Below, one piece after another: positions 1 through 44,338 of a stretch of DNA of 44,338 nt; within the stretch, counting starts at the first letter, position 1, and the number at the start of each line of letters is the position of its first letter. Source of the DNA: Candidatus Methylomirabilota bacterium (GTDB lineage Bacteria; Methylomirabilota; Methylomirabilia; Rokubacteriales; CSP1-6); assembly GCA_036002485.1 (NCBI GenBank), contig DASYTI010000221.1, forward strand, positions 1 through 44,338. Reading direction: 5' to 3'. Both the position numbers and the translations under genes were made by a program. The notes beneath the pieces were generated by a model. The model worked only from the letters and a program-made list of their open reading frames with translations. It did not search any database and was not told the origin of the DNA.

Positions 1-10
1 GCGAGCACTG

Positions 11-104
11 CTCCCCCTCACCCTGCCCTCTCCCCCATTGGGGGAGAGGGATTTGAAGGAAGCTCATCCCTCTCCCCCGTCGCGGGGGAGAGGGTAGGGT
101 GAGG
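11..104. repeat. Pair of REP-like palindromes, head to head
   Basis: Two copies of the family palindrome (core CCCTCTCCCC-loop-GGGGAGAGGG) lie at about 26-50 and 67-94. The left copy carries the tail ctcaccctg on its left and the right copy carries tagggtgag on its right. The pair therefore forms a larger imperfect inverted repeat, as in clustered REP elements. It sits just upstream of the first gene and could fold into one long hairpin in the mRNA. Other copies are at 3306, 27105, 40869, 43098 and 43433. Confidence 0.8.
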
Positions 105-158
105 TGGCCGTACGATGGGAATGATCCGTTCATAGTTACCAGTAATGAGGAGACAACG

Positions 159-563
159 ATGAGCGCACGCCGTCCGCCCGCAAAAGCTTCGAGAGCCGCC
201 GCGGCGACCAGCAAGCCGAAGAAGTCTGGAAGCCCCTACGGCTACCCTTTCTGGGACTGGGTCGCGAAGGAGGATCCCGAGTATGTCAGCGCCAGGCAGC
301 CGTTGAGCGACCTGTCGATCGGGGAAGGCAAGGAGCTCTCCGTCAAGCACCGCGAGATGGTCATCATCGGAATCCTCGCCTTTCGCGGCCGGCAGGAAGG
401 GGTCGTGGCCCACATGCGCCGGGCCATCGCGCACGGCGCGACCAAGCGCGAGCTGCTCGAGGCCATCCAATCCGCCGCGGTCCCGGGCGGGGGACCGACG
501 TTCAGTAGCGGCGCGCAAGCTCTCATGAAGCTCGATCTGGAAGGGGCATTCGGGAAGACCTGA
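159..563 (+). CDS. Carboxymuconolactone decarboxylase (AhpD-like) family protein
   Basis: The 134-residue product has a basic, low-complexity N-terminal 25 residues and then a single CMD-type helical domain. The segment with HREMVIIGILAF, an HMRRAIAHGATKRELLEAI helix and AVPGGG is typical of the gamma-carboxymuconolactone decarboxylase family. The CxxC pair that makes AhpD a peroxidase is absent (EGVVAH stands there), so peroxidase chemistry is unlikely. The true substrate cannot be read off. I chose the ATG at 159 because GAGGAG lies 7-12 bases upstream; an in-frame ATG at 99 would add 20 residues and has no ribosome site. The stop is two bases before the next gene, so the two are co-transcribed. 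A role in aromatic or lactone catabolism is inferred from the family and from the CoA-transferase next door. Confidence 0.8.
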   Translation: MSARRPPAKASRAAAATSKPKKSGSPYGYPFWDWVAKEDPEYVSARQPLSDLSIGEGKELSVKHREMVIIGILAFRGRQEGVVAHMRRAIAHGATKRELLEAIQSAAVPGGGPTFSSGAQALMKLDLEGAFGKT

Positions 564-565
564 TC

Positions 566-1723
566 ATGAGCGAGACCACCGGCTCGTCGTTGCCGCTCGA
601 GGGCATCAAGGTCGTCGAGGTCGCGCAGGCCCTCGCCGGTCCCTTTGCCGGCGAGATCCTCGCCCACATGGGCGCCGATGTCGTGAAGGTCGAGCGCCCC
701 GAGGGCGACGAGGCGCGCGGCTGGGGTCCGCCCTTCACTCTGGGCGGCGGCGCGACGTTCCACGCTGTCAACATGAACAAGCGCTCGATCGTCCTCGACC
801 TGAAAGACCCGCGCGCCATCGCGTGGCTCAAGGAGTACGTGACCCACGCCGACGTGCTCGTGCAGAATCTTCGCCCGGGCGTCATCGAGGAGCTCGGGCT
901 CGGCCCCGACGTGCTGCTCGAGCTCAACCCTCGGTTGATCTTCTGCTCCCTGTGGGCCTTCGGAAACGGCGGGCCGCGCCGGCTGCGCCCGGGCTACGAG
1001 CCGATGGTGCAGGCCTTCGCGGGGCTGTTCAGCGTGAATGGCGGCGAGGAAGATCCGCCGTCGCGCTTCGGGGCGCCCGTGCTGGACCTCGGCACGGGCA
1101 TGTGGGCGGCCATGGGCGTGCTCGCCGCGCTCCACCGGCGCGCGCGTACCGGCCGCGGCGGGGTGGTCGACGCCTCGCTCTTCGAGACGGCGCTGGGCTG
1201 GCTCACCGGACACATCGCCGGCTACAAGTTCACCGGTGATCTGCCGTCACGCGAGCGGACGGGCTCCCGGCGCCTCGTGCCCTTCCAGGGCTTTCAGACG
1301 AAGAACGGGACGGTGGTCATCGCCGCCGGCAACGACCGCCTCTTCGCGAAGCTCGTGGCTGCCCTCGGCTATCCCGAGTGGGCCACCGACGCGCGCTTCG
1401 CCAAGAATGCCCAGCGCCGCGCCAATCGCGAAGAGCTGATCGTGGAGATGGAGCGCGTCCTGACCACGCGCACCAAGGGCGAGTGGATCGACATCCTCGA
1501 GGAGGCGGGCGTGCCGTGCGCGCCCATCCAGGACCTCCGCGAGATGCTCGCCGAGCCGCAGACGGCGGCGCTGGGATTGCTCCAGCATGTCCCAGAGCTC
1601 GATCTCGACCTGATGAGTCTGCCCGTCTCGTTCGACGGGCGGCGGCCTCCCGTTCGCCGCCGCGCTCCCACGCTGGGCGAGCACACCAAAGACATCGTCG
1701 ACCTGCCTCCCGCCACGAGCTGA
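566..1723 (+). CDS. CaiB/BaiF (class III) CoA-transferase
   Basis: The 385-residue length is normal for formyl-CoA transferase-like enzymes, which move CoA from an acyl-CoA donor to a carboxylic acid through an aspartyl-CoA thioester. The N-terminal GIKVVEVAQALAGPFAGEIL and GADVVKVERPEGD, the NMNKRSIVLDLK segment and LVQNLRPGVIEELGLG are family hallmarks. The active-site Asp is expected in APVLDLGTGMWAA (about residue 172). The C-terminal part has the usual GEWIDILEEAGVPCAPI stretch. It starts two bases after the previous stop and is followed within ten bases by ABC transporter genes. The simplest reading is that the operon imports a carboxylate and activates it as a CoA ester. The actual acid is unknown. 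Confidence 0.92.
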   Translation: MSETTGSSLPLEGIKVVEVAQALAGPFAGEILAHMGADVVKVERPEGDEARGWGPPFTLGGGATFHAVNMNKRSIVLDLKDPRAIAWLKEYVTHADVLVQNLRPGVIEELGLGPDVLLELNPRLIFCSLWAFGNGGPRRLRPGYEPMVQAFAGLFSVNGGEEDPPSRFGAPVLDLGTGMWAAMGVLAALHRRARTGRGGVVDASLFETALGWLTGHIAGYKFTGDLPSRERTGSRRLVPFQGFQTKNGTVVIAAGNDRLFAKLVAALGYPEWATDARFAKNAQRRANREELIVEMERVLTTRTKGEWIDILEEAGVPCAPIQDLREMLAEPQTAALGLLQHVPELDLDLMSLPVSFDGRRPPVRRRAPTLGEHTKDIVDLPPATS

Positions 1724-1731
1724 GACGTCGA

Positions 1732-2520
1732 TTGATCCTCGTGGATCACGCGACGAGGACCTTCGACACGCCCACCGGTGATTTCACCGCGGTGCGCGAC
1801 GTCAGCTTCAACGTCGCGCCCGGACGCTTCGTGAGCCTGGTCGGTCCGTCGGGATGCGGCAAGACCACGCTGCTCGGGATGATCGCCGGGCTCGTGCCCC
1901 TGAGCGAGGGGCGCGTCGTCCTCGGCAGCCGGCCCGTGGCGGGCGGGGTGCCGCCGGACATCGGCTATCTCTTCCAGCGCGATGCCCTCTTGCCGTGGAA
2001 GACGGCGCTCCAGAACGTGGCGCTGCCCCTCACGATCCGCGGCCGGCCCGCTGCGGAGGCCCGGTCGAAGGCCGTCGAGTGGATGCACCGCGTGGGCCTG
2101 GCGGGGTTCGAGGGCTACTACCCGCACCAGCTCTCGGGCGGCATGCGCAAGCGCGTCTCCCTGGCCACCACCCTGATCTACGGGCCCGCCGTCCTCCTCA
2201 TGGACGAGCCCTTCAGCGCGCTGGACATCCAGACGCGCAACATGATGGAGAACGAGCTGCTGGACCTCTGGGCGGAGACGCGCAACACGGTGCTCTTCGT
2301 CACCCACGACCTCGAGGAGGCCATTGCGCTCTCCGACGAGGTGATCGTGCTCACGGCCGGGCCGGGACAGATCAAGGCCAGCTATCCCATCCCCATCACG
2401 CGGCCGCGCAATGTCATCGAGATCCGCTTCCGGGAAGAGTTCACTCGGCTCTACGAGCAGATCTGGAATGACCTCCGAGATGAAGTCCAGCAAAGCTACG
2501 CGCGCTCGACTCGGCTCTGA
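1732..2520 (+). CDS. ABC transporter ATP-binding protein (nitrate/sulfonate/taurine type)
   Basis: This 262-residue nucleotide-binding subunit would power the adjacent permease at the inner membrane face. Visible motifs are Walker A GPSGCGKT (38-45), the Q-loop Gln 82 in LFQRDALLPW, the signature LSGGMRKR (134-141), Walker B VLLMDEP (154-160) and the switch His 192 in VTHDLEEA. FQRDALLPWKT and the C-terminal PITRPRN are characteristic of the SsuB/TauB/NrtD subfamily. I chose the TTG at 1732, eight bases past the CoA-transferase stop; a GTG at 1741 is the alternative and neither has a strong ribosome site. The next gene overlaps its 3' end by about 50 bases, which implies translational coupling. 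Confidence 0.93.
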   Translation: MILVDHATRTFDTPTGDFTAVRDVSFNVAPGRFVSLVGPSGCGKTTLLGMIAGLVPLSEGRVVLGSRPVAGGVPPDIGYLFQRDALLPWKTALQNVALPLTIRGRPAAEARSKAVEWMHRVGLAGFEGYYPHQLSGGMRKRVSLATTLIYGPAVLLMDEPFSALDIQTRNMMENELLDLWAETRNTVLFVTHDLEEAIALSDEVIVLTAGPGQIKASYPIPITRPRNVIEIRFREEFTRLYEQIWNDLRDEVQQSYARSTRL

Positions 2521-3277
2521 CCGGGCCCGCCGCCTGGCCAGCCGTTTCGTGCTGCTCGTGATCCTCCTCGGGGGCTGGGAGGTGGGCGCGCGGACCCGCG
2601 TCATCGATCCGTACTTCGTGAGCCTGCCTTCCGAGATCTCGCGGACCATCGGGGGCTGGATCGCCAGCGGCTTCATCTACGTCCATCTGTGGGCCACCAT
2701 CCAGGAGGCGGTCATCGGTCTCGCCCTCGGGATCGTGGGCGGAGTGCTCGTGGGCGTGCTCTTCGCGTTCTCGCCGTTTCTCGCCGAGCTCTTCCAGCCG
2801 CTGATGGTAGTCTTCAATGCCATGCCGCGGATCGCCCTCGCCCCGCTCTTCATCGTGTGGCTCGGGATCGGGCTTGCCTCCAAGGTCGCCATGGTCGTGA
2901 GCCTCGTCTTCTTCATCATCTTCTTCAGCACCTATGCCGGGCTTCGCGAAGTTGACGTGAACCTGATCAACCACGTGCGGGTCATGGGCGGCAGCCGCGG
3001 CGATCTCGTGCGCCACGTGCTCTTCCCCTCGGCGCTCACGTGGATCTTCGCGAGCCTGCGCACGTGCGTGGGATTCGCGGTGATCGGGGCCATCCTGGGC
3101 GAGTACCTCGGGGCCGATCGCGGCATCGGCTGGATCGTCCAGTACGGCGAGTCCCTGTTCAATTCGAACATGGTTCTCTCCGGACTGATCGTGCTCATGG
3201 CCTTCGTGGCCGTCCTGGACGCCTCGCTCGGCTGGCTCGAGCAGCGGTTCTCTCACTGGAAGCAAAAACCCTTGTGA
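2468..3277 (+). CDS. ABC transporter permease (SsuC/TauC type)
   Basis: The 269-residue membrane subunit has a first hydrophobic segment near residues 22-38 and about five more. The cytoplasmic coupling (EAA) loop is seen in NHVRVMGGSRGDLVRHVLFPSAL. The segment with FNAMPRIALAPLFIVWLGIG is typical of binding-protein-dependent permeases for sulfonates, taurine, nitrate and thiamine precursors. The start is either ATG 2468 or ATG 2480; both lie inside the end of the ATPase gene and neither has an obvious ribosome site, so translation is probably coupled. It should assemble with the ATPase at 1732 and the binding protein at 3406. The substrate is unassigned; the CoA-transferase in the operon argues for an organic acid. 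Confidence 0.92.
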   Translation: MTSEMKSSKATRARLGSDRARRLASRFVLLVILLGGWEVGARTRVIDPYFVSLPSEISRTIGGWIASGFIYVHLWATIQEAVIGLALGIVGGVLVGVLFAFSPFLAELFQPLMVVFNAMPRIALAPLFIVWLGIGLASKVAMVVSLVFFIIFFSTYAGLREVDVNLINHVRVMGGSRGDLVRHVLFPSALTWIFASLRTCVGFAVIGAILGEYLGADRGIGWIVQYGESLFNSNMVLSGLIVLMAFVAVLDASLGWLEQRFSHWKQKPL

Positions 3278-3305
3278 TGCAGGCTGCTGCTGCCGCGCGA
3301 AAGTA

Positions 3306-3344
3306 TCCCTCTCCCCCATCGGGGGAGAGGGCAGGGTGAGGGGG
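3306..3344. repeat. REP-like palindrome between permease and binding-protein genes
   Basis: A single copy of the CCCTCTCCCC/GGGGAGAGGG palindrome with a four-base loop and the tail gcagggtgaggggg. It lies in the 128-base gap between the permease stop (3277) and the binding-protein start (3406). A stable hairpin here could separate expression of the binding protein from that of the membrane subunits. Confidence 0.8.
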
Positions 3345-3405
3345 CAAGCGGCCGCGCGCATCTGAACAGTCGCTCGAGTTCTCAACAACGGAAAGGAACA
3401 TCGCG

Positions 3406-4413
3406 ATGAAAACGCTGATCGCTCTCGTGCTCGCGCTTGTGTTGCTGCTGCCGACCCTGGCGGGGTCGGCGGGGGAGCCCGTCACCTTTGCGTACTCGCA
3501 GCTCGGGCTGCTCGCGCACCTGCCCTGGTCCGTGGCCCTCGGGCAGAAGTACTTCGAGGAGCAGGGTCTCGAGCCGAAGGGCTTCAACTTCGAGAGCGGG
3601 GCCAAGTCGATTGCCGCCCTCATCGGCGGCTCCGCCGACTTTGCGGCCAATGCGCTCGAGCACGCCATCAAGGCCAAAGCCCAGGGCAAGGATCTGGTCT
3701 ACGTCTTCTCGAGCACGCGGCTGCCGGGGTTCGGGCTCGCGGTGGCCACCGCCCACAAGGGCGAGATCAAGACCATCGCCGACCTCCGGGGCAAGCCCGT
3801 CGGCGTGTCGGGGATCGGCGCCGCCTCGCACGTGCTACTCGACTACATCCTGAAGCAGAACGGGGTCGATCCCAAGGACGTCAAGGTGCTGGGCGTGGGG
3901 CTCAGCACTTTCCCGCCCGCGCTGGAGGGTAACAAGATCGTGGCGGGGATGGCCGGCGAGCCCTTCTTTGGCCGGATGATCGCCAGGGGCACGGCCTTCT
4001 CCATGGGCAATCTCTCCTCGCTCAAGGAGACGCAGGCTATCCTGGGCGGCGAGTACACTTTCAGCGGCGCCATCACGCGGCCCGACATCATCCAGAAGCG
4101 GCCCCATCTCGTTCAGAAAGTAGTGACGGCGCTCGTGAAGGCGAGCCACTTCATCCAGACCAAGTCGCCCGAGGAGATCGCCGCCGCCGTTCCCGCCGAC
4201 CTCGTGGGCGACCGCGCCCAGTACATCGAGTCGCTGCGGGCGAGCCGGGAGATCTACGCGCCGAACGGGCTGGTGAGCCAGAGCGGCGTCGAGGTCCTCA
4301 TGAAGTCGCTCGATTCGTTCGGCGTGTTCAAGCCGGGCCAGAAAGTGGACGTGGCCAGCACCTACGACATGACCTTCGTCCGGCAGGCGATGAAAGACCT
4401 GAAACTACAGTGA
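3406..4413 (+). CDS. ABC transporter substrate-binding protein (NMT1/SsuA-like)
   Basis: The 335-residue protein starts with a clear signal peptide (MKTLIALVLALVLLLPTLAG) and should be exported to the periplasm. The first mature residues (PVTFAYSQLGLLAHLPWSVA) and LGQKYFEEQGLEPKGFNFESG match the two-lobed NMT1/THI5-like fold shared by sulfonate, taurine and thiamine-precursor binders. GGSADFAANALEHAIKAKAQGKDLVYV and IADLRGKPVGVSGIGAASH are also typical. The start follows a GGAAAGGA ribosome site. It completes the ABC set with 1732-3277, although the gap of about 130 bases holds a REP-like hairpin. The ligand is not predictable from sequence. Confidence 0.9.
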   Translation: MKTLIALVLALVLLLPTLAGSAGEPVTFAYSQLGLLAHLPWSVALGQKYFEEQGLEPKGFNFESGAKSIAALIGGSADFAANALEHAIKAKAQGKDLVYVFSSTRLPGFGLAVATAHKGEIKTIADLRGKPVGVSGIGAASHVLLDYILKQNGVDPKDVKVLGVGLSTFPPALEGNKIVAGMAGEPFFGRMIARGTAFSMGNLSSLKETQAILGGEYTFSGAITRPDIIQKRPHLVQKVVTALVKASHFIQTKSPEEIAAAVPADLVGDRAQYIESLRASREIYAPNGLVSQSGVEVLMKSLDSFGVFKPGQKVDVASTYDMTFVRQAMKDLKLQ

Positions 4414-4456
4414 GGGCGACGCCGTCGGGTACCGGTGTTGCTCAGCGGCGGAAGCG

Positions 4457-6052
4457 TTAGAGTCCGTGCTTGCCGCCGGTGGCCGGGGAGATGTTGGATT
4501 GTGAGACCTGACCCTCAGCGGGCTCAGGGGGACGTCCGCCGAGGAATGCTCCGAGCAAATCGAAGGCATCAAGGCACACCTCGCGATCCAGGACGAGCAT
4601 GGCGCCGGTGTAGGTGACGGCGCCCACGAGAACCAGCTGCGCAAGAGGCAGGACGCGTCCGCTCTGGCCGAACACCGCATAGTGCTTTGCCGTGGACACC
4701 AGGGTGTACATGAACAAGCTGGCCAGGATCGGGCGCGCCATTGTTCGCAAGATATCCGTGACGAGCACTCCCGTCAGGGACTGGGCATACGCGATGGAGG
4801 CGAGAAAGACGAGCGGGTAAACGAGGGCCCACGCGAGGCTGAGCCCCACCGGTCCCCACTGCGCACCAACCAGAAACGCGATGGGCATGCTCAGCGCCCC
4901 GATCAGGAAGGTTGAGGCGCTGGTGTTCGGCCGGCCGACGCCCCACAGAAAGGGCTGAAACGCGTTCATCAACATCCTCAGGGGCATGATGAGGCTCAGC
5001 AGTTGCAAGGGCACGGCCGCGGCTTGCCACTTGGGCCCGAGGAGAAGCGTCGTGAGTTCGGAAGCGATGCTTGACATGCCGAGAAAGAACGGGAAGGCGA
5101 GAAGACTCATCAGCCGAGTCACCGTCAAGAGGGAGGAGCCGGCTCCGGCGGGATTCAGCTGAGTCTTGGCAAACGCGGGGAGGGCGATGGAATTGATCAA
5201 TCCCGTGAGCTTGTTGATGGGGAGCGACGCGAGATCATTGGCGACGGCATAGTACCCGAGCAAGATGTTTCCGAAGAGCTTGCCGCCAATGAATCGATCG
5301 GAATCGGCCAAGGTGAATCGCAAAGCACGATCCACGGTGGCTGACCATCCGAATCGCAGGTCACTTTTCATTCCCTCGAGCGAGAAGCGCGGCCAGCACA
5401 GGGAGCGTTGAGCGAAATTCAGGCCCGCCGTGCGTATGGCGGTGGTGGCCAGGGACCCCCACACGAGGGTCCACACGCCGAAGCCGGCGCGGGCCAGGGT
5501 CAGGGCGATCAGGCTGCCGGCCACGATCGTCACCAGCTCCACAATCGATCGACGCCCGAACTTGATGTCTCGTTCTAGTTGGGACTGCGGAAGGGTTTCA
5601 AAAGCCAGCAAGACAAACTGGAAGCTCAAGATCCGAATGAGGGCGGTCAGTCTCGGCTCGCCATAGAAAGTGGCGATCCCGGGCGCGACGCCGAGCGCGA
5701 TGAAGAAGAAGAGAAGATTCAACACGATGACCAGGCCGAAAATCTGTGCACGGAGGCGCTCGCTCACGTCTCGCCTCTGCACGAGCACGGCATCCAGCCC
5801 GGCCGTATTGAGCAGATAAAAGAAGGCTAAGGGAACGCTCGCCATGGCCATGAGGCCGTAGTCGTCGGGGGAGAGAATGCGGATCACGTAAAGGGTGATC
5901 GTCCAGGAGATGAGCTGTCCCACGAATTTGGACAGGATTGTCCACCGGAGGGCGATCAGGACCCTGGTTCGAAGATTCACATCGTCGGGGACAAACGGGC
6001 CCGTCTGAGCGGGGGCCGGCGAAGGCTTACTTGGCGTCTGCGGTGTCAACAT
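4457..6052 (-). CDS. Polysaccharide flippase (MOP superfamily, Wzx-like)
   Basis: The 531-residue integral membrane protein has a cytoplasmic N-terminal tail of about 30 Pro-rich residues followed by roughly 12 to 14 hydrophobic helices. The first helical hairpin (SKFVGQLISWTITLYVIRILSPDDYGLMAMASV) is the standard opening of lipopolysaccharide/O-antigen flippases, which turn lipid-linked sugar chains across the inner membrane. LVQRRDVSERLRAQIFGL and the SQLERDIKFGRRSIVE motif agree with the WzxC/TuaB branch. Codon use looks less GC-biased than in the neighbours. The last residues (EGQVSQSN) are encoded by a 29-bp repeat that recurs at 10514, so the natural C-terminus may have been replaced. 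No strong ribosome site is seen before the start. Confidence 0.88.
   Translation of the reverse strand: MLTPQTPSKPSPAPAQTGPFVPDDVNLRTRVLIALRWTILSKFVGQLISWTITLYVIRILSPDDYGLMAMASVPLAFFYLLNTAGLDAVLVQRRDVSERLRAQIFGLVIVLNLLFFFIALGVAPGIATFYGEPRLTALIRILSFQFVLLAFETLPQSQLERDIKFGRRSIVELVTIVAGSLIALTLARAGFGVWTLVWGSLATTAIRTAGLNFAQRSLCWPRFSLEGMKSDLRFGWSATVDRALRFTLADSDRFIGGKLFGNILLGYYAVANDLASLPINKLTGLINSIALPAFAKTQLNPAGAGSSLLTVTRLMSLLAFPFFLGMSSIASELTTLLLGPKWQAAAVPLQLLSLIMPLRMLMNAFQPFLWGVGRPNTSASTFLIGALSMPIAFLVGAQWGPVGLSLAWALVYPLVFLASIAYAQSLTGVLVTDILRTMARPILASLFMYTLVSTAKHYAVFGQSGRVLPLAQLVLVGAVTYTGAMLVLDREVCLDAFDLLGAFLGGRPPEPAEGQVSQSNISPATGGKHGL
4493..4521. repeat. 29-bp direct repeat, copy 1
   Basis: The sequence around the exact 18-mer gtgagacctgaccctcag (4501-4518) matches 10514-10542 at 26 of 29 positions. 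This copy is inside the 3' end of the flippase gene. The two copies bracket about 6 kb holding the flippase, phosphatase, phosphotriesterase, epimerase, glycosyltransferase and oxidoreductase genes. It may be a recombination scar or the end of a degraded mobile element. Confidence 0.75.
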
Positions 6053-6150
6053 TGTTTACACAGCGACCCTGAACGAGATTCTTGGCGATGATCGTGCAAG
6101 ACCTGCGCCAGTGTCCGACGATTTGGCACGTCGTGCTCCAGTGAACGCGA

Positions 6151-6696
6151 TCATGGACCGAACCTCCGCCTCTCGACATTGACGGGGCCCTGATCGGGAA
6201 CGGTCAGAATGGCGAGGTCGCCGTACTCCTCCGGCGCGGTGCCGGTGCCGCCGAACTGGTGATAGACCGCATACAGATTGCCGGTGACGTTGCCCACGTA
6301 CACCACGACGCCGCCCGCGTGCCTGGACAGAATCTCCTTGGCGATGTCCTTGGCCTCGAGGACGCTGACCCGCGGGGTGACCGTGATCTCGACGCCGAGA
6401 TGTGCGGCCAGGGGCCGGACGGTGTCGAGATTGCGAGTTACGTCCGGGCTGTAAATCGCCGTGATGCCCATACCGCTCACTGCCCCCACCAGGGCCTGCG
6501 CGCGTTCTCGGCCCTTGGCATTGAGCTCCGTCGATTCGTCGCGGTCCGCATGGCGGAGCAGGATCACGGTGGTCGTGGTGCCGGGCTTGGAGCGCAACGG
6601 GCTGGCGGCGCAGCCGCTGACGAGACCAGCCAGCGTGATCCACAGAATCAACTGAACCCGTCGGTCCTCTGATCGCATCGTGCTTCTCGTGAACAT
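6151..6696 (-). CDS. Histidine-phosphatase-superfamily lipoprotein lacking the second catalytic His
   Basis: The 181-residue protein has a hydrophobic leader ending in a lipobox (LVSGC, Cys 29), so a lipid-anchored envelope location is likely. The phosphoglycerate-mutase-like core shows VILLRHAD (His 49, normally phosphorylated), LNAKGRERAQAL, and IYSPDVTRNLDTVRPLA with the phosphate-binding Arg 88. The second catalytic histidine normally occurs in a V-V-G-H-S-N segment. Here it reads YVGNVTGN, with Asn 136 in the His place, so normal phosphatase turnover is doubtful. The start at 6696 has GGAAGGA upstream; Met at 6678 is the alternative. It lies 21 bases after the phosphotriesterase-homologue gene and may share its transcript. 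Function unknown. Confidence 0.8.
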   Translation of the reverse strand: MFTRSTMRSEDRRVQLILWITLAGLVSGCAASPLRSKPGTTTTVILLRHADRDESTELNAKGRERAQALVGAVSGMGITAIYSPDVTRNLDTVRPLAAHLGVEITVTPRVSVLEAKDIAKEILSRHAGGVVVYVGNVTGNLYAVYHQFGGTGTAPEEYGDLAILTVPDQGPVNVERRRFGP

Positions 6697-6717
6697 TCAT
6701 TCCTTCCCACGGCCCGG

Positions 6718-7770
6718 TCAGCTGAAGGCGAACGCGCGGGCGGGGTTCTCCACGAGGAGACGCCGGAGCCCGGCGTCGTCCAGGCCTTTAGCCCGGAGGC
6801 GCGGCACCACGTTGACGAGAAGGTGATGGTATCCGTAGCCCCCGTACTTCACCAGCGAGGTCTTGTAGGCGATGTCGTGGGACATGAGGATCCGATCACG
6901 GTGGCCCGCCTCGATCAGCGCCAGGACGTGGGCCATCCGCCCCCCGTCGTTCGGCATGTCGAAAGCCGGGTGGTACGGGTAGTAGGAGTTCTCCAGCCCG
7001 AAGAGATCGTACTCGAGCCAGAGGCCGCTCTGGGCGAGGTCGATCACGGCGCGGATGTCGGCGATGGTCCGGCAGATGTGGCACATGATGGTGCGCCGGA
7101 GGTCGCCGCCCTCCTTCTCGACGAAGTTGGCGATCTCCATGGGCGCGTGCGGACTGCGCCCGGGGTGGATCATGAGGGGCGCCCCTGTCTCGCGCTGGGC
7201 GATGACGGCGGCGCGCACGACCTTCTTCTCATTGGCGGTCCACGGCCACGTGCAGCCGATCTCGCCGATGAGCCCGGAGCGAACGCCGGTGTCGCCGACG
7301 CCCACCGTGATGTCGGCGATCATCTCGCGGGCGAGCTCGTCGACGGTCAGGTTGTCCATGTGGGGCGGATGCGAGGCGGCGACGTAGTAGCCGGCGCCCA
7401 TGACCACGTTGAGGCCGGTGGCGCGGGCGATGCGAGCGAGGGCGAGCGGATCGCGGGCGAGGCTGCGCGGCGTCGGATCCACCACCGTCCGGCCGCCGGC
7501 ATCCTTGAAGAGGAGGATCTCGTCCTGGGCGACCTGCTCGTCCACCAGGCGGAGGTTGTCGAGGTTCGCGTTGAAGTTCTGGCGCACCCAGCCGAGGTTG
7601 GCAAGGCAGACCGGCTCGCGCGAGCGCGCCTTGTCCCTGGGCGCCGTCGGCTCCACGAACATCACCTCGAAGTCGATGAGCAAGTGCTCGTGGGGCAGCG
7701 TCACGCCGATCTCGTCCCCCCTGATCGACCCCAGCACTGTCTGCACCCGCTCCGAGAGTGGACTCGGCAT
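6718..7770 (-). CDS. Phosphotriesterase-family amidohydrolase
   Basis: The 350-residue TIM-barrel metal hydrolase has the length of PTE/PHP proteins. The binuclear metal ligands can be placed: His 27 and His 29 in LPHEHL, Glu 170 in IGEIGC, His 202 in MIHPGR, His 231 in MCHICR and Asp 299 in SHD. Glu replaces the carboxylated Lys of true phosphotriesterases, as in the E. coli phosphotriesterase homology protein. A lactone or ester substrate is therefore as likely as an organophosphate. KDAGGRTVVDPTPRSLARDP and MGAGYY are family signatures. GGAAAGGA precedes the ATG. It is transcribed towards the lipoprotein gene at 6151. Confidence 0.92.
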   Translation of the reverse strand: MPSPLSERVQTVLGSIRGDEIGVTLPHEHLLIDFEVMFVEPTAPRDKARSREPVCLANLGWVRQNFNANLDNLRLVDEQVAQDEILLFKDAGGRTVVDPTPRSLARDPLALARIARATGLNVVMGAGYYVAASHPPHMDNLTVDELAREMIADITVGVGDTGVRSGLIGEIGCTWPWTANEKKVVRAAVIAQRETGAPLMIHPGRSPHAPMEIANFVEKEGGDLRRTIMCHICRTIADIRAVIDLAQSGLWLEYDLFGLENSYYPYHPAFDMPNDGGRMAHVLALIEAGHRDRILMSHDIAYKTSLVKYGGYGYHHLLVNVVPRLRAKGLDDAGLRRLLVENPARAFAFS

Positions 7771-8061
7771 TCGTCATTCCTTTCCGCCGGCGGGGCGATT
7801 AGGCTCCGCCCCGCTCGTCGATGCTCCCGTCGATCTTCTTGACACTCCTGCCAGACCATTTGTCGGCACGCCTTACCCTTTTCTCGTCTCCGAACCTTCG
7901 ATTCGAGTCTCTCCCCGCATTTAGGAGGCAAGGGCGCGTCCAATCTCTACAAACCTGTCGGGCAGCTTTACGATATTGCCATCCCGGATGGTTGTCCGTC
8001 CAGAAGTGGCCAGAATAATTGGCCTGGTGTTGATGGCCTTCTAGTTGCTCCTGAGAAGCCC
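7771..8061. other. Divergent intergenic region
   Basis: This 291-base gap separates the phosphotriesterase homologue (leftward) from the RmlC-like gene (rightward) and must hold both promoters. It is more AT-rich than the genes, especially from about 7960 to 8040. I see no convincing sigma-70 pair, operator palindrome or long open frame. Confidence 0.5.
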
Positions 8062-8598
8062 ATGCTTCCGCATGGCGTCCTCTGGCGTGAGCTCAAGACA
8101 CACGCCGATCATCGGGGTGAGCTGACGGAGCTGTTTCGTGCGGAGTGGCAAGACGGCCCGGCACCCGTCCAGTGGAATTTTGTGCGCTCCCAAAAGAACG
8201 TGCTGAGAGGGGTGCACGTACATCCACGGCATGACGACTACCTGATTGTTCTTGAGAACCGCATGGTCCTTGGTCTCAAGGACCTGCGCAGGGATTCTCC
8301 CACCCATGGCTGCGTGTCGATGATCGAGCTGAACGGGGAGCGTCTTTCCGCGATTCACATTCCGCACGGCGTGGCGCACGGGTTCTATGTTCCCTCGGAC
8401 GCGCTGTATGTCTACGCGGTCAGCAGCTACTGGGACGTGCTGGACGAACTGCGCTGCCGCTGGGATGATCCGGAGCTGGGGCTGAGGTGGCCGACCGATT
8501 CTCCGGCACTGTCTGACGCAGACACCACGGCGGGAACGCTCAGCGCGATGAGGCGCGATCTCGAAGCTCGTATGCGAATCGCGCCAAGCCCCCGATAA
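8062..8598 (+). CDS. dTDP-4-dehydrorhamnose 3,5-epimerase-like cupin (RmlC family)
   Basis: This 178-residue protein has the jelly-roll fold of RmlC, which epimerises C3 and C5 of dTDP-4-keto-6-deoxyglucose for rhamnose-type sugars. HADHRGELTELFRAEW, the VLRGVHVHPRHDD segment holding the candidate catalytic base His 52, and HIPHGVAHGFYV match the family. The catalytic Tyr is expected around SSYWDVLDEL (Tyr 123), followed by CRWDDPELGLRWP, the usual end of the core. The variant VHVHPRHDD, in place of the usual LHYQ, suggests a different sugar nucleotide. GAGAAG lies before the ATG. Its last 59 bases overlap the convergent glycosyltransferase gene. Codon use is less GC-rich than in the catabolic genes around. 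Confidence 0.85.
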   Translation: MLPHGVLWRELKTHADHRGELTELFRAEWQDGPAPVQWNFVRSQKNVLRGVHVHPRHDDYLIVLENRMVLGLKDLRRDSPTHGCVSMIELNGERLSAIHIPHGVAHGFYVPSDALYVYAVSSYWDVLDELRCRWDDPELGLRWPTDSPALSDADTTAGTLSAMRRDLEARMRIAPSPR

Positions 8599-9412
8599 GT
8601 GGAAGCGACAACAACTTTTTGCCAGCGCGAAATTCCACGGAAGGGGTAAGGCCGCCCAGGGTGGCCTCGACTCGCGCGCACTCTCGCACGAAGCGCTCGA
8701 GGGCCTGTGTGGTCAAATCCGCGCCGGTGATGCGCCTGCGTTGGTCCTCCAGTTCTTCGGCCCTTTCCGTGGTGGTCATGTCCTTGCGTGTCGGTGCCGG
8801 AAAACACAGGACGGTGGGTCGCACCGCGCTCTTCGCTCGGCAGCCCGGATCGGCAAGGAACTGCTGCCACATGTAGAGATCCGTCGGGGTTTCCGGGGGC
8901 GTGGTGCGCCATCCGTATGGCAGGGTGCGGTACCTGTGTAGCGTATGCGCCGCGCACGAGAGTGGGATGCGGTTGATGCCCGACAGGATCAGCTGCCTGA
9001 AATAGTCCTGTTCCAGATCGACCGTCCACGCCCCCAGCCCGGATCGCCGGTCCCAGTACAGCGGTAACGCGTTGGCGAAATCACAGGTTTCCAGCAGAGC
9101 GAGCATCGTTTCCACGTGGTCCGGCATCCACAGGTCGTCGTCAGATAGGTAGCACACGATCTGCCCGACGGCTTCTTGCAGGGCTTCTTGGCGCAGGATC
9201 TCGCCGTGCCGCGGCGCTTTGGGACTCTCAAAGAGGCGGATGCGGGGATCCAATTGCGCGACGGACCGTACGACGTCGCGGGCAGCGGCTGGCATGCCGT
9301 CGCCGACGATGAAAATTTCGATATCTTTCACGGTTTGCGTCAGCGCGCTGACGACGGAATGGCGTATCGTCGGACCGTGGTCATGGGTGGGGATGAGGAC
9401 GGTGGCCTTCAC
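8540..9412 (-). CDS. Family 2 glycosyltransferase
   Basis: The 290-residue GT-A enzyme opens with KATVLIPTHDHGPTIRHSVV and has SALTQTVKDIEIFIVGDG, the nucleotide-sugar binding half. The metal-binding DxD motif is in CYLSDDDLWMPDH (Asp 91-93). There are no transmembrane helices, so it acts at the cytoplasmic membrane face on a sugar acceptor. Its ATG overlaps the stop of the oxidoreductase gene by four bases (ATGA at 9409-9412), which shows coupling. The 3' end overlaps the convergent RmlC-like gene. Together with the flippase at 4457 it points to surface-glycan assembly; the sugar transferred is unknown. Confidence 0.9.
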   Translation of the reverse strand: MKATVLIPTHDHGPTIRHSVVSALTQTVKDIEIFIVGDGMPAAARDVVRSVAQLDPRIRLFESPKAPRHGEILRQEALQEAVGQIVCYLSDDDLWMPDHVETMLALLETCDFANALPLYWDRRSGLGAWTVDLEQDYFRQLILSGINRIPLSCAAHTLHRYRTLPYGWRTTPPETPTDLYMWQQFLADPGCRAKSAVRPTVLCFPAPTRKDMTTTERAEELEDQRRRITGADLTTQALERFVRECARVEATLGGLTPSVEFRAGKKLLSLPLIGGLARFAYELRDRASSR

Positions 9413-10338
9413 GGATGATGTGTTTTCGATGCCGCGTCGGCCATGGCCCGGAGTCTGTCGATGACCTCCACGACTTCGGCGCCCTCGGCCGCGCTGCTCT
9501 TGGGGGCGGGGCCGCCTTCGAGATGACCGACAAATGCCTCCAGCTCTCGGTACAGCGGCAGGTCGCCGCCGACGGGTCGCGTCTCGATGACCGGCGCGCC
9601 GTCCGGACCGTGACGCATGATCTCCACATGCCTATCGTATCCGTCGGCAAGCACGGCCGTGCCCTCCCGTAGGTGAAGGCGGACCTCGCGGCGTTTCTTG
9701 GGATAGAGCTCCGAAACCTCCAAGCGCAACCAGGGATCCGATCCGAGAATTGCCGATAGAGAGCAAAGGCCGTGAGAGCTGGATTCGGCGACAGCCGCCC
9801 GCGGCTCCGGGATATGCCCCAGGATCTCGAGCGCGATGGATAGGTCGTGCGGGGCGAGTATCCATACGGCATCGACATCGGCATGCGGGCTGCCCCAATC
9901 GAGCCGACAGGTACTGAGACCGATGACCGGTCCCAATTCTCCGGAATGCGCGATATCTCTCAATGCCTCGATGCCGGGGTGATAGCGCCATTTGTCCATG
10001 ACAAAGAGGCGATCGGGCAACTCTGCCGCCAGTTGCTTGGCCTCCTTGGCATCCGGCGTCATCGGTTTCTCGACGAAGATGGGAATGTGGCGCGGCATCA
10101 GGCGACGGATGATCTCTCCGTGCCAAACGGTCGGGACGGCCACGACGGCGCCACCCACCGCGGGCAGGTCTTCGACACGGTCCCAGAAAGAGGCAGCGCC
10201 CCCTGCCATGGCGAGCTCGCGCGACGCCGTGGAAGTGGCGGCGACGTGCACCTCGCAGTCCAGGGAAATGAGATCCCGCAAAATATGGACGCCCCAGCGG
10301 CCACATCCGATGAGCGCGATGACGCGTCTTGGCTTCAT
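9409..10338 (-). CDS. Gfo/Idh/MocA-family NAD(P)-dependent oxidoreductase
   Basis: The 309-residue protein has an N-terminal Rossmann fold with VIALIGCGRWGVHIL and a catalytic-domain EKP motif in PIFVEKPMTPDAKEA. This family oxidises or dehydrates sugars and nucleotide sugars, often in deoxy- or amino-sugar pathways. The middle (WGSPHADVDAVWILAPHDLSIALEI) carries the conserved His of the C-terminal domain. I set the start at the ATG at 10338, five residues before the first beta strand; ATG 10353 is also in frame and neither has a clear ribosome site. It is translationally coupled to the glycosyltransferase. It probably makes or modifies the sugar donor for that enzyme; this is inference from context. 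Confidence 0.88.
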   Translation of the reverse strand: MKPRRVIALIGCGRWGVHILRDLISLDCEVHVAATSTASRELAMAGGAASFWDRVEDLPAVGGAVVAVPTVWHGEIIRRLMPRHIPIFVEKPMTPDAKEAKQLAAELPDRLFVMDKWRYHPGIEALRDIAHSGELGPVIGLSTCRLDWGSPHADVDAVWILAPHDLSIALEILGHIPEPRAAVAESSSHGLCSLSAILGSDPWLRLEVSELYPKKRREVRLHLREGTAVLADGYDRHVEIMRHGPDGAPVIETRPVGGDLPLYRELEAFVGHLEGGPAPKSSAAEGAEVVEVIDRLRAMADAASKTHHP

Positions 10339-10513
10339 GAGCAGTTCGAGCATAACAAAAGCGTCTCGGTCTGAACGCGCAGAAAGCGATGCGGTGCTCG
10401 AGAGAGGCTAAGAGCCGACGGTGCCCGTATCAGTAGCTAGGCGGGGAAGATCTACGTTCCTGCATCGACGAGGGAGAGCCAGTCGCAGCTAGACGCCGGC
10501 GACCAGGCTAGCT

Positions 10514-10542
10514 GTCGGATCGTGAGACCTGACCCTCAGTGG
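10514..10542. repeat. 29-bp direct repeat, copy 2
   Basis: Matches 4493-4521 at 26 of 29 positions, with the 18-mer gtgagacctgaccctcag identical (10522-10539). The stop codon of the small leftward frame at 10536-10538 lies inside it. Same orientation as copy 1. Confidence 0.75.
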
Positions 10543-10703
10543 CACTGACCGAGGACTTTGCGCACTTCGAGGTAGGTGGCGGCGCCCACCCCCTCGACGC
10601 GCTCGAGGACCCGCGAGATGCGGTAGGCGAAATACCCCAGCTCCACGACCTCAAGCCCCACCCGGGCCAGCTTGGCGGCCAGGAAACCGTGCTCCATGAT
10701 CAT
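10536..10703 (-). CDS. Possible 55-residue hypothetical protein or gene remnant
   Basis: The frame encodes a small mixed-charge protein with a helical look (AAKLARVGLEVVELGYFAY, ISRVLERVEGVGAATYLEV). It ends in the 29-bp repeat, which supplies its stop codon. There is no good ribosome site before either in-frame Met (10703, 10697). I do not recognise the sequence. It may be the tail of a lost gene next to the repeat, or a real small gene divergent from the enolase-superfamily gene. Confidence 0.35.
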   Translation of the reverse strand: MIMEHGFLAAKLARVGLEVVELGYFAYRISRVLERVEGVGAATYLEVRKVLGQCH

Positions 10704-10830
10704 CGTCCGGATTGTTATTCGGTTCGATCGGTGTGTCAACGTCGACCATTGGATACGTTTCGGGTGCGGCCGTGACTGCTTGCCGATCGAGCGTATCCCC
10801 GCTACTCTCTGGGTCCGGAGGCTACCCCTG

Positions 10831-12012
10831 ATGAAAATCGCCAAGGTCGAATCGCTCCACGCTGATGCCGGGTCACGCAACTTCGACTTCCTCAAGGTCA
10901 CGACCGATACCGGACTCGTGGGCTGGAGCGAGTACAACGAAGCCTTCGGGGGTCCCGGTCTCTCGGCGGTGATCGACCGCCTGGCCCCCACGGTCATCGG
11001 CAAGGACCCGCGCGCCTGGGAGGCGCATGTCACGACCATGTATGCCCTCCGGCGGCAGTCTTCGGGCGGCGTGATCCAGCAGGGCATCGCCGCCATCGAG
11101 AACGCGCTGCTGGACATCAAGGCGCGCGCCCTCGGGATTCCCGTCTACGAGCTCTTCGGCGGTCCTGTGCGCGACCACATCCGCCTCTACTGGTCTCACT
11201 GCGGGACGTACCGCGTGCGCAACGCCAAGGAGCTCCAGATCCCGCCCGTCCGCACCCTCGACGACGTGGTCAAGCTCGGCAAGGAAGTGGTGGCCAAGGG
11301 CTATACCGCGCTCAAGACCAATGTGCTGCTGCTGGGGGACAACCCACGCACGTACACGCCGGGCTTTGCCCGCGCGGCCGAGGGGTTTCCCGAGCTCAAC
11401 GCCGACCGCCACGTGGTGAGAGCCATCCGGGATCAGCTGGCCGCCTTCCGGGAGGGCGCGGGGCCGGACATGGAGATCCTCGTGGACCTGAACTTCAACT
11501 ACAAGACGGAGGGCTTTGTCACCATGGCCCGGGCCATGGAGCCCTTCGATCTCTTCTGGGTCGAGATCGACACGCGAGACCCGAAGGCGCTCGCCTACAT
11601 CCGGAGCCGCGCGCCCATGCCCGTGGCCTCGTGCGAGAGCCTGTTCGGACGCCGCGACTACCGCCCGTACTTCGAGAGCTACTCCATGGACGTGGCCATC
11701 ATCGACACACCGTGGAACGGGGTGGGGGAATCGGTCAAGATCGCCAACATGGCGGACGTGTACGAGATCAACGTGGCCCCGCACAATTTCTATGGGCCGC
11801 TCGCCACCATGATGAGCGGGCACTTCTGCGCCGTGGTGCCCAACCTGCGCATCATGGAGACCGACCCGGATCAGGTCCCCTGGCACGACGAGCTCGTCAC
11901 CGTGAAGCCCGACATCAAGGACGGCCTCCTCAACCTGCCCACGGGTCCGGGCTGGGGCACCGAGATCAACGAAGAGGTCGTGCGGGCCCATCCGCCCCGG
12001 ACCGCCCGTTAG
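10831..12012 (+). CDS. Enolase-superfamily enzyme (mandelate racemase/muconate lactonizing family)
   Basis: The 393-residue protein has a capping domain (about 1-125) and a TIM barrel. AALLDIKARALGIPVYELFGGPV-type sequence (about 90-113) is the family signature. Metal ligands are placed at Asp 219 (ILVDLN), Glu 245 (WVEID) and Glu 269 (SCES). His 318 in VAPHNFYGPL is a candidate acid/base. In the KxK position the sequence is KTN (162-164), so the second Lys is replaced by Asn, which points away from racemase and towards a dehydratase-like sugar-acid or unknown reaction. GGAGG sits ten bases before the ATG. The next gene starts four bases after its stop. Confidence 0.9.
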   Translation: MKIAKVESLHADAGSRNFDFLKVTTDTGLVGWSEYNEAFGGPGLSAVIDRLAPTVIGKDPRAWEAHVTTMYALRRQSSGGVIQQGIAAIENALLDIKARALGIPVYELFGGPVRDHIRLYWSHCGTYRVRNAKELQIPPVRTLDDVVKLGKEVVAKGYTALKTNVLLLGDNPRTYTPGFARAAEGFPELNADRHVVRAIRDQLAAFREGAGPDMEILVDLNFNYKTEGFVTMARAMEPFDLFWVEIDTRDPKALAYIRSRAPMPVASCESLFGRRDYRPYFESYSMDVAIIDTPWNGVGESVKIANMADVYEINVAPHNFYGPLATMMSGHFCAVVPNLRIMETDPDQVPWHDELVTVKPDIKDGLLNLPTGPGWGTEINEEVVRAHPPRTAR

Positions 12013-12016
12013 CGCG

Positions 12017-12766
12017 GTGACCTCCAGGCGGGATCCCGTTCTCCGGGCCGTGGCCTGCCTCCTGCTGGTCCTGATTCCGGCGGCTACCCTTGCCGCGGAC
12101 GTCCCCTTGACCTCCGCCGAGCTCAGGCAGCGCGCGGCGGACATCGTGGTGGCGCTCAAGGAGTACCGGGCAAGCCTCGAGACGCTGCTGGCAATCTACG
12201 AGAAGAATCTCCCCAAAGCGATAGAGCGGCGCGATCAGCGACAGGAATTCTATACTCGAGGAATCGTCTCCCGCCGCGAGCTCGAAGAGGCCGAGAACGC
12301 CGTGACGACGGCCCAGCAGAAAATCGACGGTACCCGACGGGAGATTGCCGCCGTCGACCATGCCATCGCCGAGGCAACCACGGCCCGGACCCTGGCGGGT
12401 CTCTCGCCGCTCAGGAAGGGCGCGTTCGAGCAGACGGCGGTGTTGATCCGCTTCAATGGGGCGGCGGCCTGGTCGCTCAAGGCCGGCACGGCCAAGCTCC
12501 AGGAGTTCTTCACCGCGCGCTTCCACCATCCACTGCCCGTGAGCGCCTACGGCCAGACGCCGCTGCACGACCGCATGGGCTTCGACCACCGCGACGCGCT
12601 CGACATCGCCCTCCACCCGGACAGCATCGAGGGCCGGGCGGTCATGGACTACCTGCGGGCGGCCGGCATTCCCTTCATCGCCTCCTGGGGCGCCGTCTCC
12701 GGCGCGGCCTCGGGGGCGCACATCCACGTGGGCCAGCCCTCACCGCGGATCGTCTCGAAACGCTAG
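12017..12766 (+). CDS. Exported coiled-coil protein with possible LAS-type zinc peptidase tail
   Basis: This 249-residue protein begins at GTG four bases after the enolase-superfamily gene. It has a signal peptide (about 8-27, ending ATLAA). Residues 30-125 are charged and heptad-like (LKEYRASLETLLAIYEKN, RRELEEAENAVTTAQQKID), suggesting a coiled coil. The C-terminal part has FDHRDALDIALHPDS followed by a GAHIHVG motif. His/Asp and HxH pairs in this order recall the LAS peptidase group (VanX/MepA/M15), so a murein-cleaving or regulatory role in the periplasm is possible. The His-Asp spacing is not canonical, so the peptidase call is tentative. It is odd to find it coupled to a metabolic enzyme. 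Confidence 0.7.
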   Translation: MTSRRDPVLRAVACLLLVLIPAATLAADVPLTSAELRQRAADIVVALKEYRASLETLLAIYEKNLPKAIERRDQRQEFYTRGIVSRRELEEAENAVTTAQQKIDGTRREIAAVDHAIAEATTARTLAGLSPLRKGAFEQTAVLIRFNGAAAWSLKAGTAKLQEFFTARFHHPLPVSAYGQTPLHDRMGFDHRDALDIALHPDSIEGRAVMDYLRAAGIPFIASWGAVSGAASGAHIHVGQPSPRIVSKR

Positions 12767-12786
12767 CACGGAGAAAGCGGACGGGC

Positions 12787-13794
12787 TCATCGCGAGATCC
12801 TCCAGCCGGCAATCGCCTCGGGGTTGACGCAGCAGGCGGGCGGCTCGCCGCGCCCGGCGGCCAGGATCTGCTCGAGGGCGAGCCGGAGATTGGCTCGGCG
12901 GCCCGCTTCGCTGTGGCTCACATTGTGCGGGGTGAGGATGAGCCGCTCGGGATCCACGTTGCGCAGCGAGCTCGAGGGCTGCAGCGGCTCCTTGATGAAG
13001 GCGTCGACGGCGGCCCCGGCGATCCAGCCTTCATCGAGGGCCCGCGCCACCGCCTCCTCGTCCATCATCTCGCCGCGCGCCGTGTTGATGAGCAATGCGC
13101 TCGGCTTCATCCGCCGGAGCTCCTTCTCGCCGATGAGACCGCGCGTCTCGTCGGTCAGCGAGGCGTGGAGCGAGACAACATCGGACTCGGCGAGCAGCGT
13201 GGTCAGGTCCACGAGGGTGGCGCCCAGGTCCTGGGCCACGAGCTGGGGCACGTAGGGATCGGCGGCGAGGAGCCGCACGTCCCAGTTGACGAGCCGTCGC
13301 GCCACGTGCGAGCCCACGCGGCCGAGCCCGACCAGCCCCACCGTCTTGCCGAAGAGGAATTCCCCGCGGTCCTGGCGCTGCGCCCATTCGCCGCGGCGGA
13401 GCTTGGCCTCGTTGTGCTTGATGCGCTTGAGCAGCATCAGGAGGAGCCCGATGGTCGCCTCGGCCACCGAGATGAAATTCTCCGGGGTGGGGCTATTGGC
13501 GACGAGGATGCCGAGACGGGAGGCCGCGGCCACGTCGATCTTGTCGGTGCCGATGAAGGGCACGATGACGAGACGGAGCCGGGGGGATGATTCGAGGACG
13601 CCGCGGCTGATGGTCTCGAGGTGAGAGGCGAGGATGATGTCGACATCCCGCGCGGCCTCGGTGAGCTCGGCCTCGGTATAAGCCTGGCGTGCGGGCTGAT
13701 CGAGCGGGCGCCCGATCACCACCTCGTGTCCGGCCTCGCGGAGCGCCTCGAGCTCCTCGGGTGTCCCGCTCTGTCCCGTGGCCAGGATTCTCAT
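12787..13794 (-). CDS. D-2-hydroxyacid dehydrogenase (NAD-dependent)
   Basis: The 335-residue protein has the two-domain formate/glycerate dehydrogenase fold. The NAD-binding GLVGLGRVGSHVARRL carries GxGxxG. The catalytic residues follow the family order: Arg in INTARGEMMDEEAV, Glu in FIKEPLQP and His in LTPHNVSHSEA. It should interconvert a 2-keto acid and a D-2-hydroxy acid. I start it at ATG 13794 (MRILATGQSG), because the frame runs open upstream into sequence that is not family-like. The start overlaps the stop of the TPP-enzyme gene by four bases, so the two are coupled. Together they suggest handling of a 2-keto acid. Confidence 0.9.
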   Translation of the reverse strand: MRILATGQSGTPEELEALREAGHEVVIGRPLDQPARQAYTEAELTEAARDVDIILASHLETISRGVLESSPRLRLVIVPFIGTDKIDVAAASRLGILVANSPTPENFISVAEATIGLLLMLLKRIKHNEAKLRRGEWAQRQDRGEFLFGKTVGLVGLGRVGSHVARRLVNWDVRLLAADPYVPQLVAQDLGATLVDLTTLLAESDVVSLHASLTDETRGLIGEKELRRMKPSALLINTARGEMMDEEAVARALDEGWIAGAAVDAFIKEPLQPSSSLRNVDPERLILTPHNVSHSEAGRRANLRLALEQILAAGRGEPPACCVNPEAIAGWRISR

Positions 13795-15500
13795 GGCTTC
13801 TTGCAGATCACGTTGAGCAGGGCCTGGCGCTTCTCCTCGCGGACGACGCGGAGGGCGCGCTGGAGCGCCGCCGCGAGGTCGGCGGGATCCTCGACCCGCT
13901 CGCCATGCCCGCCGGAGGCGCGGCAGATCATCTCGTAGTCGGGGGCGGGCTCCAGCCGGGTGAGGGGCATGGAGTCCGTCTTGACCGCCCAGCCGTCCTT
14001 GGCATGGGTCTGCACCGCGCGCTTGACGGCATTCCATGTCTGGTTGTTGAAGACGACGAAGAGCACGGGCAAGTTGTGGGCGCGGGCCACGAAGTGCGCG
14101 GCCGTGGGCGCGCCGAAGATGTAGGAGCCGTCGCCGACACAGCAGATGACCGTGTGGTCGGGCGCGGCCAGCTTGGCCCCGAGCGCGGCCCCGAGCCCCC
14201 AGCCCAGCCCTCCCGAGGCCGGGGCCCCGAAGTAGCTGCCGGGCCTCGTGAAGCGGCACTGGGTCACGTCCAGATCGTATTCATTGACCACCATGCTCTT
14301 GTCGTCCACGAGATCGCCCACGCAGCGCGAGAGCCAGGCCATGTCGATGGGCGAGTCAGCCGACACCGCCTTGGCGCGGGCGGCCGCCGCCTGCTGCCCG
14401 CGCGCGTGCTCGGCTTCCCAGCGCGTCCGTCTCTTCGCCCGGCTTGCCGCATCGACGCGGGAGGCCACGGCGTCGGCGAGGGCCGCAAGGGTGAGACGCG
14501 GGGTGCCGGCCAGGGCCAGATCAGTGGGGAACCCGCGGATCGGGTAGCGAGAGAAGAGCGGATCGATGCCGAGGTGGATGATCTTGGCCTCGGGCCTGGG
14601 CCGCTTGAGGTTGGGAAACCACGGTACGTCCGACTCGACGACGAGGATGGCATCCGCCTCTTCCAGATGCGGCGCGGGATCAAAGCCGCCGTGGAGAGAA
14701 TGGTCCTGGGGGAAATTGACATAGGTGTGGGCCTGGTCGAAGACGGGCGCGCCCAGCGCTTCCGCCAGGGCCACGAGCGCGGGCACGGCGCGCGAGTCGC
14801 GCCCGGCCGCCTTCACGATGATGAGCGGGTTGCTGGCGGAGGCGAGGATCTGCGCGGCCTCCGCCACCACCTCGGGGGCGGGAAGCACGGGGCCCGGCGT
14901 CACCGCGCGAGCCGGATCGGCGTATTCGAAGGTCTCGTGCCGCTCGGCCAGCACCTCGCGCGGCAGGGTCAGGTACACGGGCCCCTGCGGCTCGGCCTGG
15001 CTCAGCGTCAGCGCGCGGTCCACTACGGTCTCGAGCTGCGCGAAGCCGCGGAGCTCGTAGTCCCACTTCACGAACTCACGGACCATGGCGGCCTGGTCGA
15101 AGGATTCCTGCGCCCAGTGGATGTGACGGTCACGGCTGCCCGAGAAGCCGTATTCCGTGATGGGATTGCGTCCGGCGCTGAAGAGCATCGGCACGTTGCA
15201 CCGCGCGGCATTGATGATGCCGCCCACGGCATTGCCGGCGCCCACGATGACGTGGACCATGACGGCTTGCGGCCTTCCCGTGACCATGGTGTAGCCGTGG
15301 GCCATGGCCACGGCCGGGGTCTCGTGCGGAATGGTCAGGGGACGCGGGCTCGTCTGCCCCTGGGCGCCCCGCTTGGCATAGGCCTCGATGAGGGGCGCGA
15401 AGTCCGTGCCCGCGTTGGCGAAGAGATACTCGATGCCCCGCGCGGCGAGCAGCTCGAGGTAGGCCTCCGCGGTGCTCTCCACTGCCGCTCGCTTCACCAT
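13791..15500 (-). CDS. Thiamine-pyrophosphate-dependent enzyme (acetolactate synthase/decarboxylase superfamily)
   Basis: The 569-residue protein has the three-domain POX layout. The N-terminal Pyr domain carries the cofactor-activating Glu in IPHETPAVAMAHGY. The central domain binds nucleotides or is vestigial. The C-terminal PP domain has the TPP/Mg motif GDGSYIFGAPTAA ending in FNNQTWN. Family members decarboxylate or ligate 2-keto acids; this sequence resembles the generic ALS/benzoylformate-decarboxylase-like branch and no exact substrate can be given. GGAGG precedes the ATG at 15500; an upstream in-frame start at 15575 adds 25 non-conserved residues. It is followed with ATGA overlap by the hydroxyacid dehydrogenase. 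Confidence 0.92.
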   Translation of the reverse strand: MVKRAAVESTAEAYLELLAARGIEYLFANAGTDFAPLIEAYAKRGAQGQTSPRPLTIPHETPAVAMAHGYTMVTGRPQAVMVHVIVGAGNAVGGIINAARCNVPMLFSAGRNPITEYGFSGSRDRHIHWAQESFDQAAMVREFVKWDYELRGFAQLETVVDRALTLSQAEPQGPVYLTLPREVLAERHETFEYADPARAVTPGPVLPAPEVVAEAAQILASASNPLIIVKAAGRDSRAVPALVALAEALGAPVFDQAHTYVNFPQDHSLHGGFDPAPHLEEADAILVVESDVPWFPNLKRPRPEAKIIHLGIDPLFSRYPIRGFPTDLALAGTPRLTLAALADAVASRVDAASRAKRRTRWEAEHARGQQAAAARAKAVSADSPIDMAWLSRCVGDLVDDKSMVVNEYDLDVTQCRFTRPGSYFGAPASGGLGWGLGAALGAKLAAPDHTVICCVGDGSYIFGAPTAAHFVARAHNLPVLFVVFNNQTWNAVKRAVQTHAKDGWAVKTDSMPLTRLEPAPDYEMICRASGGHGERVEDPADLAAALQRALRVVREEKRQALLNVICKKP

Positions 15501-15700
15501 AGCTGGCCTCCGTGGTCTCGGATCGGTGAGAGGAGAAAACGAGACGAGAGTAGCCCCGGGTCGCCGCACGGTCAAGGACCCCTCGGGTGGCTGCGCGGCT
15601 GCAGGCGCGATGTCGCGATAGTCTCCGCGCTTCGACTACTATGGGGTCCGGGCTCCATGGTCGAATAGCTCGGGCCGGCTGGATTGAGGAGGGCCCTTCA

Positions 15701-17044
15701 ATGGACACGGTTCCCGAAACGAGATACGCGCGAAGCGGGGACTACCATATCGCGTACCAGGTGGTCGGGAACGGTCCCTTCGACCTCGTCTTCGTGCATG
15801 GGTGGATCTCCCACATCGAACACCTGTGGGAAGAGCCAAGCTTGTCGCGCTTTCTTCGGAGCCTCGCATCGTTCAGCCGTCTCATCCTGCTCGATAAGCG
15901 TGGCACGGGGCTGTCTGATCCAGTGCCGTTGAATCAGCTCCCCACCCTGGAGGAAAGGATGGATGATGTTCGCGCCGTGCTCGACGCGGCGGGCTCCACG
16001 CGGTCGGCGCTCCTCGGCACATCCGAAGCCGGCGCATTGAATATCTTGTTCGCCGCCACCCATCCGGAACGGACCACCGCCCTGATTCTGCTGAACTCGT
16101 ACGCCAGACTGGCGTGGGCCCACGACTATCCTTGGGGCATCCGCCCCGAGGAGGCCGAGGGTCTGCTCAGAGGGATCGAGGCTGAATGGGGTAAGGGGGT
16201 CGCCTTTGAAGCGCTCGTGGCCAGCCAAGCGGATAACGCGGCCATGAGGAGTTGGTGGGCGCGGTATCAACGACTGGCGGCCAGCCCCGGAGCGGCGGTA
16301 ACTCTGCTCAGGAGCGCATTCGAGACGGATACGCGCTCGGTGCTCCCCGCCGTCACGGTGCCCACGCTCATCTTGCATCGGGCCGGCGATCCCTTTACCA
16401 CGACCGATCATGGCCGGTATCTTGCGGCGGAGATCAAAGGTGCGAAATATGTCGAGCTGGTTGGCCGAGATCATCTCTTCTTCTCGGAGAATGCCGACCA
16501 TCTGCTGGCGGAGATCCAGGAGTTTCTCACGGGGGTGCGCGAGAGCAGCCAGAGCGAGCGCATCCTCGCGACGGTGCTCTTCACTGACATTGTCGGATCG
16601 ACGGAGCTTGCTGCGAGGCTCGGAGATCGTCGTTGGCGCGACACGCTGGATCGATACTATGCGACGGCGCGAGGCGAGCTGAACCGGTTTCGAGGTCGGG
16701 AGATCGACACGGCCGGCGATGGATTCTTCGCGTCTTTCGATGGCCCCGCCCGGGCCATCCGGTGCGCACACGCCACGAGCGAGGCGGCCCGGAGACTCGG
16801 CCTGGAGATTCGGGCCGGTGTGCACACCGGCGAGTGCGAGGTGATCGGAGACAAGGTCGGCGGCCTTGCCGTCCACATCGGCGCTCGCGTCGCCGGAAAG
16901 GCGAGGAGCAACGAGGTGCTCGTTTCGAGCACCGTCAAGGACCTGGTCGCGGGCTCAGGCATTCGATTCGAGGACCGCGGCGTCCACGTCTTGAAAGGCG
17001 TGCCGGGAGAATGGCGGCTGTTTGCGGTTGTCGCACCACAGTAA
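15701..17044 (+). CDS. Alpha/beta hydrolase fused to class III nucleotide cyclase domain
   Basis: Residues 1-280 are an alpha/beta hydrolase: oxyanion FVHGW, nucleophile Ser 108 in LGTSEAG, Asp 230 in HRAGDPF and His 258 in GRDHLFF. Residues 285-447 are a class III cyclase homology domain with metal Asp 296 (LFTDIVGS), Asp 340 (TAGDGFF) and the conserved Arg 396. The Lys that contacts the adenine base is Asp 336 here (EIDTAGD). The Asn four residues before the Arg is His 392 (VHIGAR). This fusion type is common in actinobacteria and in soil bacteria; it may make cAMP in response to an ester or lactone, but that is inference. GGAGG precedes the ATG. It leads a rightward gene string up to 20125. 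Confidence 0.9.
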   Translation: MDTVPETRYARSGDYHIAYQVVGNGPFDLVFVHGWISHIEHLWEEPSLSRFLRSLASFSRLILLDKRGTGLSDPVPLNQLPTLEERMDDVRAVLDAAGSTRSALLGTSEAGALNILFAATHPERTTALILLNSYARLAWAHDYPWGIRPEEAEGLLRGIEAEWGKGVAFEALVASQADNAAMRSWWARYQRLAASPGAAVTLLRSAFETDTRSVLPAVTVPTLILHRAGDPFTTTDHGRYLAAEIKGAKYVELVGRDHLFFSENADHLLAEIQEFLTGVRESSQSERILATVLFTDIVGSTELAARLGDRRWRDTLDRYYATARGELNRFRGREIDTAGDGFFASFDGPARAIRCAHATSEAARRLGLEIRAGVHTGECEVIGDKVGGLAVHIGARVAGKARSNEVLVSSTVKDLVAGSGIRFEDRGVHVLKGVPGEWRLFAVVAPQ

Positions 17045-17080
17045 CCGGCAGGCGAACGCGGCGTGATACCATGGCGAGCG

Positions 17081-17968
17081 ATGTCCGGGTCCGCACTGCT
17101 CGGGAGGCTCGCCGTGCCATGGCTCCTCGCCCCGGCGCTGATCATCCCGCTTCTCGCGGCGCAGGCCGCGGCCGCCGACCCCGACACGCTCTTCAAGATC
17201 CGGCGCGCCGGCACCATCGCCATCGGCTATAGCGAGGCGGCCAAGCCCTTCTCCTTTCTCGGACCTGACGGCAAGCCGGCCGGCTACTCGATCGATCTCT
17301 GCCGGGAGATCGCCGCGGGCGTCCAGCGGGATCTGAATCTCTCCAAGCTCGAGATCAAGTGGGTCAAGCTGCCCCCGGACGCCCGCATCTCGGCCGTGGT
17401 GAGCGGGCGCGTGGACATCGAGTGCGGCTCGACCACGCGCACACTCTCGCGGGAGACCCAGGTCGACTTCACCAACCTGACCTTTGTCGATGGCGCGAGC
17501 CTGCTCGTCACCGAGAGCTCGGGTATCAAGCGTCCGGTGCACCTCGCGGGCAAACGCATCGCGGTCGTCCCGACCACCACCACGGAGCGCGTGCTCGGGG
17601 AGACGCTCAAGCGGCTCTCCATCACGGATGCCACGCTCTTCGCGGTCAAGGACCACCCCGAGGCCCTGATCGCGCTCGAGAACGGCAAGATCGACGCCTA
17701 TGCCTCGGACCGCGTGATCCTGGCCGGGCTGCGGACCACCGCCCGAGATCCCGGAAAGCTTGTCGTCCTCGACGACTACCTCTCCTACGAGCCGTATGCC
17801 TTCGTGGTGCGGCGCAATGACTCGCCCTTCCGTCTCGCCGTCAACCGGGTGCTCGCGCGCCTCTACCGCTCGGCCGAGGTCGTGCCCATCTACGAGAAGT
17901 GGTTCGGGCCCATGCCCGAGGGAGGCCTGATCCCCGCCGTCTTCGCGCTGCAGAGCGTTCCGGAATAG
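17081..17968 (+). CDS. Amino-acid-type ABC substrate-binding protein (SBP_bac_3, GltI-like), orphan
   Basis: The 295-residue protein has a signal peptide (hydrophobic about 9-32, ending AQAAAAD) and should be periplasmic. IRRAGTIAIGYSEAAKPFSFLG followed by GKPAGYSIDLCREIA is the opening of family 3 binding proteins for polar amino acids. VSGRVDIECGSTTRT and VDFTNLTFVDGASLLV continue the fold. No permease or ATPase of the amino-acid class is in the window, so it is either an orphan binding protein or a sensor-like component. The start is ATG 17081 with a weak ribosome site; GTG 17063 is possible. The protease gene begins five bases after its stop. Confidence 0.88.
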   Translation: MSGSALLGRLAVPWLLAPALIIPLLAAQAAAADPDTLFKIRRAGTIAIGYSEAAKPFSFLGPDGKPAGYSIDLCREIAAGVQRDLNLSKLEIKWVKLPPDARISAVVSGRVDIECGSTTRTLSRETQVDFTNLTFVDGASLLVTESSGIKRPVHLAGKRIAVVPTTTTERVLGETLKRLSITDATLFAVKDHPEALIALENGKIDAYASDRVILAGLRTTARDPGKLVVLDDYLSYEPYAFVVRRNDSPFRLAVNRVLARLYRSAEVVPIYEKWFGPMPEGGLIPAVFALQSVPE

Positions 17969-17973
17969 CCGGA

Positions 17974-18882
17974 ATGGCCGACGAGCGGGGACGCTGGACG
18001 GGCTTCTGGTACGGCCTCACGAGCGCGGTCAAGATCCTCTTCTGGCTCATCCTCCTCGGCGTGATCGTCCAGCAGGTCTACGGGCCCAGCCGGCTCTCCG
18101 CCAAGCGCGCGCAGGTGCTCAAGCAGTTCGAGCAGGAGCGAAAGTCGCGCGTCATTGCCCTGATCCACCGGCAGGAGGTCGTGAGCTTCTTCGGGGTCCC
18201 CGTGTCGAGCAGCATCAGCATCGAGGACTCGGAGGCGGTCCTGCGCGCCATCCGGCTCACGCCCGAGGACCAGCCCATCGACGTCATCCTCCACACGCCG
18301 GGAGGACACGTGCTGGCCGCCGAGCAGATCGCCAAGGCGCTCGTGGAGCGCAAGGCCAAGGTCACCGTCTTCGTGCCGCACTATGCGATGAGCGGCGGCA
18401 CCCTCATCGCCCTGGCCGCCGACGAGATCGTGATGGACAACAATGCCGTGCTCGGCCCCGTGGATCCGGTGGTGGGCGACATGCCGGCCGGGTCCATCGT
18501 CCGCATGGTCCAGGCCAAAGGGGTGGCCGGGGTGAGCGACCAGATGCTCGTGCTCGCGGACGTCGCGCAGATGGCGCGGCTCCAGGTCGCCGTCTTCACC
18601 GCCGAGATCCTGCGCAAGCACCACCCGCCGAGGAAGGCGGTCGAGATCGCCACCGTGCTCTCGGAAGGGCGGTGGACCCACGACTTTCCCATCATCGTGG
18701 TGACCGCGCAGCAGCTGGGCCTGCCCGTCACCACCAAGATGCCGCTGCTCGTCTACGACTTGATGGATCTCTATCCGCAGGGCGGGAAGAACCGTCCCTC
18801 GGTGCTGTTCGTCCCCCTCAAGCCCGGCCCGGCCGAGCGTCCGACGCCGGCCGATTCATCCTCGCCCGCCCCCGGCCGCTGA
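17974..18882 (+). CDS. Membrane-anchored SDH/SppA-type Ser protease of the ClpP fold
   Basis: The 302-residue protein has one N-terminal transmembrane helix (about 19-36), then a crotonase/ClpP-like domain. PIDVILHTPGGHVLAAEQIAKAL (oxyanion loop HTPGG, 107-111) and YAMSGGTLIALAADEIVMD with the nucleophile Ser 140 match the SDH_sah (PF01972) family related to signal-peptide peptidase SppA. GPVDP and later His residues are conserved. It probably cleaves membrane-near peptides on one face of the inner membrane. The C-terminus is a Pro/Ser-rich tail. It is tightly linked to the binding-protein gene (five-base gap) and followed at 56 bases by an unknown gene. Confidence 0.88.
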   Translation: MADERGRWTGFWYGLTSAVKILFWLILLGVIVQQVYGPSRLSAKRAQVLKQFEQERKSRVIALIHRQEVVSFFGVPVSSSISIEDSEAVLRAIRLTPEDQPIDVILHTPGGHVLAAEQIAKALVERKAKVTVFVPHYAMSGGTLIALAADEIVMDNNAVLGPVDPVVGDMPAGSIVRMVQAKGVAGVSDQMLVLADVAQMARLQVAVFTAEILRKHHPPRKAVEIATVLSEGRWTHDFPIIVVTAQQLGLPVTTKMPLLVYDLMDLYPQGGKNRPSVLFVPLKPGPAERPTPADSSSPAPGR

Positions 18883-18938
18883 GCCGGCGGGCCCTCAATC
18901 GTCCGCGCCGTGGCGCCCGCCGTGGTAAGTTTTCCGCC

Positions 18939-19508
18939 ATGGCCGTGATCGAGACCAATCTCGACGGCACGCGAACGGAGTACTTCGAGCTCGAATGCTC
19001 CGAGGCGACCCTGCTCGCTTTGCTGCGCGAGCTGTTCGAGGAGCACTGGCCCGAGGTGATCTTCGGCCCGTGCATCGAGGGCGCGGTCTTCGAGGGCCGC
19101 TTCACCTCGCGGCCCAGGGTCTCGCTCCTCGACGGCTATGTCACCGCCCAGGTGGACGGCGACGAGGGCTGGCACTTCCACCTGTGCATCGGAGAGAACC
19201 GGGGGACCGCGCGCCTCCCGACACCGCCGGAGCTGGCCGCGCGGCGCCGATGCGCTCGCGCCGCCTTCTTCCGCGGCCTCGACCGGGCCGGCCGCCCCGG
19301 CTCCTGGGGCGTGCGCATGTGGAATGGCGCGGGCGAGCAGATGATGACGGTGTTCCTGCCCAATCCCTGGATCGATCCGGAGAGCCGGCGGTATGTCCGC
19401 GAGCCCGACTGGTCGCGCCTCGCCCTCTGGATGCGACTGCGCGAGCGCTTCGCGGGCGTGCCGTCCGAGCCGGCGCCGGCCCATGCCGAGCCGCCGGTGA
19501 CTCACTGA
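18939..19508 (+). CDS. Conserved-looking hypothetical protein
   Basis: I do not firmly recognise this 189-residue cytoplasmic protein. It has an acidic start (DGTRTEYFELECSEATLL), the segment LFEEHWPEVIFGPCIEGAVFEGRF, a GWHFHLCIGENRG motif with two His and one Cys, and SWGVRMWNGAGEQMMTVFLPNPW near residues 127-150. The clustered aromatic and His residues look like a small folded domain and not a spurious frame. There is no signal peptide or membrane helix. The start is the ATG at 18939; GTG and other options lie upstream without support. The following gene starts five bases after its stop, so the two form one unit. Confidence 0.75.
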   Translation: MAVIETNLDGTRTEYFELECSEATLLALLRELFEEHWPEVIFGPCIEGAVFEGRFTSRPRVSLLDGYVTAQVDGDEGWHFHLCIGENRGTARLPTPPELAARRRCARAAFFRGLDRAGRPGSWGVRMWNGAGEQMMTVFLPNPWIDPESRRYVREPDWSRLALWMRLRERFAGVPSEPAPAHAEPPVTH

Positions 19509-19513
19509 GCCAC

Positions 19514-20125
19514 GTGCCTGCCGGAGCCTTCACCCCGCTCGAGCTTCGGCGTCTGTCCGCCCTCAAGACTCCCCGGGGTATACAGCGCGCGCTGGATGCC
19601 ATGCCCTACCACGCGGCCGGCACGGCGTGGTCACCGCGCCGGGTCCTCCGCGGGGGCACCGCCCATTGCCTCGAAGGCGCGATCTTCGCGGCGGCCGCGC
19701 TCCGCGTGCTCGGCTTCCCGCCGCTCCTCCTCGATCTCGAAGCCGTCCAGGACACGGATCACGTGATCGCCGTCTTCCCCCTGCGCGGGCACTGGGGCGC
19801 CATCGCCAAGTCCAACTTCTCAGGCTTGCGCTACCGCGAGCCCGTCTACCGGAGCGTACGCGAGCTGGTCATGAGCTATTTCGAGGGCTATATCAATCTG
19901 CGCGGGGAGCGGACGCTCCGCGCCTACTCGCGACCCGTGAACCTCGCCGCGTTCGACCGCCGCCGGCCCGGCTGGATGGTCTCGGAGGCCGACCTCTGGT
20001 GGATCCCCGAGCACTTGCTGGTGGTTCCGCATGCGCGGCTGCTCACCCCCGCCATGGAGCGGGCCCTCACGCGGGTGGACCGCCGCTCGCTCGAGGCCTC
20101 GCTCGTGGGCCATCGCCCGCACTGA
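19514..20125 (+). CDS. Transglutaminase/papain-like Cys-His hypothetical protein
   Basis: The 203-residue protein starts at GTG, five bases after the previous stop. A Cys at the start of a helix (GGTAHCLEGAIFAAAALR, Cys 52) is followed by a beta strand with His 83 (TDHVIAVFPL) and by HWGAIAKSNFSGLRYREPVY. This Cys-helix then His-strand order is that of transglutaminase-like and papain-like enzymes; an Asn or Asp further on (Asn 101) could complete a triad. The rest (SYFEGYINLRGERTLRAYSRPVNL) is well formed but unfamiliar to me. No signal peptide. It could be a cytoplasmic amidase or cross-linking enzyme acting with the protein from 18939. A strong hairpin terminator follows. Confidence 0.75.
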   Translation: MPAGAFTPLELRRLSALKTPRGIQRALDAMPYHAAGTAWSPRRVLRGGTAHCLEGAIFAAAALRVLGFPPLLLDLEAVQDTDHVIAVFPLRGHWGAIAKSNFSGLRYREPVYRSVRELVMSYFEGYINLRGERTLRAYSRPVNLAAFDRRRPGWMVSEADLWWIPEHLLVVPHARLLTPAMERALTRVDRRSLEASLVGHRPH

Positions 20126-20149
20126 TGGCCCCAGGAGCGGAGAATGGCC

Positions 20150-20184
20150 TCGGAGGGGGCGTCGACCGCCCCCTCCGAATTTTC
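20150..20184. terminator. Bidirectional rho-independent terminator
   Basis: A 12-bp perfect stem (tcggagggggcg / cgccccctccga) with a five-base loop, followed on the plus strand by attttcg. It sits between the convergent genes ending at 20125 and 20190 and can stop transcription from both sides. Confidence 0.8.
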
Positions 20185-20189
20185 GTCCG

Positions 20190-21236
20190 TCAGACCCGGG
20201 CTTCGAGCACGAGGTTGAACGGGGTCTCCGCGGCACGCCGGAACCGTGTGAATCCGGCCTCCGTGGCGACCTTCTTCAACCGGGCTTCACCAGCCTGGGC
20301 CCCGAGCGCGGCCCCCACTTCCTGCGACAGCGAGTTCGGCGTGCAGAGCATCGTCGACGCCGCGTAGTACATCCGTCCGACGGGGTTCAGGTTCTCCTCG
20401 AGCCGGTCGTAGGCAAACGGCTCGACGAGCAGCCACGTGCCCTGGGGAGCCAGGGACTCACGCACGTGGCGCGCGATGCCCACGGGATCGCCCATGTCGT
20501 GCAGGGAGTCGAAGAAGGCCACGAGGTCGTAGCCGGTGCCCGGATAGTCCTTGGCGCTCGCGATCTCGAATCCGACGCGATCGCTGACCCCCTCACGCTT
20601 GGCGGCCTCTCGCGCCCACTCGATCGAGCGGGCATGGTAGTCGAAGCCCACGAACCGGGAGGCCGGAAACGCCTTGGCCATGAGGATCGTCGAGGACCCG
20701 TGACCGCAGCCGACGTCGGCGACGCGGCCGCCCTTCGCGAGCTTGGCCTGGACGCCTTCGAGGGCCGGGATCCAGGTCGGCACGAGGTTGACGGCGTACC
20801 CGGGGCGGAAGAATCGCTCTGTACCTTCGAACAGTCCGGGGTCGTGCTCGTGCCACCCCATGCCCTTGCCCGAACGGAAAATCTCGGTGATGCGAGGCTC
20901 TGACTTCACGGTCGCCTGCGCCAGCACGAAGGCGCCGGGCAGGTCGGCATCGAGGAGGGCCAGCGCCTGCTCCTCCGAGAGAGAGAACTGCGCGGTACCG
21001 CCCTCGTAGGTGACGTAGCCACCCGCGGCCATCGCGGAAAGCCATTCGCGAATGTACCGCTCGTGGGTTCCCGTCCGCTTCGCCAGGTCTGCCGGTGTGG
21101 TCGGCCCGAGCTCGCGCAGGGCGCGGAAGAGTCCGAGCTTGTCGCCGGTGACCATGAGGGCCGCGTGGAAATTCGCGCCGATGTCGACCACGGCGCGGCC
21201 AAGCAACGCGTGGAGCTTCGTCTGATCGATCGCCAT
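20190..21236 (-). CDS. Class I SAM-dependent methyltransferase with N-terminal winged helix
   Basis: This 348-residue protein has an N-terminal winged-helix-like region (residues 15-95: TPADLAKRTGTHERYIREWL, AAGGYVTYEG) of the kind used for dimerisation in O-methyltransferases and Rv2258c-like proteins. The SAM-binding motif I is RVADVGCGHGSS (171-182), followed by RFVGFDYH and later YDLVAFFDSLHDMGDP. It should transfer a methyl group to a small molecule; the acceptor is unknown. GGAGG-type sequence (aaggaggtcc on the coding strand) precedes the ATG. It stands alone, with the shared terminator downstream. Confidence 0.9.
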   Translation of the reverse strand: MAIDQTKLHALLGRAVVDIGANFHAALMVTGDKLGLFRALRELGPTTPADLAKRTGTHERYIREWLSAMAAGGYVTYEGGTAQFSLSEEQALALLDADLPGAFVLAQATVKSEPRITEIFRSGKGMGWHEHDPGLFEGTERFFRPGYAVNLVPTWIPALEGVQAKLAKGGRVADVGCGHGSSTILMAKAFPASRFVGFDYHARSIEWAREAAKREGVSDRVGFEIASAKDYPGTGYDLVAFFDSLHDMGDPVGIARHVRESLAPQGTWLLVEPFAYDRLEENLNPVGRMYYAASTMLCTPNSLSQEVGAALGAQAGEARLKKVATEAGFTRFRRAAETPFNLVLEARV

Positions 21237-21329
21237 GAAGGACCTCCTTAGGGTAGGGATTCCCGAGATGGATCGCGTGCGGCCACCGTGAGGGCATGCA
21301 TCGAGCCGGCCGTCTCGTCGGTCAACTCC

Positions 21330-21506
21330 TCAGCGCAGGCCACCCCTCGCCTCCCACGACTGCTCCGGCTCCGCGCCAGGGGCTGTGGTTACCGTGGACT
21401 CCTGAGGGACGGGAACCTGATGAGTCCCGATCTTCAGGGAGGCAACGCCGAACAGGATGATCGTCACCAGGCTGCCGATTGCGAGTCGCCACCACAATGC
21501 CCGCAT
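21330..21506 (-). CDS. Small single-pass membrane protein
   Basis: The 58-residue product has Arg/Trp residues and one hydrophobic helix (LWWRLAIGSLVTIILFGVASL) followed by a short polar tail rich in Pro, Thr and Glu. A strong GAGGAGG ribosome site lies nine bases before the ATG, which supports it being real. The frame is open further upstream, but those residues look non-coding. I do not recognise it. It is isolated between the methyltransferase and molybdopterin enzyme genes. Confidence 0.5.
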   Translation of the reverse strand: MRALWWRLAIGSLVTIILFGVASLKIGTHQVPVPQESTVTTAPGAEPEQSWEARGGLR

Positions 21507-21755
21507 GTCCGTATCCTCCTCGTTGCTCTCGATAGTCCGAACGCTCTCGAGCGACGAGTCCCACTTCCGACGGGCTTCGCGAGGTCTTCCTGCGGCTCGA
21601 TTCATAAGTGGCGGAGTTTCCAGCAACAACAATGCCAAGCGGCAAGTCCGCGAAAAATCCCGAGATCGAGCTCGGCGTTTCGATGGGCATAGGGCATCGT
21701 GCCCTGCGTCCGAAAGGAAGGACCCGGGCAGGGAGGAGGAGACGACGGGGAGGCT

Positions 21756-23798
21756 TCAGAGGCGGGCGGACTCCAGCAAGGCCACGTCCACGCGGGTGTC
21801 GTTGTAGCAGGCGCCGCCGCAGATATCGGCGTGGTGGCTCGGGGCCAGCGCCGAGACGGTCTGGCCATTGTCGCTCGTGCGGAACCAGGCGCCCTTGAGG
21901 GAGGAGACGACGCCCGGGCGCACCGCGTCCGTGACCTCGAGGGGCAGATGCACCTCTCCGAGATCGTTCCACACACGCACCCTCGCGCCGTCCGTGAGGC
22001 CCCGCGCCCGCGCGTCGTCCGGATGCATCTCGAGGGGCGGCGTGGCGTCGCTCGCGGGCAGCCCGCCGAAGGTGGACGTGGTCCGCTTGTCCGAGGCGGG
22101 GGTGATGAGAATCAGCGGGTAGCGGTCCTCGAAGGGCCGGAAGTCCGGCAGCCGCGCGCCGTACTTCTGCTCGAGATAGCTCGAGGCGAGCTCGACCTTG
22201 CCCGAGGGTGTCGCGGGCATGACGTTCTTGAAAAGGAGGGCCTCCTCGCCCTCGATCTGCATGGGGAGCGCGCGGTCCGTCGCGATGCGGCTTGGCGGCA
22301 CGCCGCCCAGTCGCGCGTCGGTGGCGTCCATGGCCTCGTCCATGAGCTCCCCGTCGCTAGCCGTGAACATGGATTCCGTGAAGCCGAAGCGACGCGCGAG
22401 CCGGCGGAAGATCTCGGTATTGGGAAGCGACTCGCCTACGGGTGGGATCACCGGTTCGGCGCGCTGGAGCCAGTGCTGCCCATAGGCCGCATAGAGGTCG
22501 GCGTACTCGAAGTGGCTCGAGGCCGGCAACACCACGTCGCAATAGGCCAGGCTGTCGGTCATCACCACGTCGATGCCCACCGTGAAGAGGTCCTCACGCT
22601 CCAGGCCGCGTTTCATCCGGTTCTGATCCGGGTGCACGATGACGGGGTTGTGGTTGTAGATGAAGACGGCGGTGATGGGAGGCGAGAGCGAGGTGTCCAG
22701 CAGATGGCGCCCCACGTCCACGATGTTGAGCGTGCGCGTGCCGGGGGGCACGAGATCCGGGCGCTGGAGGCGCTGCGGCGTCTTGGGGAAGGCGAAGCCC
22801 GCGCCATTGATGCAGCCGCCGCCCGGCACGCCCCAGCTCCCCACGAGCGCGGGCAGCGCGAAGATCGCGCGGATGCCGCTGCCGCCATTCTGGTTGCGCT
22901 CGAGTCCATTGCCCACGCTGATCGCCGCGGGGGCAAGCGTGGCGTACCACTCCGCGAGCGTCTGGATCTGGCTCTCGGGCACCCCGCAGATCCGCGCGGC
23001 CTCCGCGGGCGGATAGTGCCGGGCCCGGGCCATGAACTCGTCGAAGCCCTGCACGTGTCGCCCGATGAAGCCGAGGTCGAGGGCGCCTCGCCGCTCGAGC
23101 TCGGCGGCGACGGCCCAGGCCAGGACCACGTCGGTGCCCGGCTTGAGCGCGATGTGCAGATCGGCCTGCTCGGCGATCTTGATCCGCTTGGGGTCGATCA
23201 CGACCAGCTTGGCCCCGTTCCGCTTGGCCTGATTGACGATGGGCATGAAGTGAAGGTTCGACCACGTGACGTTGTTGCCCCAGGCGATGATGAGCTTCGA
23301 ATGCGCGGCCTGCTCGGGCCGGATGCCCGGCACCGCGCCATAGGTGCCCGTCCAGGCCTCCGTGCGGATGCCGCCGCACAGCGGCTTTCTGTCGAGGAGG
23401 GTCGCCCCCAGGCGATGGAAGAACCGCAGATCCATCGAGGCATAGGCGAGCATGCCGTGCGGTCCCGCATAGTTGAGGGGCAGCACGGTCTGCGGTCCGT
23501 GGGCGGCGATGGCGGCGGTCACGCGCGTGTGGATGAGGTCGAGCGCGTCCGGCCACGTGATGCGCTCGAAGCGTCCCTCACCCTTGGGCCCCACCCGGCG
23601 CAGCGGCGTCATGAGGCGGCCCGGTCCGTGTACGAAGTCCGGATACGAGGTCTGCACCTTGGTGCAGAGCACGCCCGCGGTCAGGGGGTTGGCGCGCGAG
23701 CCGCGCACCTTGACGACACGGTCGTCCTCGACCGTCACGGTGAGGCTGCAGGTGTCGGGGCAGTCGAGGGGACAGACGCTCGGTTTCTCGGCGATCAT
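21756..23798 (-). CDS. Molybdopterin-dependent oxidoreductase (DMSO reductase family)
   Basis: The 680-residue enzyme starts with a 4Fe-4S site (Cys 9, 13 and 17 in VCPLDCPDTC, plus Cys in GVLCTK). This is followed by the bis-MGD domains typical of the anaerobic dehydrogenase group: LMTPLRRVGPKGEGRFERI, IIAWGNNVTWSN, KLVVIDPKRIKIAEQAD, and the dinucleotide-binding C-terminal half. There is no Tat signal, so a cytoplasmic location is likely. An active-site Cys or Ser ligand cannot be named with confidence. The substrate is unknown. No dedicated Fe-S or membrane partner gene is adjacent, unlike classical reductases. The DUF2214 gene follows 67 bases downstream. The start is a good ATG with GGGAGGT upstream. 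Confidence 0.92.
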   Translation of the reverse strand: MIAEKPSVCPLDCPDTCSLTVTVEDDRVVKVRGSRANPLTAGVLCTKVQTSYPDFVHGPGRLMTPLRRVGPKGEGRFERITWPDALDLIHTRVTAAIAAHGPQTVLPLNYAGPHGMLAYASMDLRFFHRLGATLLDRKPLCGGIRTEAWTGTYGAVPGIRPEQAAHSKLIIAWGNNVTWSNLHFMPIVNQAKRNGAKLVVIDPKRIKIAEQADLHIALKPGTDVVLAWAVAAELERRGALDLGFIGRHVQGFDEFMARARHYPPAEAARICGVPESQIQTLAEWYATLAPAAISVGNGLERNQNGGSGIRAIFALPALVGSWGVPGGGCINGAGFAFPKTPQRLQRPDLVPPGTRTLNIVDVGRHLLDTSLSPPITAVFIYNHNPVIVHPDQNRMKRGLEREDLFTVGIDVVMTDSLAYCDVVLPASSHFEYADLYAAYGQHWLQRAEPVIPPVGESLPNTEIFRRLARRFGFTESMFTASDGELMDEAMDATDARLGGVPPSRIATDRALPMQIEGEEALLFKNVMPATPSGKVELASSYLEQKYGARLPDFRPFEDRYPLILITPASDKRTTSTFGGLPASDATPPLEMHPDDARARGLTDGARVRVWNDLGEVHLPLEVTDAVRPGVVSSLKGAWFRTSDNGQTVSALAPSHHADICGGACYNDTRVDVALLESARL

Positions 23799-23865
23799 GG
23801 GACCTCCCGGGTCTTGCGTATTGTACCTCGGCGGATCGCTCGGGAGCTCGTCGGCGGCGGGAGCT

Positions 23866-24315
23866 CTACCTCAGTCCGAAGCCGCGGGCCATGAAGCTGG
23901 CCACGAAGACCATGAGCACCACCAGCGCCATCTCGACGTGATTCAAGATGTAGAGGGCACGCGCCCGCGAGGTGTCCGGCGTCTGCCCACGGCGCAGCTG
24001 CATGCGCCAGCGCATGAAGGTGGCCATAGGCGAAGTCTCGAGGAGAAGGACGGCCACGAACAGCGCCATCTTGGTCCAGAAGAGCGGGGACGCGAGATAG
24101 AACTGGCTGCCCTTCTCCAGCCCGGCAAAGGCTCGGAGAAGACCCGTGACGACCCACAGCACCGCCGCGATGCCCCAGACGGTGTCGGCGGCGAAGAGCT
24201 GCCGCATGCCCTCCCGGTCGAGCGGTCCCTTGAGGGCCCGGCCGCGCAGGTAGAGGGCGGGCAGGCCGAGGGCCAGCGCCAGCACGTGGAGGGCGGAGAC
24301 GACGGCCGATGCCAT
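23866..24315 (-). CDS. DUF2214-family membrane protein
   Basis: The 149-residue protein has four hydrophobic helices. FAADTVWGIAAVLWVVTGLLRAF, KGSQFYLASPLFWTKMALFVAVLLLETSP-type sequence and TFMRWRMQL match the DUF2214 (PF09980) pattern (W-G-(x)n-G-L-L-R, then F-W-x-K, then P-T-x-x-F-x-x-W-R). The function of the family is unknown; it is sometimes found with cytochrome or copper-related membrane proteins. It lies between the molybdopterin enzyme and an enolase-superfamily gene on the same strand, with 32-67 base gaps, so all may be one transcript. Confidence 0.85.
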   Translation of the reverse strand: MASAVVSALHVLALALGLPALYLRGRALKGPLDREGMRQLFAADTVWGIAAVLWVVTGLLRAFAGLEKGSQFYLASPLFWTKMALFVAVLLLETSPMATFMRWRMQLRRGQTPDTSRARALYILNHVEMALVVLMVFVASFMARGFGLR

Positions 24316-24347
24316 CTAGAGCTCCGGCTCTTTCTGGAAGCCCACCT

Positions 24348-25424
24348 CTAGACCATCTTGTACTTCTTCTCCGCGTCGGCCGTGAGCGCGATGCCGTGGC
24401 CGGGCCGGTCGGAGATCCGGAAGGCGCCCGCCTCGCACTTCGGCATGCCCTCGAAGAGGTCGGCGGGGACCCAGTCGATCCACTCCACGAGGAACGAGTT
24501 GGGCAGGGCGGCCGCGACGTGCAGCGAGAGCTCGTGGACGACATGGGGCGAGAGGGCGACCTGGTGCGCGGCGGCAAGCTGGCCGATGCGCATGGTCTCC
24601 GTGTAGCCATTGGCGCGGCAGACGTCCGGCATGAGGTAGCGGGCGGCGCGTCGCTCGATGAGCTCGCGGAACTCGAAGCGCGTGTAGTTGTTCTCACCGG
24701 TGGCCACGGGGATGCGGATGGCGTGAGCCACCTCGGCGCAGGCCGCGAGGTCATCGGCGAGGGCCGGCTCCTCGTACCACACGAGGTCGAGATCCTCGAG
24801 GAGCTGGGCCTGGCGGATCGAGCTCTGCACGTCGAGCTTCTGGTTGACGTCGACCATCATCCTCACGCCATCTCCGAGCGCCTTACGCACCGCCTCCACC
24901 CGCTGGCGGTTCACGCGCGGGTCGGGATGATGGACCTTCATCTTGTAGTAGCGACAGCCGGCGGCGGCGTACTTCCTGGCCTCGCCGACGAGGTCGTCGA
25001 TCGAGTACGAGCCCCAGCCGCCGCTGCCGTAGGCGTCCACGCGGTCCGTGGTGGCGCCCCACAGCTTGGCGAGGGGAAGGTTGGCCGTCTTGCCGGTGAG
25101 ATCCCAGAGCGCGATGTCGAGGGCCGAGAGGGCGTAGCCGGCGATGCCCACGCGGCGGATGCCACGGTCCGCGCGATACATCTTGTCCCAGAGCCGGCCC
25201 ACGAGGAGCGGGTCCTCGCCGATGAGGAGCTCGGCAAGGCGGCGGGCATAGGCCTCGACGGCCTCCGAGCCGCTGCCCCCGAAGACGAGCGAGTAGCCCA
25301 GCCCTTCCAGGCCTGCATCGGTGTGGACGCGGGTGACGACCAGGCGATGCTCGGGCAGGTCGAGGGCGATCGGCCTGGTGGTCGGGACGCGGAGCGTGAA
25401 CGTGTCGATGGCGGTGATTTTCAT
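24348..25424 (-). CDS. Mandelate racemase-like enolase-superfamily enzyme
   Basis: This 358-residue protein carries the complete mandelate racemase set: Lys 161-x-Lys 163 (YKMKV), metal ligands Asp 192 (VDVNQ), Glu 218 (YEEP) and Glu 244 (TGEN), and the Asp 267 / His 294 dyad (LMPDV, LSPHV). Each position is exactly three lower than in the Pseudomonas putida enzyme (164/166, 195, 221, 247, 270, 297). A 1,1-proton-transfer reaction on an alpha-hydroxy acid or a sugar-acid dehydration is therefore plausible. The N-terminal capping domain is present. It is followed upstream by the PEP-mutase-family gene (19-base gap), perhaps one pathway. Confidence 0.92.
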   Translation of the reverse strand: MKITAIDTFTLRVPTTRPIALDLPEHRLVVTRVHTDAGLEGLGYSLVFGGSGSEAVEAYARRLAELLIGEDPLLVGRLWDKMYRADRGIRRVGIAGYALSALDIALWDLTGKTANLPLAKLWGATTDRVDAYGSGGWGSYSIDDLVGEARKYAAAGCRYYKMKVHHPDPRVNRQRVEAVRKALGDGVRMMVDVNQKLDVQSSIRQAQLLEDLDLVWYEEPALADDLAACAEVAHAIRIPVATGENNYTRFEFRELIERRAARYLMPDVCRANGYTETMRIGQLAAAHQVALSPHVVHELSLHVAAALPNSFLVEWIDWVPADLFEGMPKCEAGAFRISDRPGHGIALTADAEKKYKMV

Positions 25425-25443
25425 CGGTAGGGGCCCTCTCCGG

Positions 25444-26268
25444 TCAGCCCTGCATGAAGTTGTTCAGCTCAGGCGTGGACAGGGAGCGGTCGAGGTAGCC
25501 GAAGGTGCCCTTGTCCTTCACCTCGCGGGCGGCGTTGACGAGGCCGGACATGGCTTCCCGATAGAGCGAGGTCGCGAGGCTGATCCGCTTGACCCCGGCC
25601 GCCGTCAGCTCGGCCACCGTGAAGGACTTGCCCTTGATGCCGACCATGAAGTTGAAGGGCTTCGAGATCGCGGCGCACACCGCCCGCACCGCCTCGAGGT
25701 CGGGCAGGCCGGGGGCGAAGAGCACGTCGGCGCCGGCCTTCTCGAAAGCCTGCAGGCGCTTGATCGTGTCGTCGAGGTTGGGATTGCCGCGCAGGTAGTT
25801 CTCGGCGCGCGCGGTCAGGGTGAACGGGAAGGAGAGCGCGCGCGCCGCCTGCACTGCCGCGGCCACGCGCTCCGCGGCCAGGCTCAGGTCGTAGAGCGGC
25901 TTGTCCTTGTCACCGGTCGCGTCCTCGATGGAGCCGCCGACCAGCCCCACCTCGGCGGCCAGGCGAATCGTCTCGGCCGCCACGGCCGGCGCGTCGCCGA
26001 AGCCCTTCTCGAGATCGGCGGAGACGGGTAGTTCGGTCGCCCCCACGATGGCGCGGGCATGGGCCAGCGCCTCCTCGCGCGTCACCTTGCCGTCGCGACG
26101 GCCGAGGATGCCGGCGGAGGCGCCGCTGGAGGTGGCCAGGGCCTCGAAGCCGAGCCCGGCCAGGATCCGCGCGGAGCCCGCGTCCCAGGGATTGGGAATC
26201 ACGAATGCGCCCGGCCCCTGGTGGAGGGCCCGGAAGCGTGTGGCCTTGTCGCTCTGACTGGTCGCCAT
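25444..26268 (-). CDS. PEP mutase / isocitrate lyase superfamily protein
   Basis: The 274-residue TIM-barrel protein matches the phosphoenolpyruvate mutase branch: RALHQGPGAFVIPNPWDAGSARIL at the start, then VSADLEKGFGDAP (metal-binding loop; Asp and Glu) and VGGSIEDATG. The KKCGH loop of isocitrate lyase is absent, so lyase action on isocitrate is unlikely; oxaloacetate hydrolase/decarboxylase or carboxyvinyl-carboxyphosphonate-like activity is possible. I start at ATG 26268 because GGAGG lies eight bases upstream; 15 more residues are open upstream. It leads a leftward run with the mandelate racemase homologue. Confidence 0.9.
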   Translation of the reverse strand: MATSQSDKATRFRALHQGPGAFVIPNPWDAGSARILAGLGFEALATSSGASAGILGRRDGKVTREEALAHARAIVGATELPVSADLEKGFGDAPAVAAETIRLAAEVGLVGGSIEDATGDKDKPLYDLSLAAERVAAAVQAARALSFPFTLTARAENYLRGNPNLDDTIKRLQAFEKAGADVLFAPGLPDLEAVRAVCAAISKPFNFMVGIKGKSFTVAELTAAGVKRISLATSLYREAMSGLVNAAREVKDKGTFGYLDRSLSTPELNNFMQG

Positions 26269-26355
26269 GAAATTACCTCCGTCTCGAGAAGATGGACTTG
26301 CCGACAATGCCACGAAAAGCGGTCTTCCGGAAGGCGAGCAGGGGCGCCACCGCGC

Positions 26356-26544
26356 TCACGCCTCGTATTCCTGCGCGGCCTCCAGCAGGACCTCGCCGTC
26401 GCCCTCGATGGTGAGCGTGATGAGGTTGGGTCGGCAGCAGACCGCGCAGTCCTCCGTGAATGTCTGCCGGCGCCCCCCGCTCGGATCCACGAAGACGTCG
26501 TTGTCTTCGCCGCAGAACGCGCAACTGTACGTCACGCCGGTCAT
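26356..26544 (-). CDS. CPXCG-motif cysteine-rich protein
   Basis: The 62-residue protein has the zinc-ribbon-like CAFCG (Cys 8, 11) and EDCAVCCRPN (Cys 33, 36, 37) motifs that name the CPXCG family. The second half is acidic (EGDGEVLLEAAQEYEA). Likely a small zinc-binding protein of unknown role, cytoplasmic. The start is ATG 26544; the frame is open upstream but only this part resembles the family. It is divergent from the FKBP gene. Confidence 0.8.
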   Translation of the reverse strand: MTGVTYSCAFCGEDNDVFVDPSGGRRQTFTEDCAVCCRPNLITLTIEGDGEVLLEAAQEYEA

Positions 26545-26581
26545 TGTACGCGCTATGATGGCCGGCCAGGAGGGACTCCGC

Positions 26582-26728
26582 ATGATGGAATATGAGTTCG
26601 ATCTTGTCGTAACCCACGCGATCAATGTGGTGGGGGGGTCTGGGGATGGCATTGTGAGGCGCAGCCGCAGGCGAGCCGAGCCAACTCTCAATCGGGAGCG
26701 GCAGGCGCCGCTCCCCCCCAGAACATAA
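26582..26728 (+). CDS. Possible 48-residue leader ORF upstream of FKBP gene
   Basis: AGGAGGG (26568-26574) stands seven bases before two tandem ATG codons (26582, 26585), and the frame runs to TAA at 26726-26728, directly abutting the FKBP ATG at 26729. The product begins MMEYEFDLVVTHAINVV and ends in a basic, Pro-rich tail. The FKBP gene has no ribosome site of its own (ctccccccagaacataa), so its translation probably depends on this frame. Whether the peptide itself is functional is unclear. Confidence 0.5.
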   Translation: MMEYEFDLVVTHAINVVGGSGDGIVRRSRRRAEPTLNRERQAPLPPRT

Positions 26729-27085
26729 ATGGACGAGAACGTCATTCAGACGGCCACGGGACTCGAGTACGTCGAGATCGTCGAAGGCACGGGCGTCCAG
26801 CCCAAGCCGGGTGACTCCGTGAGCGTGCACTATACGGGCTGGCTCAAGAGTGGACAGAAGTTCGATTCCTCGCATGACCGCGGCCAGCCCCTGGTCTTTC
26901 CCCTGGGGCGGGGTCGTGTCATCAAGGGCTGGGATGAAGGCGTGGCCTCAATGAAGGTCGGAGGCAAGCGCAAGCTCATCATCCCCGCGCATCTGGGTTA
27001 TGGCGATCGCGGCGCGGGCGGCGTCATTCCTCCCGGGGCCACGCTCATCTTCGAAGTAGAGCTGATGGGGGTGACCCCGGCGTAG
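26729..27085 (+). CDS. FKBP-type peptidyl-prolyl cis-trans isomerase
   Basis: The 118-residue protein is a single FKBP domain with no signal peptide, so it works in the cytoplasm as a folding helper. HYTGWLKSGQKFDSSHDRG, VIKGWDEGVASMKVGGKRKL and AHLGYGDRGAGGVIPPGATL carry the pocket residues (Tyr, Phe, Asp, Val-Ile, Trp, Tyr, Phe). It starts immediately after the stop of a small upstream frame and lacks its own ribosome site. A REP-like hairpin 20 bases downstream separates it from the convergent ARPP-1 gene and may end its transcript. Confidence 0.95.
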   Translation: MDENVIQTATGLEYVEIVEGTGVQPKPGDSVSVHYTGWLKSGQKFDSSHDRGQPLVFPLGRGRVIKGWDEGVASMKVGGKRKLIIPAHLGYGDRGAGGVIPPGATLIFEVELMGVTPA

Positions 27086-27104
27086 GCCACGAGCCCGTCG
27101 TGCG

Positions 27105-27147
27105 CCCCCTCACCCTGCCCTCTCCCCCGGTTGGGGGAGAGGGATGA
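27105..27147. repeat. REP-like palindrome between convergent genes
   Basis: One copy of the CCCTCTCCCC-loop-GGGGAGAGGG family with the tail ccccctcaccctg on the left. It lies between the FKBP gene and the ARPP-1 gene and could act as a bidirectional terminator or mRNA end protector. Confidence 0.8.
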
Positions 27148-27178
27148 GAAATGCGGAAACCGCTCGCGAAGCTTCGCG

Positions 27179-28240
27179 CTACAGGATTGCCGTGTGAACC
27201 ACGCGCCCTTCGGCGACCAGGGCCGCGCCGCGGCTTCCGTCCACGCGGAACTCGAAGAGCTGGCCTGCCCCCGCATTGCCTCTGAGCGAGCCCTCGACCT
27301 TGGCCGCCTGGGCGAGCAAGTCCTCCACCTGGGCGCGGAGCTTGCCGTCTTGCGGCTCCCGCGGCACGGGTTTCCGGTACGCTTCGACCGCGTGCGCGCG
27401 GAGGAGCTTCAACCACTCCCGCGCGAAGAGGCCGGGGTCATGGAAAATATCGAGGCCGGAGAGCGCCCCGCCGGCGAAGACGGCGGCGCCGTGAGCGCGG
27501 GCTGCCCCCGCCACGGCCTTGCTGAGGGCCTGCTCCACATCCTTGAGGTGCTTCTGGACCTCCCTGTCGTCGTAGATGGCCTGGTAGCTGCCCGTGGGTG
27601 AAGGCGGCGCCGTCGGGTTCGCCTCACGCGCGGCCTTGGCCGCCATATCCCAGATGCGGCTCTGGGGGGCCTGCCCGAGCAGCTCCTGCCGCAGCCTCGG
27701 CTGGGCCACGCTGCCCTTGCTCTCGAAGTCCTTCCGCCCTTCGTTCCAGCGCCCCTGCTCGACGCAGTAGACGCCGATGGGGCGCGGGCCGGACAGGGGC
27801 GGCAGCAGGATGTCCTCGCGCAGCACGCGATTCTGCTTGCCCCCGACCAGGATCTCGCCCGCGAGGAGAAGGACATAGCTCTTGCCGCGGTTCTCCACGA
27901 CGAGCTCGGGCACCGTGGCCTGGGCCCGCTCCGTGATGAGGAGCGCGCCGGTCAGGCGCGCCTCGTCGAGCGTGGTGACCTCCAGAGGCGGAAAGGCCTC
28001 CTTGGCGTGGAGCCAGAAGATCTGGAGCGCGCCGTGGCTTGCCGACTGACCGACGCGCATGGCGCGCATCCAGCGCTGGAAGTCGTGGCTGACCTGGTTG
28101 CCGATGAACGGCTGCGTACCATCGGAAGGACCACTCTCGAGAACCCGCAGCCTCTGCTCTCCCCACGCCCATCCGGGAACCCCCATGGCTCCCAGAGCGC
28201 CCATGCCCCAGCCGAGAAAACGACGCCGATTCGTGTCCAT
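27179..28240 (-). CDS. ARPP-1 (DUF6569) family protein with Tat-like signal
   Basis: The 353-residue protein begins NRRRFLGWGMGALGAMGVPGWAWG, a twin-arginine-type signal (RRRFLG, residues 5-10), so it is likely exported folded. LTGALLITERAQATVPELVVENRGKSYVLLL, AGEILVGGKQNRVLREDILL and GVYCVEQGRWNEG are hallmarks of the ARPP-1 domain. The function of the domain is unknown; the name comes from its association with ADP-ribosylglycohydrolase and phosphatase genes, none of which is seen here. A GC hairpin lies directly before its AGGAGGG ribosome site. It may share a transcript with the HhH gene upstream (76-base gap). Confidence 0.85.
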   Translation of the reverse strand: MDTNRRRFLGWGMGALGAMGVPGWAWGEQRLRVLESGPSDGTQPFIGNQVSHDFQRWMRAMRVGQSASHGALQIFWLHAKEAFPPLEVTTLDEARLTGALLITERAQATVPELVVENRGKSYVLLLAGEILVGGKQNRVLREDILLPPLSGPRPIGVYCVEQGRWNEGRKDFESKGSVAQPRLRQELLGQAPQSRIWDMAAKAAREANPTAPPSPTGSYQAIYDDREVQKHLKDVEQALSKAVAGAARAHGAAVFAGGALSGLDIFHDPGLFAREWLKLLRAHAVEAYRKPVPREPQDGKLRAQVEDLLAQAAKVEGSLRGNAGAGQLFEFRVDGSRGAALVAEGRVVHTAIL

Positions 28241-28251
28241 GTTCCCTCCTG

Positions 28252-28269
28252 GCCCGGCCTTGGCCGGGC
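28252..28269 (-). promoter_or_regulatory. GC hairpin immediately upstream of the ARPP-1 ribosome site
   Basis: An 8-bp perfect stem (gcccggcc / ggccgggc) with a two-base loop. On the coding strand it is followed at once by aggaggg and then the ATG. It could be a weak intrinsic terminator of the HhH gene without a U-tract, or could influence translation of the ARPP-1 gene. Confidence 0.45.
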
Positions 28270-28316
28270 ATTTACCGGCTTAGACCGGACCGGAGGGAGA
28301 AAGTTCCGGGTACGGG

Positions 28317-28664
28317 CTATTTCTTGGTCGTGGCCTGCTTGGCGATGATCTGGTCCTTGATGCCCTCATAGGTCGACTTGGGCAGGATCTTCTTCGACAC
28401 CAGCTCGTCCTTTCGCTTGTAAGGGCGGCTCTCGATGATCCTTTTCGAGTAGGCCTCACCGATACCCGGCAGCGCCTTGAGCTCGTCGGCCGAGGCCGTA
28501 TTGAGGTCGAGGAGCCCGGCTTTCTTGTCCGCGGGCTTCGTGTCGGACTTGGCGGGGGCGCTGGCGGGAGCATCCTTCTTGGCCTGAGCCCAGGCGTCGG
28601 GGGCAGTCAGGAATCCTCCGGCAATCACCGCGACCGCGAGCAGAGTCATCAGTCGGTTGAGCAT
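28317..28664 (-). CDS. Exported helix-hairpin-helix (ComEA-like) protein
   Basis: The 115-residue protein has a signal peptide ([20 protein letters not shown], cleavage after AWA) followed by a Lys/Ala/Pro-rich linker and a C-terminal helix-hairpin-helix domain ([25 protein letters not shown]). This is the layout of small ComEA-type DNA-binding proteins of the cell surface or periplasm, which help DNA uptake; without other com genes this role is only inference. AAGGAGGG precedes the ATG at 28664. Confidence 0.85.
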
Positions 28665-28751
28665 GTGTGACCCTCCTTGCTGCGGCACGCTATGGTGCAG
28701 GCGGGACGACTGTCAAGCGGAGCTTGTCAAGGCTGAGGCTATCCTGTAAGC

Positions 28752-29753
28752 GTGAATGCACCTGTGCGGACCGATTTCCTCGAGGCCGACCAGGCGGGCA
28801 TCCGCCGCGCCGCGGACATCATCCGCGCGGGCGGCCTTGTCGCCTTTCCCACCGAGACGGTGTACGGGCTCGGGGCCAATGCCCTGTCCGCGCCCGCCGT
28901 GCTGCGCATCTTCGAAGCCAAGGATCGTCCGCGCGGCAATCCGCTCATCGTGCACCTCGCCGAGGCAGCTCAGCTCGCGACGGTCGCGGCGGAGGTGACG
29001 TCGCGGGCGGCCGATATTGCCGCGCGCTTCTGGCCGGGCCCGCTGACCCTCGTGCTGCCTCGCGCGGCCGCCGTGCCCCTCGTCACCACGGGCGGGCTCG
29101 ACACCGTGGCCGTGCGGGTGCCGGATCACGCGGTGGCGAGGGCCCTGATCGCGGCCGCCGGCGTCCCCATCGCCGCTCCTTCGGCCAATCGCTCGGGCCG
29201 GCCGAGTCCGACGCGCGCGGCGCATGTGCGCGACGATCTCGACGGCCGCATCGAGATGATCCTGGACGGGGGCCCCACGCCGGTCGGCATCGAGTCGACC
29301 GTGCTCGACATGACCGGGGAGTCGCCGCTGCTCCTGAGACCCGGCGGCGTTCCGCTCGAAGCGCTTCGCCAGGCCCTGGGCCCGGTGCGCGTCGTCGCGG
29401 GGGCGGATCACGAGGCCGCCGGCCGCTCGCCGGGCCTGCGCTATCGCCACTATGCCCCGCGCGCGGAGGTGGTCCTGGTCGATCCTGGGTCGGGCGAGAC
29501 CGCCGTTCAGCCCTGGCTCAAGGCCGGTCGTCCCGTGGCGCTGGTGGCTCAGCGCCGCATCGCCCTTGAGCGCGCCCGACTCACGGTGCGGGTCATGCCC
29601 ACTGATCTCGAAGCCTATGCGCGTGATCTCTTTGCGCTTCTCCGCGAGCTCGACTCCATCGGGGTCGAGGTCATCGTCGTGGAGGCCGTACCCGAAACCG
29701 GGCTCGGTCGGACCATCATGGACAGGCTGAGACGGGCCGCCGCCACCTCTTGA
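28752..29753 (+). CDS. L-threonylcarbamoyladenylate synthase (TsaC/Sua5)
   Basis: The 333-residue enzyme makes the TC-AMP used for t6A37 tRNA modification. The YrdC domain has AFPTETVYGLGANAL, KDRPRGNPLIVHL, FWPGPLTLVL, VAVRVPDHAVARAL and IAAPSANRSGRPSPT. The linker motif SPGLRYRHYAP and a C-terminal Sua5 domain make it the long two-domain form. The start is GTG at 28752. It is transcribed away from the HhH gene. A candidate promoter for the next gene overlaps its stop codon. Confidence 0.95.
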   Translation: MNAPVRTDFLEADQAGIRRAADIIRAGGLVAFPTETVYGLGANALSAPAVLRIFEAKDRPRGNPLIVHLAEAAQLATVAAEVTSRAADIAARFWPGPLTLVLPRAAAVPLVTTGGLDTVAVRVPDHAVARALIAAAGVPIAAPSANRSGRPSPTRAAHVRDDLDGRIEMILDGGPTPVGIESTVLDMTGESPLLLRPGGVPLEALRQALGPVRVVAGADHEAAGRSPGLRYRHYAPRAEVVLVDPGSGETAVQPWLKAGRPVALVAQRRIALERARLTVRVMPTDLEAYARDLFALLRELDSIGVEVIVVEAVPETGLGRTIMDRLRRAAATS

Positions 29754-29781
29754 CGCGGACGGCCCTTCTATCGTCTATACT
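29750..29781 (+). promoter_or_regulatory. Candidate sigma-70-type promoter for the Tim44-like gene
   Basis: TTGACG (29750-29755) and TATACT (29776-29781) are close to consensus and stand out in this GC-rich sequence, but the 20-base spacer is longer than the optimum of 17. It overlaps the TsaC/Sua5 stop and lies about 65 bases before the ATG at 29845. Confidence 0.35.
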
Positions 29782-29844
29782 TGGGCCGTGGCACCGTGAA
29801 CGGTACGGGGCCTGGCAAGAGACACCCCAAAGAAGGAGAACTCC

Positions 29845-30783
29845 ATGAAGCGATCGCTCGCGGTGATATGTCTGCTCGTGATGGCGCTCGCTCCAGTGCT
29901 CATCGTGACGGATGCGTGGGCCCGCGCCGGGGGCGGGAGCTCGAGCGGCAGCCGGGGATCGCGCAGCTACTCCTCGCCCGCCAAGCCTTCGCCCTCACCG
30001 AGCCAGCCGGCATCGCCGGTCGCGCCCGCTGCTCCTCAGCCGCAGCGGTCGGGCTGGGGCGCCGGCATCATGGGCGGGCTCGCTGGCTTCGCTCTGGGCG
30101 GCCTGCTGGGCAGCATGCTCTTCGGTGGCGGTATGGGCGGTATGGGGGGCGGCATTGGGTTCCTCGAGATCCTGCTCATCGCCGGCGGCGCCTTTCTCTT
30201 GTGGCGCATGTTCAAGAGCCGTCAGGCGCAGCCTGCGGGAGGCTATGGTCAGAGCTCGGGCGGACCCTCGTGGCAAAACCAGACACAAGCGTATGAAGCC
30301 ACGCCCACGGCGCCCATGGCGGGGGCGACCGCCGGCGATCTCGACCGCGGACTCTCCTATATCCGGCAAATGGACGGCGGGTTCGATCCCGCCCGCTTCT
30401 CGGATCAGGCCTCGGACATCTTCTTCAAGGTGCAGGCGGCGTGGATGCAGCGCGATATGCGCAGCGCCTCCGCCGTGCTCACGCCGGACATGGTCGACAC
30501 CATGCAGAAGGACTGCGACCGACTGCGCGCGCAGGGGCGGATCAACCGCCTCGAGAATATCGCCGTGCGGTCGGTGACGCCGACGGAGGCCTGGCAGGAG
30601 GGCGGCCAGGACTTCCTCACCGTGTGCTTCCTGGCCAGCCTGCTCGACTACACGGTCGAGGAGAGCTCGGGCCAGGTGGTGGACGGCAGCCGCAGCGAGC
30701 CGGTCAAGTTCGAGGAGTACTGGACCTTCACCCGGCCGGTGGGGCCCAATGCCTGGAGGCTCAGCGCCATCCAGCAGGCCTAG
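29845..30783 (+). CDS. Tim44-like domain membrane protein
   Basis: The 312-residue protein has a signal-like start (MKRSLAVICLLVMALAPVL), a Ser/Pro/Ala-rich stretch (30-72), a Gly-rich hydrophobic segment with two putative membrane helices (about 75-130), and a C-terminal Tim44-like domain (about 160-312: DIFFKVQAAWMQRDMRSASAVLTPDMVDTMQ). Such bacterial proteins are anchored in the membrane; their role is unclear, and a protein-handling role is suggested by homology to mitochondrial Tim44. AGAAGGAGAA precedes the ATG. A terminator hairpin follows 20 bases after the stop. Confidence 0.88.
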   Translation: MKRSLAVICLLVMALAPVLIVTDAWARAGGGSSSGSRGSRSYSSPAKPSPSPSQPASPVAPAAPQPQRSGWGAGIMGGLAGFALGGLLGSMLFGGGMGGMGGGIGFLEILLIAGGAFLLWRMFKSRQAQPAGGYGQSSGGPSWQNQTQAYEATPTAPMAGATAGDLDRGLSYIRQMDGGFDPARFSDQASDIFFKVQAAWMQRDMRSASAVLTPDMVDTMQKDCDRLRAQGRINRLENIAVRSVTPTEAWQEGGQDFLTVCFLASLLDYTVEESSGQVVDGSRSEPVKFEEYWTFTRPVGPNAWRLSAIQQA

Positions 30784-30804
30784 TCACCCGTCCTTCAACA
30801 GTAG

Positions 30805-30845
30805 CGAGCGTCCCGGCCGAAGTCCCGGCCGGGACGTTTCATTTG
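30805..30845 (+). terminator. Rho-independent-like terminator after the Tim44-like gene
   Basis: A stem of at least ten pairs (cgtcccggcc / ggccgggacg) with an eight-base loop, then tttcattt. The GC stem is strong and the T-run interrupted. Confidence 0.7.
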
Positions 30846-30887
30846 AGGATGCACCGTCGATGAGACTGACCCGGGAAGGAGAATGAC

Positions 30888-31631
30888 ATGAGACTCGCCG
30901 GCAAGGTGGCGCTGATCACGGGCGGAGCCAGGGGGATGGGACAGAGCGAAGCCAGCCTCTTCGCCAAGGAAGGCGCCAAGGTGGTGGTGGCCGACGTGCT
31001 CGAGGCGGAAGGACGGAAGGTTGCGGACAGCCTGGGCGGGGCCGGACGCTTCGTGCGCCTCGACGTGACGAGCGAGGCGGCCTGGGGAGAGGCCATCGCG
31101 GCCACCCTGTCGGGCTTCGGCAAGCTCGACGTCCTCGTCAACAATGCGGGGATCAGCGGGACCTTCGATCCGGACACCTTGAGCGTGTCCGCGTGGGATC
31201 GGCTCATGGACGTCAACGCCAAGGGGGTCTTCCTCGGAATGAAGCACGCCATCCCCCTGATGGAGAAGGCGGGGGGCGGCGCCATCGTGAACATCTCGTC
31301 GGTCTCGGGCTTCGTGGGCCAGAAGGGGATACACATGGCCTACAACGCCTCCAAGGGCGCGGTGCGGCTCATGACCAAGTCGGCCGCCGTGCAGTACGCC
31401 CGGAGCGGCATCCGGGTGAACTCCGTGCATCCGGGCGTCATGCCGGCCATGAGCACGTCCAAGGCCACCGCCGATCCCGCGTTCCGCGAGAAGATGCTTG
31501 CCGGCGTGCCCATGCGCCGCGCGGGCCGCGTCGAGGAGGTCGCCTACGCCGTGCTCTTCCTGGCCTCGGACGAGGCCTCCTACATCACGGGCACGGAGCT
31601 GGTCGTCGACGGCGGCTGGCTCGCCGTCTAG
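30888..31631 (+). CDS. Short-chain dehydrogenase/reductase
   Basis: The 247-residue classical SDR has the cofactor motif TGGARGMGQSEA (11-22), NNAGISGTF, the catalytic Ser in NISSVSGFVG and YxxxK in MAYNASKGAV, and ends with ITGTELVVDGGWLAV. Asp at the end of the second strand (VVADV) suggests NAD over NADP. It should act on a hydroxy or keto group of an unknown substrate, in the cytoplasm. AGGAGAA precedes the ATG. It is followed by a split-barrel protein gene with a 27-base gap. Confidence 0.94.
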   Translation: MRLAGKVALITGGARGMGQSEASLFAKEGAKVVVADVLEAEGRKVADSLGGAGRFVRLDVTSEAAWGEAIAATLSGFGKLDVLVNNAGISGTFDPDTLSVSAWDRLMDVNAKGVFLGMKHAIPLMEKAGGGAIVNISSVSGFVGQKGIHMAYNASKGAVRLMTKSAAVQYARSGIRVNSVHPGVMPAMSTSKATADPAFREKMLAGVPMRRAGRVEEVAYAVLFLASDEASYITGTELVVDGGWLAV

Positions 31632-31658
31632 GGTGAGCTCCCGCAGGGAGGAATCACC

Positions 31659-32066
31659 ATGCGCCTGAAGAGGAAAGTCGCCCAGCTCATCGAGCGCGAG
31701 CGGGTGTGCCGGGTGGCCACCGTGAACGAGAACGGCATGCCGCACCTCATTCCCGTCTGCGCCGTGCTCGCGAACGGGAAGATCTACTTCGGCTCCGGGA
31801 ACGACGGGCGCAAGGTCAAGAATCTCCAGAAGAATCCCCAGGTGGCGGTGACGGTTGATCTCTACAGCGACGACTGGGCGCACATCAAGGGCGTCATGGT
31901 CCAGGGCACGGCCAAGCTGCTCGCGCGCGGTCCACGATTCCGGAAGACCCGCGACTTGCTCTACGCGAAGTACCCGCAGTACCGGACGGACGCGGCGCTG
32001 GCCACATCGGACTCGGTCATCGTGGAAGTCACGCCGACCGCGGCGTTCGACTGGGGGCTGGACTAG
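31659..32066 (+). CDS. Pyridoxamine-5'-phosphate-oxidase-like (FMN/F420 split barrel) protein
   Basis: The 135-residue split-barrel protein has RVCRVATVNENGMPHLIPVC, KIYFGSGNDGRKVKNLQKNPQVAVTVD and VQGTAKLL, all typical of the PNPOx-like family that binds FMN or F420 and reduces varied substrates. It is probably a dimer in the cytoplasm. GCAGGGAGG lies before the ATG. A second member is at 32871, so the two flank the ClpP-like gene. Confidence 0.9.
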   Translation: MRLKRKVAQLIERERVCRVATVNENGMPHLIPVCAVLANGKIYFGSGNDGRKVKNLQKNPQVAVTVDLYSDDWAHIKGVMVQGTAKLLARGPRFRKTRDLLYAKYPQYRTDAALATSDSVIVEVTPTAAFDWGLD

Positions 32067-32070
32067 GAGC

Positions 32071-32098
32071 TCGGAGGGGGGCTCCGCCCCCCTTCCGA
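32071..32098 (+). repeat. GC-rich hairpin in the 232-base gap before the ClpP-like gene
   Basis: aggggggc / gcccccct with a three-base loop forms an 8-bp stem extended by an imperfect outer stem. The following bases have no T-run, so a terminator role is unsure. The rest of the gap to 32298 is GC-rich without a gene that I recognise; the downstream frame is open but looks random. Confidence 0.5.
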
Positions 32099-32298
32099 AG
32101 CCTCCCCCCGACGCAGGGCGAGCCGCAGGACGTCGCGGGGCTGGGGCCCTGCCGTCCGAGGCGAGCAATCTGAAGATTGCGCCGGCGAAGCCGGCGCTCG
32201 AAGCGGAACACTCCTTCTCGCGAAGGCAGGGGAACTACTTGGACAGAGTCCTGGCCGGCCCTGGAGATGTACTCGCGGCGGAGGTATATGGTGAGAGC

Positions 32299-32874
32299 AT
32301 GAGCGTGGCGGGCCATATCCCGGACGTGCCCCACGGGCGGCGCCGGCTCTCCGACTGGCTCGAGGAGAAGCTTTTCGAGCGCCGGATCGTGCTGATCACC
32401 GGGCTGCTCGATGACGCGGCCGCCGCCGAGACGGCGGCCGCGCTCATCACCCTGGATGCTCGCGGCCACGAGCCCATCGAGCTCCACCTGGACAGCCCAG
32501 ACGGCACGCTCGAGTCAGCCTTCGTCCTCATCGACACGGTCGATCTCCTCCACGCGAGGCTGCGCGTGCATTGCCGAGGCCAGGTCGGGGGCCCGGCCAT
32601 CGGTGTGGTGGCCGCCGTCCCCCACCGCGTGGCGTCCCCGCACACGCGCTTTCGCCTCGTCCAGCCGACGGCGCGCTTCTCCGGGACGCCAGACCAGATC
32701 GCCGAGCAGAGCCGGCAGCAGCAGGAGCTGCTCTGGAGATTCCACGCGCGCCTTGCCCAGGTCACGGGCCGGCCGGCCGAGGAGATAGCCGAGGACATGC
32801 GGCGCGGCCGCGCCCTCGACGCGCGGGAGGCGCTCGAGTACGGGCTCATCGACGAGATCAGCGGCCGGCCATGA
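32299..32874 (+). CDS. ClpP-family protein without catalytic Ser and His (pseudo-protease)
   Basis: The 191-residue protein keeps the ClpP fold: LEEKLFERRIVLITGLLDD, ALITLDARG with IELHLDSPDGTLESAFVLIDT, and the C-terminal EALEYGLIDEI handle region. In active ClpP the nucleophile lies in GQAASM; here the segment is GQVGGPAI, with Gly 98 in the Ser place. The catalytic His of the usual HQP is Val 121 (RLVQP). Asp 166 (AEDM) may match the Asp. Hydrolysis by the Ser-His mechanism is therefore not expected, as in the inactive ClpR subunits. ATG 32299 is chosen; TTG 32239 is in frame. Its stop overlaps the next start (ATGA). No ClpX or ClpA gene is nearby. Confidence 0.82.
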   Translation: MSVAGHIPDVPHGRRRLSDWLEEKLFERRIVLITGLLDDAAAAETAAALITLDARGHEPIELHLDSPDGTLESAFVLIDTVDLLHARLRVHCRGQVGGPAIGVVAAVPHRVASPHTRFRLVQPTARFSGTPDQIAEQSRQQQELLWRFHARLAQVTGRPAEEIAEDMRRGRALDAREALEYGLIDEISGRP

Positions 32875-33284
32875 CCCTCGGCGACGCGCCCGTCCAGAAC
32901 TTTCTCGCGACCAAGCAGATTGCCTTGCTCGCCACCGTGCGGGCCGACGGAGCACCGCTGGCCATGCCCATGTGGTTCCTCCACGGCGCGGCCACCCTGA
33001 CCATGATCAGCGTCGAGGGCACCCAGAAGGTCCGCAACCTGCGCCGTAACCCGCGCGTCTGCGTGGTGGCGGAGGCGGGCGGGGGCGGCGAGGACATCCG
33101 GGGCGTGACCGTGCTCGGGCGCGCGGAGTTCCTGGCCGACGGGCCCGAGCGCCGCGCGCTCGCCGAGCGCTTTCACGAGAAGTACCCGCGCCTCCAGCGC
33201 CTGTGGGGCGGCCGCGCCATGCCCGCGAACCGCGTCATGTTCAGCATCGTTCCGGAGCACGTGAAGAGCTGGGGGCTTGCCTGA
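32871..33284 (+). CDS. PPOX-class split-barrel protein
   Basis: The 137-residue protein has NFLATKQIALLATVRADGAPLAMPMWF, then VEGTQKVRNLRRNPRVCVVAEAGG and DIRGVTVLGRAEFL, characteristic of the PPOX/F420-dependent split-barrel family. The NRVMFSIVPEHVKSWG end is typical. Probably an FMN- or F420-dependent oxidoreductase. It overlaps the ClpP-like gene by four bases (ATGA), so both are made from one mRNA. It is a paralogue of 31659. Confidence 0.9.
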   Translation: MTLGDAPVQNFLATKQIALLATVRADGAPLAMPMWFLHGAATLTMISVEGTQKVRNLRRNPRVCVVAEAGGGGEDIRGVTVLGRAEFLADGPERRALAERFHEKYPRLQRLWGGRAMPANRVMFSIVPEHVKSWGLA

Positions 33285-33341
33285 GCACGTCTCCCGGCGG
33301 CGCGACGGTGCAGTTTCCTCTCGCCCCGATGAGCCTCGACA

Positions 33342-34460
33342 TTGCCGGCCTCTTCTGACCTGCCCTCTGACTTGATCGACGCGATGGGCGGCCTCCTGCC
33401 GCCGCTTCTTCGAACCCTCGAGCGAGTCGTGTGGGTACAGCGGCACCTCTATCCGCCCCTGGCGGAGCGACTGGCCGAGGAGCTCGCTCCCAGCACGGAG
33501 GCCCTCGGGGAACCGCTGCGCGCCGTGGAGGCGCTCCCGTGCTCGGACGATCTCCGCTTCATGCGGGATCGGCTCGTCGACGTGGCGCGGCAGACCCTCG
33601 AGCTGGTGGCGGACTTCGTCGAGGCGGCCCGATCGCCGGGCGAGCCGATCGGCCTCTTCCGGGCTCTCCGCCGCTTCGCCCGCGTGCAGGAGGCGCTCTA
33701 TCCCCTGGCGCCCGTGCTCGAGCCCGTGAGCCGCTGGTTCCTCGAGCCGGCGCGGCGCGACGACGACGCCCTCGTGGCCCGTCTACGCGCCGCCGCGCTG
33801 CGCGACGACGATACCCGGCGGGGCGTCTTGCATGCGTCGAACGAGCGCGAGGACCGGGGCGGATTCTCTCTCTATGTCCCGGAGCCGTCGGACGGGCCGG
33901 CGCCCATGCCGCTGGTGGTGGCCCTTCACGGCGGGCACGGCCACGGTCGGGATTTCCTGTGGAGCTGGCTGCGAGAGGGGCGCTCGCGCGGAGTGCTTGT
34001 CCTCGCGCCTACCTCTCGCGATCGGACGTGGTCGATCATGGGGGGCGAGGATGTTGACGCCGAGTCGCTGCGGCAGATGGTGGAGTCGGTGGCCGCGCGC
34101 TATCCGGTGGACCGCGCGCGCGTGTTGCTGACCGGCATGTCGGACGGCGCCACCTACGCGCTGCTGTGTGGCCTCGGCGAGGGCATGCCGTTCACCCACC
34201 TCGCTCCGGTGTGCGGCGTGCTCCATCCCATGCTGCTCGCCAATGGCGGCCTCGCGCGGGCGCGCGGCCGGCCGGTCTACCTGGTCCACGGAGCGCTCGA
34301 CTGGATGTTCCCGATCTATACCGCCCAGCTCGCGCGCCAGGCCCTGCAGGCCGCGGGCGCCCAGCTCGTCTACCGCGAGATCGAGGATCTCTCCCACACG
34401 TACCCGCGCGACGAGAACCCCAGGATCCTCGACTGGCTGATGACCGACGCTACGGCTTGA
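33342..34460 (+). CDS. Alpha/beta hydrolase, esterase/PHB-depolymerase-like
   Basis: Residues 1-165 are a helical N-terminal region unlike known domains, and from about 180 a hydrolase core follows: LVVALHGGHGHGRDFL (oxyanion), GMSDGATYALLCG (nucleophile Ser), VHGALDWMFP (Asp) and LSHTYP (His). The core resembles feruloyl-esterase and polyhydroxybutyrate-depolymerase-like hydrolases. No signal peptide is seen. The start is TTG 33342, with TTG 33372 and ATG 33384 as alternatives, so the N-terminus is uncertain. The last 11 bases overlap the convergent alcohol dehydrogenase gene. Confidence 0.82.
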   Translation: MPASSDLPSDLIDAMGGLLPPLLRTLERVVWVQRHLYPPLAERLAEELAPSTEALGEPLRAVEALPCSDDLRFMRDRLVDVARQTLELVADFVEAARSPGEPIGLFRALRRFARVQEALYPLAPVLEPVSRWFLEPARRDDDALVARLRAAALRDDDTRRGVLHASNEREDRGGFSLYVPEPSDGPAPMPLVVALHGGHGHGRDFLWSWLREGRSRGVLVLAPTSRDRTWSIMGGEDVDAESLRQMVESVAARYPVDRARVLLTGMSDGATYALLCGLGEGMPFTHLAPVCGVLHPMLLANGGLARARGRPVYLVHGALDWMFPIYTAQLARQALQAAGAQLVYREIEDLSHTYPRDENPRILDWLMTDATA

Positions 34461-35568
34461 GGATCACCCGCGTGGCTGCCGTGCCCGCGCCCTTGCCCTG
34501 CCACTCGGCGAAGGCGAAGGCCTTGTTGACGTCTGCGAGCGGGAAGCTGTGCGAGACGATCTTCGAGAGCGGGTACTTGTCCTTCGTCCGCACGAGGAAG
34601 TCGAGGGCGGCCGGCATGATCCACGGGTTGTAGTGCATGAGCCCCGTCCAGTGGATCTGCTGGGTGATGACCTTGGTGGCCGGGAAGGACACGGACTGAG
34701 GCACGATGTTGCCGATATCGACGAACTTGCCGTTGATCCGGACCATGTCGAGCCCCTCCACGGTGGCCGCCGCGATGCCCACGACCTCGACGACCACGTC
34801 GGCCCCGCGCCCGTCGGTCAAGTCCTTCACGCGCTGCACCCGCGCCTCCGGGGTCGTGAGCTCGTTCAGGTCGATGACGTCGGTGGCCCCGCACTTGCGC
34901 GCCATCTCCAGGCGGGGCGTCTGGCCGTCGATCGAGATGATCTTGGAAGCGCCCTTCTCGGCGGCCACGGCCGCGGTGTAGAGCCCGAGGCCGCCCGCGC
35001 CCTGGACGACCACCACGTCGCCGAACTTCATGTCCGCGTACTCGAGGCCGTGGAGCACCTGGCACAGGGCGCAGTTCACGGGCGGAATGGCCTCATCGGG
35101 CAGGATGTCGGGCACCTTGAAGACGTAGTGGCCGGGAGGCAGGAAGTAGTACTCCGCGTAGCCGCCGTCGCAGTACGGGTACTGGTCGAGGTTGAACTGC
35201 ACGCTCCGCCGCTGGCGATAGGGGCAGGCGTGATGCTCGCCGCGCACACACCAGTAGCAGCGGTGGCATGGGTTGAAGAAGGGGAAGGCGACGCGATCGC
35301 CTTCCTTGAGGGGCCGCTGGAGCGAATCGGTCTTGATGCCCTGGCCCAGGCTGTGGACGACGCCCGTGAACTCGTGGCCGGGCACGCGCCGCAGATCTGG
35401 CCCCTGGTAGTTGCCGTCATTGCGCCAGTAGTGCAGATCCGAGCCGCAGATGGCCGCGGCGGTGTTCTTGATGAGGATGCCGCCGGGCTCGATCTCCGGG
35501 GTGGGTAGGGTCTCGAGCTCGAGCGGCTTTCCCGGCTGGTTCAGCACGACGGTCAGTCCCTTGGGCAC
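34450..35568 (-). CDS. Zinc-dependent alcohol dehydrogenase (MDR)
   Basis: The 372-residue enzyme has the catalytic zinc ligands Cys 41 (ICGSDLH) and His 65-Glu 66 (GHEFTG) and the structural zinc Cys 101, 104, 107 and 115. The nucleotide-binding VVVQGAGGLGLYTAAVA has GxGxxG. Asp after the second strand (ISIDGQ) favours NAD(H). This MDR branch oxidises alcohols, often polyols or aromatic alcohols; the substrate is not readable. It is the last gene of a leftward run after the flavoprotein (83-base gap). Confidence 0.93.
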   Translation of the reverse strand: MPKGLTVVLNQPGKPLELETLPTPEIEPGGILIKNTAAAICGSDLHYWRNDGNYQGPDLRRVPGHEFTGVVHSLGQGIKTDSLQRPLKEGDRVAFPFFNPCHRCYWCVRGEHHACPYRQRRSVQFNLDQYPYCDGGYAEYYFLPPGHYVFKVPDILPDEAIPPVNCALCQVLHGLEYADMKFGDVVVVQGAGGLGLYTAAVAAEKGASKIISIDGQTPRLEMARKCGATDVIDLNELTTPEARVQRVKDLTDGRGADVVVEVVGIAAATVEGLDMVRINGKFVDIGNIVPQSVSFPATKVITQQIHWTGLMHYNPWIMPAALDFLVRTKDKYPLSKIVSHSFPLADVNKAFAFAEWQGKGAGTAATRVILKP

Positions 35569-35651
35569 GGCGGTCTCCTTCTCCGATGATCGGTGAGCGG
35601 CATCCCTCGAGACCCAATCCTAGCCGATCTTTGCGCGAAAGGGACGGTCAG

Positions 35652-36908
35652 TCATCGAACCGTGCCGGCCCCCACGTGGTGGAGGTCCACCTCCTCGTCG
35701 GCCAGCTTGGCGGGCTCGACGCGGACCCGGTCGCGGATCAGCTGCGCGACCAGCTTGAGCTCGCTCTCCGCCTTCGGATCCTCCGGATCGCCACCGCGGT
35801 TGAGCCCGACCGCCGCCCGCATGATCCCCTCCTGAAGGTAGAAGCCGAGGAACTTCCGGCTCTCCGTGCGGCCGCGAAAAACCAGAGCGTCCCAGCTGGC
35901 CGCGAAACCGACGTACTCGATCACGTGCTCGTACTGATCGGACCAGAACGAATGCAGGTAGTCGTACGGCTCCTCGCGGCCCAGCATCGATCGGGCGGCG
36001 GCACGGCCTTGCTGGAATGCGTTGTTCCAGTGCTCCACCCGCAGACGGCCAAAGATCGGATGCAGATGGTTGGCCACGTCGCCGGCCGCATAGACATCGG
36101 CCAGCGAGGTCCGGCACCGCTCGTCCACGAGCACCCCGTTGTCGACCGCCGCCCCGGCGGCCGCCAGCAGCTCACTATTGGGGGCGATGCCAATGCCGGC
36201 GATCACCAGATCACACTCGAGACGCCGGCCCTTCTCGGTACGCACGCGCTCGACCCGGCCCGCGCCTTCGAAGGCGGCGACCGAGTCCTCCAGGACCAGC
36301 TCCACGCCGTTGTCACGATGGATCGCCGCGAGCACCTCGCCCACTTCTTTCCCGAGGACCCGGGCCAGGGGCACCGGATGGCCCTCGACGGCGGTGATCT
36401 CGACCCCGAGCTGTCGGAGCGACGCCGTGACCTCGGAGCCGATGAACCCGAGACCGATCACCACGGCGCGGCGCCCGCTCCGAGCGGCGGCACGGATCCG
36501 GTCGCAATCCTCCACGGTACGGAGCTGGAAGATGCCGTCGAGATCGGCGCCCGGCACCGAGAGGGCCCGGTTCCGTCCGCCCGTGGCCACGAGGAGCCGA
36601 TCGTAGCCGACGTGCTCCCCGCCCTCGAGCTCGACACGCTTGCGCGCCGGATCGATGCCCGTCGCCCGGATCCCCAGTCTGAGCTGGATGTCGTGCTCGG
36701 CATAGTAGGCCAGCGGATGGACGAGCTGATCCTCGAAACGCTCCTGGCCGCGCAGATAGCCCTTCGAGAGGGGCGGCCGGTTGTAGGGGGGCTGCCGTTC
36801 GTCCCCGATGAGCTGGACGTCGCCGTCGAATCCTTCCTCTCGCAGCGCGGCCGCCGCCCTGGCCCCGGCCAGAGAGGCGCCGATGATCACGATCCGCTGT
36901 TTGGCCAT
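35652..36908 (-). CDS. FAD-dependent ferredoxin/rubredoxin reductase
   Basis: The 418-residue flavoprotein has two Rossmann motifs: FAD-binding IVIIGASLAGARAAAALR at the start and NAD-binding VVIGLGFIGSEVTASLR near residues 145-165. DVYAAGDVANH is the second FAD contact. YNRPPLSKGYL and the reductase-type C-terminal domain place it with BenC/HcaD/CamA-type ferredoxin reductases, which pass electrons from NADH to a ferredoxin for oxygenases. No ferredoxin or oxygenase gene is in the window. ATG 36908 is preferred over 36932 because of the GAGGGG site and family length. Confidence 0.93.
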   Translation of the reverse strand: MAKQRIVIIGASLAGARAAAALREEGFDGDVQLIGDERQPPYNRPPLSKGYLRGQERFEDQLVHPLAYYAEHDIQLRLGIRATGIDPARKRVELEGGEHVGYDRLLVATGGRNRALSVPGADLDGIFQLRTVEDCDRIRAAARSGRRAVVIGLGFIGSEVTASLRQLGVEITAVEGHPVPLARVLGKEVGEVLAAIHRDNGVELVLEDSVAAFEGAGRVERVRTEKGRRLECDLVIAGIGIAPNSELLAAAGAAVDNGVLVDERCRTSLADVYAAGDVANHLHPIFGRLRVEHWNNAFQQGRAAARSMLGREEPYDYLHSFWSDQYEHVIEYVGFAASWDALVFRGRTESRKFLGFYLQEGIMRAAVGLNRGGDPEDPKAESELKLVAQLIRDRVRVEPAKLADEEVDLHHVGAGTVR

Positions 36909-36963
36909 GCCATCAATCCCCTCAGACCTCACCAGGGCCCGCTACCTCGGCGGAGGCTACCTC

Positions 36964-38844
36964 TCAACGCGTCCGGAGCTTGACCAGGGGCAGGACGCCC
37001 TCCATCTCTCCCTTGATCACGGGGTGCTGGTTGCCGCCCACCGCGCGTGATTTCTGCGTCACCTGCTGCTCCAGGTACTCGTACAGCTCCTGCAGGGTCA
37101 CGATCCCGTCCTTGTTGAGGTCGGCCGCGCCCTGCATGCCTTGCACGAGGTAGTACGTGAAGAGGCCATGCCCGAGCTCTGCCAGCTCGAGGGACACTTC
37201 CGTGGGCCGCGATGCGGTGACGATGGCCCGGCCCTTCGAGCGGGTGAGGCGCTCGAGGAAGAGATCGTCGACGCTCCCGCCGCGGGTGGATTTCGCCGCG
37301 AAGGTGCGTCCCCCCGCCGAGCCGCTGTAACAGGCGTCCAGAAAGGCCACGATCCGTTCGGCCTCGATGCGATCGAAGATCGTCCGCAGCTCGTCCATCG
37401 GGAAGGCCGTGGAGTAGAGGTCGTCGGCGTCGGCGTCGCTCGGGATCAGGTACTTGGCGAGGCCGTCCCGCTCGAGCCCGCGCGGGTCCACCTCCGGGGC
37501 GCCGTGGCCGGCGAAGAAGATCACGACGGTGTCCCCCTTCTTGGCCGCGCGCGAAAGAAAGGTCCCCAGCGCCCACCGGATATTCCGGATCGTCGGCTTC
37601 CGCTCCGTCCGGTCGGTCAGAAGGAGCACGTTGTCCTTCTTGAATCCGGCGACACCGATGAGCATCCGGTGCACCGCCTCGGCATCCGCGACGGCGTAGC
37701 GGAGTCTGGGGATCTGAGCGTCCTCGTACTGCCCGACGCCGATGATCACCGCCAAGCGGTCGCCCGTCGGCGCGGCCACCGCTACCGGCGCAGGCCCACC
37801 TGTCCGAGTGACGGTGCGCACGGCCTGGGACACATTCCCCGCACGGTCCACCGCGATGATCTCGATGACGTTCTCGCCCGGGTGAAGGCTCACGGCCACG
37901 CGAATCGGATGGCCCCGGGCGCTGATCGCCGCATCCGAGGCCATCGGCACGCGGATACCGTTGACGCTGATCTGTACCCGGTCGAGCGCCACATTGTCGG
38001 TGACGAGGCCGAGCAGGATGATTTGCTCCCTTTCGACCTTCGCCTCCGACGGCGGGTAGTTGATCACGATCCGGGGGGGGTCCGTATCGGGCGCCGCGAC
38101 GGCGGGGGAGGGAACGGTCGGCTTCGTTGCCGGTGCAGGCGGCGGCTTTGACGGCTCAGCCGTGGCCGGCGCCGACGGCTTCGGCGGGGCCGCGGGCGCG
38201 GGAGGCGTGGCCGGCTTCGGCGGCGCGGCCGGCGGCGATGGGCTCGTCGGGCCCGCGGTCGACGTCGGCAGCCCTTGCGCGGCGACCGACGGGCCGCGCT
38301 GCTTCTCCAGCTTCAATCGCGCGATGGTCGGGGGATCGCCCAGCCAGAAGGTGTAGGCGCCGACCTGCTCGCCGTCCACGAAGAGGTCGGCCTTCCACTC
38401 GCCTGGAAAGGACTTCAGATCGACCATGGCGAATTCTTTCGAGCGATAGTGCCACTGGTACCTGGAGTCATTGTTGATCTTCCACCTGTACCTGCTGCTG
38501 GCAATGCCGTCGGGACGCCAGAGCGTGCCATGGACATTGAAGTCGCGGCCGGCGGAGTTGATGGCCAGGATGAACACGACCTTGACGTCGGAATCGGGAA
38601 AGAACTCCCGATATCCCCCGGGCAGACCGCGGTCGGAGATGCTACCGACCGCGGTCAGTTCCGTGGAGAAGTACGCGTAGCGCACGAGCGCCGATGTGCT
38701 TCCCTCGCGCGATGGCCCGATGGCCGGGCGGAGGCTCCCGCCTGCGCAGGCCTGGAGAAACAGCACGACAAAGAGTCCGATGGAGATGGTTGGGGCTGAA
38801 GGGCGCACCTTCATCCGGGCGCCGGAATGGGCATGAGAGGTCAT
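36964..38844 (-). CDS. Caspase-like (C14) lipoprotein with EF-hand loop
   Basis: The 626-residue protein has a lipobox (FLQAC, Cys 33), a beta-rich region (about 55-175), a Pro/Ala-rich linker (197-254), an Ig-like beta domain (256-348) and a caspase-fold domain (about 362-600). The His/Cys dyad is His 447 (FFAGHGAPE) and Cys 505 (FLDACYSG). A canonical calcium loop lies at 575-586 (DLNKDGIVTLQE). The protein should be anchored outside the inner membrane. ATG 38844 abuts the cupin stop; ATG 38814 would give a shorter leader. No obvious partner is seen besides the cupin. It may cleave after Arg or Lys, as metacaspases do, but this is inference. Confidence 0.88.
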   Translation of the reverse strand: MTSHAHSGARMKVRPSAPTISIGLFVVLFLQACAGGSLRPAIGPSREGSTSALVRYAYFSTELTAVGSISDRGLPGGYREFFPDSDVKVVFILAINSAGRDFNVHGTLWRPDGIASSRYRWKINNDSRYQWHYRSKEFAMVDLKSFPGEWKADLFVDGEQVGAYTFWLGDPPTIARLKLEKQRGPSVAAQGLPTSTAGPTSPSPPAAPPKPATPPAPAAPPKPSAPATAEPSKPPPAPATKPTVPSPAVAAPDTDPPRIVINYPPSEAKVEREQIILLGLVTDNVALDRVQISVNGIRVPMASDAAISARGHPIRVAVSLHPGENVIEIIAVDRAGNVSQAVRTVTRTGGPAPVAVAAPTGDRLAVIIGVGQYEDAQIPRLRYAVADAEAVHRMLIGVAGFKKDNVLLLTDRTERKPTIRNIRWALGTFLSRAAKKGDTVVIFFAGHGAPEVDPRGLERDGLAKYLIPSDADADDLYSTAFPMDELRTIFDRIEAERIVAFLDACYSGSAGGRTFAAKSTRGGSVDDLFLERLTRSKGRAIVTASRPTEVSLELAELGHGLFTYYLVQGMQGAADLNKDGIVTLQELYEYLEQQVTQKSRAVGGNQHPVIKGEMEGVLPLVKLRTR

Positions 38845-39246
38845 TCAGGCCGCGGAGGGCAGCGGTTTGCAGCCGGGTCGGTCGTAGCGGTGGAACTCGC
38901 CCCGCGCGTTGATGGCGACGCGGATGGTCGGCTCCGACCCGACGGGCTCGATGTGGTGCCAGCGGTTCCTGGGGCCGAGGACGAAGTCGCCCGCGCGCGC
39001 GTGAAGGGGGCCCGGCTCGCCTTCGATGTACCAGTCGATCTCGCCCTGGAGCACGATCCACCACTCGTCATGGAGATGGTAGTGGGTGTCGTTGGGATGG
39101 CCGGGCGCGTGGCAGATGATGAAGGCCTGGATATCATCCGTCATCACGAGGGTGTCCGACCAGGGCGGGGCGCCCTTGCCGCTCCGGAGCTCGTCGACAC
39201 GGGCGCGAAGCTTTCCGACATCCAAGAGCGGCAGGCGATCGGCCAT
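38845..39246 (-). CDS. Cupin-domain protein
   Basis: The 133-residue single cupin has HYHLHDEWWIVLQGE, the HxH-x(n)-E metal site, and a later His (NRWHHIEP). No signal peptide. A small metal-bound enzyme or sensor is likely; substrate unknown. GGAGGAAAT precedes the ATG at 39246. Its stop touches the caspase-like gene's ATG (TGA ATG), so the genes are probably co-translated. Confidence 0.88.
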   Translation of the reverse strand: MADRLPLLDVGKLRARVDELRSGKGAPPWSDTLVMTDDIQAFIICHAPGHPNDTHYHLHDEWWIVLQGEIDWYIEGEPGPLHARAGDFVLGPRNRWHHIEPVGSEPTIRVAINARGEFHRYDRPGCKPLPSAA

Positions 39247-39285
39247 ATTTCCTCCTAGCCGTCACAATACGCAGGCGGCCGCCTG

Positions 39286-40806
39286 CTAGCGGGTGACCTG
39301 CATCTCCGAGACGATGAGCCGATAGTCGGCGCGCGGCTTGAACGCCACGCGGCGGCTTGTGCCGTACACCACGACTTCCTGGAAGAGCTCGACCCAGGGC
39401 TTCTCCTCGTGGATGAGGGCCGTCGCCTCCGCGTACAGCGCCTTGCGCTTCTTCGGATCGAGCGAGTAGCGCGCCTGCTCCATGAGGTCGTGGAAGCGCT
39501 GGCCCGGCTGGTTGCCCACCCAGTATTTCCCGTTGAAGCCGCTCGGGTGGAAGATTCGCCAGAGGCTGCCGTCGGCGTCGAGCAGCGTGGATTGCGGATT
39601 GCCGAGAAGGAGGCCCGAGGGCGGCACCGCGCGGTCGTTGAGCATGCGCTGGCGGGCGCCCATCTCCATCATCTCGATGCGCCCGCGAATGCCCACCCGA
39701 TTCCACATGTCGACGACGGTCTCGATGAGCGCTTTGTCGTTCACCATGGTCCCCAGGCCGGAATGGACGATGACGTCGATCCCGTTGGCGTAGCCGGCCT
39801 GGGTCAGGAGCGCCTTCGCCTTGGCGGGATCGTACGGATAGGGCTTGAGCGCCGCGTTGTAGCCGAAGTCGGTGTCGGCGACGCCGCCGCTGAACGGCTT
39901 GCCCATCCCCGCGTAGAGATTCTTGATGATCGCCGGCACGTCGAGGGCATAGGACATGGCCTGGCGCACGCGCTTGTCGGAGAGCGGAGGCTGCGTCGTG
40001 TTCATGGAGAGGACGACGAAGCGCGAGGCGGGAACCGTGACGATGCGCGTGCCGCGCCCTTCCGCGATGCCCTTCATGCGATCGGGCGGGACATTGGTGA
40101 TGATGTCGACCTCGCCCTTCTCGAGGGCGACGATGCGCGGGAACTCGTCGGGGATGGGCTTCCAGACGACCCGCTCGACGGCAGGCGCCTTGCCCTCCCA
40201 GCCCCACCAGTCGCGATTGGCCTCCATCACGAGCCGCTCGTCCTTCACCCATTCCACGAAGCGATAGGCGCCCGTGCCGACGGGCCGCCGGGCCAGCTCC
40301 TTGACGCCTTCGTCCGTGGTAAGACGCGCGGGCAGGATCTGCGAGCCCATCTGGGCCATCCGGACCGGGATGAGCGGGTCTGCTTTCTTGGTGATGATGC
40401 GAATCACGGTCGGGCTCGCGATCTGGACGGCCTCGATGGTGGTGAAGCCCGGCGTGACCACGGTCTTGCCGGGCACCAGGTTGCGCTCGAGGGTGGCCTT
40501 CACGTCTTCGGTGGTGAGGGGCGCCCCATCGTGGAACCTCACCCCGGGCCTCAGCGTGAACTCCCACGTCGTCTCGCTGACGTTCTTCCACGAGGTGGCG
40601 AGCCCCGGCTGGAGCTGGAGGGCCGTGTCCCAGCGGGTCAGAGTGTCGTAGAGATTGACGAAGTAGTTGACGGTGAGGACCTGGGTCGATCGGCCAGGGT
40701 CCATGGTCGTCGCCTCGGCCGGCTGGGAGATCACGATCTGCGTGGACTGAGCATACGCCGTCGAGGCGGCCAGCAGCAGCGCGAGCATGCAGGCGAAGAT
40801 CTTCAT
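39286..40806 (-). CDS. Peptide/nickel-type ABC substrate-binding protein (SBP_bac_5)
   Basis: The 506-residue protein has a signal peptide (MKIFACMLALLLAASTAYA) and the large three-domain family 5 fold: PAEATTMDPGRSTQVLTVNY, RPGVRFHDGAPLTTEDVKAT, and the RPVGTGAYRFVEWVKDERLV motif. It should bind an oligopeptide or another polar ligand in the periplasm. It is the downstream member of a leftward run with an alcohol dehydrogenase and a Dpp-type permease. A composite REP element separates it from the dehydrogenase gene. Confidence 0.93.
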   Translation of the reverse strand: MKIFACMLALLLAASTAYAQSTQIVISQPAEATTMDPGRSTQVLTVNYFVNLYDTLTRWDTALQLQPGLATSWKNVSETTWEFTLRPGVRFHDGAPLTTEDVKATLERNLVPGKTVVTPGFTTIEAVQIASPTVIRIITKKADPLIPVRMAQMGSQILPARLTTDEGVKELARRPVGTGAYRFVEWVKDERLVMEANRDWWGWEGKAPAVERVVWKPIPDEFPRIVALEKGEVDIITNVPPDRMKGIAEGRGTRIVTVPASRFVVLSMNTTQPPLSDKRVRQAMSYALDVPAIIKNLYAGMGKPFSGGVADTDFGYNAALKPYPYDPAKAKALLTQAGYANGIDVIVHSGLGTMVNDKALIETVVDMWNRVGIRGRIEMMEMGARQRMLNDRAVPPSGLLLGNPQSTLLDADGSLWRIFHPSGFNGKYWVGNQPGQRFHDLMEQARYSLDPKKRKALYAEATALIHEEKPWVELFQEVVVYGTSRRVAFKPRADYRLIVSEMQVTR

Positions 40807-40868
40807 TGGTCTCCTCCGCGGGGAGTCTACAGCCCTACCAACTCCCGGGCAATGACGGTCTCCGTGTG

Positions 40869-40966
40869 CCCCCCCCTGCCCTCTCCCCCGACGCGGGGGA
40901 GAGGGCCGCTCTTCGAGCTAAGACGCTCGCCTCGAGCGGCGAGGCGAGGGCTGAGTGAATGAGGGG
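40869..40966. repeat. Composite REP element with second hairpin
   Basis: The palindrome CCCTCTCCCC...GGGGAGAGGG (40871-40915) is followed by a conserved tail (ttcgagct..agacgct, a small hairpin gcctcgagcggcgaggc, then gagggctgagtgaatgagggg). The same composite occurs at 43433-43518. The whole lies between the binding-protein start and the dehydrogenase stop. Confidence 0.8.
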
Positions 40967-40976
40967 AGCATCCCGC

Positions 40977-42068
40977 CTAGAAGACGATGAGACCTCGCCC
41001 GAGTTCCCCGGCCGCCAGCGCTCGGAAGGCCTCATTGGCTTCCTCGAGACCGTAGCGCTTGGTGATGAGCTCGTCGATCTTGAGCTTGCCCGCCTGATAG
41101 AGCGCGACCAGCCGCGGCAGGTCCTCGCGCGTGCGCGCGCCGCCATAGCTGGAGCCGACGATGGCACGCTCACCCGTCACGAGCGGACGGACGTCCAGCG
41201 GGAAGGTCTGCCCGGTGGGCGGCACGCCGATCACCACGCAGGTGCCTCCCGGCGCCAAGGCGTCGGCGGCCTGGCCGACGGCACGCGCGTCGCCCACGGC
41301 CACGAAGGTGAAGTCGGCCCCGCGCCCGGTGATCCGCCGGATGGCGGCGGCGGGCTCTTCCTTCGAGGCATCCACGGCATGCGTGGCCCCGAGCGCCCGC
41401 GCATGCTCGAGCCGCGCCGGCTTGACGTCGACGGCGATGATGGGATGCGCGGCGACCATGGCGCCGCCCTGGACGACATTGAGCCCGACCCCGCCCGTGC
41501 CGAAGACGGCCATGGCGGCGCCCGCGGGCACGCGCGCGGAATTGAGGACAGCGCCCACACCGGTCATGACCGAGCAGCCGACGAGGGCGGCGCGGTCGAG
41601 GGGCATGGCGGGGTCGATGCGGATCGCCGAGGACTCGTGGACGACCGTGCGGGAGGCATACGTCGCCACGTGGCCATAGTGATAAACGGGCTTCCCGCCG
41701 AGCGACATCCGCGTGGTGCCGTCGGGCAGAAGTCCCCGGCCCGGCAGCCGCTTCTCGCAGAGGTTGGGGCGGCCGATCACGCAGTAGTGGCAACGGCCGC
41801 AGGTCGGCGCCCACGAGAGGATGACGTGATCCCCGGCCTGGAGATCGCGCACGCCCGCGCCGACGCTCTCCACGGTGCCCGCGCCCTCGTCGCCCAGCAC
41901 GATGGGCACCGGCACACCCTGCCAGCTGCCGTCGGCGGCGTGGAGACAGCTGTGGCAAACGCCGCTGGCCGCCATCCGCACGAGCACTTCACCCTCGCGC
42001 GGCCCTTCGAGGTCGAGCTCTTCCACCCGGAGCGGCGCGCCCTGCTCGAAGAGGACCGAAGCCTTCAT
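40977..42068 (-). CDS. Zinc-binding alcohol dehydrogenase with Asp at a catalytic-zinc ligand position
   Basis: The 363-residue MDR protein has Cys 38 (VCHSCLH) and the structural Cys set (CGRCHYCVIGRPNLC). The usual catalytic GHE motif is GDE (Asp 60-Glu 61) and the usual CHSDLH is CHSCLH, so the zinc site is unusual. The cofactor motif AVFGTGGVGLNVVQG and the late GANEAFRALAAGELGRGLIV-type end are typical of the class. Its place directly after a permease gene (16-base gap) and before a binding-protein gene is odd for a transporter operon. Confidence 0.88.
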   Translation of the reverse strand: MKASVLFEQGAPLRVEELDLEGPREGEVLVRMAASGVCHSCLHAADGSWQGVPVPIVLGDEGAGTVESVGAGVRDLQAGDHVILSWAPTCGRCHYCVIGRPNLCEKRLPGRGLLPDGTTRMSLGGKPVYHYGHVATYASRTVVHESSAIRIDPAMPLDRAALVGCSVMTGVGAVLNSARVPAGAAMAVFGTGGVGLNVVQGGAMVAAHPIIAVDVKPARLEHARALGATHAVDASKEEPAAAIRRITGRGADFTFVAVGDARAVGQAADALAPGGTCVVIGVPPTGQTFPLDVRPLVTGERAIVGSSYGGARTREDLPRLVALYQAGKLKIDELITKRYGLEEANEAFRALAAGELGRGLIVF

Positions 42069-42084
42069 GGACGCCTCCGTGACA

Positions 42085-43035
42085 TCAGCTGTAGCGAATG
42101 CGGGGATCGAGCCAGCTGTAGAGGAGATCGACGGCGAGGTTGATCATCATGAACAGCGCCGCGATGAAGAGGATGGTGCTCTGGGTCAGCGGGTAGTCGC
42201 GCTGATAGATGGACCAGAGGACGAGCCGGCCGATGCCGGGAAGGGTGAAGACTTCCTCTACCACCACGGCCCCGCCGAGCAGGATGCCCATCTGGAGCCC
42301 GGCCACCGTGACGATGGGGATGAGGGCGTTCCGGAGCGCGTGCTTGAGGATGACGGCGCCCGTGGCGAGCCCCTTGGCCGTGGCCGTGCGGATGTACTCG
42401 GAACGAAGCACGTCGAGCATGCACGCGCGCGTGGTCCGCGCGATATTCGCTGCGGCCGCCGTGCCGAGGCAGATGGCGGGCAAGGCCATGATGGTCAGGT
42501 TGCCCCGCGGGCTCGTGACGAAGTCGACCCACACCACGGACGGCATCCACCGCAGGTAGAGCGAGAAGAACAGGATGAGCATGGTCCCCTGCCAGAAGAC
42601 AGGCACGGAGAGGCCGAGGAGGGTGCCGATGCGGGTGACATTGTCGAGGGTGCCGTCGCGTCGGGTGGCCGAGACGATGCCCGCCGCCATGCCGAGGAGG
42701 AGCGAGAAGGCCACGGCCAGGCAGGTCAGCTCGAGCGTCACGGGCAGCCGCTCGAGAATGAGGGAGAGCACGGGCTTGCCCGTGCGCCACGAGGTGCCGA
42801 GATCGCCGTGGGCGAGCTGGCCCATCCACCGCCCGTACTGGACATACCAGGGCTGATCGAGCCCGAAGAAGCGCGTGAGCTGGGCGACCATGGCGGGGCT
42901 GGCGATGGCGTCGGCGCCGATCATCTGCTCCACGACCGTGCCGGGCACGAGCCGCAGCATGAGAAAGACGAGCAGGGTCAGCCCCAGGAGCGTCAGGGCC
43001 ATCGAGTACAGCCGGACGACCAGATACCGAGTCAT
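42085..43035 (-). CDS. Dipeptide-type ABC permease (DppB-like)
   Basis: The 316-residue membrane protein starts MTRYLVVRLYSMALTLLGLT with the typical first helix. The coupling loop is in LDVLRSEYIRTATAKGLA, and GAVVVEEVFTLPGIGRLVLW is a DppB hallmark. It forms one half of a heterodimeric inner-membrane channel; its DppC partner and the ATPases are not in the window. Its gene start is 527 bases from the upstream binding-protein stop, across a hairpin array. Confidence 0.93.
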   Translation of the reverse strand: MTRYLVVRLYSMALTLLGLTLLVFLMLRLVPGTVVEQMIGADAIASPAMVAQLTRFFGLDQPWYVQYGRWMGQLAHGDLGTSWRTGKPVLSLILERLPVTLELTCLAVAFSLLLGMAAGIVSATRRDGTLDNVTRIGTLLGLSVPVFWQGTMLILFFSLYLRWMPSVVWVDFVTSPRGNLTIMALPAICLGTAAAANIARTTRACMLDVLRSEYIRTATAKGLATGAVILKHALRNALIPIVTVAGLQMGILLGGAVVVEEVFTLPGIGRLVLWSIYQRDYPLTQSTILFIAALFMMINLAVDLLYSWLDPRIRYS

Positions 43036-43120
43036 TCAGCGCCGTGCCAAGGCAGCAATGCTCTCTCATCTTCGCTGGCTCTGACGCTCGAGGACCACCC
43101 CTTACCCTGCCCTCTCCCCT

Positions 43121-43444
43121 GAGGGGAGAGGGATATCAAATGCGAGGGCAGCGCCCCTTTTATCCCCCACCCCTGAGGGGAGAGGGATATCAAGTGCGAG
43201 GGCAGCGCCCCTTTTATCCCCCACCCCTGAGGGGAGAGGGATATCCAATGCGGGGGCAGCGCCCCTTTTATCCCCCACCCCTGAGGGGAGAGGGATATCC
43301 AATGCGGGGGCAGGGCCCCTTGTGTCCCCCCCTCCTGAGGGGAGAGGGAGATCAAACGCGGGAGCTGTGCCCCTTTCATCCCCCCCTCCTGAGGGGAGAG
43401 GGAGATCAAACGCGGGAGCCGTGCCCCTTTCATCCCTCTCCCCC
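43121..43444. repeat. Six-unit, 54-bp tandem array of REP-like hairpins
   Basis: The motif gaggggagag recurs at 43121, 43175, 43229, 43283, 43337 and 43391, exactly 54 bases apart. Units 1-4 share the stretch gggatatc(c/a)a(a/g)tgcg(a/g)gggcag; units 5 and 6 differ together (gggagatcaaacgcgggag). Each unit carries half of the palindrome at each end, so every junction can fold. There are no unique spacers, so it is not CRISPR. Confidence 0.9.
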
Positions 43445-43518
43445 ATCGGGGGAGAGGGACGCAGTTCGAGCCGAGACGCTGCCCTGAGCGACGAGGCGAG
43501 GGCTGAGTGAATGAGGGG
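43433..43518. repeat. Composite REP element, second copy
   Basis: Palindrome plus the tail with ttcgagccgagacgct, gagcgacgaggcgag and ggctgagtgaatgagggg, matching 40869-40966. It closes the tandem array on the side of the binding-protein gene. Confidence 0.8.
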
Positions 43519-43561
43519 GCAGCCGGCTCGCCCCGCGCCGCCGCTCTCTCTTCACGCGGCA

Positions 43562-44338
43562 TCAGGCCTTGTCGAGCCAGACGTCCTCGAAGCTGTAGAG
43601 CAACGTCGTGGGGTGTTGCTTGAAGCCCTTGACCGAGGCCTGGGTGAAATCGATCCGGTCGGCCGAGAAAAGCCAGAGGTGGGGCACGTTCTCGAGAATC
43701 AGGAGCTGGACGCGGTCGTAGATCTCCTTGCGCTTCTTCTGATCCATGGTGCGCCGGCCCAGCTCGAGCGCGGCGTCGACCTCCGGCACGCTCCAGGAGT
43801 TCCAGTTCTGCCCCTTGGTCGAGTGCAGGGCCCGGAAAAAGGCCGTGTCCGGATCGGCGTATCCCGGCGTGGTGTTCATGGTCATGTCGAAGTCGTGAGC
43901 GAGCCACCGCTTGATCCAGATGGCGTACTCCACGTTCTCGATCTCCATGGTGATGCCGATGCGCTTGAGGTGAGCGGCAATGACAGGGGCGCCCGAGACC
44001 ATGGTGGGGAAGGTGGGGATGACGGAGCACTTGATGGTGAAGCCCGAGGCGACGCCCGCGTCGGCCATGAGCTTCTTGGCTCGGTCGAGATCGGGCTTGT
44101 AGTAGCGCATCCACTGCTCTTCCGGCAGCTGCCACTGCTTCATGGGCGCGGTGGCGGGGGCGGTCAGTCGACCGAACCCGGCGGCGGCCACGCGCAGCAC
44201 CTGGCTCCGGTCCACGGCCCAGGAGATGGCCTGGCGCACGCGGACGTCCTTGAGCGGGCCGCGGGTGGCGTTGATATTGAGGTAGTCGTAGCCGAGGCGC
44301 GAGCTGCGATAGCCCGTGAGCGTCTTCTCGTCCTTGAG
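43562..44338 (-). CDS. Peptide-type ABC substrate-binding protein (SBP_bac_5), 5' end missing
   Basis: At least 259 residues of the C-terminal half are present; the frame is open to the window edge. GYDYLNINATRGPLKDVRVRQAISWAVDR and LPEEQWMRYYKPDLDRAKKLMADAGV are typical of domain III of family 5 binding proteins, with MNTTPGYADPDTAFFRALHST and LLILENVPHLWLF after it. It is the first visible gene of the leftward run towards the permease. It differs in sequence from the second binding protein at 39286, so the locus has two. Confidence 0.9.
   Translation of the reverse strand, partial: LKDEKTLTGYRSSRLGYDYLNINATRGPLKDVRVRQAISWAVDRSQVLRVAAAGFGRLTAPATAPMKQWQLPEEQWMRYYKPDLDRAKKLMADAGVASGFTIKCSVIPTFPTMVSGAPVIAAHLKRIGITMEIENVEYAIWIKRWLAHDFDMTMNTTPGYADPDTAFFRALHSTKGQNWNSWSVPEVDAALELGRRTMDQKKRKEIYDRVQLLILENVPHLWLFSADRIDFTQASVKGFKQHPTTLLYSFEDVWLDKA

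Follow-up and report, generated by a model that had tools for sequence, protein, structure and literature searches.

Several kinds of short palindromic repeats have been described in bacteria. TM_ECO, an intrastrand triplex motif, was reported from 262 proteobacterial genomes and linked with instability (Holder et al., 2015; PMC4666352). In Enterobacter sp. 638, the palindrome CCCTCTCCCXX(X)GGGAGAGGG is present in about 100 copies, often duplicated or triplicated near gene ends (PMC2869309). REPIN clusters are sometimes reiterated in tandem together with flanking DNA (PMC3116915, PMC3733652). In E. coli, differential mRNA decay favouring the binding protein has been documented for malE and other substrate-binding protein (SBP) genes (PMC5927463). 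Here we describe a tandem array of palindromes that separates an SBP gene from a permease gene in a Candidatus Methylomirabilota bacterium (genome G000, 4.45 Mb). It lies in a contig of 44,338 nucleotides, the whole of which was analysed and is called the window below.

The array occupies 43110-43458 on the minus strand and consists of seven palindromes alternating with six 31-bp spacers, at a period of 54. Read along the operon strand, it starts with palindrome P1 (25 bp), followed by six repeats of a 31-bp spacer plus a 23-bp palindrome, the last of which is P7. Tandem Repeats Finder returned 43116-43459 with period 54, 6.3 copies, 91% matches and 0% indels, confirming the exact 54-bp phasing proposed in the initial annotation; the manually parsed limits reach slightly beyond the 43121-43444 given there. 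P1, on the SBP side (43434-43458, CCCTCTCCCCCATCGGGGGAGAGGG), has perfect 11-bp arms, and P7, on the permease side (43110-43132, CCCTCTCCCCTGAGGGGAGAGGG), has perfect 10-bp arms within its 23 bp. In the five inner palindromes the CCCTCTCCCC arm is kept and the opposite arm is altered to GGGGTGGGGG or GGAGGGGGGG. The earlier statement that a GC-rich palindrome sits at every unit boundary is therefore true of the outer two and only loosely true of the inner five, which are imperfect on one arm. CCCTCTCCCC was counted 19 times in the window against 0.43 expected, far above chance.

The two sequence subtypes recognised earlier were also recovered. The subtype B block (43326-43433, minus strand) comprises spacers 1-2 with palindromes P2-P3, and the subtype A block (43133-43325, minus strand) comprises spacers 3-6 with P4-P6. 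Units 1 and 2 differ at 1 of 54 positions, while they differ from units 3-6 at 9-11. The mean number of differences between units was 4.2 for adjacent and 8.6 for non-adjacent pairs. That neighbouring units are most alike fits the expectation from stepwise local duplication, and together with the single base separating units 1 and 2 it supports the recent block duplication suggested before. The array sits between two ends of different kinds in a composite element at 43098-43519, whose limits were set by comparison with dispersed genomic copies and with the orthologous site of the nearest relative, G004. The short end (43098-43109, CCCCTTACCCTG) reads CAGGGTAAGGGG on the minus strand, which is the third-strand segment of a triplex-like motif. 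The long end (43459-43519), about 60 bp of ACGCAGTTCGAGCC...GGCTGAGTGAATGAGGGGG, contains an inverted repeat of its own. Palindromes, ends and the composite element are given without strand.

Both flanking genes lie on the minus strand, in agreement with the leftward transporter operon of the initial annotation. Upstream of the array is the 3' part of an SBP_bac_5 gene (43562-44338; Pfam PF00496, 5.8e-30), which encodes a peptide-type binding protein of 533 aa in all. Its 5' part is on contig C169, and the gene was joined via an overlap of 141 identical bases (window 44198-44338 = C169 2870-3010); on C169 the SBP_bac_5 gene follows close behind a gene judged by eye to be a DppC-like permease gene. 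Downstream is a BPD_transp_1 (DppB-type) permease gene (42085-43035; Pfam PF00528, 2.4e-35). Beyond it, also leftward, are a zinc-type alcohol dehydrogenase gene and then a second SBP gene, and between these two, in the same cluster, lies another palindrome of the family with a long end (40879-40905). Rfam gave no match within the window.

The palindrome belongs to a dispersed family. The pattern CCCTCTCCC-N0-14-GGGAGAGGG occurs 343 times in this genome, compared with 11 times in a reversed control. In an 804 kb sample of the genome, 77 of 83 palindromes were outside predicted genes against 19% expected; genes were predicted with a simple codon-based script, which correctly recovered the window genes near the array. 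A placement bias towards gene 3' ends was weak (divergent 5.6%, tandem 13.7%, convergent 16.9%; p = 0.049). Family palindromes mostly have AT on their inner side, and their outer ends recur in two forms: a short CAGGGTGAGGGG and a long one of about 60 bp starting with CCGCAGTTCGAGC. The TTCGAG-type long end was carried by 39 of the 206 sampled oriented palindromes. From sequence comparison, the basic unit is two hairpins that face inward and enclose a variable spacer, and it can carry one end of each kind. A typical doublet of adjacent family palindromes, 17 bp apart, is seen at the contig start (window 26-94). Another array of G000, on contig C147 (L120 1906-2205; 47 bp x 6.4), lies between divergent VOC-type and substrate-binding protein genes. 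This array and the dehydrogenase-side element at 40879-40905 indicate that the family has no preference for SBP genes.

The array represents a known kind of palindromic repeat in a tandemly expanded form. Compared with TM_ECO (PMC4666352), the 9-nt arms CCCTCTCCC/GGGAGAGGG are identical and are followed downstream by a third strand GGGTGAGGG. Both repeats are intergenic, occur in many copies and form inverted-orientation pairs, and TM_ECO loci were reported there to be unstable. P1 and P7 consist of an exact C-rich arm CCCTCNCCC, a loop and an exact G-rich arm GGGNGAGGG. There are also differences: the first loop here is often 7 nt, as in P1, with longer arms, the second loop is mostly 2 nt (CA, TA) where TM_ECO has 3, and the inner units do not have a third strand. 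Instead of the 3-nt second loop and second GGGNGAGGG of strict TM_ECO, this locus has CA followed by GGGTAAGGG, that is, a 2-nt loop and one mismatch, and one arm of each inner palindrome is degenerate when set against the TM_ECO arms. A relaxed TM_ECO pattern with an N2-3 second loop was found 221 times in G000, mostly with 2-nt loops, and 0 times in controls; it is patchy among relatives. The Enterobacter sp. 638 repeat has the same palindrome, but its loops are 2-3 nt where they are mostly 5 or 7 nt here, and no 54-bp phased array was described in that study (PMC2869309). Likewise, no account of palindrome and spacer expanding together in tandem was found for TM_ECO in the available sections of PMC4666352, nor were phased tandem arrays of the motif found described in the open-access literature, which does report the palindrome.

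REPINs and BIMEs share with this element two inverted palindromes around a spacer, an extragenic location and tandem reiteration (PMC3116915, PMC3733652), and the family as a whole is, like REPs, short, extragenic and of high copy number (343 against 11 in the control; 77/83 outside genes). The element might be a REP/REPIN class member spread by a RAYT (Y1) transposase, its tandem clusters comparable to those of Pseudomonas, and the doublet around a variable spacer matches such clusters (PMC3116915, PMC3733652). Furthermore, among genomes of the host's taxonomic family, Y1 genes were present in 9 of 18 with triplex-like motifs versus 2 of 30 without (p = 0.001), an association that we treat as no more than a lead, since the statistics ignore relatedness. 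However, the sequence is unrelated to REPIN/BIME sequences, the tetranucleotides that mark REP ends were rare among the 206 sampled oriented palindromes (GTAG 1/206, CGTC 1/206), and no PF01797 (Y1_Tnp) match was found in G000, which is 95.7% complete and has the most copies. Of 20 Y1 loci examined in relatives, only 1, that of G055, had a full palindrome near the gene, at a distance of a few hundred bases at most. In that genome the single triplex-like motif counted (L294, 939-971) is separated by about 100 bp from the end of a RAYT-like Y1 gene (1071-2030). Mobilisation of this kind is unlikely, and the REP-like nature assumed in the initial annotation was not supported: with GTAG in 1/206 palindromes and no RAYT in the genome, the sequence is of the CCCTCTCCC/TM_ECO type.

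The history of the site can be traced in part through its orthologues. In G004, which belongs to the same genus, the same site has P1, one spacer and P2, with a 79-bp core that is 90% identical. The SBP-permease gene pair is conserved among relatives of the same taxonomic family, and no such palindrome was found in the 18 other orthologous gaps, which measure -6 to 126 bp and usually less than 50. One unit in G004 and palindrome-free gaps in the 18 others indicate a lineage-specific insertion within which the array grew. The initial annotation had named fewer or more units between the same flanks as the sign of active expansion, and one unit in G004 versus six here, with the same flanking genes, is such a difference. 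We therefore read the array, with a probability of roughly 0.78, as a lineage-specific copy of the dispersed palindromic repeat that inserted between the SBP and permease genes and expanded from one to six units in this genome. Observed directly are the dispersed family with its intergenic bias, the one-unit state of the sister genome, the lack of such a palindrome at this site in the other relatives examined and the likeness of neighbouring units. At the G004 site (L055, ~1470-1690) the long and short ends have traded places around the core in comparison with window 43098-43519, and the order P1, spacer, P2 is kept. This suggests an inversion or exchange at the palindromes, and the site history is thus more complex than one insertion plus duplications.

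The number of units in G000 rests on one draft assembly of 253 contigs, and the array is ~0.9 kb from a contig end, where a collapsed or expanded repeat could be an artefact of assembly. Nevertheless, all six spacers are different, which makes a simple assembly loop unlikely, and other arrays as well as a second orthologous pair behave alike, so that such an artefact is very improbable. In the second pair, contig C129 of G002 (L122 1905-2185) carries about 7 palindromes where contig C125 of G001 (L311 ~2583) carries a single one. The flanks there are 93% and 89% identical, and the locus is behind a laccase-like gene (by eye).

How the expanded element arose can be proposed in a few steps. Two CCCTCTCCC...GGGAGAGGG hairpins in face-to-face orientation, with a spacer between them, would have inserted between the SBP and permease genes in a recent ancestor. 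In the G000 lineage, the insertion would then have gone from one spacer unit to six, and slipped pairing or unequal exchange between two palindromes may have duplicated palindrome and spacer together, a mechanism that we infer. Duplication between the palindromes flanking a spacer would produce a unit of exactly 23 + 31 = 54 bp, and the edges of the array at 43110-43458 are clean at palindromes. Recombination at palindromes also seems to have occurred, as the swapped ends of G000 and G004 would suggest. Clean palindrome edges were also considered as a universal rule of arrays, and this failed: by the test applied here, only 19 of 62 arrays elsewhere had them on both sides. Since many arrays are not cleanly bounded by palindromes, slippage between palindromes would not be the sole route.

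Further arrays were found in G000, G002 and G006 with periods of 47, 41, 46/35, 41 and 64 bp and unrelated spacers. GTDB genomes were scanned for three GGGGAGAGGG spaced 30-60 bp, and of 80 loci examined among the matches listed, 75 were tandem arrays with at least 3 motifs and periods of 28-172 bp. Hosts among the matches listed were Enterobacteria, Cyanobacteria, Planctomycetota, Chloroflexi, Verrucomicrobia, Myxococcota and others; because these loci were chosen by pattern, they show breadth and not enrichment. A broader possibility is that the CCCTCTCCC/GGGAGAGGG palindrome, perhaps via a replication-stalling triplex, seeds phased arrays from adjacent sequence across phyla and would be a general birthplace of minisatellites. 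We offer this idea tentatively and consider it doubtful. A test of it on too small a sample gave 4/14 long-period arrays in 0.8 Mb, and 2/12 without two chosen contigs.

As to the function of the array, we considered termination or attenuation of transcription between the two genes, and the authors of the Enterobacter sp. 638 study presumed termination by this palindrome where it sits at gene ends (PMC2869309). However, the array has no terminator-like site on either strand and no U tract follows the sense hairpins; the single regional match of the terminator scan (42973-42986) is outside the array. The gene pair is moreover conserved and adjacent in relatives, making this function quite improbable. 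The promoter scan gave no match within the array. A protein-coding repeat was rejected: frames stay open across the array as 54 is a multiple of 3, and they scored -0.14 to -0.46 per-codon log-odds against a mean of +0.38 for genes, with no Pfam match.

The predicted sense RNA fold of the array was -226.9 kcal/mol (z = -7.46; antisense z = -6.1), and the inner palindromes folded better in sense (-14.6 to -14.8 kcal/mol) than in antisense (-10.0 to -10.6 kcal/mol). Such strong sense structure makes a higher stability of the SBP mRNA relative to the permease mRNA plausible. Given transcription through the operon, the long series of GC hairpins that follows the SBP coding sequence would slow 3'-to-5' exonucleases on the polycistronic mRNA, and the SBP mRNA would somewhat outlast that of the permease. 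The situation resembles the malE-malF intergenic structure of E. coli in having structured RNA between SBP and permease genes, here a predicted one (PMC5927463). However, this array belongs to another sequence family and is not conserved in orthologous operons. By analogy with malE-malF, more hairpins might have been favoured for the binding protein:permease ratio that they would set. The position behind the SBP gene, the stable predicted sense fold, the better folding of the inner palindromes in sense and the decay documented in E. coli (PMC5927463) would all be in line with a selected device. On the other hand, the array is absent in 18 orthologous operons, family members occur in intergenic regions of every kind, a further array is flanked by divergent genes, and the asymmetry between sense and antisense depends on very few substitutions. 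We thus consider selection for regulation improbable. A differential decay of the two mRNAs is plausible as a by-product of the structure predicted here, and not as the reason for the element's presence, because orthologous operons do without the array and members of the family are spread over diverse intergenic sites. As 18 relatives retain the gene pair without the palindrome, the array is dispensable to the operon, and relatives with one copy or none suggest a recently grown repeat and not a conserved control switch.

Returning to the expanded repeat, two before-and-after cases (G004 versus G000, G001 versus G002) each lead from the known palindrome to a phased array, and the spacers of the two arrays differ. 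Together with the pattern scan over many phyla, they make the link between motif and instability testable at defined sites. The operon itself occurs naturally with no element, with one unit and with six units, a series in which an effect of intercistronic hairpins on the SBP:permease ratio could be examined. If the palindrome does seed arrays, the length of intergenic arrays could change fast and alter operon balance.
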